Below, piece after piece: positions 1 to 64,000 of a stretch of DNA of 64,000 nt (position 1 is the stretch's first letter; each line of letters opens with the position of its first letter). This DNA comes from Synaphobranchus kaupii (Eukaryota > Chordata > Actinopteri > Anguilliformes > Synaphobranchidae). The stretch spans positions 110,098,407-110,162,406 of the forward strand of contig CM056377.1 of the NCBI GenBank assembly GCA_029718625.1, written 5' to 3'. Under the pieces are notes generated by a model that was not told the origin of the DNA, did not search any database, and was given only the letters and a program-made list of their open reading frames with translations. The position numbers and the translations under genes were made by a program.

Positions 1-2
1 AA

Positions 3-1244
3 ACGTACGATGGCGCAGCTGTCATGGCATCCTCATTAAATGGGCTTCAGGCGAAAGTAAAAGCAGTCGCACCGCACGCAGAGTTTGTTCATTGCTATGC
101 TCACCGGCTCAATCTGGTGCTGAGTCAAGGAGCAAAATGCATACCCCAGGCCAAGATTTTTTTTGCTACTTTGTCGGGATTTTCCGCATTTTTCACGAAG
201 TCAACGAAGCGGATGCTTTTTTTGGAGGAAAGTGGTTGCTCTAGGCTGCCAAGAAATGCTCCAACACGCTGGAACTTTTCATCGCGGATTGTCAGCACAG
301 TAGCAAATAACCACGAGAAGCTGCTTAGGACCTTTGAGAGGATGCTTGAATCTGAGATGGTGAGAGAGGACGACACAATCAATGCTGCAAATGGGTTCAT
401 CAGAACATTGGAGGATTTTAATTTTGTTTTTATGTTGCTGACCTATGAGCAGATTTTGTCTGAGACAGATGTGGTTTTTGATATTGTGCAACAGAAGGCC
501 ACAGATGTTGTCTTTTGCAAAGCAAGGATTGACTCTCTTCTGTCCTTTGCAATGGAGAAGAAGTCTGATGCATCATTTCATATAATCTATGAAAAGGCTG
601 TTGGCATGACAGAGGACCCGGAACATCATCCCAGGAAAAGACGACGCCTAGGAACAGGCTCACAGGCTCAGGATCCCAAGCAGCACTACATGGATGTGTA
701 CATGGCTGTCTTGAACAACTTAATTGAGCAGATCACTCAGCGTTTTGCTAACATGGAAAACATGCGCTTCCTTGAGCTGCTCAATCCAGCAAAGTTTGAG
801 GACATGGCGATAAACTTCCCCTTTGAGGCATTTTATTGTCTGTTGAAAGGCTACGGGCATTTCTTTGATTCAGACAGGCTGAAGGCAGAGTTACAAGTTC
901 TTTACTCTGACAGTGGGCTTCATACCAACAAGGGAAAACTCTGTGACCTCATTGCATTTTTTAAAAGTACTGAGCTGGACAAGGCAATGCCACAGGCTTT
1001 TCAACTCATGTGCTTAACTGCGACAATTGGAGTTACCTCAGCTGGTGTGGAGAGAAGCTTTTCATGTCTGAAGCGCTTGAAAACATACACACGCAATACC
1101 ATGGGACAAGAACGACTAAGGAACTTGGCAGTGCTTGCAATTGAGCGAAAAATAATCAAGTCGTTGGAAAAAAATCCTTGCTGGTATGACAGAGTGATTG
1201 ACAACTTCACCAAGAAAAATAGGAGGGCAGAATTAATTTACAAG
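3..1244 (+). CDS. hAT-superfamily transposase, C-terminal part (5' end outside the window)
   Basis: The frame is open from base 3, so the ATG at 24 is internal. The first residues read TYDGAAVMAS, the block that carries the first catalytic Asp of hAT transposases. HCYAHRLNLVLS and TRWNFSSRIVSTV follow, as in ZMYM1-like hAT proteins. The C-terminal third (about residues 330-400) is a hATC dimerisation domain with TSAGVERSFSCLKRLKTYTR. A basic patch (PRKRRRL) lies mid-protein. The open frame runs to 1307, but the last 20 residues do not look like the family and a splice donor (caag|gtgaga) stands at 1244/1245, so the exon probably ends there. No stop or frameshift breaks the visible 1.2 kb, so the copy is fairly young or a domesticated gene. 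The N-terminal zinc finger is not visible. Confidence 0.85.
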
Positions 1245-1307
1245 GTGAGAGGAAGATGTAGTATTTTTGCTTATATCTTAAATTTGATTTTTAAAATATA
1301 TTACTAA

Positions 1308-1737
1308 GAATTAATTTATTTAACATTTATTGCAGTAATAATGTATAACTACAGTTAGTTGAAATGTGATAGCCTAAGTGAAGTTAACTAAAATAAATCT
1401 AATAAGAATTGAACCAAACCATTATTTTCCTATAACATATGTACCAGGTCACTGGTAACTGGTTTTTCTTAGTGTAGAGGACACAGGAGTTAAATGTAAT
1501 TTAAATATGGATTAGATTTTGCAGGTTTTCATAACAAGTTATAGCCATATTAATCATTTTTTGTATTTTGCATTTTGTAGTAAAATAGCATGATCGTCAG
1601 GAGGTGAGGAAAGCAGTCAGTAAGAAAGGATGTCATCAGGAGATGAGAAGTGTCAGATTTGGAAAATGAAAGGGAAAGGGAAGGAAAACGGTGTAGCCTA
1701 GATAGGCCAGCTTAGCCTTCCTATCTTGTGAAGCAAG
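1308..1737. other. AT-rich stretch, no gene seen
   Basis: Downstream of the hAT exon. I see no coding potential or recognisable repeat. It leads into the minisatellite. Confidence 0.5.
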
Positions 1738-2928
1738 CTCAGAAGTCCAGCTCAGCCTGCCTGTTTCACTAACAGCAGCCTCCTCAAGTTCAGCTCAGCC
1801 CTCCTCAGGTCTAGCTCAGCCCTCCTGTGTCACTCACAAGCAGCCCTCCTCAGGTCCAGCTCAGCCCTCCTCAGGTCTAGCTCAGCCCTCCTGTGTCACT
1901 CACAAGCAGCCCTCCTCAGGTCCAGCTCAGCCCTCCTCAGGTCCAGCTCAGCCCTCCTCAGGTCTAGCTCAGCCCTCCTGTGTCACTCACAAGCAGCCCT
2001 CCTCAGGTCTAGCTCAGCCCTCCTGTGTCACTCACAAGCAGCCCTCCTCAGGTCTAGCTCAGCCCTCCTGTGTCACTCACAAGCAGCCCTCCTCAAGTCC
2101 AGCTCAGCCCTCCTATGCCACTCACAAGCAGCCTTCCTCAGGTCCAGCTCAGCCCTCATCAATTCCAGCTCAGCCCTCCTATGCCACTCACAAGCAGCCC
2201 TCCTCAAGTCCAGCTCAGCCCTCCTCAGGTCTAGCTCAGCCCTCCTGTGTCACTCACAAGCAGCCCTCCTCAGGTCCAGCTCAGCCCTCCTCAAGTCCAG
2301 CTCAGCCCTTCTGTGTCACTCACAAGCAGCCGCCCTCAGGTCCAGCTCAGCCCTCATCAATTCCAGCTCAGCCCTCCTGTGTCACTCACAAGCAGCCCTC
2401 CTCAGGTCTAGCTCAGCCCTCCTGTGTCACTCACAAGCAGCCCTCCTCAAGTCCAGCTCAGCCCTCCTCAGGTCCAGCTCAGCCCTCCTCAGGTCTAGCT
2501 CAGCCCTCCTGTGTCACTCACAAGCAGCCCTCCTCAAGTCCAGCTCAGCCCTCCTCAGGTCTAGCTCAGCCCTCCTGTGTCACTCACAAGCAGCCCTCCT
2601 CAAGTCCAGCTCAGCCCTCCTCAGGTCTAGCTCAGCCCTCCTGTGTCACTCACAAGCAGCCCTCCTCAGGTCCAGCTCAGCCCTCCTCAGGTCCAGCTCA
2701 GCCCTCCTCAGGTCTAGCTCAGCCCTCCTGTGTCACTCACAAGCAGCCCTCCTCAAGTCGAACTCAGCCCTCCTCTGGTCCAGCTCAGCCCTCCTGTGTC
2801 ACTCACCAGCAGCCCTCCTCAAGTCCAGCTCAGCCCTCCTGTGCCACTCACAAGCAGCCTTCTTCAGGTCCAGCTCAGCCCTCATCAAGTCCAGCTCAGC
2901 TATCTTGTGTCACTCACAAGCAGTACAA
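1738..2928 (+). repeat. Minisatellite with interleaved ~21-bp and ~45-bp units
   Basis: A short unit (CTCAGCCCTCCTCAGGTCCAG) alternates with a longer one in which TGTGTCACTCACAAGCAG is added. The order of short and long units is irregular, and point variants (GGTCCAG, GGTCTAG, AAGTCCAG) recur in blocks, which is the pattern left by unequal exchange. Frames are open for short distances only, so I do not call a protein. It follows the hAT exon by about 0.5 kb. Confidence 0.9.
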
Positions 2929-2934
2929 ATTGTA

Positions 2935-4678
2935 CACTTAAGTTGATATTTAAATTTTAATTAAATAACATTTAAACTGCCTATGAAATGTTTTTGCCCA
3001 GTATTTGCACTTAAAATATGCAATTGCACTTGAGATACTCTGCATATTTACTCTTGAAAAACTGCTGAATAAATATGTTAAATGTATATTGTCTTTGTTT
3101 TCATTTAAGTTTACCCAATTCAAATATTGTCTGTTTTTATAGGTGTGGTGAAATGACAGTTAAAATGTCAACTTTACAGAAGTGTAAATCTACAGTAAAT
3201 TGCTGACTACTGAGTTGCACTATTACAGTTGATATGTCAAAATACAGGTGATTACTGTAATTCTACAGCAGCATATCACAGTAATTCCATGGTCAGGTTG
3301 ACTGAAATTGCAGCACACAGTTATTTCATAAAGATTTACTGATAATACGATATGGAAATTACTGTGAAAGTAATGCAATTAGTAGCCAGAAATTTACTGT
3401 AAATTTAAAGTGAACTATTTTACAGTGTGTATTTTACAATGGGGGGGGGGGGGTGTGTTTGGGGTTTGCTTCACCAAAAATTTTGGTCAGCAGCCGCCAC
3501 TGATGTAAGGCTATAGCTAGGCTACAATAGCTTACCTAAAGCTGCCACAAGCGTTGCCCCACTGTAGCCTACTTTTGAGCCTGTTTTTTTTTTTTTTTGC
3601 TCTCTGTCTTCTTATTTAATGTACCGTTACATTAATTTAGAGGTCGGTCAATAGTTGGACCGAAGAAAGCACAACCAAATGCGTCCTCGGGTGCTTACGT
3701 GAAAACCCAGTAGAAAATACTGGGGAAAACTAATTTCTCACAGGAAATAACAGAATTTTACCGGACATGTCAATTCGCACGGGATTGCTTTAACCTGGGG
3801 TAATTTTTACAGGACATTTAACAGTAGGTAAAAGACTCCGGAATCTTTACTGGCGCGGGAGCGCGCAGTCCGTAAAAGTTACGGACATGGCAGATTCAGA
3901 CGGGTCTAAAATAGCGGGGCTCCTCCGGTAATTATTACATTACCCCACCTCCCCCTGTAAAACTTATCCCGTCCGAATAGGGCTTAAGGCGGAAATGATA
4001 AAAGAACAGTCCAATGAGCTCCAGCTGGTTGCTCCACCACCCAATCAATGATGATCGAGGTCAGACCAGACCAGACCTGTTCACCGCAGATCTTACATGC
4101 TGTTGAACGATCGTGCCTATTAAATTATGTATCTCTGCGTTATTTCTTTAGGTAATGTTGTGTTAATCTACATAATGTAAAAGCTAACTTACTGATATTA
4201 AGATTGCTGAGTGCTTTCTCCCTGTCACGCAGTAGGCTATGAGGAGTAGCAGCAGCGCCGATGTTAGATCTATTTCCTGACTACTATCTGCAACAAATGT
4301 GATTGAATGTTTGCCGTCTCGATTAAGCGATTGAGCATCTTCTCATCGGATAGGCTAAGCCTAGAAGGCCATGCATGAATTATGATTTAAAAAGCAGAAT
4401 TCGGCTATAGCTACCATAGGTAAATTACAATACTACAACCTCCTTTACAATTTCTCCATTTCAGTGGCGCAGTGCTTCGCTCTATGCACCAGGGTCGTGT
4501 TTTCAATTCACAATATATTGTTTTGTTGCATTTTAAATGCGTTCTGGGTGTGGGTGTTTTGTTCCACTACATTCAATTAACCAGTCCCTCTGCCTTGCTG
4601 AATAAAATTAATGCTATTGTGTTTCAACACATGTCCACTAGGTGGCATTCAGACACCTTTCAGTGGTAGTGTGTAGTC
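2935..4678. other. Intergenic, fragments of unnamed repeats
   Basis: No gene is seen. At 3120-3440 the motif ttacagtaaatt and its complement recur, which suggests an old palindromic MITE. There is a G run near 3441-3452 and a T run near 3585-3598. The segment about 3690-3980 is rich in short GC palindromes (for example gcgcgggagcgcgc) and may be another non-autonomous element. I cannot name either. Confidence 0.4.
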
Positions 4679-4845
4679 CAGGGGTAGGGAACCCTTGTCC
4701 TGGAGAGCCGCAGGGTCTGCTGGTTTTTGTTTTCACCTTACATACAGCAACTACTTAAAAGAAACCAGGCGAGGTGAGTTAACTGTGTAATCAACTGCTT
4801 TAATTGATCAATTAAGTGGGGAGTAACAACTAATACCAGCAGACC
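4679..4845. repeat. hAT-like short interspersed repeat (MITE fragment)
   Basis: It starts with CCAGGGGTAGGGAACCC and TCCTGGAGAGCCGCAGGGTC, wording seen in a common family of fish non-autonomous hAT elements. The right side carries ccagcagaccctcc, the complement of gggtctgctgg on the left. A clean target duplication was not found. Confidence 0.45.
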
Positions 4846-4948
4846 CTCCGATTTGTCGTTGTGTTTTGTACCTGTCCGCTTCCGTACACAAATACTATTC
4901 ATTTTCTGAATGCAACATTTTGAAAATAATAAAATGGTAAATGTGGTA

Positions 4949-6103
4949 TGTGCAAAAGTTTAGGAGCCCTTCCAGTTGATCAATTAATACTTTTTCTGAA
5001 GGTCTCAACACGTTATTGACTTGTTAGGCCTTAAATTAAGCCAGATGAAGACAATTCCAGAGCTTAATAAATACTCTTAACCCTTCTAACCTCTCAAGGT
5101 TTTGTACCTTCTCTCAGTAACCATGGGTTCCTCTAAGCAAAACCCTCATGTCCCTGCAAAGGACCTGCAGAAAGGTTTAGCTGACACCTGAGTATTGGTG
5201 CACTGTCCACTGTGCAGTGTTGCTTACACAAAAATGATCTGCATGAAAGAGTTGTCAGAAGGAAACCTTTCCTGCGATCTCATCTGAAGTATGCAACACA
5301 ACACAACTGCATCAGTCAAACCTTTTAATAAAGCTCTGTGGAATGAAGAAACAAATTAAACCCTTTGGCCACAATCACCAAAGAAAGAAAAATGGGGAAG
5401 CATTTGAAGAAAATAACGCTTTGCCAACCGTTAAGCATTGGTTGGATCTATTATGTTTTGGGTTTATGTGGCAGCCAGTGCAGGAAATATTGTGCGAAAG
5501 GAAGGAAGAATTGATTCAACTAAAAGTCCTCGAAGCTAAAGGTAATGTCCCAGAGTTAGTGATGAAATTGAATCTGGAAAGAGGTTGGATATTTCAACAA
5601 GACAACTATCCAAAACATATCTCAAAATCGACCATGAACTCCTTAAAGGAACAAAAGATTTTGGGAATGGCCTTCACAATACCCAGACTTGAATAGTATT
5701 TGAAATCTGTGGGGTCAAACATGCAGTGTATGCAGCATGCAGTGTACACAGCAAGACCTCTGAATATTTCTCAACTAGAATGGTTCTTCTGCAAGAAAGA
5801 GTGGAAGAAATTCCTACAGCAAGAATAGAAATGGTGGAATACTGTGATTTCTAACAAAGGAAATGTTACTAGTAAGTGCTAATTGACAGGTAGCCCAAAC
5901 CATTGCACATGCCCTGTTTACTATTTATATTTTATTTTTTAAATGCAGAAAATAAAAAAGTAATTGTGCATTGAAATTTACAGAAATATGTCATGTTTAA
6001 GTTTGTTCTCTGCAGAGGTTCTGTTAACTTATTTTCAAATAGAGTAATCAACAAAATAATCAACAAAACATGCAAATTGACCTAGGGTGCCCAAACTTTT
6101 GCA
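4949..6103 (+). mobile_element. Degenerate Tc1-like DNA transposon in intron 6 of serpin copy 1
   Basis: The ends are inverted (left tgtgcaaaagttt, right aaacttttgca) and flanked by TA at 4947-4948 and 6104-6105. The internal ORF fragment at 5343-5696 resembles Tc1 transposase around the second catalytic Asp (WIFQQDNYPKH). Frameshifts and a lost C-terminus make it dead. The same insertion, shortened internally and broken by a Harbinger-like element, occurs at the matching intron site of serpin copy 2 (about 41034-41220), so it predates the serpin duplication. Confidence 0.85.
5343..5696 (+). pseudogene. Tc1 transposase remnant
   Basis: A 117-codon open piece of a Tc1/mariner DDE transposase. 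GEAFEENNALPTVKHW matches the usual 'GEAF.p.nt.PTVKHGGG' block. WIFQQDNYPKHISKS carries the second Asp of the DD34E triad. The glycine-rich segment before it is disrupted, and the frame is lost just where the third acidic residue (the 'WPSQSPDLNPIE' block) should follow. The protein cannot be active. Confidence 0.8.
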
Positions 6104-6392
6104 TACCATTGTATTCTTAGTTTACAACCTTAGTGATACTCACTTTATAACATATATAATGAACTATCTCCAATTGTGTGAACATTCTTTTACAGATGCT
6201 GTTCCATTTTCATAACATCATCTAACTTTAATATGTCCGTGGCTATACGAGTTGCACAAAAACAGTGATTGAAATGAAGCAACATAAATCTTTGCTTATG
6301 GAACTGTGGCTATTATTGGTTCATTGTCTGTCTTGATATTGTTTATTTATTGCAAAGTGTATCTGAAAGCTCTGCATTCTGCACTTTGTCAG

Positions 6393-7152
6393 AAAGTAAG
6401 CCAGTGCAGGTGATGCAACAGACGGACACGTTTGGTTTGGCGACCATTCCAGAGGTCAATTGTCAGATTCTGGAGATGCCTTACAAAGGTAAAGAGCTGA
6501 GCATGCTCATTCTACTGACCCAAGAGATTGAGGATGACTCCACAGGACTTGTGAGGGTAAGACTGAAGTTTGTGTACAAGGACTTAATGGCTTTGTCATC
6601 TACAATAATGCCTACAAGGCAATCAAAACAATACCCAGTGGTTTCGAACAGAGTATTAGAACATGTGGTATGTTATATTATATTATATAGAGTTGTTTGA
6701 AGCCCTCACTCACAATTGGAACAATGACTTATTGTCTTCTACAGTTGGAAAGGGAGCTCACGTACGAGAAGCTCATTGAGTGGACACAGCCTGACATGAT
6801 GGAGAATACTCAGATAAATGTGGCTCTGCCAAAGTTCAGAATGGAAGAGACATATAACCTTGAAGACATTCTAGTCGGTTTGGGAATGAAGGATGCCTTC
6901 GATGTGTCCAGAAGCGACTTCTCTGGCATGTCTCCCAGCAATGGACTGGTGGTGTCCAAAGTGGTGCACAAGTCCTTTGTGGAGGTGAATGAGGAGGGCA
7001 CAGAGGCCGCTGCTGCCACTGGCGTCCTCATTGAGGTGCGAAGTTTACCTATGCCACCACCAACTTCGTTCATTGCAGACCATCCCTTCCTGTTCATCAG
7101 ACACAACCCTACTCAGAGCATCCTCTTCTATGGGCGTCTCTGCTCCCCTTGA
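6393..7152 (+). pseudogene. Serpin B copy 1: last two exons, 4-bp loss at an exon start
   Basis: The penultimate exon is 6393-6556 and the last is 6745-7152 (stop TGA). They read as clade B serpin: [20 protein letters not shown], then [20 protein letters not shown] and the C-terminal block ending FYGRLCSP. The matching exon in copy 2 starts aatgaaagtaag after its AG. Here the four bases aatg are missing, so the exon is 164 instead of 168 bp, and reading from the usual phase-0 acceptor meets TGA after a few codons. One Phe codon is also gone in HPFLF-IRHN. The reactive loop still reads [18 protein letters not shown] with Arg-Ser at predicted P1-P1'. Exons 1-6 are not found in 1-6300 and may lie upstream. 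An alternative acceptor could rescue the frame, so 'pseudogene' is likely, not proven. AATAAA is at 7443-7448. Confidence 0.75.
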
Positions 7153-7646
7153 AGTTTTAAGCTCTGCAGTTTCCAGTTATAAGCTGCAGTCTAAATAAAG
7201 GATGTCTATGTTAAATCGCTCCACAATTCTTTTTGCCTAAAAAATATGTAATTGACTAAATCTTGTTTAATTTTTATCTGCTTTGCAGAACTTGGACAAA
7301 CTGCTGCAGTACATTGTATTCATTCATGTCCATTGTATCATCTTTGAAGTTTACTACTGGCTCAATATCAAATATTGTTTATGCCTGTTCACCGAGCAAC
7401 TAAAAATAACATGCAATAGCCAATATATTTCACATTTGTGAAAATAAAAGACAAGTTTACTGTGTGGGTTTCTTTATTAACCTGATCAGCTATTGTATCA
7501 GAGGAATACTTTTCATGCACAGCAGGTACAGGAAGACTGCTAATCAACTGGAGATGTTACTTTAGCGTGACAATCATGCCAGTAAAAACTCCATATCGGA
7601 CTAAAACTGTGATTGATGATGCGCCACTTGATTCATTAAATCCAGT
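7153..7646 (+). other. 3' UTR and downstream flank of serpin copy 1
   Basis: It contains a poly(A) signal AATAAA at 7443-7448 and aligns by eye with the flanks of copy 2 (42259-42670) and copy 3 (52455-52985). After the LTR pair the same homology to copy 3 resumes at 10231-10440. Confidence 0.7.
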
Positions 7647-7651
7647 GTTTT

Positions 7652-9117
7652 TGTCATGAACCTGAATACGGGCTGGACCCAAATGCAATGACCAGGAGGC
7701 AGAGGGACAGAAAAAGGTAGTTTATTATAGCTTGGGGCAGTCCCAAGCTGTACATAGATTACAAGCAGGAAAACAATAGAGATTCTCCGGGACTTCACTT
7801 TGCTCCAAGCCGGAGCTGGACTTGAACTGGAACGCAGAATGTTCCAAGCCGGAACTGGACAGGACGGGGAACTGGATCGGATCACACCGGAACTGGACTA
7901 ACTGGAACACTGGGTTGTTCCAAACCGGAACTGGACTTGGTACGGGACACTGGATGTTCCAAACCGGAACTGGATCGGGTCAAATTGGAACTGGACCAGA
8001 CTGGGACACTGGGTTGTTCCAAACCGGAACTGGACTGGACAGGAACTGGATCGGGTCAAATTGGAACTGGACCAGACTGGAACACTGGATGTTCCAAACC
8101 GGAACTGGATCGGGTCAAACTGGAACCGGACAAACTGGAACACTGGAATGTTCCAGACCGGAACTGGACTGAGCGGGTCTCAGGAATTGTTCCAAACCGG
8201 AACTGGACTTAGCGGATCTGGATAGACGGGACGGATAGGGGGAGCGCTAGGCATCCAATAAATAAGCTTCGAACTTGACTCCTGAAGCGAGGGAGGACAT
8301 AAAGCACAGACAACCGGTTATGGAAATACATGAAATTTAGAGGAGGGGAAACCGGGGTGTACTGTTAACAGGTAACCAGGTAATTGAAGCAGAGGAAGGG
8401 GTAGCGGCAGAATACGGCAGGGCAGTGCAGCGGACCTCAGGCCGGCCCGGTAGAGGCAGCAGGGCAACAGCAGTAGATGCCACCGGAACCGTAACAATGG
8501 CGGTAGGCACGGCCGGACAGGAACCACTGTAGAATGGAGGAGCAGAACGCCCCGCTGTGGGCGCAACGTCAGGAGGGAGCGGAGGTACCGCAACACAATC
8601 AGGGAGTAGCGCACAACTGCAGACTGGCAGAAACAATAGAGTGGTGGTTAACGAGACAGGCAAAGCGCGGCAGGTAGGACCGCAGATAAACAGGACAGAC
8701 TAGCAAACAACAGTAGGCAGTGTGCATTTAAGCACCGAGACAGAACCAAACTGTAGCAAGATAAACAGATAAGGGAATTCTAGACCAGGATACAAACGAA
8801 ACAACATTAACGAACTGGCGCTGAATAGCAACCAGCAGGAGGGTTAAATAGGGAGTGAGATTGGAAACAATTAAGAAAGCGTGCAACTGTAAGCGTGGGT
8901 AATTGAACAGAGCGGAGTGTGAGGAATGCATGCTGAAATGGAGAAAGGAGATAGGCTGAGACAGGAGTGGGGAAAAGGAGTGAAACAAACGGAGGGAACA
9001 CGCCCAGTCTGCAGCAAGGGGGAAAACACGGACAATGGGAATCAAACATGACACGGAGGGAAAGGGCAAAACACGGAAAACGGACAGGATGGGAACGGAA
9101 CGGGAACGGAACGTTAC
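7652..9117 (-). mobile_element. LTR, reverse orientation, left member of a head-to-head pair
   Basis: It starts TGTCATGAACC and, read on the - strand, runs from a U3-type TGTAACGTTCCG end (9117) to a U5-type end at 7652. It shows a reverse poly(A) motif (tttatta near 7720), a TATA-like ctatttaaccc near 8845 and an internal array of variants of CCAGTTCCGGCTTGGAAC at about 7805-8215. It is the same family as the solo LTR at 13598-14999. No internal retroelement genes accompany it. Confidence 0.75.
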
Positions 9118-10230
9118 TGTAACGTGTTCCTTCTGTTTGTTTCACTCTTTTCCCCCACTCCGGTTTCAACCTATCTCCTTTCCCCGTTGCTGCATGCATT
9201 CCACACTTGTCAATTAGTCAATCACCCTCGGTTACATTCCGCACGCTTTCCTTATTGTTTTCAATTTCACTCCCCTATTTAACCCTCCGGCTGGCTGCTA
9301 TTCAGCGCCAGTTTGTTACCGTTCGCCGTTTGTATCCTGGTCCTTTGTTTCCCTGTCCTGTGCCCTAAAGAGTCTTCAGTTGGTTAGACTTTGTGCTTAC
9401 TGCTCTAACCTGCTGTTGGTATTTTACTAGCCCTGTCTGTTTGCGGTAGTTTCTGCCTGATCTGTGTCTTAATTACCAGCTTCCATTGTGTCTGCCAGTC
9501 TGTAGCTGTGAACCACTCCCTGTTTGTGTGTTGCGGTACCTCTGCCTCCATCTGACGTTGCGCCCGCAGTTGGGTGTTCTGCCTTTCCACCCTACAGTGG
9601 TTCCTGTCCGGCCGTGGCTACCACCATTGCTGCGGTTACGGTTCCAGCCTCCACTGTGGCCCTGATGCCCCAACCGGGCCAACCTGAGCTCCGCTACACT
9701 GCTCTGCCTTGCCGTATCCAGCCTTATCCCTTCCTCTGCGTCCAGTTCCAGCCCAGTTCCGGTCTGGAACATTACCGTGTTCCAGTGTCCCAGTTCTAGT
9801 TCAAACCGCTCCAGTTTCCGGTATCAAGTCCAGTTCCGGTTTCAAACAACGCCACGTTCCCGTGATCCAGTTCCTGTTGGACCTTCCGGTCCAGAACCAG
9901 TCCAGTTCCGGTGTGGAACTCCCGTCTCCCGTATCAAGCCCAGTTCCGGCTTGGAACAACTCCATGTTCCCGTGATCCAGTTCCTGTACCCCGTTCCAGT
10001 TTCCCGTCCTGTCCAGTTCCGGCTTGGAACTTCCTGTGACTATCCAAGTCCAGCTCCGGCTTGGAGCAGTTCCAAGCACCGGAGAAACTCCCTAACCACC
10101 CTTTTACTATTGTGTTAAATCTGTGTACGGCTTGGGACTACCCCAAGCTCCTTAATAAATCTCCTTTTCTGTCCCCCTGTCTCTGGGTCGTTGCATTTGG
10201 GTTCAGCCCGTGTTAGGTTCGTGACAGTTA
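9118..10230 (+). mobile_element. LTR, forward orientation, right member of a head-to-head pair
   Basis: It begins TGTAACG directly at the U3 end of the left LTR and ends near GTGACA (10226) followed by gtta. Compared with the left LTR and the solo LTR it lacks about 130 bp just after the first 7 bases. It carries a TATA-like ctatttaaccc near 9275, the 18-bp GTTCC minisatellite at about 9745-10085 and aataaat near 10155. It is flanked on the right by GTTTT (10231-10235), the same 5 bases that precede the left LTR (7647-7651). Confidence 0.75.
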
Positions 10231-10440
10231 GTTTTGGCAGGATGAGTCATCTTGCAGTCAATCAAGATTTTTCACTTTTACTTGACGACTGAATTTCTTC
10301 ACATGCTTGATTTTCCCACTAGGCACTTATGCAGCGACGATCATGCTCCAGTCTCCATAGCTGATGCAGCTAAGTGTAGGCAAGCATGCACTCACTGAAA
10401 TGTGCTGTTGCCAGCTGCTTCTTTTCACATCACAGCACAC
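10231..10440 (+). other. Downstream flank of serpin copy 1, continued
   Basis: The stretch ggcacttatgcagcgacgatcatgc and its surroundings match 52985-53180 behind serpin copy 3. This shows that the LTR pair was inserted into duplicated serpin flank DNA. Confidence 0.65.
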
Positions 10441-10864
10441 TTCCATGATGGAGATGAATATAATACAGAGGGGTACAAGTTTATTAGGAAAGATAGATCC
10501 AGTAAGAGGTGGGGGTGTAGCCCTCTATGTAAAAGATCTTAATGTGCAGAAAATTCCAGAAATTGACCATCTCATGTCTAGCGAGGATATTTGCTTTAAG
10601 CTCATAGGGGAAAATGTGAAGGGATTAAATATAGGTGTATGTTACAGGCCGCCAGCTTCAGACAATAGTGTGAATACAATGCTATTTGGAAACATTAAAC
10701 AAGCTTTTCTAGGAGGCGAGACTGTTAGTATGGGTGACTTCAACTACCCTGCTATTCATTGGGAATTTGGGACAGGACAAGGAAAAAGTGAGGAAGAATT
10801 TCTGGATGTTGTAAATGACCATTTTCTGGCACAATACATTTGTCAGCCAAGAAGAGGGACATAA
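10364..10864 (+). pseudogene. LINE endonuclease domain fragment
   Basis: The first 40 codons of the open frame are serpin flank. From about 10455 the frame gives the middle of an exonuclease/endonuclease/phosphatase-fold protein with YRPPASD and GDFNYPAIHW. It stops at 10864 in QPRRGT, where the family continues into LDLVL. Truncated and inactive. Confidence 0.7.
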
Positions 10865-12318
10865 ATTCTGGATCTGGTGCTATGTAATGATCCTGGCAGA
10901 ATTTGCAGCACAGAGGTAGTGGAGCCACTTGGGACAAGTGAACACTGTGCAGTTAGTTTTGAGGTACTGTGGCAAATTAAGTGGGCAAATTTAGGCAAAT
11001 TAAGAGGGCATCTTAGTCCAGGCATGCCAACTTTAACAAGATGCGAGAGTATTTAAGTAATATAGACTGGGCACAACTGACTGCAAGACAATGAAAAGTG
11101 GGGCAGGTTCAAAGGGTTCTTCTTGATGCATGTAAATTCAATTTTCCAAAGGTAAAGAAAAGTAAGCTGAAAAAGCAGTCTCCACATTGGATGAATAAAG
11201 TTATACAGAAGAGTTTGAGGGAAAAGAATACATTTTAAGATATAAAAGATATATAAAGACAATACTGAGAGTAATAAGGCAAATTATTGTAATATGTGTG
11301 CTAAAGTTAAAAAAGAATTAAGGGTAGCCAAACTTTTTTTGAATGGAAAATTGCTCAAGATGCAAAACGTAATCCTAAATGTTTCTTTCAAAACTGCAGT
11401 AGGAAAATGAAAGATGTTAAGTGAATTAGGAACAAGGCAAGGATATTGCTGATGCCTTAAACAGTTTTTTTTTAGTTTTACCAGAGGAGGTTACTAATAG
11501 GCTGGAAGTAATATTCAGTACTCAGAATGTCTTAGTAGATATTGAGATAGAGGGGATAGAGAAGTACTAGATATATTACACAATAATAAAAGACAAATAA
11601 GGCAGCAGGCCCTGATGATATATACCCAAGGGTACTCAGAGTTAAGCGAGATCATCTACAGTCAAGCCGGAAAGTCTGTCACCTTCTCCACGTTTTATTA
11701 CGTTACAGACATATTCTACAATAGATTGGGTTCATTTTTTGTCTCAAAATTCTACACAAAATAGCCCATAATGACAAAGTGAAAACAGGTTTTTAGACAT
11801 TTGTGCTAATTTATTAAAAATCAAAATGTAAAATATATGTACACAAGTGTGCGCACCCTTTGATATAAACCACTGGCAGGTATTTTTAGACGGTCTTTAG
11901 AAACTGGAGAAATACCAGACAACTGGAAAAAAAGGTGATGTAATACCAATATACATGTATAAGAAAGAAGATCGGACCGATCCAGGAAACTATAGGCCTG
12001 TCAGTTTAACTTGTATCCCATGTAAAATATTTGAATCTATCATCAAATTGTAATTATTTCTTGAAAATAACAACATCTCAAGAGATAGCCAACATGGTTT
12101 TCGCAGGGGACGGTCATGTCAGACAAACTTTTTGGCATTCTTTGAGGAAGCTACCAAGTGTTTTCATTGTAACAGGCTTATGATATTATATACCTAGATT
12201 TCCAAAAAGCATTTGATAAGGTACCACATGAGAGAATCATGATCAAAATGAAGACAGTATTAACTATAGGAAGCATTTCAGAATGGGTTCAGAACTGGCT
12301 ACAGGGTAGAACACACAG
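10442..12318 (+). mobile_element. CR1/Rex1-like non-LTR retrotransposon, degenerate, 5' and 3' incomplete
   Basis: The endonuclease part is open at about 10490-10863 (RGGGVALYVKD, GVCYRPPASDNS, SMGDFNYPAIHW, the APE-type GDFN block), and LDLVLCNDP follows after a stop. The reverse transcriptase is recognisable in broken frames at about 11880-12318: GDVIPIYMYKK, DPGNYRPVSLTCIPCKIFE, QHGFRRGRSCQTNFLAFFEEAT, then SISEWVQNWLQGRTHR. Stops and frameshifts are frequent. A Tc1-type terminal fragment (11655-11870) interrupts the RT. The LINE is split at 12318 by a Harbinger-like element and resumes with a short piece at 15637-15652 (RVVG in frame). Confidence 0.8.
11655..11870. mobile_element. Tc1-type short insertion inside the LINE
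   Basis: The stretch from acagtcaagccggaaagtc to gcgcaccctttgatataa separates two adjacent RT blocks of the LINE. Phrases such as ttctacacaaaatagccc and aatgacaaagtgaaaacagg are typical of Tc1-like MITE ends in fish. I cannot place the exact borders. Confidence 0.5.
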
Positions 12319-13597
12319 GGCCCTATCTTGGCGATCTTGGCGCTTAGTCTATGCGCATGGCGTAAAGTCCATTTTGGGCGTGTCCAAGTCCACTTTTGCT
12401 ATTTTAACGGCGTGTTTTTTGGGCGCTAAGCACGGCGCAAGGTGCAACTGGGCTGAGTCGCTTCATTAATTATAGGTGTGTCTTGGGCGTGACATGCAAT
12501 AAACCAATCAAAATGTCATATCCCATTCCCTTTAAAAGCCTGCTTTTCCACCTTGGCGGATTGCTTGATGGCGAAACAGACATGCTTGTAGGCCTACTGT
12601 TTAGTGTGATCAAGGAATAGGCTAAATGGAGTATGATCAATATTATTCGGACTAACCATTAGCCTATGAGTTCCCGGTAATTCCAGACAGGGCTGTTATT
12701 TTACAAAATATATGCGGTTAAATTTCGTTAAAAGGACCTGCAACAGCTGAGAATAAGCTATCAATGGCTTCAGTCTCACCTTAGAAAACGCAAAATTAGC
12801 CTGCTTGTTCAGCGAATTTCGTTTGATTATGCAATGAAAGTGTCAAACATCAATTCCAAGAGGCTGTTCTCATGGAGTTCAAGCTTCATCCAAAGTTCAT
12901 TAGGCTACCTGCATAGTAGGCTAATATTGATTAATAACATACATACCGTTATTTTGCCTTAATGATGACACTAAATAGCCTACAATAAAGCTGTCAGGTT
13001 CGCAACCCATATGTTCACGCATATTTCCCCTTGTTTAATAATGCCATCTTTATGGAAATGTGACCAACCTGTTTTACTCGTAGCGTAATCCTTTAACACA
13101 ATCCACTTTCCCAGGAAGACAGTGAAACGTGCGATTTACAGCAGGGGAAACAGAGAACATGCAGCGCACGTGCAGAGAATGGCATTAAAATTAATTGTGA
13201 ATTAATTGTGTAACGTGCTGCAAATTTGTTTTAGTTTCTAATTAGACGCTTAGTTCTCTTTAAAATCGTTTTGTTCAGTTATGGAATAACGGGTGAAATC
13301 AGCTGGGTTTTAAACGGTGAGGGTATGGAAACCTGGTCACTGTAATTTAAAAAATATGAAGGACGAAGAATAGCTAAGGTTACAATTTAGTTAACATGGT
13401 GACATATCCGTTTTTTAACCATAGGCTATCGAAAAAAACCTTATGCACAGCGAATCCGCTGTAGCCTAGGCTATTGGAAAAACAATAAATGCAATATTCA
13501 CTGGACAAGGTTTTGAACTTTTTTCAGTCACAAACCATTCTATTTACTTACAGGCTGTATTCATAGATAAACAGAGCTGTATTGTAATGACATCTGA

Positions 13598-14999
13598 TGT
13601 AACGTTCCGTTCCCGTCCTGTCCGTTTTCCATGTTTTCCTTGTTTCCTTCCGTGTCATGTTGGATCCCTTGTCCGTGTTTCCCTCCTGGCTGTGGACTGG
13701 GCGTCTCCCTCGGGTACTTTTGGTTTCATTTTCCACTTTAGCTTCCGCCTATCACTCGCCCCTCTCGTTACTCACATTCCTCACTGCTGTGCTTCGGCAA
13801 TCACTCCTGATTTAACATCACACCTGTTTCTCGTTTTCTCCTTCACTTCCTGCACCATTTAAACCCCTGGCTGGCTGCTATTCAGCGCCAGTTCGTTGAC
13901 TAACCTACCGTGTTTGTTTCGTATCCCGTTTCTGGTCCAGTGTTTGTGAGCCTGCTGGTTCATACCTGTTCGCCTGGTTTCCTGACTGGTAGCTATCTCT
14001 GCTAAACTTTCGCTGCTGCATGCATTTACCTGTTTCCCTTCAAAACCTCCAGACGCCGCAGTTCCAGTCTTCCCGCAGCTGTGTTTGTCCTCCCCGTGTT
14101 ACGTACCTCCCGTACTCGTGTTGCGGTACCAGGACCTCTGCATGCCAGCCGGCTTACGCCAGTATTGCCCGAGCTACGCCGCACCTTCCAACTCGGCGGT
14201 GCATTCACCAGCTACAGTCCTGTCACAACACCCTGCCTTTAACCTCTGCTTTCTGCCCGGTTACTCAAGCTACCCGGTCCAGTTTCCAGTCCTGTTCCAG
14301 CCCAGTTCCGATCCAGTTTCCAGTCCAGCTCCAGTCCAGTTTCCAGTCCAGTTCCAGTCCAGTTCCGGTGTTTTAGACACCTCCGTTCAAGTCCAGTTCC
14401 GGCTTGGAACAAGTTCCGTGCCGTCCCCTGTGTTCCTGTGTGGACCTTCCGGTCCAGTTTCCAGTCCAGTTCCAGTCCAGGTCCGGTGTTTCATACACCT
14501 CCGTTCAAGTCCAGTTCCGGCTTGGAACAAGTTCCGTGCCGTTCCCGTTTCCTGAGTGGACCTCCCGGTCCAGTTTCCAGTCCAGTTCCCAGTCCAGTTC
14601 CAGTCCAGTTCCGGTGTTTTATACACCTCCGTTCAAGTCCAGTTCCGGCTTGGAACAAGTTCCGTGCCGTTCCCGTTTCCTGAGTGGACCTTCCGGTCCA
14701 GTTTCCAGTCCAGTTCCGATCCAGGTTCCAGTCCAGTTCCAGTCCAGTTCCAGTCCAGTTCCGGTGTTTTAGACACCTCCGTTCAAGCCCAGTTCCGGCT
14801 TGGAACAGTTCCGTGTTTCTTCAAGTCCAGCTCCGGCTTGGAGCAGTCCTCAGTTGGACGCTATCCTGTGTTAACTAACTAACCTGTTTTGCTCCCGTGT
14901 ACAGCTTTGGGACCACCCCAACGCTTAATAAAGTTCCACTTTCTGTAATCTGTCTCCTGGTCGTTGCACTTGGGTTCGTCCCGTATCAGGATCGTAACA
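13598..14999 (+). mobile_element. Solo LTR (1402 bp) with 5-bp target duplication TCTGA
   Basis: It begins TGTAACGTTCC and ends ATCGTAACA (TG...CA), flanked by TCTGA at 13593-13597 and 15000-15004. It has a TATA-like catttaaacc near 13857, a long minisatellite of CCAGTTCCGGCTTGGAAC-type units at about 14270-14850, and aataaag near 14926. There is no primer site or gag/pol. It is about the same length as the left LTR of the 7.65-10.23 kb pair and closely similar to it at both ends. Confidence 0.9.
14270..14850 (+). repeat. Minisatellite inside the LTR
   Basis: Units built on TTCCAGTCCAGTTCC and CCAGTTCCGGCTTGGAAC are arranged in about four higher-order blocks of some 120 bp that also contain GTTCAAGTCC and cacctcc. 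The frames are open only because of the repeat. The same kind of array lies in both LTRs at 7.8-8.2 and 9.75-10.08 kb. Confidence 0.85.
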
Positions 15000-15652
15000 T
15001 CTGAAGCGCATTTTCAGAACTTAAATGTCCGTCTATTGCCTGTGCGCGAGTTTTCCATTGAATGACAATTCACGCATTAGGTGTAAATGACAATTCGCGC
15101 ATTAGGCTTGATATAGGTGTTATCAGCTGCTTTTTAATGGATAGCCATTGTCCCGTACCATCGCACATCGCCTGGATGTTGATGGAGTGGGCTGAAAGCA
15201 ATGTAATGTGCATGGCATTCCCCTTCGCTGAGGGAAAGGTAGGCTATGGACCCTTTTATTATTATGTATTTTTTTATATAGGCTACACAATAATACTATT
15301 TCACATTGTAATCTTGATATTTTAATCATGCTTGTGCGCGCCCCTGTGTGTAACAGACAGGAGGGTACGCGCATTGTGCACACGCCTTTGTAGACGCACT
15401 TATATGCGCCGTTAAAATAACATGTATACAACTGCGACATGACTTTAGACCAGGTTAGTGGTGGTTCTAGCGCAAGCGCTTTCTGCTGGCTCAAGATAGC
15501 AATACGCCAAAAAGAGTACATGCTAGTTAAACGGCGTGAGCGTTAGGCGTTATAATGAACCTAGCGCCGGGTGTAAGATAGCAAAGACACTTGCGTTTGG
15601 GTTAGCGCCGCTTTGCGCCGGGTGTAAGATAGGGCCCAGAGTAGTAGGGGGG

Positions 15653-15850
15653 TGTCACGACCCCGGCTCGAAGGGGCCGCAACACAAATCATTTCAAAGA
15701 CAAATAAGCAACTTACAAAATGTTTTTATTAAAATATCTCTCCATAGTGGTGAGTCTCCGTGTTTGCACATGTAACCCTGAGCACTTTAGGACCCAGGCT
15801 GTAGCCTTGAGTGGGGCAGCAGGCTGCACGGTCAGGTTTATTGAGAAGGG
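15653..15850 (-). mobile_element. Possible reverse LTR end, truncated
   Basis: TGTCACGACCCCGG follows directly on the LINE remnant. A reverse poly(A) motif (tttattaaa) lies near 15726. The far end is replaced by the inverted-repeat element at 15851. No target duplication can be seen. Confidence 0.35.
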
Positions 15851-16999
15851 TCCATCTGCAGACCCGCAGACTGGCCTCACTCGTGATCGGCCTCAATCGT
15901 GATCGGCCTCATTCGTGATTACAGGAAGTTCGCAAGTGCGCATGCGCTTACAAGACGAAGGGGAAAAAAACAGAAAGAGCAGCGTGCAGGTAAAGCCACA
16001 CTGAAATAAAACAGTCGCTCGTAATTAATAGAACCTTCTGAATTTCAAAAGCAATGGTATCTAGCCTACTGAGTGAAAGTTTGAGAGTTATTCAGCTGAA
16101 GTTCCCTCGGTTGCCAGTTAGTGATAATATGCTAAAATGTACTCATTTTTATGTGAATGGTGCGTGTTGGCTCGGCTTCAGATTGTCGAAACAGCTATGA
16201 GCCATTAGTGTTAGCTATGACGTGTTACGTGCTTTATTGTTGTAATAAAAGAAAACAAAAAAGTCGCTAACACTTTGCAATAATGTTACATTAATTGAAT
16301 TGTCTCTTAATAAAAATGTAAATTACTGACTCAAGTATCATTCTTTCTTACATATTCCTCACGTAGCCTACACTCAAAAACCTTGTATAAGGGAGTATTG
16401 TGTTTGACAGCAAGCTAGACGCATGCTTGATTGGCTAAAAAGCCACAATGGGGCATTTAGTTTAAAGCTGCAATTAATGAAAAAGGCAATACAACATTAA
16501 CTATATGGATTAAGAGTGGGAAACAAGGGTGCATCAGATATGTTTAATGATATTAAATCCAGGCTAATGATCTGTATGACATATTTACAAGAGGTCCATT
16601 GATGACATAACTCAAATTCAACATTTGCTTTATCTTAATGGTTCCTTAATTTCCAGCCCTAGATCAGGATCATTGTAGGTCTCATCCCATAAAGACTGCC
16701 CACCAATAATGTAATGTAATAATCACATTCTCTCAATTCGATTGAGTCGATTTTGGCCTTTTTTGTTAAACATCTCCATTCGTCTCAAAATATCGATTCA
16801 GTGGAGAAATGCAAATGAGCATAAAATAGTTTTAAAAATTTGATCCAAGGCATTTGAAATAAGCTCATATACTGTACACATACCAATCAAAACAGTGTAA
16901 TTACCCTGAATGGTGTGCCAGAAAAGCATGCATGGTATCAAGAGGTGATTTAAAACACTATGGGACAGATCCAAACAAACTCTGATAAACTATAACATT

Positions 17000-17300
17000 T
17001 TATGCATAGTTGTATGCTAAGGAAGAAAATTTGCTGATGAGGTCACCAGATAGCAGTCCTACTTCACAACCGGGACAGGCCGCTGATGGCCTCATGACAC
17101 AGGTTCTCATTCCACTGGGCATGGCCGCCAGCTTGAGCTGCTGCCCGGGGCCAGGGATGACGGGCAGCTGGCCCATCGTTTGGCCTTGGATGACCACCTT
17201 CAGGCCCTGGTTCGAGAGAGCTCCAATCAGGGCAACTATCTACAAACAAAATATCCTCCCTGTAGAATAAACCCCTCCGTCTCTGCATGTGCACAGAGCA
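17000..17300. other. GC-rich segment with short open frames on both strands
   Basis: This is a GC-rich island in an AT-rich element. The - strand reads openly, with phrases such as VIQGQTMGQLPVIPGPGQQL, which resembles low-complexity transcription-factor sequence, but the + strand is equally open. It may be a captured exon or chance. I do not call a gene. Confidence 0.25.
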
Positions 17301-18366
17301 AAATTTGGTGGGCGGGGCTTAGAATAGAGATTGGAGGGAGGAGAGCAAAAGGGAAGTCTTTTAGCCTTCTGTATTTTCAAACTTGCCTACTGCAGCTTTA
17401 ATCCTATTTCCCCAATATTTTGCTTGTAGTGACTAAGGTTATTTAATTTATCCAATTTGTTGCCATTTCACATAAAAAATTTGTATAGATAGGCTATGCT
17501 AATGATCCAGTGTACTCATTCTGGTTTCATTATGGATCAAGCTATTTTCTCTTTTAGATAAATTTTGTTCATTGTATATTAAAAAAGTCTAATTTGCTCT
17601 ATTCATTACTTTTAAAAAATTGTGGAAGAATGAATCCTATCCAGGATTGTTAAGGCCAGGGCTGGTGACTGAACACAAAAGGGACAATAGATAACAAGGG
17701 TAGTAGTGGATCAAAAAGTTTTAGTTTATTTATAGCAGTCCTGTAACAGCAAGGACATGAATGATGAATATATGAATGATGGAAATAAGGTGGCTCTGGA
17801 GAGAGGTTGTTCGGCACACACTGAATGTGAGGCTGGAAAAAAGAGACACGAGAAATCGATACTCTACATCAGGAGTATGTTAAAATCAGCAATAGTTGTT
17901 CATCACTGGTAGAACAATAGCAGTCAGGCGGAAAGTTTGACAATAGAGGGTAGAACAGAGCCCTTGGTTTGACTACCAAAGACTGGCCTATCTGGTAGCT
18001 AACACTTTACAATAAGGTTACATGAATTGGCATTAACTAATGTAGTTGTTCATATGAATTAATGATGTACAAATATTATTGAAGTATTTTCAAACATTAA
18101 CAAATGGTCTGAAATGACAAACCATTAGTTAAATGTATTTGTCAACTGTTTATTAACAGTAGGCTACAATCCGTAATGTCTGCGCCGCGCTGTGTTTAGC
18201 TGAATAGTACAACACGAGCTACTGACAACAACGTTTCGTCCTCGGTGGCTCATCCGAAGTTGATTCAGAAGCTGACATGATGTTTTCTAGCTAAGAAAAT
18301 GATTAGCTAGCTAGACCACGTATATAGCTACAGGGCGCCCTTTATCGGGCACGTCCTCGTTCAACC

Positions 18367-18447
18367 ATGTTTGAACTTCCTCGAGAGCTGATTTGCCAAC
18401 GAAAAAAAAGAAAACCAGTATTTCCCACCCACTTCAAACCAAACAAG
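18367..18447 (+). CDS. Possible first coding exon inside the 4.3-kb element
   Basis: ATG in a good context (caaccATGt) opens 27 codons ending in a splice donor (aacaag|gtatgt at 18448). The peptide is rich in basic residues mid-way (QRKKRKP, NLS-like) and ends PTHFKPNK. A CpG-containing stretch (about 18180-18360) lies upstream, as expected for a promoter. No second exon was found, so this may be chance. The function is unknown. Confidence 0.3.
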
Positions 18448-18638
18448 GTATGTATCCGCTCATTTTCATGAATATTTAACGATATTTACACATTTTATGA
18501 GCCTTTTTATCACGCCCCCTATGTGAAAAAAATGTCCGAAATCTGATTCTACTTCTGCGCTGGTGTACTACACTGCATAGTCTTGTTTACTTCGGGGGAT
18601 TTAATTAAATAAAATGTCGCTAAAACTTTAGCTAGATA

Positions 18639-19310
18639 GCCAATATATTGGTTATTCAAACGGTATCTTTCTTGATGAAATAAACTAGTAGCCTAACTGA
18701 TTCTTAAAACAACAATAATCATGAGCTTGTTTATGGATTACAACAGCCGCCCGATAATGGGCGCCCTTTCTTTGGCAGTCTCGTCTCATCTTAAAGACGT
18801 TAAAACGAAAAAAAAAAACACGTTATTGGCTTAAAAGTTAACATCGTTTTTGTAAAGAAATAAATCTCTTTTAAGCCAATAAACGATAGTTGTCTCCCCT
18901 TTTTTGACATTACTGTCTCATCTAAACTAAAAGACGTTAAAACAAAAAACTACCGGTCACGTCTAACTTACATGTTTAATATTGGCTTAAAACTTAGTTT
19001 ATCGTATTGTGAAGAAATAAACCCAATATTGACATCTTTCGGACTGCCAGGTAAACTATCCAGTTAGCCAGCTATTTTGCCAACATATTGGTTATTCAAA
19101 CGGTATCTTTCTTGATGAAATAAACTATTAATTGATTATTAAAACAACAATATTCGTGAGCTTGTTTATGCACTACAAGAGCCGCCCGATAAAGGGCGCC
19201 CCTTTTTTGACAGTACTTTCTCATCTAAAAGACGTTAAAACAAAAAAAACTACCGGTCACATCTACATGGTTATTGGCTTAAAAGTTAGCTTATCGTTTT
19301 GTGAACCTAA
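18639..19310 (+). repeat. 440-bp tandem repeat with GCCCGATAAAGGGCGCC hairpins
   Basis: The segment starting gccaatatattggttattc at 18639 recurs at 19079. Each unit carries a short palindrome of the form GCCCGATAAxGGGCGCC (18749-18766, 19184-19200). The inverse occurs at 18333-18350 and a diverged one at 19386-19400. Confidence 0.75.
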
Positions 19311-19543
19311 TAAATATAATATGTTCAATGGTATGTGCCCGAATAATATCAGTATCGTATGTTGATCACAAAAATGTCTGGTTTCCGCCCGATAACCGGG
19401 TTCGGTACGCTACACGTCTGACCAAAACAACAGCAGCAGTAGTGAGGCGGAATTCGATTAAGATTGTAGCATTAACTAATGATAAATTAAGTCCATTATC
19501 ATGGGCTAAACTTAATTACCATTAGTTAGTTACCGGTTGACAA

Positions 19544-19610
19544 ATTACATTACAGTCATTTAGCAGACGCTTTTATCCAAAGCGACATACAATAAGTGCA
19601 TACAGAAACA
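19544..19610 (-). repeat. SINE/L2-type tail fragment
   Basis: catttagcagacgcttttatc followed by caaagcgac is the complement of the well-known fish SINE/LINE tail, also seen in forward form at 26880-26936. Confidence 0.7.
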
Positions 19611-20066
19611 AATACATTAGCTAAAGGTTTGTACTTTCAATAAGGGTACGAAATAATGAAAAGTTAATCGAATGCTTTGTTAATGGATTTGTACATCATT
19701 AATTAATGTTAGCAACAACATAGCTACATTAGTTAATGTCAATTCATGTAGCCTAACATTATTGCAAAGTGTTACCGACTTTTTTTTTCTTTAATTACAA
19801 CAATAAATCACGTAACACGTAATAGCTAACACTAATAGTTGATCACTAACTGGCAACCGAGCGAACTTCAGCTGAATAACTCTCAGACTTTCACTCAGTA
19901 GGCTAGATAGCATTGCTTTTGAAATTCAGAAGGTTCCATTAATTACGAGCGATTGTTTTATTTCAGTGTGGCTTTATGCTCTTTCTGTTTTTTTATCTTC
20001 GTCTTGTAAGCGCATGCGCACTTGCGCACTCTTGCGAACTTCCTGTAATCACGAATGAGGCCGATC

Positions 20067-20090
20067 CATAGAAATATATATAGTTCTATG
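20067..20090. mobile_element. 24-bp near-palindromic insertion with 8-bp target duplication
   Basis: It begins CATAGAAATA and ends GTTCTATG. It is flanked on both sides by GGCCGATC (20059-20066, 20091-20098). The left arm of the same inverted repeat (about 15890-15920) has one GGCCGATC equivalent and no insert, so it serves as an empty site. Confidence 0.85.
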
Positions 20091-20156
20091 GGCCGATCAC
20101 GATTGAGGCCGATCACGAATGAGGCCAGGTCTGCGGGTCTGCAGATGGATGCTACT

Positions 20157-20182
20157 CATAGAAATATATATTAACTTCTATG
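20157..20182. mobile_element. 26-bp near-palindromic insertion with 8-bp target duplication
   Basis: The same core as the 24-bp insertion nearby (CATAGAAATATATATT at the left, CTTCTATG at the right), flanked by ATGCTACT on both sides (20149-20156, 20183-20190). It lies at the outer border of the 4.3-kb element. Confidence 0.8.
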
Positions 20183-20323
20183 ATGCTACTGGAGCAGAAA
20201 GGTGATTCTCGCGAGATCCAGGTACTATCGTTTGGTATTGACTACATGCTGTGCGGAGCCAGGATATGACATCGCAGCTACAGGGCGGTACTAATTTGAG
20301 TGCCCAGGAGAGAAGCGCTGTGT

Positions 20324-20370
20324 GGTAATAGGTAGTAGGCATAGGTAGTAGGTAATAGGTAGTAGGTGCA
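20324..20370 (+). repeat. Short tandem repeat of TAGGTAGTAGG type
   Basis: Four imperfect copies of taggtagtagg / taataggtag in a row. Confidence 0.8.
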
Positions 20371-20731
20371 GTCTGCGTACCTTAGCAACAACAGCAAAAT
20401 TAGTATTTCCATTAAAACTGACTTGAATTGTCTTTCCGTCTCTGTTTCTACAATGTTGAGGAATGATATTTGCTTATTGTCTTCGTTGTATTGCCTGGTT
20501 ATTGTATTTTCCAAGTTTTGCATATTTCAAACATTTGAAAGTGATTGGAAGACACAGTTGAAAGTGATTGGATGACCACCTTTTTCTTTAGACCGGGAAA
20601 AGTTTAGAGTTGCCTTTTTACTTGTCAGTCAAGATAACTAACTTAAACGAATACAGTAATTGACGTTAGCCAAATATGTCAAAGAAAAGAAATAGCCTAG
20701 TGACTAATTGTCAAAAAGGGCTTTAGTTTTT

Positions 20732-21645
20732 GAGATACCCCTCCCGGAGGTAGAACAAAAGCCAATAATGTTTTTCCTCATCTTTAAGGTCTCCCATATA
20801 TGAAATGGATTCTTGGCAAAAAATATTTTGGTGCAAAAATGGTTAAATTGATAGATATTGTTATACACCCCAAAACAAAAAAAGAACAAAAATCTAGCCT
20901 GGCCGTATGGGAGTTGACACATTTAAACTCATGTAGATTAATAATACAAGCTCTGAGAGCTTTCAAACTTTACATGCTATCAGTCAGGAAGTTGCTTAAC
21001 ATATTGGGGGGGAAATTATGTGATTATCTTGAGGAATGTAGGAAATATAGCGCTCTGAACACATAACTAAAATAAGCGGAAATGTAAAAAATCAATATAT
21101 ATACAGAATGTTCTCATTTACTTTGTAGTAACTCTGCCATGGATTGTGATAGAAACACCTATGATGGCTTGCTGGAAAGGTGTGGTTGTACTGAATCCAG
21201 CAATGTCACATGTGTAAGTGTACCTTGCATAGTCAGGGAGTTACATCCCCAAATGTATGAGGTGTCCCAAACGAAAGAAAACAAAACATTGACATACTAA
21301 CTGTATCATTATCAGGGGTGAGAAGAACATTGACACATTCAACTCAAGCAGAAGCAATGATACTATAGAGGAAATTCACTTGATTAAAAGTAAATTAAAG
21401 GTGATATTTACAACTTTTTCATCAAAACGAATAATTTTTCAAAAATAATACATCCACAGAACGTATAGAGGGGTGTAGAATAAAAGTATTAATTGTACTG
21501 AAAAAAAAATATTATAGTATAGAAATAATTGTTTTATAAATTTTGACGGGTCCAAAACATATAAATATTTACATCTGGTTACGTTGGTTACGTCGACAAG
21601 AAATGCTCTCGTAGCTCTCTGCGCTAATAGCATAAGGACGTTGAT
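20732..21645 (+). repeat. Left arm of the 0.9-kb inverted repeat
   Basis: Begins gagatacccctcccggagg and ends gcataaggacgttgat. It differs from the right arm by single bases and a 9-bp duplication (gttacgttg near 21575-21595). An 88-codon open frame (20800-21066) is repeated in the other arm with one residue changed, which reflects arm identity and is not evidence of coding. Confidence 0.9.
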
Positions 21646-21908
21646 ATCACGTGAGGCGGAGCTCAGGGGTTGCCAGATCGTAGCTCTGCGGAGGATATAC
21701 CACGAAAGACTCCTCGCTTGACATCTCTCTGTCCAATCGGGTATTTGCATGGATGTATAAAGATATTTGGCCAAGTTACCTGGCAACCACTACAATTGAA
21801 CGTTGGAACGAGAGCGGGCGAGTATGAGTGCGACACCTACTGGCCGGGAGTAATTAAACTTGCAAATATCACCTTTAAATGTATTTAATACCCCCCCCTA
21901 CCCCCACC

Positions 21909-21946
<38 letters not shown>

Positions 21947-22235
21947 GTAAGTGTACCTTGCATAGTCAGGGAGTTACATCCCCAAATGTATGAGATGTCC
22001 CAAACGAAAGAAAACAAAACATTGCCATAATAACTGTATCATTATCAGGGGCGAGAAGAACATTGACACATTCAACTCAAGCAGAAGCAATGATACTATA
22101 GAGGAAATTCACTTGATTAAAAGTAACTGAATCCAGCAATACCACATGTGTAACTATAGCTTGCATATTCAGGGAGTGACATCACTAAATGTATGCAGTG
22201 TCCCAAAGGAAAGAAAATCAAACATTGATATAATG
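21193..22235 (+). repeat. Three tandem subterminal units of about 0.2 kb, split by a MITE and a microsatellite
   Basis: The unit starting ctgaatccagcaat (acatgtgtaag..., gggagttacatcccc..., gtcccaaacgaaag...) occurs at 21193-21395 and again, less its start, at 21945-22127. A third, diverged unit is at 22128-22235. The MITE and the CA run lie between units 1 and 2. Confidence 0.8.
21398..21881. mobile_element. TTAA-type MITE inside the left arm
   Basis: The ends are inverted (TTAAAGGTGATATTTACAA at the left, TTGCAAATATCACCTTTAA at the right), consistent with a piggyBac- or Kolobok-like TTAA target. It has no ORF of note. The right arm holds only the outer ~250 bp (24728-24975). Confidence 0.7.
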
Positions 22236-22594
22236 AAACTCCAAAAAACATTGTCAGTGTCTTTACTGCAAAAAGTCATTTGAGGAAAAAGTTGATCTAC
22301 AATGTGAATATATGATATTTTTCATTATGGAATATATGATATATGGAAACAAAGATACAATTGAATCAGATTGAAATTGAACACATTTATTGTAATATTT
22401 TCATCCACTTCAGTTTCTTTTTGGCCAAATCACTACTATAGAATGCAAAATAATGTTAGCTACTGGTTCAAATAAACTTGTTATAACAAATTATGTATAA
22501 AGGAGATGCTTTAATTCTATGGATGAAAAAGCTGTGAATTTTGTTATCTCTGTTGACTTTTCATTAGCATTGCAATCTACTGCAGACATCACCG

Positions 22595-24364
22595 TCACTC
22601 ATCCACATGATCATCCATGGCAAAATGGGTCACATTTGGGCAGTCAGGGAAAGAGCAAGAGCAAAACTCAGTGCATGCCAAGCCCACTGATAGACATTGG
22701 CATTTGCTGGCATCACTGCAGTTTCCGTCTTTACAGTATAGGTGGGTGATGTCTCGGACTTCCTTAGGTGCAGGTGCTTTCTGGAACATCACAGGTTCAA
22801 TGGACCCATCTTCTCTGAGTCTCCATCCTTTACCAACTGGGTTCCAAAGATGTGGCTTGGCCAAATGGCTGTGACGCCACACAGCTGTTTGATACAAGGC
22901 TCTTAACACATGTTGCTGGAAAGCATCTTCTGTTGGGGGTAGAGTTGCAGCTGATGAATCCGTTGTAGATGCAAGCGTGTACCTCAGCTCATCCAGGTTG
23001 GTGCAAGGATTCCCATTCTCCTTTTTCCTTTGGCCATACAGCAGGAGGGCATACTGTCTTGCCACTGGAAAAGCCTCCTCTATGCTTCCAGAGAGTCCAA
23101 AATTAGCCATTTCTTTTAATTCGCTCAGATGTGTCTTCAGTCTTGTGAAAGCAGTAGTCTTCCCAATTCTGTACAAGCTGCTTGTGGTATCACAGCCTGT
23201 GATGGCATGGCATGCAGGTAAACATTCACACAGTGCTGCGCCAAGCTTCTGAACGATGGAACAGACTGGTACAAATCTTTCCTTTGGGCCATGTCCAGAA
23301 TGCATGTACACCATTGAGGATCCAAACATCCCTTTGCTGGAATAGTACACAAGCAAAACCAGTACATCTGTATCATCACATTTAACAATGAGACGAGAAT
23401 GTGACTGTGCAAGGTGTGTTGCATGTAACACCAATCTTGTGTCTGCCTCCTCCTGGTCACTATACAGATCTGTCAAGCAGTCAATGCCTGACTTGCTCAC
23501 CATCTTGACCTCTTCACCATTTGTGAAGCCACCAGCCAAGATTATTGTGTTCTCTGAAGAGATTCTCTGTGGCCCTGTATTGGTTATGTAGTTGCTGACA
23601 AAACTACATAGAGCAGCCTTGTTCCCACTGATCCTCAGGTATTTCCTGTAGTTTGGAACATTTGATTTTCCTGTGATAACATGGGTTGATCTGCCGGTTT
23701 GGATGGTGCCTCTTCTTTGCCTTTCAAGGTCTTTGATTGAGTTGTGATGGTCATATCGGTCAAACACTATAGCAACACAGTTGATGCATTCCTTTCCCAT
23801 TAGCGTTGTGATCTTTTTCCAGACACACTCGGCCAGGTCATTGAATGTCTGAAAGCCTGAGTCATTGAGACTCTGTAGAAGAGCCATGCCATCGATGATG
23901 TATGCTGATGGTTCTGCAACATTAGGCAGCTGCTGTATCTCTTCAGCTACAGCCTCCAGTTTCTTAGCAAGGTCAGCTTTCGTTGTCTTCCTCATGCTTC
24001 CATCATCATAAAACAAAGAGGGGGGGACAGCAGCGAGTTCATGGGACATCACTGTCTCCAAGGACACCTCTCTTTGCTTGGAGACAGCAAGTAACCTTCG
24101 AAAGAGGACATCTGAGTCCATGTGAACCTTTCTAGATATACTGACTCCAAATGATGCTTTCATGTCTTTGAAGGTTGCACACTGTTTTCTTTTATCGGTC
24201 TCCCAGAAGCTCTTGGTTCTTTTGGATTTTGCCAGGCGTTGTTCAATAAATATGTCATTCTGCTTTGCACCATCTTGCAGGAAGCTTGAGAGCTCTTTTG
24301 CAACTTTCTCAGATGCAACCTGACCACTTGCAATATTGATTAGTTCCTCATCATTGATCAGCAT
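22595..24364 (-). CDS. FEN1/XPG-like (PIN-fold) nuclease with C-terminal CXC-type cysteine cluster
   Basis: An intact ORF of 589 codons from ATG at 24364 (a GTG two codons earlier is also in frame). Numbering from that GTG, signs of the 5'-nuclease superfamily are: AYIIDGMALL with Asp160; VFDRYDHHN and the basic SIKDLERQRRG (Asp204), matching the 'VFDG..p..K..e...R..RR' block of FEN1/XPG; EEADTRLVLHA (Glu307/308, Asp310), matching FEN1 'EAEA'; CDDTDVLVLL (Asp333, Asp335), matching 'EDMD'; and TGCDTTSSLYRIGKTTAF (Asp394 plus an H2TH-like turn), matching 'GSDY...GIG'. The C-terminus (546-577) has spacing C-x4-C-x5-C-x-C-x6-C-x3-C-x-C-x4-C, like CXC/tesmin zinc-binding repeats. All acidic positions are kept, so activity on DNA structures is plausible. 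Proteins of this architecture are scattered through animal genomes as uncharacterised multicopy genes, as I recall. A poly(A) signal in reverse lies near 22388. Its place between large inverted repeats suggests it belongs to a mobile element. Confidence 0.75.
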   Translation of the reverse strand: MLINDEELINIASGQVASEKVAKELSSFLQDGAKQNDIFIEQRLAKSKRTKSFWETDKRKQCATFKDMKASFGVSISRKVHMDSDVLFRRLLAVSKQREVSLETVMSHELAAVPPSLFYDDGSMRKTTKADLAKKLEAVAEEIQQLPNVAEPSAYIIDGMALLQSLNDSGFQTFNDLAECVWKKITTLMGKECINCVAIVFDRYDHHNSIKDLERQRRGTIQTGRSTHVITGKSNVPNYRKYLRISGNKAALCSFVSNYITNTGPQRISSENTIILAGGFTNGEEVKMVSKSGIDCLTDLYSDQEEADTRLVLHATHLAQSHSRLIVKCDDTDVLVLLVYYSSKGMFGSSMVYMHSGHGPKERFVPVCSIVQKLGAALCECLPACHAITGCDTTSSLYRIGKTTAFTRLKTHLSELKEMANFGLSGSIEEAFPVARQYALLLYGQRKKENGNPCTNLDELRYTLASTTDSSAATLPPTEDAFQQHVLRALYQTAVWRHSHLAKPHLWNPVGKGWRLREDGSIEPVMFQKAPAPKEVRDITHLYCKDGNCSDASKCQCLSVGLACTEFCSCSFPDCPNVTHFAMDDHVDE

Positions 24365-24677
24365 TTTCACATCACATAATATTTGAAATGATTTACCTGT
24401 TAGGTTGTGAAGATATCCATGAAGACAATGATATAGCTGCAGCTGGATCCAAACAGTAGCCTAACAGTAGCCAAGAGCACATCAACTCAAACAGACTTGA
24501 TGCAGTTGATTGATTTGCTGTGATGAGGAGCATCAGGTGGATGTGGCTTGGCTTACCTCAGCCAGGCAAGCTAAATCAATTACATATTAGTATGTTTTTC
24601 ACTGGAGTAGCATACATTATACTTTAGTTGGATTTGCATGTATTTTATGAAGACTGCAGAATAAACCAATTTCTGTA

Positions 24678-24716
24678 CATTGTGCGTGTGTGTGTGTGTG
24701 GGGAGGGGGGGGGGAT
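24678..24716. repeat. GT/G-rich microsatellite, inverse of 21891-21945
   Basis: tgtgcgtgtgtgtgtg followed by a G run. Its inverse stands behind the MITE of the left arm, so it marks the inner limit of the inverted duplication. Confidence 0.8.
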
Positions 24717-24727
24717 TGTATGTATAA

Positions 24728-25633
24728 ATCAACGTACTTATGCTATTAGCGCAGAGAGCATTCGAGAGCATTTCTTGTCGACGTAACCAAATGTAAATAT
24801 TTATATATTTTGGACCCGTCAAAATTTATAAAACAATTATTTCTATACTATAATATTTTTTTTCAGTACAATTAATACTTTTATTCTACACCCCTCTATA
24901 CGTTCTGTGGATGTATTATTTTTGAAAAATTATTAGTTTTGATGAAAAAGTTGTAAATATCACCTTTAATTTACTTTTAATCAAGTGAATTTCCTCTATA
25001 GTATCATTGCTTCTGCTTGAGTTGAATGTGTCAATGTTCTTCTCACCCCTGATAATGATACAGTTAGTATGTCAATGTTTTGTTTTCTTTCGTTTGGGAC
25101 ACCTCATACATTTGGGGATGTAACTCCCTGACTATGCAAGGTACACTTACACATGTGACATTGCTGGATTCAGTACAACCACACCTTTCCAGCAAGCCAT
25201 CATAGGTGTTTCTATCACAATCCATGGCAGAGTTACTACAAAGTAAATGAGAACATTCTGTATATATATTGATTTTTTACATTTCCGCTTATTTTAGTTA
25301 TGTGTTCAGAGCGCTATATTTCCTACATTCCTCAAGATAATCACATAATTTTCCCCCCAATATGTTAAGCAACTTCCTGACTGATAGCATGTAAAGTTTG
25401 AAAGCTCTCAGAGCTTGTATTATTAATCTACATGAGTTTAAATGTGTCAACTCCCATATGGCCAGGCTAGATTTTTGTTCTTTTTTTGTTTTGGGGTGTA
25501 TAACAATATCTATCAATTTAACCATTTTTGCACCAAAATATTTTTTGCCAAGAATCCATTTCATATATGGGAGACCTTAAAGATGAGGAAAAAACATTGT
25601 TGGCTTTTGTTCTACCTCCGGGAGGGGTATCTC
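24728..25633 (-). repeat. Right arm of the 0.9-kb inverted repeat
   Basis: Complement of 20732-21645, ending ggaggggtatctc. It contains one subterminal unit and a truncated MITE. Confidence 0.9.
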
Positions 25634-25814
25634 CAAATTTTGGGGGCATTGTCACTAGCCTAAAAGCAGCTCAGCATTGTGGAACTGTTGAGTCTGAAAA
25701 AGAATGAAAATAACAATTCGGAGAATCAGCTTTCGGAGAACCAGTCCTCAGCTGAGGATGAGTTAGCCCCACCGGGACACGAGCTACCCACCAAAATGTT
25801 CTTTTATTTGCAGT

Positions 25815-25886
25815 GACTTGCTCTTGCTCTTGCTCTTGCTCGTGCTCTTGCTCTCTCTAACACACACACACACACACACACACAAT
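25815..25886 (+). repeat. CTTGCT hexanucleotide run followed by CA microsatellite
   Basis: About six ttgctc units, then a (ca)n run. Confidence 0.9.
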
Positions 25887-25994
25887 TGGCGTGCATATAA
25901 TATTTTATTAGAAATTTAAGCAGTGAATACATTTTGTTGAGCATGTTCGATAGTTACATTGACTTGTCAGAAGTGTTTTCATTGTGTTAACATT

Positions 25995-26170
25995 AACTGT
26001 GCTGTAAGTCGCGTAACAGCTTGTTGCGCACAACATTTCCATTCTATTGTGAGGTCTCTGGTTTTCCTGATGAAATATCAGGCTACTGTAAGTCACGTAA
26101 CATCTTTTTGCGCGCAACATTTCCATTCTATTTTGAAGTACGTCTCTCCGGTTTTGGTGATGAAAGATCA
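25995..26170 (+). repeat. Two tandem ~80-bp units
   Basis: ctgtaagtcgcgtaacagc ... caacatttccattctattg is repeated once with small changes (second copy from about 26086). Confidence 0.75.
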
Positions 26171-26550
26171 GACTTTAACGTAGGCTAGGCCTACTCCTAC
26201 GTTAGAACTTCTTGTAATATGCGACCTTATGAGTGCAAAATATATCGGTAAATTACGTTGTAACGTTAGACCAAAGTAGTGGCTTTGTTTTCATGTAGCC
26301 TATGGCTTGGCCTACTCTGTTGCGTAACCCGGGAAGAAATCCTGCGGGCGCCCCTGGGTGCATTTCATCCTTCATTACCGCGACTAAAACCCTTTTGAAA
26401 TTTCCCCGTAGACTAATTCAGTCCCCCTTAATATGTCTTTGAAATCAAACTATGCATGTTTTTAAGATCCCACTCACATCTTATTACAGTTTTTTACGAT
26501 TGCTTTGACTCATTTTGCACAGCAGAATTTCAATGTACAAAACTCAAAAT

Positions 26551-26702
26551 GCAAAGTGCCAAACTGACTTTCAAAATTCATACTCTAAGACACTACATCC
26601 TATGCTGACATACAAAGTGTAAAACCATTAACGCAAAGTGCTAAACTGACTTGCAGAATTCTTACCTTAAGACACTACATCTTATGATGACATACAAAGT
26701 GT
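26551..26702 (+). repeat. Two tandem ~82-bp units before a SINE
   Basis: gcaaagtgc(c/t)aaactgac ... gacatacaaagtgta occurs twice. The SINE follows at the end of the second unit. Confidence 0.75.
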
Positions 26703-26937
26703 ATGGGCGGCAGTGTAGTATAATGGTTAAGGAACTGGCCTTGTAACTGAAAGGTTGCAGGTTCGATTCCCAGGTAGGACACTGCAGTTGTACCCTTGAG
26801 CAAGGTACTTAACCTGAATTGCTTCAGTATATATCCAGCTGTATAAATGGATAATATGTAAAAAATGCTAACAAAGTTGTGTAAGTCGCTCTGGATAAGA
26901 GCGTCTGCTAAATGCCTGTAATGTAATGTAATGTGAT
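26703..26937 (+). mobile_element. tRNA-derived SINE with L2-type 3' tail
   Basis: A pol III A box (tgtagtataatggtta, about 26714-26729) and B box (ggttcgattcc, 26760-26770) head the element. The 3' part aagtcgctctggataagag and cgtctgctaaatgcctg followed by tgtaatg repeats is the tail shared by fish SINEs and L2 LINEs. Confidence 0.9.
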
Positions 26938-27000
26938 AAAAGTGTGGATGCGGGGACGTGAGTGTGAGTGTGTAGCTGAAATATAGCTGGGAGTGGTGGC

Positions 27001-27235
27001 CTACGTCTCCGTGGCCCTCCATGAATCATTAGCTGGTGGAAACACACTGAAGCAGGTCCCGAACCCCAGTCCGCTCCTTACCACCTTTGGAACCCCTTCC
27101 CTGGGCCTGCAGAAGCCGTCATTCAGCGCTTCACTGTGACCGCGCTTCACAGAGAGCTGCAGCTCCCCTTCGCACCAGCCAGGTGGTGCGAAGGTACCTC
27201 GCAGCCAGTGTAGATGGTCATGCGGCATGCCAATG
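27001..27235. other. GC-rich fragment of unknown origin, open on both strands
   Basis: Composition differs from its surroundings. The + strand reads VALHESLAGGNTLKQVPNPS and ends at a stop near 27139. The - strand is also open for 75 codons. It could be a captured 3' exon. Not recognised. Confidence 0.25.
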
Positions 27236-27539
27236 GATTAGCAGAAGGCATTCAGAAGCTCCTTGAAGTGTGGATCTTTGTCTATAAGTATTTTGACCTG
27301 CCTGTACTAGCCATGATGGAAGAAACCTTCCTGGAGAATTTTTCTTTCTTTTATGCAGCAATGATGTTTGACTGCATTTTGTGTTTTTGTATATATGAAC
27401 ATTGTGATGACTGGTTGTGATTATCGAATGGGAAGCCGTTCATCGGTATACCCAAAATCGGTATTCGGTTTTCAGCCTCTTTGCTGAGGCTGGTGGGTGG
27501 AGCACAATAAAGCAAAGTCTTTATTGTGTGAAAATCCCC

Positions 27540-27650
27540 GGATGGCTGCTGTTTCTGAGATGCTGGAACCACCACATCTGGCAGCAACAATCATGGTCAA
27601 AGCCACTTAGATCACACATCTTGCCCATTCTAATGTTTGGTCAAACAAAA
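27540..27650. repeat. Dispersed repeat, copy also at 44725-44835
   Basis: gctgtttctgagatgctgga ... ggtcaaagccacttagatca ... cttgcccattctaatgt recurs at 44725-44835 in the same orientation. No coding function is claimed. Confidence 0.65.
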
Positions 27651-27904
27651 AAACAAACCTTGTCACCATGCAGGCATGCATGCTTTATATATTGATTTGC
27701 AGTTATATGATTTGCTGTTTGGAGGAGCACGCCATTTGTGTTAAGAAGCAGGTGTACCTAAGTGCCGGTGAGTGTATTTTCCGATCATCATATCATCTAT
27801 GCAGAACAAGTCTCATAGTTTGGTGCATAGCCTAATACTAACTGTGTTTTAAGTGCTTTGAAACACACAGTGTAGCCTACTTCCCCTTCACTGCCTGTGT
27901 GTGG

Positions 27905-28121
27905 AAGGCACATTATAAAGCAACACAGCCTTACCTTGAAAAACTCGAAAGACTGATTTCCATGTAGGCGGTCTTTCAAGCTCAGTGTATGTAGTTCTGT
28001 GGAGATCATACACTCTCTGATTTGGGCATGCCTAGCTGAGAAGTACTTTTTCCACGAAGTAAGCTTCGCACACATCTCTGATTGACGGGAATTTGACACA
28101 CCACTACGACAGGAACACTGA
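27905..28121 (+). promoter_or_regulatory. Promoter and non-coding exon 1 of serpin copy 2
   Basis: A TATA-like cattataaagc lies near 27909. A conserved block from ctgagaagta to cactgag ends in a splice donor (ctga|gtgagt at 28122). The same block occurs at 55945-56053 and 57375-57479, which supports it as a functional 5' exon of the duplicated gene. Its exact start is not determinable. Confidence 0.6.
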
Positions 28122-29490
28122 GTGAGTATTCGACCACTTTAAACTTGCGTCAACTTTCAGTGAAATGTTCTTTAGACAGATCTTTGACAGACAATTGCAT
28201 CTTAACTTAATAGTGTAATGATATCAGCTAGCAGCTAGCTAGCAATCTAACAATGACTATGCACTTTCCAGTAGTAATCCTACTAGACAATTGCTAAGGT
28301 CTTGCTGGTTTCTTACTGTAACTTTAGCTAAACAAAGTTACCAACAAAAAATAAAAAAATTGTCACTGCCCATTATGATTCCCCCATCTTTATGCGATAG
28401 CCATACAGTTACATTATATAGGCTAGTAACCAATTTATGCAAGCTTGTGTGTTACATTCAAGATTCTTTTTTTATCATGTTATAGTCAGCCAATGGTGTT
28501 GGGTGTGGGGGTGTTTTCCCAATTTTCTTTTCAATTTGCCAATGCGTAGAATCCCCTTACAGATATTGTTTACAAAAGACAATGAAACAAAGATAGACAA
28601 ACCAAAGGGCCAGCTTCTGTGCTTAATTACTTATATTAGCCCAATCATATCTTGAGCTGACATTTGTATGAGCCTCAACTACAGTTGTAGACTGCAAGTG
28701 TATCCTAAAGATGTTACTGTGCTCAAGTATAGGAGTGAACCAGCGTAGTTTACAGAGCTATCAGAAAACAAAAACTAGGGTAATTTGTTGGAATAAAAAC
28801 CAGGACCAAAGCTATGCACCCCTGCTTTAAACCAGTCAACCACCCATTGTAAAAGTACTGGAAAACAAAAAGTACAAGAGATCCAACTCTGTATATTGGC
28901 ATGTGTATATAGCGGACTGTATAGAACATCTGTAAAATTGAGCAAAATCTTTAAAAAGTACTTTTGCGATAATTAGATTATTAATTTTTGTCTTAATATT
29001 TGTGTCTTAAATTAATGCAGATAATTAAGTCAAAGTATGCAACCATGAGCCATGTTATAGAGCAAGTCTTTGTGATTACAACAAGACCCATATATTGTTT
29101 TTACCATTTACAATTGTCAAACCATTGGTTTCGAAAGTAGAGGAGGATAGGCCAAAAAGGGAGTGAAAGTGGACACTTTGTCCCTAATTTTCTCTTTGAT
29201 CAAGGGTCACACCTGCAGACACAGCTTAGCCTCAGGCTCGGTAGCACAGAACAAGTCCCGCAGAACCTGCAGAACTGATTTGGGTGAAATATTACTGTAG
29301 CTTTTTCAAATAGTCCCACTCCAAACTTTCTATGTAATGAAATACAGTAATATAGGTCTATTGAAATTAAAGAGTATGTGTCCATGTGTAGCCATAGTTT
29401 TCCAGCATTTTACATACTATTCAACTGCAGCAAAATTACATGTTGTCCCTATTGAATGATGAATGCCATTCTGAAATGCGTGCCTCCCAG

Positions 29491-29500
29491 GAAACCAACA
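29491..29500 (+). promoter_or_regulatory. Acceptor and start context of serpin copy 2
   Basis: tgcctcccag|gaaaccaacaATGG: a splice acceptor 10 nt before the ATG, as is usual in ov-serpins. The upstream in-frame ATG at 29456 lies in intron 1. Confidence 0.7.
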
Positions 29501-32500
29501 ATGGAGTCACTGGTTGCTTCAAATACCAAGTTCTCCCTGGACCTGTTTAAGAACATAACTGAGAAAAAGAAAACGGAAAACATCTTCTACTCACCAATCA
29601 GCATCTCCTCTGCTCTGGCCATGGTGTACATGGGGGCCTGGGGGAACACAGCTACAGAGATGGCCGAGGTGAGTTCACCCAGGCACAGTGCCACTCTCAG
29701 ACATCCCAGCACACCACAACTGCATTGATACAGTTACATTCTGTGTAAGGGTGTATTTTTACAGTATCTCAGCAACCTCAGTGTAACAGACATTTTGGTA
29801 GGGATCATCCATTGAGGAGACTTACTGAATGTGTTATTTTTATGGACATCTTATGAAATAAAACTGTTTTGCCACATTTTTTTTTTTGCCACATTATTAA
29901 AAAAACAAACTTATTTTAAAAAATAAATACATTTTAATGCAAGTAATGTTCTGTGAATTCAATCATAGCCAATGCTTTTGTTTAAATAAAGCATAGATGC
30001 ACTCATAAACCTGTCTGTTTTAATCGTATGCTCACCTCCTTAAGATTCTGTCACATTTAAAGGTTAGGTACATTTTGTGGTGTTAGACATACTTTGTCAT
30101 TGCCTTTTCATCATTTTGTAAATATCTGACCTTTTAGGCTGGAATATTGGCCTTTCATTTGTACACATATTATGGGAAAATGATTAAAGTCTACAATCAG
30201 TCTGCTTCTAATTGAGCCGAGATATCTAAAATGTTTAATTAGGTGTGGTTGTGAAACCTCACCTATTGTTATTCACCATACGTATTAGGTGTGGTTGTGA
30301 AACCACACCTTTTGTTATTCACCATACTTATTATTATTCCAGCGCTTTTTGAGAACCTCGTCCGACACTATTCACATCATCGACACCATTCATACCTCAT
30401 ATTATACAGTTGAAGTCGGAAGTTTAAATACACTTAGGTTGAAGTCATTAAAACAAATTTTTAACCACTCCACAGATGTCATGTTAGCAAACTATAGTGT
30501 GGCAAGTCAGTTAGGACATCTACTTTGTGCATGACACAAGTAATTTTTCCAACACTTGTTTACAGACAGATTATTTAACTTTTAATTCACTATATGACAA
30601 TTCCAGTGGGTCAGAAGTTTACATACACTAAGTTGACTGTGCCTTTAAACAGCTTGAAAAATTCCAGAAAATGATGTCATGGCTTTAGAAACTTATGATA
30701 GGCTAATGACATCATTTGAGTCATTACTGGAGGTGTACCTGTGGATGTATTTTAAGGCCTACCTTCAAACTCAGTGCCTCTTTGCTTGACATCATGGGAA
30801 AATCAAAATAAATCAGCCAAGAAAGAAAATTGTGGACCTCCACAAGTCTGGTTCATCCTTGATTTTCAAATGCCTGAAGGTACCACGTTTGTCTGTACAA
30901 ACAATAGTATGCAAATATAAATACCATGGGATGACGCAGCCGTCATACCGCTCAGGAAGGAGATGCGTTCTTTCTCCTAGAGGTGCTTTGGTGCAAAAAG
31001 TGCAAATCAATTCCAGCAAAGGACCTTGTGAAGATGCTGGAGGGAACAGGTACAAAAGTATCTATATCCACAGTAAAACGAGTCCTATATCGACATAACC
31101 TGAAAGGCTGCTCAGCAAGGAAGAAGCCACTACTCCAAAACTGCCATAAAAAAGCCAGACCACAGTTTGCAACTGCACATGGGGACAAAGATCTTACTTT
31201 TTGGAGAAATGTCCTCTGGTCTGATGAAACAAAAATTTAACTGTTTGGCCATAATGACCATTGTTATGTTTGGAGGAAAAAGGGTGAGGCTTGCAAGCCG
31301 AAGAATACCATCCCAATCGTGAAGCACGGGGGTGGCAGCATCATGTTGTAGGGGTGCTTTGCTGCAGGAGGGCTTGGTGCACTTCATAAAATAGATGGCA
31401 TCATGAGGAAGGAAAATTATGTGGATATATTGAAGCAACATCTCAAGACATCAGCCAGGAAGTTAAAGCTTGGTCGCAAATGGCTCTGCCAAATGGACAA
31501 TCAACTAAAGCATACTTCCAAAATGGCTTAAGGACAACAAAGTCAAGGTATTGGAGTGGCCATCACAAAGTTCTGACCTCAATCCAATCAAAGATTTGTG
31601 GGCAGAACTGAAAAAGCATGTGCGAGCAAGGAGGCCTACAAACCTGACTCAGTTACACCAGTTCTGTCAGGAGGAATGGGCCAAAATTCCAGTAACTTAT
31701 TGTGAGAAGCTTGTGGAAGGCTACCCGAAACGTTTGACCCAAGTTAAACAATTTAAAGGCAATGCTACCAAATACTAACAGACTGTATGTAAACTTCAGA
31801 ACCACTGGGAATGTGATGAAAGAAATTAAAGCTGAAATAAATAATTCTCTCTACTATTATTCTGACATTTCACATTCAAAATTAAAATAAAGTTTTAGAT
31901 CCTAACTGACCTAAGACAGGGAATGTTTACTAGGATTAAATGTCAGGAATTGTGAAAAACTGAGTTTAAATTGATTTGGCTAAGGTGTATTTAAACTTTT
32001 GATTTCAACTGTACCTTTATACACCCTCCAGGTTGCTATTGCTTTTTACCTTTATACCATATACGCTTTTTCAGATAATTGACCTTTTATCGCCAAAAAA
32101 ATTAATGGGAGTCAATGGGCACATTTTGAAAACTGATGCAATAGAATGTGGATGCTGCAACATATTACACTGCTTATAATGACATCACAATGCCTTCCTC
32201 TACAACACTGTCATGACCTAACAATACTATCTCAGATGATTGACATTACCTTTGTGTGCGTTTATCACAATTCATTACTTATTTGTATCACTTCCAGGTT
32301 CTTTCGACTACTTACCACAAAATACATCACCATATTTTAACATTTTCACCTTCTTTAGATTGGGATGGCAGATATGCCATCCGCCAAGTTACGGCTTGGC
32401 GGGGCATGCCCCATACCTATACAGCACCGAGTTTGGCACTTTTCAGTGTTTCCTACAGAAGTAACCACAATGACCATAGACTCTCAGCCCTTAAAAACAT

Positions 32501-35500
32501 TAACTTCTGTATGTTCTGACCTCATGTGACCAACAGCATTCAGATACAACTTCACACATCCACACAATAAAGCCTCGAACTTGGGTTATTTTGCCGTTTT
32601 TTCTCCTTCCTCTTCTGCTTCTTCGTCTTCTTCTTCTTCCTATTTTTCCTGCCAAACTGCCTGCCTCCGTCGCGATGTTATCCAATGGGGAGAATTATTC
32701 TTTGAGGGTATGGTCCGTATATCTGCTCATCAAGCTTATCGCCCAATAAAAACACTTCATACTAATGTTTTTTAATGTTAATATAGCTAATGGCTTCTTG
32801 CTTTCCAAGAAGCTACTGTGGACTAATGGTTAGAGTTGCTGTCTCTCATGCAGAGGATTGTGGGTTCGAGCCCAGCAGGGCACATGCTTATTTTCCACAA
32901 CAACAATGTGCAACTGTTCAGTACTTTTCATTTATTAGACTGTTATTATTTCCACATTAACACATTCATGTATTTTTATTGCAAAGGCAAAAGAGGTTTC
33001 CAATATTAACTGTTCAATTTTTCACTTGTACCATATCACACCCTCCCCAAACCGGATGCTCGCTCTTGTCTGGTTTGGGGAGGGTGTTACGCTCTGCTCT
33101 TGCGGTCATGACTGACTGTGGAAACCGAACCTCAACGTAGCCTTGCCTCGGCCAACATTTCTTTATTCATTAATTTCTTCAATTCAGCTCTGTTCACTTT
33201 ATCCTTTTCACACATAACACAATGTCACCATAAAATTAACTACTAGGAAAATTAAGAGTTTACGATAATAGCCTACATTAAGAATTGATAATAGCCTCCT
33301 ATAAACTGCAAACTTTTAAGAGATCGGATTTATAAACTGCCAATTCCCCAAACATATCAGAAGAATCTCTGGTATGTACTTTCTTAGTAGTATCTATTGT
33401 TTCTTTCTGGCTAAGATTCCTGGGAAATATGCATTGTCCAATTAAGCTTGTTAGCCAACGTTACTGTTGCCAGAGAAACGTCAGTCTGCTTCTAGTCAGG
33501 AAGCAGATACAAGCTAGGCTACTACGAAGTGAATCAACATGCCTTATAGCCTACATTCATTACACTACAGAAAACTAAACTAAACCTAGCTGTCCGGTAC
33601 CAAAACATTTCCCGCAGGTAACGTTCTACACTACCGGAAAAAAAAGGCAAAAGACGTTTCCAATATTAACTGTTCAATGTTTCACTTGTAGCCTATTTCA
33701 CTTGTACTACAGCAACATGGTGAATGTCAGACCGACACTGACAAATGGCCTATATCACGTGACTTTACCCCTTTGGTCTTCTGGTTAGCGTCAAGCCTTA
33801 GTATTGCGAGTGATGTGGGTTCGTACCTCGCCTGGTTGATATAAAAGTGTAATTTCATTTTGGACTCAAACAGTGTGCACATGTTCTGGTTTTCTCATGC
33901 AAGAATGTTTTTTTATTGCAAAGGCAAAGACACGTTTACAATATTAATTGTTCACTTGTAGCCTGTTAAACAATTCAGTCACTGGACACCACGACAGTAA
34001 TGCAATAGGCTAGCTAACGTTATGGGAACAGGCATCCCATGGCCATTTGTCAAGCAAAGAAAAAAGTTTCAACGCAGAATATCATCTGGTTAACATCGCA
34101 TTCTTCCATTAATGTAAAAATGCCATTGGCTACATGTTTTAATCTCACACAATTGCCGACAAAAATATTCGTCTGTGTGGAGCGTGCTGTCCATTGCGCC
34201 GCGGTCATGTCTGACTCACGGTGGAAACCGAACCTTCAACGATCGCCTCGGCCAACATTTCTTTATTATGTCTACATTCATTTCTTCACTTCAGCACTGT
34301 TCAGTTTATCCTTTTCACACATAATACAATGTCACCATAAAATTAACTACTAGGAAAATTAAGAATTTACGATTATACATTAAGAATTGACGATAGCCTA
34401 CTATAAGCTGCAATGCCTTGAGAGATCGGGTTTATAAACCTCCAATTCCCTAAACATATCTGATTCATGGTTAGTCACTTTAAAAAAATGACTATAGCCT
34501 CCGAACATTGCTCTAGTCTACGCTACTCTGCAGACAATGTATCTTACTGCAAACACTTTTCATTATAATAATAATCAGAAGAATAATCTCTGGTAGGCTG
34601 CTTTCTTAGTAGTAGCCTATCTATTGTTTTCCTGCTGGCTAGGATTCCTGGGAAATATGCGATGTCCAATTAAGCTTGTTAGCCAATGTTAGTTTTGCCA
34701 GAGAAACGTCAGTCAGCTGCTAGTCAGGAAGCAAGTACAAGCTAGGCTACTACGAAGCGAATCAACATGCCTTATATACATCCATTGCACTACAGAAAAC
34801 TAAACTAAACCTAGATACATGGTACCAAAATATTTCCCGCAGACAACGTTAGACTACACTACCGGGAAAAAAACTGTGAAGGTATTATGCTGTGCTTATG
34901 AAGTTCGGCAGCTCGTAGCCCAGACATGGAAGCTTGGAGTTACGCATCCGACAAGCCAGTGTTGAATAGCCTAATGTTATTTCTATAGAATACTAATACG
35001 CCTATTTTACAACTGTATTTCCATATTTTAGGCTGTATATATTTCTTTCAGCTACAATGTGTTTGCGTCTAGCCTATTGTGCATGCATGTCTCCATATAG
35101 ACTTGGTTAATTAATTTAAATGCTTCTTCTTGATCCATAGTTCAGGTGGTGCTGTTCATTGTATTTCATTAGACATTAAATACAGCTAATCTACAAACTC
35201 TTTTAATGTAATTGTGGGCTATCGGTAATAGGAGAAATGTTATCATTCTCGTCAGTAGAGGGCGTTATGGTTACGCGAATGTCTGCATGCATTTATTTGG
35301 AATGCATGTACTATTCTGTATGCATGTCTCTCTCGATGTCATTATCTTCATGCATTGTTCATCATTAGTTAGCTACCAAAAATAAGTGATATCCGAACAA
35401 AAACGTCTCCGACGTAAAAAAAGCCAAGTTACTCACGCATAGCCTACAGAGCGCTGTCTATAAGTCCTTAATTCCAACTTGCAAAAACTAGGCCATTGAT

Positions 35501-38500
35501 ATCAAAATGTGGCCAAGTTACAACTAACAATATTGCCTATCGTAGCTCACACTAAATAAACTAGCTCTATTCCGAACAATGCTATCCAAACTTTCCTAAA
35601 TTATTTAATGCAACTTGGCCCTGTGTTTCACCATCTCAAGAGAATGTGGTCTGTATGAAAACTGTATGTTCCACATCAAACTGTAAAATGAGAATAATTT
35701 ATAGTGGAAATACTCTGATTCAGATACTCTGATTCAGTGTGAGCTACGATAGGCAATATTGTTAGTTGTAACTTGGCCACATTTTGATATCGATACTTTT
35801 AAAGGCAGGCCTAGTTTTTGCAAGTTGGAATTAAGGACTTATAGACAGCGCTCTGTAGGCTATGCGTGAGTAACTTGGCTTTTTTTACGTCGGAGACATT
35901 TTTGTTCAGATCATGTATACTCTCTCAAATGTTGCCATTTTTCCCCCAAGAAATATGCTCAGTCCACATTGTTCTAAAGCTTGGTATTATGTATACAGGA
36001 CTATTCCCACACTGTCATTTGAATTTCCAGAAAAAAAAGATCTGTACTTGTAACTCAGTGTCACTGTTAAATATGTTGATGATGTTTTTGTAGGTGCTTC
36101 GCTTTATGAAAGAAAAGAAACCTGAAGCTAGCCCTGGACTGGAACAGCAAGTGCAAAAGCCTCAACATCAACTGGATATGTTTGAGGTGATAAAACAATG
36201 TTACTGCAGCTAGAATTATCCCACCAACAAGGATGGGATGCCTTTACATTGTGTTAACATGGGGATGCTGTTTGGGTGACTGGTGACCTATGGCTGAGGT
36301 ATATTGGTCTCCTGCTTAACCAATTCACTACTTTGGTAGTGTAGAGTTTGGCTTTACCCTCAACTGTCAAATGTTTGTGCACTTTTGTATTGAACATTTA
36401 AAGACATAAAAATATGTCTTTAACCTTCCTATTATGTTTGGGTGTATATCACACAAAATATTTAAAAATATTTTTTTAAAATATATATATTGACCCATAA
36501 CAACACCTCAACAGAAATGGCAGTAAAATGCTAACATAAATGGAAGGTTAAATATAAATATAAAGTTAATGGTAAAACAAAAAAAAAGACAAACTCTGAC
36601 ACTTTATTTTTGAATTTATTAAACGACCTCTTTCCTTTTTTAAAATGATCCTCCTTTTTTGTTCTTTGGCTTGTTAGAATTCAATAAAGACCCAGTCTGA
36701 TCACGTTAAGTGTCATAGTGCTTAAATAGTGCTTAAAGATACGTCTGTTATAATAGAAATCGCAAATGGCATCATCAAAGTGATTCATTTCAGTTGGATT
36801 TGCATATGTATTGTATATATTTAGATATGTTGGTGAGATATTTTTTTTAAATGGGAAGAAACTGAAAGTTTTATGCCTTGCTTGCATTTTCTGTAAGGAA
36901 ACCATTTTACAGTGTCTCAACATATTGTATGCACCTGTCTCCAGTCTCTCCACCTTCACAAAGCTGCCAAGGACATTCATGCTGTATTCAGCAAACTGAT
37001 GTCTGAACTCAACAGAAAGGATGCCCCATATGCACTGAGCCTGGCAAATCGCCTGTATGGAGAGCAGTCTTTCAACTTTGAGGAGGTAATGTCCTTTGTT
37101 TAATGTTTCTTTCTTACATTTTGTACTCAAGTTGCCAGTTCTTGTAAACACTTGTAAGTGCACATATGCCCAGTGGACATAAGACATGGGACCAAGAGAT
37201 TCTTTCAGGATTGTTCAAGTTGGGTTTGACACACACCCCCCCCCCCCCCCCTTCAAGAGTTTAATGGAAACTACATCTATTACTTCTATGATACATGTAG
37301 CATATAGCATATTACTCAAAGTTGTACAAAATCAGAAGCTGTTTCAATCTGCAAAGCAATTTCTTTCTGCACTTTGTGTGTTGTCTGTTGCAATTGCTGT
37401 TTCCAGAAATTGCACTTTGACCTTTTGTATAATACCTTTCTCAGTACACAGTTCTGTTGCTGCTTTTTTGCTGTTCCTGGAACACCAACAGCTTAAAGAA
37501 AACATGTTAACATATTGCAGTTTTGTTCTACATTATTGAATGGCTTTTTTCTATTAGTTTTGTTGGTCCCTTGTGAACCACTCAGTTAGTAAGACAAAAC
37601 AAATTGCAGAGAGTAATCATGACTCATCACACAACAGTATGATCCTTATATGTTATTGCCATTTTGATTTCTGACTGAGATTTTGACTTCAATGGGGTTT
37701 TCCAGTAAGATAAAAGATATATGAATAAAAATAATTAGATTTTCCTCCAAAACATTAATTATGAGATTATCTATTGTCTCTTGGAAATAATAACTCATTT
37801 TTACATGAAAGTCAGACTAGAACACAGGGAACAGTTAAACCTTCACCGTCTTTGTGAATCTGTAGAAATACATTCAGGACACAAAGAAGTTCTATCAGGC
37901 ACAGCTGGAGACCGTTGACTTCATATCAAATGCAGAGGTTGCCAGGGTGAACATAAACAGCTGGGTGGAGAAGCAGACTCAAGGTAAATGCAGTTACAGA
38001 CACATCTCCAGCTGCAGGAAACTTTCATTTGAAATGTACAGATATTGTTACTCTGTCCTGCGTATTCCACTGAAATGATCATGAAGAGGAAGGTTGCTTT
38101 CTGTTACCCGTTTTACGTAGTTAGGTGTGTTTGTGAAACCACACCTTCTGTTACTCTCCATACTTCTTACTATTCCGCCACTTCCTTTTTTCTCATCTTT
38201 ACACCATTCACACCATCAACACCATTCATACCTCATATTATACCTTTATACACCCTCGATGTTGCTATTACTTTTTACCTTTATACCATACACTTTTTCA
38301 GATAATTGACTTTTATCGCCAAAAAAATGAATGGGGGTCAATGGGCACATTTTGAAAAACTGATGCAATAGAATGTGGATGCTGTAACATATTACACTGC
38401 TTATGACATCACAACGCCTTCCTCTAAACACTATTATGGCCTAACTGTGGCGGCTACCTCTGGGACATACATATATAATTCACCTCCTACTGTCAACGCG

Positions 38501-41500
38501 GCTACGTCATAGACGGTAACCTCTATGACGTGTTCTTTGGGTTGAATGAGGTTTATAAATAAAGAACGCAGCTGCGTTGCAGCTAGCTCGACCAGGAAAG
38601 AAGTCTCAGTTTGGTAATTTCCCGCACTCCTTCATTGGTGACCCCGACGTGATTTGAACACGCAGCCTTCTAACAATACTATCCCAGATGCTTTGACATT
38701 ACCTTGGTGTGCTTTCATTACAATTCATTAGTTCATCATTTCCAGGTTCTTTTGACTACTTACCACAAAATACATCACCGTATATTAACAGTTTCACCAT
38801 CTGTAGACCCCTTTATATTGCAGTCCCACTTCATACCATTTCCACCTTTTATTAACCACCTCACACTATACCATATTTCCATCTTTCTATAACATTTCCA
38901 GTAATTGATACCACTCTGAAGCAACCACACCTACAATATATTTAGGAATTGTTAATCTAGTTTCACTATTGTTTAGTGTGTGGTAAGAAAAGCTTTACAG
39001 ACATTGTCTATGAAACAAGAACCAATCTAAAATGGTTATAGACATGCTTAACGTGTAGCTAATGTTGTGTATACTCAAGACATTGTATTGAACTTATGTT
39101 TAATTGAAATGCATAGATACAACATGGCATGTCTATTTCACTGAAATGATGACGCAGTGGAAGCTTATTAAGCTATTTCAAGATTTTTCTGCTTTTCCAG
39201 ATAAGCAGTAGCCTAATCTCTCCATCATCCTTAGTATACAGGATATCTGGCACCTGGTGGCTTTCTATGTTGTTGAAAGCTTGCATTGTAGTTGTTGAAG
39301 GTTCCATTTGTAAAATATTTCACACACCTTGAAGATGAACCACGCCTGCATTATTCAAAACATAATGCATTATATCTGTAGCTGTATTTATCTTACTAAA
39401 TATTATTGTGTGACAGAGTGCCTTTTGTACATCTCCACTGAATTATGCTTTCTTGTAGAGAAAATCAAGAACTTGCTGATCAAAGGGGATGTTGACCACA
39501 TGACCAGACTGGTGTTGGTGAATGCTATCTATTTTAAGGGTGACTGGGACAAGAAATTCAAAGGGTCAGAAACAAAGCAAATGAAATTCAAATTGAATAA
39601 GGTAACAGCTCATGCTTAATCAGTTTCTATATTAGTGTTTCACTGCGAAACAAGTCAGGTCTGTGACCTAAACTGACTGTGACCTAAACTGACTGTGACA
39701 TAAACTGACTGTGACCTAAACTGACACGGAGGTTTTTTTTCCTCTGTGATGTTCAGGCACATGTGCTGTGTAATTTCTTGACATAAGTTTCCTAGGTAAT
39801 GTCTATGAAGAACTGATTCCATATTGAGCATGAGTGCTCTTCTCTTGTGTGAGTGCTCTTCTCTCCATCTCTTGCCCCCCCTCCTTCTGTGTCTCTCTCT
39901 CACTCACTCACCCCCACAAACATCAAAGATAAGCCAGTCTTTTTCATAAATGACCCCCCCCCCCCCACCCTTTCTCACACATTAACCCAATCAGGGCAGG
40001 GATGCCCTTCCTGTGGAGAAAGAGGTATTTATAACAGCTGAAAGAAAGAAGTTTGGTCAGTTGGAGTTGGTGAACAAGTTTGGCCTCTTTTATTTTTGTG
40101 CTGGTGGTTCCTTGTGCGTTTCCTTTCGCTCCTGTTCAGCTGGATAATTAGTAAATAGGCTACATGTGTAACCTTACACGTAGCATCGCATACCGCCTGG
40201 GTGTTGATGGAATGGGATCCCGCACATAGCTAGCCTACGTACGTAAGAGCGTACTCTGCTGGTGCAGAACCCCAGGAAATCCAAGGTTCACCGCAAAATC
40301 CAGTTTTACCCGTTCTTGGCTGAGAGGTGTGATGGGGACTTGTGATGGGGGAATGTAGGCTATTCATTGGCATGTCGGACTAGGCTTGAGGTACGTAGCT
40401 GCATGGCTGAATTCGCAAAAATAGTATAATCCTATTACCGTTAATTGGTCATTTTATAGCAACGGGGAGTGCATATAGGGACAGCAGGAATTTGTCTCCA
40501 GCTCAGCTGCCAGGAGATGAAAGAAAGAAGTTTGTTAAAAACCTGGTGGGATAAATGCAATATAAGGCAGCATTCCCCTTCGCTGAGGGACAGGTATGTA
40601 GTCCTTGACTGATGGCCCCTTTATTATTATGCATTTTTTCATATAGCCTACATAACATGCTTGTGCGCACCCCTGTGTGTTACAGACAGGAGGGTGTACG
40701 CACGTTGTGCACACGCCTATGTAGACGCACTTATATTGCGCCATTAAAATAAACAAATTTAAACAACTGCGACATGACTTAAGACCAGGTTTGTGGTGGT
40801 TTTAGCACAGTCGCTTTCTGCTGGCTCAAGATAGGAATGCGCCAAACATTATCCTGGCCACACCTTATCTTAAGACCAACCCGCCCAGTACACTTGCGAT
40901 GGGTGCAACTTCACTTGCTATTTAAACAACGTGAGCTCTGGACACTAAAATAACAACTGTGCAGGTCTGAAACTAGCAAAGACACTTGCGTTTGGGTTAC
41001 TGCCGCTTAGCGCCGGGTGTAAGGTAGGGCCCAAGGTGTTGTGCCTGCTCTCAGTAACCATGGGTTCCTCTAAGCAAAACACTCATTTCCCTGCAGAGGA
41101 CCTGCAGAAAAGTTTAGCTGACACCTGAGTATTGGTACACTGTCCACTGCAGTGTTGCTTACACAGAAATGATCTGCATGAAAGAGTTGTCAGAAGTAAA
41201 CCTTTTGCATACCACTCTATTCTTAGTTTACAATCTTAGCAGTACTCGCATTATAACATCATAATGAACTATCTCCAATTGTGTGAACATTCATTTACAG
41301 ATGGTCTTGCATTTTCATAAAGTCATCTAACTTTAATAGGTTTGTGGCTATTATCTGAGTTGCACAAAAACAGATTGACATGAAGAAGCATAAATCTTTG
41401 CTTATGGAACTGTAGCTATTATTGGTTCATTGTATGCCTTGATATTGTACATTTATTGCAAAGTGTATCTGAAAGTTCTGCACATTTTCAGAATGAAAGT

Positions 41501-42258
41501 AAGCCAGTGCAGATGATGCAACAGACGGACACGTTTGGTTTGGCGACCATTCCGGAGGTCAATTGTCAGATTCTGGAGATGCCTTACAAAGGTAAAGAGC
41601 TGAGCATGCTCATTCTACTGCCCCAAGAGATTGAGGATGGCTCCACAGGGCTTATGAGGGTAAGTTAATTTGGTGTACAGCAGCTTAATGGCTTTGTCAT
41701 CTATAATAATGCCTACAAGACAATCAAAACAATACTCAGTGGATTCAAACTTGGCAGAGTATAAGAATATGTGGTATGTTATATTATATTCTAAAGAGTT
41801 TTAATCCCTCACTCATAATTGGAGCAATGACTTATTTTCTTATACAGTTGGAAAGGGAGCTCACATATGAGAAGCTCATTGAGTGGACACAGCCTCACAT
41901 GATGGAGAATACTCGGATAAAGGTGGCTCTGCCCAAGTTCAAGATGGAAGAGACCTATAGCCTGAAAGACATTCTAGTCAGTTTGGGCATGAAGGATGCC
42001 TTCGATGTGTCCAGAAGCAACTTCTCTGGCATGTCTCCCAGCAATGGACTGGTGGTGTCCAAAGTGGTGCACAAGTCCTTTGTGGAGGTGAATGAGAAGG
42101 GCACAGAGGCCGCTGCTGCCACTGCTGCCATCATGATGATGCGAGGTTTACCTATGCCACCACAAACTTCGTTCATCGCAGACCATGCCTTCCTGTTCTT
42201 CATCAGACACAATCCAACTCAGAGCATCCTCTTCTATGGGCGTCTCTGCTCCCCTTGA
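29501..42258 (+). CDS. serpinb1l: Serpin B copy 2, complete: leukocyte elastase inhibitor-like
   Basis: Coding exons: 29501-29668, 36094-36186, 36945-37085, 37866-37983, 39459-39601, 41492-41659 and 41848-42258, all with AG/GT borders and matching phases (168, 93, 141, 118, 143, 168 and 411 bp; 413 codons). Sizes 168, 118 and 143 are those of vertebrate ov-serpins. There is no signal peptide (starts [17 protein letters not shown]), so the protein is cytosolic/nuclear unless released unconventionally. The 31-codon exon (36094-36186) is the helix C-D loop exon, making it longer than the ~379-residue SERPINB1. Conserved parts include [40 protein letters not shown] (hinge) and FYGRLCSP. By hinge counting the P1-P1' pair is Arg-Gly, which predicts inhibition of trypsin-like serine proteases by the serpin trap. 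All introns carry repeats or are short. The poly(A) signal is at 42544-42549. Confidence 0.9.
30407..32011 (+). mobile_element. Sleeping Beauty-type Tc1 transposon (1605 bp, inactive)
   Basis: CAGTTGAAGTCGGAAGTTTA at the left and its complement (gatttcaactg) at the right, TA on both sides (30405-30406, 32012-32013), and inner direct repeats (gtcagaagtttacatacac near 30611) show the IR/DR design of salmonid-type Tc1 elements. The empty target is preserved at 38236-38250 in the related repeat. The transposase is fragmented. Confidence 0.9.
30790..31778 (+). pseudogene. Tc1 transposase, several frameshifts
   Basis: The N-terminal helix-turn-helix region begins near the ATG at 30794 but is frameshifted. 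RALVQ-like and [20 protein letters not shown] (from about 31034) give the second DNA-binding helix. [10 protein letters not shown] (about 31210-31240) holds the first catalytic Asp before a stop. [20 protein letters not shown] (31554-31613) is the third block, where the usual Glu (NPIE) is Lys. The C-terminal [10 protein letters not shown] is complete. Stops and the Glu-to-Lys change make it inactive. Confidence 0.85.
32585..32645 (+). repeat. Pyrimidine-rich TTC/CTT microsatellite
   Basis: tctgcttcttcg and tcttcttcttc runs in intron 2 of serpin copy 2. Confidence 0.8.
32816..32885 (+). repeat. tRNA-like sequence (SINE head or tRNA pseudogene)
   Basis: A-box-like ctaatggttagagt and B box gggttcgagccc at proper spacing. 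The cloverleaf arms pair poorly, so it is not called a functional tRNA. Confidence 0.5.
33776..33845 (+). repeat. tRNA-like sequence, second copy
   Basis: ctggttagcgt and gggttcgtacctc are A/B-box-like. It sits at the same place in the second tandem unit as the first tRNA-like sequence does in the first. Confidence 0.45.
35392..35913. mobile_element. MITE with ~160-bp terminal inverted repeats
   Basis: gaacaaaaacgtctccgacg at the left and cgtcggagacatttttgttc at the right. The arms continue for about 160 bp (for example gcctacagagcgctgtctat and its complement). A related half-copy is at 54482-54565. Confidence 0.85.
38122..38934 (+). mobile_element. AGGTGTGGTTG-ended repeat element, right copy
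   Basis: Left end aggtgtgtttgtgaaacc, right end caaccacacct. It carries an uninterrupted attatacctttatacaccc (the empty site of the Tc1 at 30407-32011) and the LTR/tRNA insertion at 38446-38669. It lies in intron 5 of serpin copy 2. Confidence 0.8.
38446..38669 (+). mobile_element. LTR followed by antisense tRNA-Trp 3' end, 5-bp target duplication
   Basis: CTAAC flanks both ends (38441-38445, 38670-38674); the related repeat near 32218 has one CTAAC and no insert. The LTR runs from TGTGGCGGC (38446) to ...CTTCA (38634), with a TATA-like tttataaataaag near 38553. From 38636 follows TGGTGACCCCGACGTGAT, the 18-nt primer site for tRNA-Trp. The next 16 nt (ttgaacacgcagcctt) continue as the complement of the tRNA itself (T loop, T stem, variable loop). 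No gag or pol and no second LTR. Confidence 0.85.
39660..39724 (+). repeat. 18-bp tandem repeat, about four copies
   Basis: ctgtgacctaaactgact-type units in intron 6 of serpin copy 2. Confidence 0.85.
40020..41033. mobile_element. Harbinger-like element, second copy (left end unclear)
   Basis: The right end (gcgccgggtgtaag.tagggccc) and internal blocks (cattccccttcgctgaggga, tgtgtg.tacagacaggaggg) match 15170-15636. It is inserted in the Tc1 remnant of serpin copy 2. The left terminal repeat was not found. Confidence 0.65.
41034..41220 (+). mobile_element. Remnant of the Tc1 shared with serpin copy 1
   Basis: Matches 5100-5275, then jumps to the right end (ttttgcataccactctattc) of the element at 6096. 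It shows an internal deletion of about 0.8 kb. Confidence 0.8.
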
Positions 42259-42671
42259 AGTCTTAAGCTCTGTGGTTTCCAGTTATAAACTCGAGTCTAA
42301 AGAACGGATATCTGTATGTTAAACCGCTCTGCAATGCGGTTTGCCTAAAAAGAATGTAATTGACTAAATCATGTTTCATTTTTATTTGCTTTGCAAACTT
42401 GGACAAAACTGCTGCTGTACATAGTATTCATTAATTCCCATTGTATCCTCTGAAGTTTTCTACTGGCTTAATACCAAATATTGTTTTTGCCTGTTCACTA
42501 AAAATAACATGCTATAACCAATATCACATTTCACATTTGTGAAAATAAAAGTTTGCTAATGTTTACTGTGTGGGTTTCTTTATTAACTTGATCAGTTTTT
42601 GCATCAGAGAAATACATTTCATGCACAGCTGGTACAGGCAGACTGCTAGTGCTCAATCAACTGGAGATGTA
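42259..42671 (+). other. 3' UTR and flank of serpin copy 2
   Basis: AATAAA at 42544-42549. Homology with copy 1 ends at about 42671 (caactggagatgt). Confidence 0.7.
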
Positions 42672-44829
42672 CGCTGTGTTCACACCGCGAGTGACTCGGT
42701 CATTGGGTCGCTCAAGTCCACTATGCTGAGGGCGTTGTGTTCTCTAAGTCAGCTCGTAGAGCCACACATTTTTGGTGAAGAGAATCAACAGCAATACACA
42801 ACATATCAGACTTATTTTCCATATAGCCTATTCTTTATGGTTATGTCATGACACTGATAATTATTATTTCTTCTACCTAGCTAGCGATATATCAGTCTTT
42901 CTCGCTAACTAGCTAGCAATCTCTATCTCTCTCACTAGATAGATATATACAGTTGCACTCAAGTGTGTCAGGGAGGTATGTGTGTAGAAAGATAGTGAAC
43001 AGCCTGTCCATCAGAAAGAGGATGAGTAAAGATAACCAGAATTTATGTTTAGCTGTGCTAGCTTTCTAACATTAATGCATTCACGTTATCTGCCATGTGG
43101 GGAAAAACAACCAACCTGCATAATCGCTTTTTAGATGTAATTTAAATCGTTGGCCTATTTCTTCATTACCTTTTCTTCATTTCCTCTCCTCTGAAAAAAG
43201 CCAATAAGTCTCATCAGTTTTTTACTTTCCATGCTTTAGCCTACATTGCACAATGCCATCTAAATGGAACAGTGCTTGTGTAGCGCTTTAATGCTCCCTC
43301 AATAACAATTGAAAGTACAACTAAAGTTCCGCTATGCTATAGTACATTAAAATCAGCTCCTGGGCAGAGCAACACAAACCGTTTACGGACCAAAAATATT
43401 CGGGGCTAGGCTCAAAACATTGGGGGCTCGAGACCCGATTGGCCTAATGATGCCCCTCAGCACTGAACAAGCTCCCACGGTAACTGCACAACCTGCATGT
43501 CTCACCTGCATATATGTATATAAATCTCACCTGAAATTCATGTATGAATGGTATTATATGTGAAGATGTCACTTTGGGCTTTATTATGTATGTGTATTGG
43601 TTTATATGTGTAATTATGTACTGACTGTGAAGATAAATTTCCTCTTGGGGGACCATAAAGAATCTAATTTAATCTACTTTACTTTCTCGTCCTGTCTACT
43701 CAAGAAGCATACTCAATAGTATGGAAGGGTGCTGATTCGGACACAGCCAAAGAAATGGGCACAAGTGTCACCATCTAGAGGGTGAAAGAGTTCCATAACG
43801 TATCCTTCACATGGCCCAAGAAACTGGTTTTATAACCGGTCTGATGAAGTCAATTGGCAACACCTGACCTGATAAGCATCAGGTGAACGTGCCTGTATGT
43901 GAGTACACTGCTGTCAAAGGTAGACCTCCCTCCCCTTCCTGGCATCACGCTTTACTTTTTTGGTAGTTAAGGTGTGGTCCATTTTGCTAGAGCACCAGTG
44001 TTCAAAATAAAATACAAATACAAATCCCTATTTACAGTTTACAGTATGTATCAGAATGTATGCTCTTGTTCGCTTTTTCTTGTTTTTAAATAATGTGTGA
44101 ACCTGTTTTGCCACGCAAAACGTTCTGCAAATAAGTTTGTAGCAAGTCTGGAATTGTGAAATACAAATGGTGGGTTTTTGCATGCACTACTGAGGTGATA
44201 TTGAATGGAGGTTGGATTTTGAATACAAAAAGGGGCAGGGGGGATATCACACATCTGCCAGAATTGTCTGACCATGGTATAATGTAAAGTGTAACATGCT
44301 TGCATCTTTAAATAGGACATTTTGTTTTCATATTTTAGAATATATAATGTGCCTAAAACACCATATAAAATTTAAAAGTGCATTACTTTGCATAGATTTT
44401 TATCAATGATGAAAACTACACGAAATTAAACAATAGTTAATGTGTGAAAAATCTAGAAATTGTTGAACGTAGCCATGAATAGTGTTTTCCGAACCAGTTT
44501 GAAGAGACTGGGTGTCATCACTGTCAACTTATTTACTTTCAAGTGTCAGCAGGTTGTATGTTACATTGCAAGGAAGTGGAAAATTCTAAGACAAGTTGGC
44601 AGAAAAAAGAAAAAAAAAACATAACTGGTTCGTACCTCCAAGGGTACCTCCAGGCTCATTTATTGGGATGGCAGGTATGCTATCTGCCAAGTTATGCTTG
44701 TTTTGTTTATCGCACCATTGTAAATCCCAGAAGGGCAGCTGTTTCTGAGATGCTGGACCCACCATGTCTGGCACCAACAATCATACCATGGTCAAAGTCA
44801 CTTGGATCACGCATCTTGCCCATTCTAAT
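42672..44829. other. Intergenic, unnamed repeats
   Basis: No gene is seen. At 43480-43676 the sequence ends in tttcctcttgggggaccata and aatctaatttaatct, like the 3' tail of fish LINEs. At 44725-44835 is the second copy of the dispersed repeat of 27540. The rest is AT-rich without recognisable content. Confidence 0.45.
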
Positions 44830-45503
44830 GTCAAACTATCGTTGAATCCTTTACTTTGTGCTGACCTATATTCTCTGTAGTACGTACGGCGGTGCAGCGA
44901 ACGTGGCCATTGCAACTTGTTGCTCTTCTTTGTTGTTGTAGTCGACCAGTGCCGGCACTACATTCGTAGGTAACGTAAAGTACTTCCACAGAGAATATAG
45001 GTCATCATTTTTGAAGTCAAACTATCGTTGAATCCTTTACTTTGCGCTGACCTATATTCTCTGTGGAAGTACGGCGGCGGAGCGATACTTTACGTTACCT
45101 ACGAATGTAGTGCCTGCACTGGTCGACTACAACAACAAAGAAGAGCAACAAGTTGCAATGGCCACGTTCGCTCCGCCGCCGTACTTCCACAGAGAATATA
45201 GGTCAGCACAAAGTAAAGGATTCAACGATAGTTTGACTTAAAAAATGATGGTATGAACACGCAAATTAACCCCGATAGACTGTCGTCGTATTTTATTTGC
45301 TTTGGGTGCACTGTGGAGTGTTTAAGTGCTTTTTGGTAGTGGATGCTACTGGTTACCATAGAGTTGCGCTAGCATTAGCAACATGTGTATGTCCAAAAGA
45401 AGGACAGCATGGAATTAGCTGAAAATGGTTTCCATCAATCAACTACATCATGGGTAAGTCGTAATTGAAACATTATGTCCAAAATTCCGAACTATCCCTT
45501 TAA
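44830..45503. mobile_element. Fold-back element with two units whose centres are mutually inverted
   Basis: Unit A (44830-45003) and unit B (45016-45237) share the outer gtcaaactatcgttgaatcc / ctgacctatattctctgt ends. The middle of A (gcgaacgtggccattgcaac ... cctacgaatgtag complement) is the reverse complement of the middle of B. The right part (45238-45503) ends ccgaactatccctttaa, a TTAA-type terminus whose mate is at 53275. No ORF of note. Confidence 0.75.
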
Positions 45504-46288
45504 AATATATCAACAAATATCGTTATTTAGCTTTAAAAAAAAAAAAAAAGGATTGGATCGTGGGCTAGCTAAGTGTTATTGTGTGTATAAAGTGTGTAGG
45601 CCTACGTGTGTTTTGTTGACAGTAGTGTAGCTAGATAGCCACATTAGAGCTATCTAGGACATGCAGTATGCTTATGATGACAGTTTGCAGTATTATCGCC
45701 AGTCCAGTATAATGCTTGAAGTCTGTGCGTTTGAGTCAGTGTAATCCTCTGTGTAGCTACTGAGAACATTGGCTTGCAATAAAAGCAACGAGTGAATCCG
45801 CCTGGTCTGTCTTTTTGCATTATATTATTTATTTATTATTTAGTTTATGCAGAGGTGTCAACCTCTGTAAAGAGCTGCCCTTATTTTCATGCCTGCAAAA
45901 CTGTATACATTTACCAAAAACCGTATAGAACATTATCTATCGATTATCTATTAAAATCACAAGCCACCACAGGTATTTGTCTGATTCAAGTTCTTTTCAT
46001 ATATTCCTGTGTTTAGCTTTTCACATGACAGTGTAGCTACAAATTCATTAAGGTGCTCATTTTAAAACAGGTAAACAGACACCCCAAATGACTGACCCCC
46101 CCCACACTTCCAACTCAGTGCAGGAAGATACATAGATACCATTTCCTAAATTATGCAACAGTCTTGTTGTTCTAATACTAATATCTCAGTCTTATCTCAG
46201 TTCAATAAGATTCAATTTTGGGTCATCCAGGCCTTTAACATCTTTAAGACAGGTTTCAAGTTTAGATAACTGGTCAACTTCACCTGGC

Positions 46289-47137
46289 TTAACTGATATA
46301 CGTATAAAGTTGTGTGTAATCTGCGTAGCAGTGGTAGTTAACACCATGTTTGCTTATAATGTTCCCAAGAGGGAGCATGTAAAGAGAAAAGAGCAGAGGA
46401 CCCAAAACTGATCCTTGTGGTACTCCAAAGTTCACCCTAGAAAATTCAGAGGACTGATTGTTTACCCTAACAAACTGGGATCTATCATAGAGATAAGATT
46501 TAAGCCACATAAGAGCATGCCCGTTAAGACCAACTAAATTTTCTAGCCTGCGGAGGAGAATATGATGGTCTATAGTATCAAAGGCAGCGCTCAGGTCAAG
46601 TAAAACAAGAATAGAAATACAGCCACAGTCCAGAGAGAGGAACAAGTCATTCATTACTAGGGCAAGGGCGTTCTCGGTGCTATGGTGCTTCCTTAACCCA
46701 GATTGAAACCTCTCATACACGTTATTAGTATGTAAAAATGAAGAAAGCTGTTGCGCTACACATTTCTCAAGAGTCTTTGATAAAAATGGGAGGTTTGAAA
46801 TGGGTCTATAATTAGCCAGGACAGTGGGATCCAAATTTGGTTTCTTAAGTAGTGGCTTGATTTCTGCCAATTTAAAGGATGTAGGAATATGGCCCGATAG
46901 CAATGATGAGTTAATTAAGTGAAGAATTGGTTTGATGAGCATAGGCAATATCCCCTTCAATAACTTTGTGGGTATGGGGTCTAGAAGACAGGTGGATGAT
47001 TTTGAAGAAGAAACTAACTTAATTAGTTCGCTCTCAAGTATGGGAGTAAATGATTCAAGACGTTCAGTGAGTCTCGGAGGCAGTTCTATATCGTCAAAAC
47101 CATGATCACTAACTTGACTATCTTTTCCTAATTCCAA
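46289..47137 (-). pseudogene. LINE ORF2, reverse transcriptase part
   Basis: [72 protein letters not shown] and [17 protein letters not shown] are all present. The catalytic YADD reads YADY (CYADYTQLY), so the second Asp is lost. The frame ends at 46289 by a one-base shift; beyond it [20 protein letters not shown] is readable in another frame to about 46205. Inactive. Confidence 0.9.
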
Positions 47138-48206
47138 TTATTTTACCACTAAATAAATTCAGGAAATCATTACAACTACTTGAGACTGGAATTTGAGGGT
47201 TAGTTGCTGCATGATTATTAGTTAGTTCAGCAACTGTTCTGAATAGAAATCGGGGATTGGTCTTATTTTCTTGTATAAGCTTTGAAAAGTAAGAGGACCT
47301 AGCATTGGAGAGAGCATGCTTATAGGTACTGAGACTCTCTTTCCAGGCCAAGTGGAAAACCTGCAGTTTAGTGGAACACCATTTACGTTCAAGCTGCCGT
47401 GACTTTTGTTTAAGAGCCCGCGTGTGGTCGGTGTACCAAGGGGCAAGCTTCTTCTCAATAACTTTTTTGCTTTTTAACGGAGCAACTACTTCAAGGGTTT
47501 TGCGTAGAGCAGTAGCTAATTCCTCTGCCAGATCATTGGTTAACAGGGAGCTGGATGAAGTGTCTAAATCAAAGTAATCAGGTAGCACATTAATAAAGTT
47601 TCTAGTAGTGGAGGTAGTGATAGTGCGACCTGTATACGTTCTGAATTCAGATGCTACAGAGTGGGCTAATTTTAACTGCAGAGTAATGAGGAAATGGTCA
47701 GGCAGAATAGGATTATGTGAGTGAATTTTAACATGAACAATATCAACACCAAAACTTAAGACCAGGTCTAAAGTATGACGACGATAATGTGTGGGGCCGA
47801 CAAAATTTTGAATGAAACCAATTGATTCCAAAATGGCCATAAATGCTGAGGTAATAGGATCATCTGTATTTTCAAAATGCAGGTTAAAATCACCCAATAT
47901 TAACACTTTGTCATGACTTACAGCTAAATGAGAAAGAAAATCTGCAAATTCATGAATAAAGCCAGAATATGGGCCAGGAGGTCTATAGACAGTCACAAGT
48001 AAAATAGGCTGAGAAGAGGGGCGGTTTCTACCAACCATGGTAGAAATTAATCCAGGTGGAGAGGATTCATTTAATGTAAAGTTCTCATCCGCTTTCAGCC
48101 ACGTTTCAGTTAAACATAGTATATCAAGAGAGCAGTCTGAGATTAGTTCGTTCACAAGAGCTGCCTTGGAGTTAAGGAATCTTATATTTAATAAGCCAAC
48201 TCTCAT
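47118..48206 (-). pseudogene. LINE ORF2, APE-type endonuclease part
   Basis: Open for 362 codons: RVGLLNIRFLNSKAALV, LDILCLTETWL (catalytic Glu), VTVYRPPGPYSGF, LILGDFNLHF (GDFN) and LPDHFLITLQL (SDH-like block, here PDH), then a linker rich in basic residues. A frameshift near 47125 separates it from the RT. The usual N-terminal start is missing, with some 20 residues lost inside the domain after LNESSPPG. Confidence 0.85.
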
Positions 48207-48409
48207 GGTAGTAATATCACGAGCTAATAGGATTGTGTTTTGTTTTAATCGTAATCAGATTATTAAAACAAACTTCACGGTTTTTGACAGATTTGACATG
48301 GTTTTGTATACGCGGGACAGACACAGTTTCAATTTCTAAAGGGTGAACCCAAGCTGATGGTTTTGGGGAACAAGCAGACAAGTAGTTCTGTTTCCTGGCC
48401 TTGGCTCTA

Positions 48410-49319
48410 ATTAGTCAGGGACTTGAATTTCTAAGACTATAGGCCAGATTTTTAGAGATAAGAGCTGAACCCTCCCACGTGGGGTGAACACCATCTCTTT
48501 TTAAAAGATTAGGCCTCCCCCAAAAAGTGTGCCAATGATCTATATAGCCAACATTATTAGAGGGACACCACTCAGATAGCCAACAAATTAGTGACGTTAG
48601 TCTGCTATAAGTTTCGTCACCACGCCTAGAAGGAAATAACAGTGTTAGACAACCGTTTTGCTACTTCACATGCCGATTCAAAATTACTTTTTGTTATCTC
48701 CCATTGCTTCAACCGGACATCATTTGCGCCTACGTGAATAACAATACTAGAAAATTTACGATTAGCTTTAGCCAGCATTTTAAAATTTGCTTCTATGTCG
48801 GTCGCTCTAGCACCAGGAATGCACTGAACTACAGTCTTTGGACTCAATTTCCATGTTTCGTAGAATGGAATCACCGATTATCAAAGCTTTTTCAGCCGGT
48901 TTTACCGAAGGTGCATTGCTCAGGGGAGAGAAACAATTTGAAACCTGAATTTGTGGTTGGTGGAGTACCGGGGGCTTATGACTACGTTCGCAAACTGTAA
49001 TCCACCTGCTGTTACCTTGCTGCGGAGGCATTTTCGGAGTTCTAACATTAGTTGGGGACGGGCTAGCTGGAGCACCCGAAACCGAGAAGGATTCTATGAA
49101 CTTTTCGCTTTCTCGAATTTCATGTAGGGTACGGATGCGAGATTCCAGATTCTCAGTCAACCTAGCATTTAATTTACACCTATCACAAGTAAAGTTCCCA
49201 CTTATGGCGGAGAAGGAATAAGTAAACATGTCACATACCGGACAAGAGATAGCCCAATAGGGCGAGGAAGGAGAAACCGAGCGAGGAATGGAAGAGACTG
49301 AGGGGTCAAACGAAGCCAT
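48410..49319 (-). pseudogene. LINE ORF1: zinc finger, coiled region and SGNH esterase
   Basis: The N-terminal part (49319-48807) has CPVC...CDRC cysteines (residues about 28-49) followed by a helical stretch, then [15 protein letters not shown], the catalytic-Ser block of SGNH hydrolases. The next frame (48874-48626) gives [14 protein letters not shown] and [15 protein letters not shown] (Gly/Asn block). RDGVHPTWEG, the Asp-x-x-His block, is readable at about 48475-48510. Frameshifts near 48850 and 48640 break it. Such esterase ORF1 proteins are known from L2/CR1 LINEs and are thought to act on RNP or membrane association. Confidence 0.8.
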
Positions 49320-49430
49320 AGCTTACCCTTGTATTAGAAGATATACAAAATTCGTCAGAAGCAGGATCAACTCAGGATCAATACTGCTGGTTCCGTAGAG
49401 GCCGGCTCAGCAGCAACTTTGTTTTGCTTT

Positions 49431-49456
49431 ACCTAACCTAACCTAACCTAACCTAA
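49431..49456 (+). repeat. (CCTAA)5 short tandem repeat
   Basis: Five cctaa units just upstream of the LINE on its - strand. Confidence 0.9.
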
Positions 49457-50004
49457 CACTGCTGGCTCCTTAGCGGCCCGCTCAGCAGCGAATTTGTCTT
49501 ACCTAACGTTAGTTTGTAGCCTAATATATTTTGTTTTGTTTTTAAGAACAATCACAAATTTGCAGATTTGCCAGCACAAAAAATAAAAATTCCAACTAAA
49601 ATATATTCCAAATTTGTTTTAAAAATACCAGAAAACGGCGCTTTGAACTAACTAGGCCTATTTCATTTTAATTAATTACACACTTATTTTATTTAAAACA
49701 ATAGTGTTTACTCCTTCATGTCTGCATTCAGATCTGTCTCTGCTCATGTTCAATGACTGTTTCCCATATTCCTAAACTAAACTACCCCACAACGGACTCG
49801 ATGGTCCACGTAACTGGAGCCAAAATCTGAGCAGCTGGAACAGTAGGAACAGTGGATGGTCACCATCGGACAGGTCATAATTCCAGGAGGGTGCATCCGG
49901 CTTATTGTTTTTTGAGCCTGGCCGATGCGTCAACAGAAAGTTGAACCGGGACCAGAAAAGTGACCAACGGCCTTGCCGCGAATGGCGTCATTTGGCATCC
50001 TGAA

Positions 50005-50316
50005 CAGTGTTTCCCCTAGATTTTTTTTCAGGCCGGGCGGTGAAAGTGCACCATTTTGCGTAGATGCGGAAACTATAATTACACCCTCATAATATCAGCT
50101 GCCATTGAAAATTTTAATTAGGCCTGGGAAACTGAAGCTGTTTTGGCAAGGGTTTTTCCAGATGCTATTTTGATCATTCCCGCATTCTGCGGTAAGGGAA
50201 ATATTGCAACTACATAAAAAAATTTTTTTATTTATTTTCCCTCTTGTCCAAGCCAGGCGGCACGTGAGTTTGGCCGGGCGGGCCGCCCGGCCAAGATAAT
50301 GGTAGGTGAAACACTG
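50005..50316. mobile_element. hAT-like MITE inserted in the gypsy fragment
   Basis: Ends CAGTGTTTCCCC (left) and gtgaaacactg (right). CTGAA lies on both sides (50000-50004, 50317-50321). The interior has ggccgggcgg and its complement near both ends. An 8-bp duplication expected for hAT is not visible, only five bases. Confidence 0.7.
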
Positions 50317-50329
50317 CTGAATATATTTT

Positions 50330-51091
50330 GAATTTACATAGTCCGTCCAAACTGTGAAGGGATGCTCAGCTCTAACCAATGTCGCCATTCCTCTAGCGCC
50401 AATTTCACAGCCAAAAGCTCCCGGTCATAATTTCTCTCAGCCGGCGTCAGGCCCCGAGAGAAATAGGCACACGGATACTGGTCTTGGGAAAACTGAACGC
50501 TGAGACAATATAGCCCCCACTTCCAACTCAGAGGTATCAACCTCCACCACAAATGGGAGTGAAGGGTTGGGAGTAATGAGGATGGGCTCGGAGCTAAACC
50601 TTTTTTTTAACTCCATGAAAGCTGCCCCAGCTCTAGGATTCCACTGAAACATTGAAGGTGCTGTTTTCTTTGTCAGAACCGTAGTAGGTGTGACCACTGA
50701 GCTAAAATTGCGTATAAAACGCAGGTAAAATTAGTGAATTAGCGAAGCACCTTTAGAAGCTGCCTGACATGGCCAATGTGCTCAGAGAGACTTCATAGTG
50801 CACACTATGCATATTAAAAGCTGTCCTCCACTCGTCTCCCACGTGCATGTGCACTAAATTATACGCGTTACAGGACTCAAAAACGATCAGAGAATCAGAG
50901 AACTCCCCTATAGACAAATCATCTAATGGAGGATTCCAGTCACACAGCGAATCCCAGGCTAAACTCTCCTCCCGGTCCTCTGAGGGTGGAGAAGACCCAA
51001 TCAGATCGGCCGGAAAACCTGCTTCCTCATCGTCGCTGACCGAACTCGGCTCAGATTCGAACCCACAAGTGTTAGGAGCGGGTGATGACAT
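50330..51091 (-). pseudogene. Gypsy RT/RNase H remnants
   Basis: At 51091-50753 a serine/acid-rich segment of unknown origin precedes NAYNLVHMHVGDEWRTAFN, a clear RT piece. Then the frame jumps to the RNase H region (50697-50330) with [21 protein letters not shown]. The YxDD active-site block is deleted. Confidence 0.7.
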
Positions 51092-51276
51092 CAGTAGGCA
51101 GTGAGAGGCACATTGGGGACCCCACTGAATGTGTCTTTATTATTGCCCCAATTAACACGTGGTTTGTGTTTGATTAACCAGGGATGCCCTTCGACGAGGG
51201 GGTAGGCCGTGAGTCAACGAGAAAGAGCTTGATTCGTTCCGAATGACCACCATGAAGAACACGGATACAGATAAAA

Positions 51277-52131
51277 TCAGTGTTCTCTTTTAACTAGACC
51301 GGTGCCTAATGGGCGACCGTCGAGAGCCATAACGTAGCGGGGTCGTGAGAGGAGACAAACAGGTATTTTAAGCTCCTTAGCCCAGTTGGAATCCACAAAA
51401 GACTCAACCGCTCCTGAATCTAAAAGAGCATCAATTTTAACTGAGTGTTTATTCCACGACAATTGGACTGGTAAAAGGGTACGAAAGACTGATTTATTAT
51501 GTCTCAATGGTGTCTTTCATTCCACTAGCGAGACCCCCCCCGTTTCCCACCAACTTTGGGCACTCAGCCTTAGTGTGTTCCCTGCACCTGCAGTAACGAC
51601 ACCATTCCCAGCGTTGCTTAGGCTCCTGTGCATCACGGAGTGAGGAACTATCGACCGCTATGGGCTCGTCCCTACTCAGCGAGCCATGGACGGAGGGGGA
51701 AGTTGAAGGCGTATCTGGAAGAGGGAGGACGTATAGAGTGGATCGGGTTCTCTTCTTACCTCTCTCTCTCTCTCGTTCCCTGACATGGTTGTCTATGCGG
51801 ATGGCAGTCGTAACCAAGGCGTCAAACGTGGTAGACGAGCACTGCCAGTGCGTCTTTAACAGGATCGAAGAGTGCATTGGTGAATAAAGTTATGAGCGGT
51901 GCCTCTGCCCAGCCTGTTTCACTGGCCAATGCCCAGAACGTGATGGAAAATTCCGCTACACTGTTGTTCCCCTGACGAATGCGGGTTCGCCTCATAGCGG
52001 CTTCCTTGCCGGTAATGTCATGGTCAACCACCAACGCCATCTCCTTCATGAGGCTATCAGAACTGTTCATAATCGGTGCTTGTGACCGTATAAGAGGGTC
52101 AGCCCAGGCGAGAGTTGTACCGGTCAACAAG
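51277..52131 (-). pseudogene. Gypsy gag-protease remnant
   Basis: Three overlapping frames: 52130-51822 (capsid-like helices, AEFSITFWALASETGW), 51877-51497 (zinc knuckle with C-x2-C-x4-H-x4-C) and 51507-51277 (aspartic protease DSGA). Frameshifts lie near 51850 and 51500. The N-terminus of Gag is absent because the element is truncated there. Confidence 0.75.
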
Positions 52132-52454
52132 GATAAAAGATGGAGGAGACCTATGACCTGAAATAAATTCTAGTTGGTTTGGGCATGAAGGATGCCTTCG
52201 ATGTGTCGAAAAGCAACTTCTCTGGCATGTCTCACAGCACTGATCTGGCGGTGTCCAAAGTGGTGCACAAGTCCTTTGTGGAGGTGGATGAGGAGGGCAC
52301 AGAGGCCGCTGCTGCCACTGGCGTCCTCATTGAGGTGCGAAGTTTACCTTTGCCACCACCAACTTCGTTCATCGCAGACCATCCCTTCCTGTTCTTCATC
52401 AGACACAACCCTACTCAGAGCATCCTCTTCTATGGGCGTCTCTGCTCCCCTTGA
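52132..52454 (+). pseudogene. Serpin B copy 3: truncated last exon with in-frame stop
   Basis: Begins inside the last exon at aaagatggaggagacc (KMEET) directly after the gypsy fragment. Where copy 2 reads LKDIL this copy reads LK-stop-IL (TAA at about 52164). After it the sequence is open to the natural [19 protein letters not shown], a hinge with GTEAAAAT, and a reactive loop with Arg-Ser at predicted P1-P1' (as in copy 1). [10 protein letters not shown] is intact. The upstream exons are absent, so it is a dead fragment. The downstream flank with AATAAA (52759-52764) is preserved. Confidence 0.9.
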
Positions 52455-53274
52455 AGTCTTAAGCAGTTTCCGGTTATAACCTGGAGTCTAAAGAAAGGAT
52501 TAATGTATGTTAAATGGCTCCGCAATGCTTTTTGCCTAAAAAAATTTAATTGACTAAATCATGTTTAATTTTTATCTGCTTCTCAGAACTTGGACAAACC
52601 TGCTGCAGTACATTAGATTCATTAATTTCCATTATATCCAGTTTTACATTTACTACTGGCTTAATGCTAAAGATTGTTTATGCCAGTTCATTATATTTTA
52701 CTCGCTGAGCAACTGAAAACAACATGCAATGACCAATATCATATTTCACATTTGTGAAAATAAAAGTGTGAAAAAGTTTACTGTGTGGGTTGCTTTATTA
52801 ACTTGATCAGCTTTTGCATCAGAGGAATACTTTTCATGCACAACTGGTACAGACAGACTGCTGGTGCCCAATCAACCAGAGATGTTACTTTAGCGTGACA
52901 ATCGTGCCAACCAAAACTCATATCTGGCTAAAACTGTGATTGATTATGAGCCACCTGATTCATTTAAATCTAGTGTTTTAGCAGGTTAAGCCATCTTGAA
53001 GTCACATTAACATTTTTCTTGACAACTCAATTTCTTCATATTATTGATTCTGCCGCTAGACACTTATGCAGCAACGATCATGCTGCAGTCTCCTCAGCTG
53101 ATATGGGGGAGTGGAGACAAGCATGCACTCTCCTCTGAAATGTGCTGTTGCTGCTTGTCACATCGCAGCACCTCTTCAGGCACAGACTTGAAGAGTTTCA
53201 ACATCAGAGTGACCATTAAAAATTAACAAATTCATGTAGACAACACGTATATCACATATTGATGTGAGCAATAC
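52455..53274 (+). other. 3' flank of serpin copy 3
   Basis: Homologous to 7153-7650 plus 10231-10440. It contains the uninterrupted form (ctagtgttttagcagg, about 52970) of the site where the LTR pair entered copy 1. Confidence 0.7.
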
Positions 53275-53876
53275 TTAAAGGGATAGTTCGGAATTTTGGA
53301 CATAATGTCTCAATTACGACTTACCCATAATGTAGTTGATTGATGGAAACCATTTTCAGCTAATTCCATGCTGTCCCTTCTTTTGGACATACACACGTTG
53401 CTAATGCTAGCGCAACTCTATGGCAACCGGTAGCATCCACTACCAAATGCACTTAAACACTCCACAGTGCACCCAAAGCAAATAAAATACGACGACAGTC
53501 TATCGGGGGAGCGATACTTTACTTTACCTACGAATGTAGTGCCGGCACTGCTCGACTACAACAAATGAAATCAAATCATCAATCAAATCAATATTTATTT
53601 ATATAGCACATTTCACAACTAGTTGTCACAATGCACTTCATAGCAAAACCCAGCCTAAACAACAAAGAAGAGTAACAAGTTGCAATGGCCACGTTTGCTC
53701 CGTTAGGTCAGCACAAACTAAAGGATTCAACGATAGTTTGACTTCAAAAATGATGGTATAAACACTCAAAATAACCCTGATAGACTGTCGTCGTATTTTA
53801 TTTGCTTTGGGTTCACTGTGGAGTGTTTAAGTGCATTTGGTAGTGATGCTACCGGTTGCCATAGAGTTGCGCTATG
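53275..53876. mobile_element. TTAA-type fold-back element, right end lost
   Basis: Left end TTAAAGGGATAGTTCGG. The sequence 53290-53510 returns in inverse at 53755-53876 (actgtcgtcgtattttattt). Same family as 44830-45503. A ~95-bp insertion (about 53563-53660) contains atttatttatatagcac. Confidence 0.75.
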
Positions 53877-55590
53877 TTCCTTTTTCTTAATGAGGTGTTT
53901 TTCATGTTTAGAGGGATTATTTACCCTCTTAAGTCACAATATGTCAGAAATAGCTATGCATGACATGAATAATAAAAGTCCCATGTTCACATTGTTCTTA
54001 TTGTGCTATATTGCAAACAATTGCATAAAAAGAGGTAACAAAATTATTGAACTGGACAATAAAGTCTGAGGTGAATCCATAGGCTCCTAATTAGTGAAAA
54101 TATGGAGACATAGCTACTACAACTAACCATTTGGTAGATAATGAAGAATTCAAAGACAAAGCAAATAACTAGCCAAACTTTCTTTGTGTTAATAAGTTTA
54201 AGAAAAAATTCTGAAGAACACAACAACCTAGGCCTACTGTCCATCTACATACGTATGTGTCTGCTCCCTGTATTCAACACTCTGTAAGCACCTTTACCCG
54301 GCCATACCCCCATAGACTATAATCACTCAAGCGCTATGGCTCCCCCTGGTGTTCGTAAAGTGCACTGTGCGCAAGACCCACCCTGCTTGCCTTGGATTTC
54401 ATAGGAGGACCACACCCCCTCATTTACAATAGAATTTGAAAATTGCAAGAAAAGAGAGGTAGGAAAATTAAATCTCAACAATAAAACATCTTCAACGTAA
54501 AAAAAGTGAAGTTACTCACACATACAAAGCACTGTATATAAGTCATTAAAACTAGCAAAGGCCTAAGTAGGCATACATATTTGTCATTTTCATCTGTATT
54601 TATTTATGCATTTTCACTCAGTGCAGTTATCCAGCTAACTCAGTAATCCTGCTTTGTGGAATAACCCCCTGATGTAGCCTACCTTACCATTAGATTTTTA
54701 GCAAGCTACCTAAATCAATGAAATAGCTGAAAGTAGCAAGCTTCTTTTTTAGCTATATTGCTAATGTTAAATTAGCTGGCTAAGTATGCAATTAAGCAAG
54801 CTGCCTAAGTAATATGAAGTTAATGGCAGTGTCAAATGATAGCTAAAGTAAGTTAAGAAAATAAATAACTAGTCAGAGGAATAGTAAGTTCTTGAAAATT
54901 AGCTTGCACGGTCCCTAGCTGCACTGTTTAAGTGTTATTTGTGACAAGATTGGACCAGCGTGCATGGTCTCAAGCTGCATGTTAACCTAAACAGATTGAC
55001 AGATAGCAAATGTGAGCTTTGGTAAGGTAGCCTACTAACCAGTGTTAACGTTAGCTAGTTAACTATCAAGCTTTCTTTCTAATTTAATTAATTTGAAAGC
55101 TTGATAGCAAATGTTAGCTTTGGTAAGTTAGCCAGTGTTAACATCAAGCTTTCTTTCTAATTTAATTAGTTTGAAGAATAAATTCCAAATGCCTCCTATC
55201 TGCTATATTACTGAATTTGATTTAAAGGAAATCATATTTAATTCATTTAAATTCAAATGCCCCCTCTGTAGGTATAGCCTATAAAATATATTCTGAATGT
55301 GGTTTGTACATGATGGATATCAATCATGTTGTCATACATAGGCTACATGAAATATCGAAATGTTCAGTCACAATAAACGTATGTAACTGTGTTAACATTT
55401 GGATTTTAACTGTTTGGTTGTGGCTCTAGGGGGGGGGGCTGTGGTGGCGATATGGATGTAAACACACTCAAATGAAAGTGGAAAGTGTGCTTCATACCTC
55501 ATAGTCACTGTTCCATTCCAAATGTGCTGGAGCACCGTTGTAATAATATGACAGGTAGGGCCTAAATTACTTTCCCCTACCACGTCAAAA
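53877..55590. other. AT-rich intergenic DNA, no gene
   Basis: Contains a half-copy of the 35.4-kb MITE (54482-54565) and two tandem ~95-bp units (about 55012-55180, aagctttctttctaatttaa). Nothing else was recognised. Confidence 0.5.
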
Positions 55591-55614
55591 ATCTTCAACT
55601 TAAATAAGTGTAAG

Positions 55615-55682
55615 TTGAAGATTTAAGCAGCCAAAAGCCGAAAGAGCACATTCATTCGGCTTTTGGCTGCTTAAATCTTCAA
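55615..55682. repeat. Perfect 28-bp hairpin with 12-nt loop
   Basis: Arms 55615-55642 and 55655-55682 are exact complements (ttgaagatttaagcagcc ... ttcgg). A smaller palindrome (atcttcaactta / taagttgaagat, 55591-55622) overlaps its left arm. Confidence 0.9.
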
Positions 55683-55944
55683 ATTAAACGTAGTTTTTTT
55701 TGTTTTTGAATAACGAGCCAATCGTGCTGCATTCACATGATTATAAAGGCATATTCATTTATTTAATTTGGACAAAATAGGATTCCATACTGCGTGCCGT
55801 TTGCGCCTGTTGTCTTGCCGTAGTTCCCTCGCCTTCGTAAAACAAAGAAGGACTGATGACCACATAACTTTTTTTTTTTTTGTGACCACAGACCTTCTTA
55901 TACAGTTCGCTGTAGTAACAGATCATACGCTCTATGATAAGTGC

Positions 55945-56053
55945 CTACCTCGCTGAGAAGTAGCTCTTTCCGTCACTGAAGTATCAAGCTTCACGTAGGC
56001 TACGCGCTACATCTGTCTGGAACTTAACACTCCAATACGATAAGAAAATTAAG
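55945..56053 (+). promoter_or_regulatory. Serpin promoter/exon-1-like block, fourth copy
   Basis: Matches 28026-28121 (ctgagaagtagctc, aagcttcac, tggaactt, donor aa|gtgagt at 56053) and the start of intron 1 (cagacatt-free ttctttagacagatctttgac, gacatcagctagca). No coding exons follow before the next copy. Confidence 0.6.
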
Positions 56054-56824
56054 TGAGTAATGTTATTCAACCAATTTAAAGTGCCGTCAACTTTCAGCAA
56101 GACATTCTTTAGACAGATCTTTGACAGAACAATTAACGTTGCACTTTAGCGATTTAACGGAGAAAGTTAACGACATCAGCTAGCAAGCAAACTAACGATG
56201 GCTAGTGTGCACTATGGTCTGCACTGCCAGCTCTAACTTACTGGATAAGGTCTCGCTAGTTCCGTATTGCAACATTAGCTTATCCAACTAATAACTAAGT
56301 TAACGTTAGTGACACAAATGAATTGTAGGTGCATATCATGGTCACCCTCACCTGTCTCTTTGCGTGTGCTAACAATAGATAGCCATAACGTTACACTACT
56401 ACTCTAAATTACAGGAATAGCAACGTTAAGCTAATGTATTTTTTAATTAATTATAGCCTAGTGCAATTATATAATATAAAATAACTTATGCAGGCTTGTA
56501 TGTTACATCCAAGATAACGTTACTGAATCAAGTGCGCTAATATATCCTACGTAATTTAGGTTTAATGGGTAGGCCTACATAGATCATCTAAAAAATCGTT
56601 TTATTGTGTTATAGGTCTACAGTTATGTTAGTTAATCTTTACAGCGATCTAGCTATAAAGGAACAAAACAGCATTGTTGAGAAATGTGTTCGCCTGGGCA
56701 GACAAAATAGAACGAAATGCTGCTCCAAGCTGCTTTCACGAGAACAGATTAATGAGTAAAAGGCATTTTGCTCCACCCAGAAGGTAATGGAATAGAGGCA
56801 GTATGATTTATCTGCTAGCCCTAA

Positions 56825-56914
56825 TGGAAATGCAATATACTGCAGTATATTTAAAATATATTGTGAATATAATTTTGATATATTTTGAATATACTGCAGT
56901 ATATTATTTTTCCA
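56825..56914. repeat. 90-bp AT-rich hairpin element
   Basis: Begins tggaaa, ends tttttcca, with atatactgcagtatat in both halves. Confidence 0.75.
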
Positions 56915-57369
56915 TAAGGGAGTATATCTCGAATACCACTCTAAACTGATTTTAGAGTGCGTGTGCTGTCAGAGGCACCGACAGGCTTGCTGCTCAAGAT
57001 AACCGTAACGGAAACTATTACGGTACCCACGACTGTCTAGCTACATAGGGTGCGTCCCAATAGTCGAAAAATGCCACCTTTCCTACTCCACTACCACTCC
57101 TCTACTCCCGTGCCCGGAAACGGATCTTTGTGTTTTAATCTAATGTCGCAGATTACATCTTAATTGCGTATTAATGCTTACATATGAATTAATGTCTCGA
57201 CGCAAACCGCAATGTATAGTGTACATGCAAATACTTGTACTCAAAACGTTCAGGCAGTTTTGCACATTTCCGGGTAGGAGAGGAGTGGTAGTCGGGGAGT
57301 GGAGGTGGGGAGTGAAGAATATTGGGACGCACCGGTGTAGGCTAGTTCTGTGAACAGATCACTCGGTGA

Positions 57370-57479
57370 TGTGGGCGTGCCCGGCTGAGAAGTAGACTCC
57401 TTTTTCCGTGAAATAATAAGCTTCACACACATCTCTGATTGCCTGGAACTTGACACACCACTACGTTAGGAAAACTGAG
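57370..57479 (+). promoter_or_regulatory. Serpin promoter/exon-1-like block, fifth copy
   Basis: ggctgagaagtagactcc ... cacacatctctgattg ... ttgacacaccactacg ... ctga|gtgagtattc, nearly the same as 28026-28130. Similarity to intron 1 of copy 2 continues to about 58160 (caatgcgtag..ccccat, caaaagacaatgacacaaag). The satellite follows. Confidence 0.7.
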
Positions 57480-58671
57480 TGAGTATTCAACCACTTTAAA
57501 GTGGTGTCGACTTAAAGTGCACCTTAGTGACTTAATAGAGTAACGACATTAGCTAGCAAACTAACGACGACTATGCATTTGCCAGCAGTAGCCTAATACC
57601 CTACTACTGGACAGTGGCTTGCTAGTCCTTGCTAGTTTAGTAATGTGATGTTAGCAAAACAAAGTTAGCGACAAAAATAAATTGTCGCTGCACATCATGA
57701 TCACCCACCTCTTTGCGTGTGGTATCAATAGATTATAGACTAGTAGCCAATTTATGCAGGCTTGTTTGTTACATCCCGATCATTTTATGATAGCGAACTG
57801 AATAAAGCACGGTAATATCTATATTGCCTATAGGCTAGGCATCTTAAATGTAATTTTGGTATAGAGAAAATGTAAGAAGCAGAGTCAGACTGTAGACTGT
57901 ACTCCTGTAGAGTCAGACAGTGGCGTGAAGGGGCAGGGGGGTTAGAGGCTTATGAAGTATAGCCACACCCTGATCCCCTTCTTTTCAATTCGGCAATGCG
58001 TAGGTTCCCCATCACAAATATTGTTCACAAAAGACAATGACACAAAGATGGAAAATGAAACAAAGTGCCTGCTTCTGAAATTTGTATGAGCACCAGCTGC
58101 AGATTATAAGTGTAGGATATCCTAAAGATTTTACTGTGCTCAAGTGCAGGAGTCAACCAGACCGTGGTTCGATATTCATATTCGGTGGTTAATAGGCTAC
58201 ATTTTGTTCCTGAGACAAAACGTTAAGAACGTAATTGCGTTGTGCAAAGCATGATTTGTGAATTTATCAAGGATGTTTTTTAAAGTTTCTTTTACTCAAC
58301 TCTTCCGTTTCAATTGCCGTTATGTGCATTCATTTTAAAAGCCTCATAATTTCATAATTCAGCAACCAAGACAGCTCAGACCGGTTGCATTTTGCTCAGG
58401 GTGATTTGTGAATTTTTTCACAACTGTTATGCTATCTCACCATCATCCTTAATTCGTCGAATAATACCAACAATGCCCAGCGATTTTTCATTCACAACGC
58501 AATAACTCAAAAACGGGATGACAAAGGTGTCTGTAATGACTTGTCCTGGAAAGGACACTATTTGTGAATTATTTCACAATCTCTATTTTAAAGGAAAACA
58601 AATTTTTCGTTGTCATCAGTGCGGCAAATCCGGGGCTCCTATTAGCCTAACGTTACCACTCAAACCAGGTG

Positions 58672-61600
58672 GATTCATTAAGGTGCTATTCAGAGGCTTG
58701 CTGTTCACAAACCAGAAAACATAATGACTTAAATCCAATGGTTTCTGAGAGAACGCTGCATGGGGATATATTCACAACCCATGGCTGATTTGTGAATCCT
58801 GTAGTTAATTTTTAATAACTAGTCAAATATACTGTATATTACATACCTCATTATGGGCTTGGAAGGTACTATTCAGAGGCTTGCTGCTCACTAACCAGAA
58901 CACATGATGACTTCAATCCAATGGTTTCTGAGAGAACACTGCATGGGTTATAGCCACAACCCTTGGCTGATTTGTGAAACGTGTAATTAATTTTTAATAA
59001 TTTTTCAAATATACTGTATATACCATACCTCATTATGGGCCTGGAAGGTACTATTCAGAGGCATGCTGCTCACTAACCAGAACACATAATGACTTAAATC
59101 CAATGGTTTCTGAGAGAAGACTGCATGAGGATATATTCACAACTGTTGGCTGATTTGTGAATCCTGTAGTTAATTTTTAATACATTTTCAAATATACTGT
59201 GTATTCCATACCTCATAATGGGCCTGGATGGTGCTATTCAGAGGCTTGCTGCTCATCAACCAGAAAATGTAATGACTTCAATCTAATGGTTTCAGAGAGA
59301 AGACTGCATGGAGCTATATTGACAACCTTAGCTGATTTGTGAAACCTGTAATAGATTTTTAATACATTTTCAAATATACTGTATATTCCATACCTCATTA
59401 TGGGCCTGGAAGGTGCTATTCAGAGGCTTGCTGCTCACTAACCAGAAAACATAATGACTTCAATCCAATGCTTTCAGAGAGAATCCTCCATGTAGATATA
59501 TTCACAATGTTGGCTTATTTGTGAAACCTGTAATTCATTTTTAATAATTTTTCAAATATACTGTATATACCATACCTCATTAGGGGCCTGGAAGGTACTA
59601 TTCAGAGGCTTGCTGCTCACTAACCAGAACACATAATGACTTCAATCCAATACTTTCTGAGAGAAGACTGCATGGGGATATATTCACAACCTTGGCTGAT
59701 TTGTGAAACCTGTAATTCATTTTTTATCAATTTTCAAATATACTGTATATTCCATACCTCATTATGGTTCTGGATGGTGCTATTCAGAGGCTTGCTGCTC
59801 ACTAATCAGAACACATAATGACTTCAATCCAATGGTTTCAGAGAGAACCCTCCATGTAGATATATTCACAACGTTGGCTGATTTGTGAAACCTGTAATTA
59901 ATTTTTAATACATTTTCAAAGATACTGTATATTCCATACCTCATTATGGGCCTGGAAGGTGCTATTCAGAGGCTTGCTGCTCACTAACGAGAAGTATTGA
60001 CTTCAATCCAATGGTTTCTGAGAGAAGACTGCATGAGGATATATTCACAACTGTTGGCTGATTTGTTAATCCTGTAGTTCATTTTTTATAAATTTTCAAA
60101 TATACTGTATATTCCATACCTCATTATGGGCCTGGAAGGTGCTATTCAGAGGCTTGCTGCTCACTAACCAGAAGAAATATTGACTTCATTCCAATGGTTT
60201 CTGAGAGAAGACTGCATGAGGATATATTCACAACTGTTGGCTGATTTGTTAATCCTGTAGTTCATTTTTAATAACTAGTCAAATATACTGTATATTACAT
60301 ACCTCATTATGGTTCTGGAAGGTACTATTCAGAGGCTTGCTGCTCACTATCCAGAAGACATATTGACTTCCATCCAATGCTTTCAGAGAGAAAAATGCAT
60401 GCAGATATATTGACAATGTTGGCTGATTTGTGAAACCTGTAATTCATTTATAATTAATTTTCAAATATACTGTATATTCCATACCTCATTATGGGCCTGG
60501 AAGGTGCTATTCAGAGGCTTACTGCTCACTAACCAGAACACATGATGACTTCAATCCAATGGTTTCTGAGAGAACACTGCATGGGTATATATCCACCACC
60601 CTTGGCTGATTTGTGAAATGTGTAATTAATTTTTAATAATTTTTCAAATATACTGTATATACCATACCTCATTATGGGCATGGAAGGTACTATTCAGAGG
60701 CATGCTGCTCACTAACCAGAACACATAATGACTTCAATCCAATGGTTTCTGAGAGAAGACTGCATGAGGATATATTCACAACTGTTGGCTGATTTGTGAA
60801 TCCTGTAGTTAATTTTTAATAACTAGTCAAATATACTGTATATTCCATACCTCATTATGGGCCTGGAAGGTGCTATTCAGAGGCTTACTGCTCACTAACC
60901 AGAAAACATAATGACTTCAATCCAATGTTTTCAGAGAGAATCCTCCATGTAGATATATTCACAACCTTGGCTGATTTGTGAAACATGTAATTCATTTTCA
61001 ATAGATTTTCAAATATACTGTATATTCCATACCTCATTAGGGGCCTGGAAGGTACTATTCAGAGGCTTACTGCTCACTAACCAGAACACATAATGACTTC
61101 AATCCAATGGTTTCTGAGAGAACACTGCATGGGTATATATTCACAACCATTGGCTGATTTGTGAATCCTGTAATTAATTTGTAACACATTTTCAAATATA
61201 CTGTATATTCCATACCTCATTATGGGCCTGGAAGGTGCTATTCAGAGGATTGCTGCTCACTAACCAGAAGACATAATGACTGCAATCCAATGGTCTCAGA
61301 GAGAACCCTCCATGTAGATATATTCACAACCTTGGCTGATTTGTGAAACGTGTAATTCATTTTTTATAAATTTTCAAATATACTGTATATACCATACCTC
61401 ATTAGGGGCCTGGAAGGTACTATTCAGAGGCTTGCTGCTCACTAACCAGAACACATAATGACTTCAATCCAATACTTTCTGAGAGAAGACTGCATGGGGA
61501 TATATTCACAACCTTGGCTGATTTGTGAAACCTGTAATTCATTTTTTATCAATTTTCAAATATACTGTATATTCCATACCTCATTATGGTTCTGGATGGT

Positions 61601-64000
61601 GCTATTCAGAGGCTTGCTGCTCACTAATCAGAACACATAATGACTTCAGTCCAATGGTTTCAGAGAGAACCCTCCATGTAGATATATTCACAACGTTGGC
61701 TGATTTGTGAAACCTGTAATTAATTTTTTATACATTTTCAAAGATACTGTATATTCCATACCTCATTATGGGCCTGGAAGGTGCTATTCAGAGGCTTGCT
61801 GCTCACTAACGAGAAGAAGTATTGACTTCAATCCAATGGTTTCTGAGAGAAGACTGCATGAGGATATATTCACAACTGTTGGCTGATTTGTTAATCCTGT
61901 AGTTCATTTTTTATAAATTTTCAAATATACTGTATATTCCATACCTCATTATGGGCCTGGAAGGTGCTATTCAGAGGCTTGCTGCTCACTAACCAGAAGA
62001 AATATTGACTTCATTCCAATGGTTTCTGAGAGAAGACTGCATGAGGATATATTCACAACTGTTGGCTGATTTGTTAATCCTGTAGTTCATTTTTAATAAC
62101 TAGTCAAATATACTGTATATTACATACCTCATTATGGTTCTGGAAGGTACTATTCAGAGGCTTGCTGCTCACTATCCAGAAGACATATTGACTTCCATCC
62201 AATGCTTTCAGAGAGAAAAATGCATGCAGATATATTGCCAATGTTGGCTGATTTGTGAAACCTGTAATAGATTTTTAATACATTTTCTAATATACTGTAT
62301 ATTCCATACCTCATTATGGGCCTGGAAGGTGCTATTCAGAGGCTTACTGCTCACTAACCAGAAAACATAATGACTTCAATCCAATGGTTTCAGAGAGAAT
62401 CCTCCATGTAGATATATTCACAACCTTGGCTGATTTGTGAAACATGTAATTCATTTTCAATAGATTTTCAAATATACTGTATATTCCATACCTCATTAGG
62501 GGCCTGGAAGGTACTATTCAGAGGCTTACTGCTCACTAACCAGAACACATAATGACTTCAATCCAATGGTTTCTGAGAGAACACTGCATGGGTATGTATT
62601 CACAACCATTGGCTGATTTGTGAATCCTGTAATTAATTTTTAACAAATTTTCAAATATACTGTATATTCCATACCTCATTATGGGCCTGGAAGGTGCTAT
62701 TCAGAGGATTGCTGCTCACTAACCAGAAGACATAATGACTGCAATCCAATGGTCTCAGAGAGAACCCTCCATGTAGATATATTCACAACCTTGGCTGATT
62801 TGTGAAACGTGTAATTCATTTTTTATAAATTTTCAAATATACTGTATATTCCATACCTCATTATGGGCCTGGAAGGTGCTATTCAGAGGCTTGCTGCTCA
62901 CTAACCAGAAGACATATTGACTTCAATCCAATGCTTTCAGAGAGAACACTGCATGGAGATATATTCACAACGTTGGCTGATTTTTGAAACCTGTAATTAA
63001 TTTTTAATTAATTTTCAAATATACTGTATATTCCATACCTCATTATGGGCCTGGAAGGTGCTATTCAGAGGCTTGCTGCTCACTACCCAGAACACATAAT
63101 TACTTCATTCCAATGGTTTCTGAGAGAAAGCTGCATGGGTATATATTCACAACCCTTGGCGGATTTGTGAAACCTGTAATTAATTTTTAATTAATTTTCA
63201 AATATACTGTATATTCCATACCTCATTATGGGCCTGGAAGGTGCTATTCAGAGGCTTGCTGCTCACTACCCAGAACACATAATTACTTCATTCCAATGGT
63301 TTCTGAGAGAAAGCTGCATGGGTATATATTCACAACCCTTGGCTGATTTGTGAAACCTGTAATTAATTTTTAATAGATTTTCAAATATACTGTATATTCC
63401 ATACCTCATTATGGGCCTGGAAGGTGCTATTCAGAGGCTTACTGCTCATTAACCAGAACACATAAATTACTTCAATCCAATGGTTTCAGAGAGAACCCTC
63501 CATGTAGATATATTCACAACGTTGGCTGATTTGTGAAACCTGTAATTAATTTTTAATAGATTTTCAAATATACTGTATATTCCATACCTCATTATGGGCC
63601 TGGAAGGTGCTATTCAGAGGCTTGCTGCTCACTAACCAGAAGACATAATGACTGCAATCCAATGGTCTCAGAGAGAACCCTCCATGTAGATATATTCACA
63701 GCCTTGGCTGATTTGTGAAATGTGTAATTAATTTTTAATTAATTTTCAAATATACTGTATATTCCATACCTCATTATGGGCCTGGAAGGTGCTATTCAGA
63801 GGCTTGCTGCTCACTAACCAGAAGACATATTGACTTCAATCCAATGCTTTCAGAGAGAATACTGCATGGAGATATATTCACAACGTTGGCTGATTTGTGA
63901 AACCTGTAATTAATTTTTAATTAATTTTCAAATATACTGTATATTCCATACCTCATTATGGGCCTGGAAGGTGCTATTCAGAGGCTTGCTGCTCACTACC
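58672..64000 (+). repeat. Satellite array, ~182-bp monomer, about 29 copies, runs off the window
   Basis: Monomer landmarks: cctcattatgggcctggaag, tgctattcagaggcttgctg, atgacttcaatccaatggtt, gatatattcacaac, ttggctgatttgtgaaacct, tcaaatatactgtatattcc. Successive cctcatta positions (58846, 59028, 59211, 59393) give 182-183 bp. Short open frames repeat exactly 1822 bp apart (59636 and 61458). The array is AT-rich and not coding. Confidence 0.95.

Follow-up and report, generated by a model that had tools for sequence, protein, structure and literature searches.

A non-autonomous transposon, probably of the AcademX kind, carries a predicted FEN/EXO1/XPG-type nuclease in Synaphobranchus kaupii

An uninterrupted reading frame for a FEN1/XPG-like protein lies between two long inverted repeats in the genome of Synaphobranchus kaupii, within the 64 kb stretch of DNA that we analysed (hereafter the window; C2:110098407-110162406 of the 1.5-Gb assembly). 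The initial annotation of this locus proposed an intact element of a possibly new class, in which the nuclease would act on its own extruded ends by a mechanism unlike that of DDE transposases. The locus therefore raises the questions of whether this is a mobile element, whether the copy is intact and whether its class is new. The frame itself is as it was described, with 589 codons from ATG (591 from GTG), and its parts are as follows.

22595..24370, minus strand: open reading frame, 591 codons and a stop; homology with relatives is confined to the part from about 24350 downwards
22835..23983, minus strand: predicted FEN1/EXO1/XPG-type nuclease domain, residues 130-512 of the frame
22640..22735, minus strand: CXC-like cysteine cluster, residues 546-577 of the frame; profile match to the LIN54 CXC domain, E 0.003

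The structure model of the nuclease was confident (pLDDT 88.7, pTM 0.81) and matched EXO1, FEN1, XPG and XRN in structure searches; on this modelling evidence the nuclease is predicted to have the FEN/EXO1/XPG fold, in agreement with the annotation. The acidic motifs that had been quoted are all present, and in an alignment of 70 sequences each of their acidic residues is either invariant or conserved in 90% or more. A search of solved structures by sequence with the window frame gave no match. Identity with the FEN1, EXO1, XPG and XRN nucleases is about 14%, and the nuclease of the window family differs from them in its fusion partners, a transposase-like region and a CXC-like tail. The likeness implies no role in cellular repair. 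The nuclease of AcademX transposons is of the XPG type. The cysteine cluster gave a weak profile match to the CXC domain of LIN54, whereas the Pfam scan showed no TCR domain in the window frame; among the 18 proteins scanned, TCR rose above the cut-off in P0160 alone and stayed under it in P0025 and P0019.

The arms that enclose this frame were also found much as reported, at 20728-21645 and 24728-25637 (about 910-930 bp) by self-comparison of the window, and when the ends are aligned along their whole length they agree in 915 of 925 columns, with a further 29 gap columns, which is far above chance. Copies at other sites place the limits of the element slightly beyond these arms, at 20693-25662, and with these limits both strands of the element start with 5'-TAG.

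20693..25662, minus strand: whole element, 4970 bp, with its 5' end at 25662 and its 3' end at 20693, set by copy comparison
20693..21645, plus strand: left inverted arm, the 3' end of the element; terminus TAGCCTAGTGACTAAT
24728..25662, minus strand: right inverted arm, the 5' end of the element; terminus TAGGCTAGTGACAATG
20690..20692, no strand: target-site duplication AAA, left copy, set by copy comparison
25663..25665, no strand: target-site duplication AAA, right copy, set by copy comparison
21946..22232, plus strand: two extra partial copies of arm segments on the 3' untranslated side, 181 bp at 97.8% and 107 bp at 86%

The last 30 bp differ between the two arms whereas the rest is near-identical, and both end types recur when further complete copies of this family are examined; this suggests that the arms of the window element were homogenized by recombination or template switching. 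Our first reading of the duplication, made from the window alone, was GCC with ends TAGTGAC, and it looked significant in a shuffle test (50 of 20000 shuffles). However, GCC or GGC recurs at this position in the family's other copies with that end. The triplet is therefore part of the element; the actual duplication is AAA, and the shuffle result is no evidence for the AAA reading.

We then considered the family as a whole. Related stretches number at least 86 in the S. kaupii assembly (74 of 358 candidates scored), and 20 of them were retrieved for comparison. The left arm has matches at no fewer than 59 places (40 of 181 candidates scored); at a minimum of 15 of them, on C2, C3, C4, C9, C14 and C22, the match spans 910 or more of the 948 bases, the window's own two arms being included in these 15. 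Inverted arms thus accompany the nuclease family at unrelated sites of the same genome, as the annotation had anticipated. Elements were counted as complete when both ends lay within the retrieved stretch; L024, L025 and L026, with one end motif found, were left out, and the short stretches L003-L010 were not used for setting ends. Exact 3-bp duplications flank 17 of the 18 complete elements, the exception being L020. After shuffling of the right flanks among the elements, 3-bp matches averaged 2.3 with a maximum of 9 in 18, and a 4-bp match was found for none of the 18 elements.

A related empty target was found for five of the 18 elements, in the window or at the retrieved loci. Four of these (those of L016, L017, L022 and L028) read straight through with a single triplet: the L016 site has zero differences over 60 bases, that of L028 carries substitutions, the duplicated triplet included, and that of L022 has 16 matching bases on its right side before diverging. 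The empty site of L012 has a 7-bp gap near the junction and was not counted as read-through. These elements have conserved TAG ends and insert with a 3-bp target duplication, and the proposal of a mobile element with a FEN-like nuclease of its own holds. Complete relatives occur elsewhere in the genome, so that the locus represents a real mobile element, but probably no new class. The empty site matching the L022 insertion lies in the window itself, at 30614-30647, in a repeat that we take to be the end of a Tc1-like element.

Three separate families that encode this kind of protein were distinguished among the retrieved elements. F1 comprises seven copies (L011-L017) of 6.0-6.1 kb, one each on C1, C3 and C16 and two each on C4 and C8. 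Their frame is open over 1,520 codons from ATG, with 0-6 residue differences between pairs over 1,535, and their DNA is 99.87-99.97% identical to that of L011, one copy having a short deletion; all have perfect 3-bp duplications. The near-identity of these copies indicates a recent spread, and we regard F1 as a candidate for a currently active transposon. F2 and F3 have two copies each, with frames of 1,493 and 1,483 codons respectively. Arm length varies among the families: the longest arms, of about 930 bp, are those of the window family, against 412 aligned columns for F1, about 370 bp for F2 and about 130 bp for F3.

The copy in the window is not the intact element that it was taken to be. 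Complete relatives have about 1,480-1,680 amino acids, of which the window frame represents the last third. When 11 relatives were compared with the 64-kb window by tblastn, similarity started at 24343-24358 and ran downwards from there, and for five relatives of 1,563-1,684 amino acids it started at their residue 1001-1085; the window frame thus aligns only to the C-terminal part of the 11 relatives. The only other matches of these 11 proteins in the window were two with E values of 0.6-0.7.

24350..24358, minus strand: deletion junction with short filler; about 3.8 kb of L022 is missing

The counterpart of the missing part is found in L022 (on C14), a member of the window family of 8,830 bp with the arms and termini of the window element. 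On the coding strand of the extracts, positions 2996-4300 and 4308-7966 of the window correspond to 532-1857 and 5684-9362 of L022, and the junction thus joins L022 positions 1857 and 5684 with filler between them. Although its frames are broken, L022 has frame pieces that match residues 12-562, 561-1060 and 1057-1591 of P0130. As L022 shares the arms and ends and still has the coding part, a loss of about 3.8 kb can be assigned to the window copy; it is an internal-deletion derivative of an 8.8-kb transposon and is non-autonomous. Within the lost coding part lie two Cys/His clusters and a D...D...E pattern of the sort typical of DDE transposases. The filler lies between sequence from upstream of the gene and coding sequence, and the first few codons of the window frame, ATG included, consist of this upstream sequence and filler, so that its ATG is an accident of the junction.

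What the full-length protein carries in this region bears on the supposed absence of a DDE mechanism. In an alignment (A2) of the 23 relatives longer than 1,350 amino acids, D507, D671, H701 and E927 (P0130 numbering) are invariant in all 23, and the same acidic residues are found in F1, F2, F3 and L022. Two N-terminal Cys/His clusters are also conserved among these long relatives, with P0160 being without the first two of their cysteines. Some DDE transposases show a D...D...E arrangement in which a helical insertion precedes the helix that carries the last E. In the model of P0016, which is without the stretch carrying the first D, the second D (residue 101) directly follows a strand at 96-100 and E360 lies inside a helix at 355-368. 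Structure searches with this model gave credible matches to nucleases only, with no DDE structure matched; because of this and of the missing first D, we treat the upstream region as a putative DDE-type transposase domain, proposed from sequence conservation. The claim of a mechanism unlike DDE is not supported, given this pattern in the complete proteins. Pfam DUF6589 (PF20231) scored above its cut-off over the putative DDE region in three of the 18 proteins scanned, P0091, P0162 and P0226, all of which already carried that label in the search listings from which they were chosen. The other 15, among them the full-length proteins of F1, F2 and F3, scored below it, and these families differ in this from the DUF6589 proteins that their three relatives resemble.

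Relatives are widespread. Of 7,994 candidates scored in a protein search with the window frame, 188 were relatives, including several of 700-1,030 amino acids; the search with P0016 gave 85 among 7,992, including eleven of P0130-P0141 (1,590-1,609 amino acids), and a further search gave 494 among 7,990. The hosts among the named matches listed (for the last search, the best 120 of 494) are fishes, hagfish, molluscs, arthropods, a priapulid and cnidarians. Protein and alignment scans of viral contigs found no relative, and the arm pattern had no match there; phages searched with the window frame and plasmids searched with P0016 likewise gave none. A scan of genome contigs yielded two loci from 182 matching stretches, L001 and L002, both in bacterial records. 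These two, from a Planctomycetota bin and a mussel gill symbiont record respectively, are eukaryotic-looking transposon pieces and are probably host or environmental contamination. L002 contains a partial relative between TAG-starting ends with TTA on each side, and its contig is probably mussel host DNA.

Given this architecture and the length of its duplication, we consider the window element to be, with high confidence, an internally deleted copy of an Academ-kind (AcademX) DNA transposon with terminal inverted repeats. In PMC10045372, where Kojima 2020 is cited for the AcademX lineage, AcademX is described with duplications of 3 or 4 bp and AcademH, within the same superfamily, with 9 or 10 bp, a difference linked to the encoded nuclease or helicase. 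The window family resembles AcademX in its predicted FEN1/EXO1/XPG-fold nuclease and its 3-bp duplication, a comparison made with the published description rather than with sequences (PMC10045372), and it differs from AcademH in having a nuclease in place of the helicase and duplications of 3 bp, as in 17 of the 18 complete elements compared, instead of 9 or 10. The window copy departs from AcademX in having lost its transposase part. The host also fits, as PMC4746887 lists Academ for zebrafish, medaka and stickleback (absent in tetraodon) and PMC6404401 notes it in FishTEDB; curated Academ elements of bivalves have a mean length of 5,565 bp according to PMC10294476. The claimed new class is thereby replaced by a defined transposon family with exact ends, a duplication length and empty sites. 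Among the matches listed (the best 15-20 titles of the open-licence literature) there was no experimental study of such an element; F1, with its open frame and perfect duplications, lends itself to tests of how a transposase fused to a flap-type nuclease works.

In the mechanism that we propose, a complete element encodes a single protein of about 1,500-1,600 residues, in which the two N-terminal Cys/His clusters may bind zinc and DNA. The putative DDE-type transposase would bind and cut the TAG-starting ends and then insert the element at a new site, giving the 3-bp duplication, which is observed together with the empty sites. The nuclease domain probably acts on a strand or flap, by trimming or cutting it, as the element is excised or joined, the CXC-like tail would bind DNA, and movement would be of the cut-and-paste type. 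The window copy has kept both ends and lost the DDE part, and is therefore expected to be mobile only with protein from a complete copy. The absence of a matching duplication at L020 and the broken frames of L022 count against this explanation, as do the structure searches that credibly matched nucleases only and the few DUF6589 scores above the cut-off. A more specific division of labour, which we think rather doubtful, would have the DDE domain make the strand-transferring cuts and the FEN/EXO1-type nuclease make or trim the 5' strand and so set the 3-bp stagger, with nuclease-only derivatives such as the window copy supplying this activity in trans or competing.

The other readings of the locus can be set against an AcademX-kind transposon. 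That the family is a TIR transposon with the same protein, in a superfamily separate from Academ and still unnamed, is improbable: the likeness to Academ comes from a description and not from a comparison of sequences, and DUF6589, the sole Pfam name for the domain, gives mostly weak or no scores, but nuclease and 3-bp duplication together fit AcademX as described in PMC10045372, and Academ is reported from teleosts and bivalves (PMC4746887, PMC6404401 and PMC10294476). We find it very improbable that the long inverted repeats of the element, once extruded, are recognized and cut by its FEN-type nuclease alone, in the absence of a DDE transposase. Such a new class would account for the conserved acidic residues that the nuclease has all kept, for the long and nearly identical arms and for the inverted, foldback-like structures of several derivative copies; against it are the large conserved D...D...E region upstream in the full-length proteins and the combination of 3-bp duplications with short conserved ends, which suits a DDE transposon. 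Moreover, the families encoding this kind of protein have arms of anything between about 130 and 930 bp, which implies that the protein needs no long extrudable arms.

A host gene, i.e. a domesticated nuclease-CXC protein lying between inverted repeats by chance, deserves hardly any credence, even though the frame is uninterrupted with its conserved acidic residues kept, as the arms, ends and duplication are those of a whole family, the ATG lies in upstream-of-gene sequence beside a deletion junction, near-identical broken copies occur elsewhere and the related stretches in the genome are as numerous as given above. An AcademX-kind transposon is thus the reading that we retain.

Several further structures were noted around this family. 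L023 and L027-L030 are rearranged derivatives of it, with end types swapped relative to the direction of the frame and with inverted duplications on the 3' side; as the latter make the block order more complex, we do not claim that recombination between the arms simply inverted the interior. L027-L030 are four copies of 4.2 kb at different sites, 98.6-99.8% identical to L027, which retain part of the putative transposase region but have lost most of the nuclease part. In the window, two stretches at 18325-19257 are 97-99% like sequence 5' of the frame in the F3 elements L020 and L021, and are perhaps another repeat nested in both the window and those elements. A further arm of L025 lies outside the retrieved stretch, at C3:74371835-74372721, and this element may either extend over about 12.6 kb or contain an insertion.
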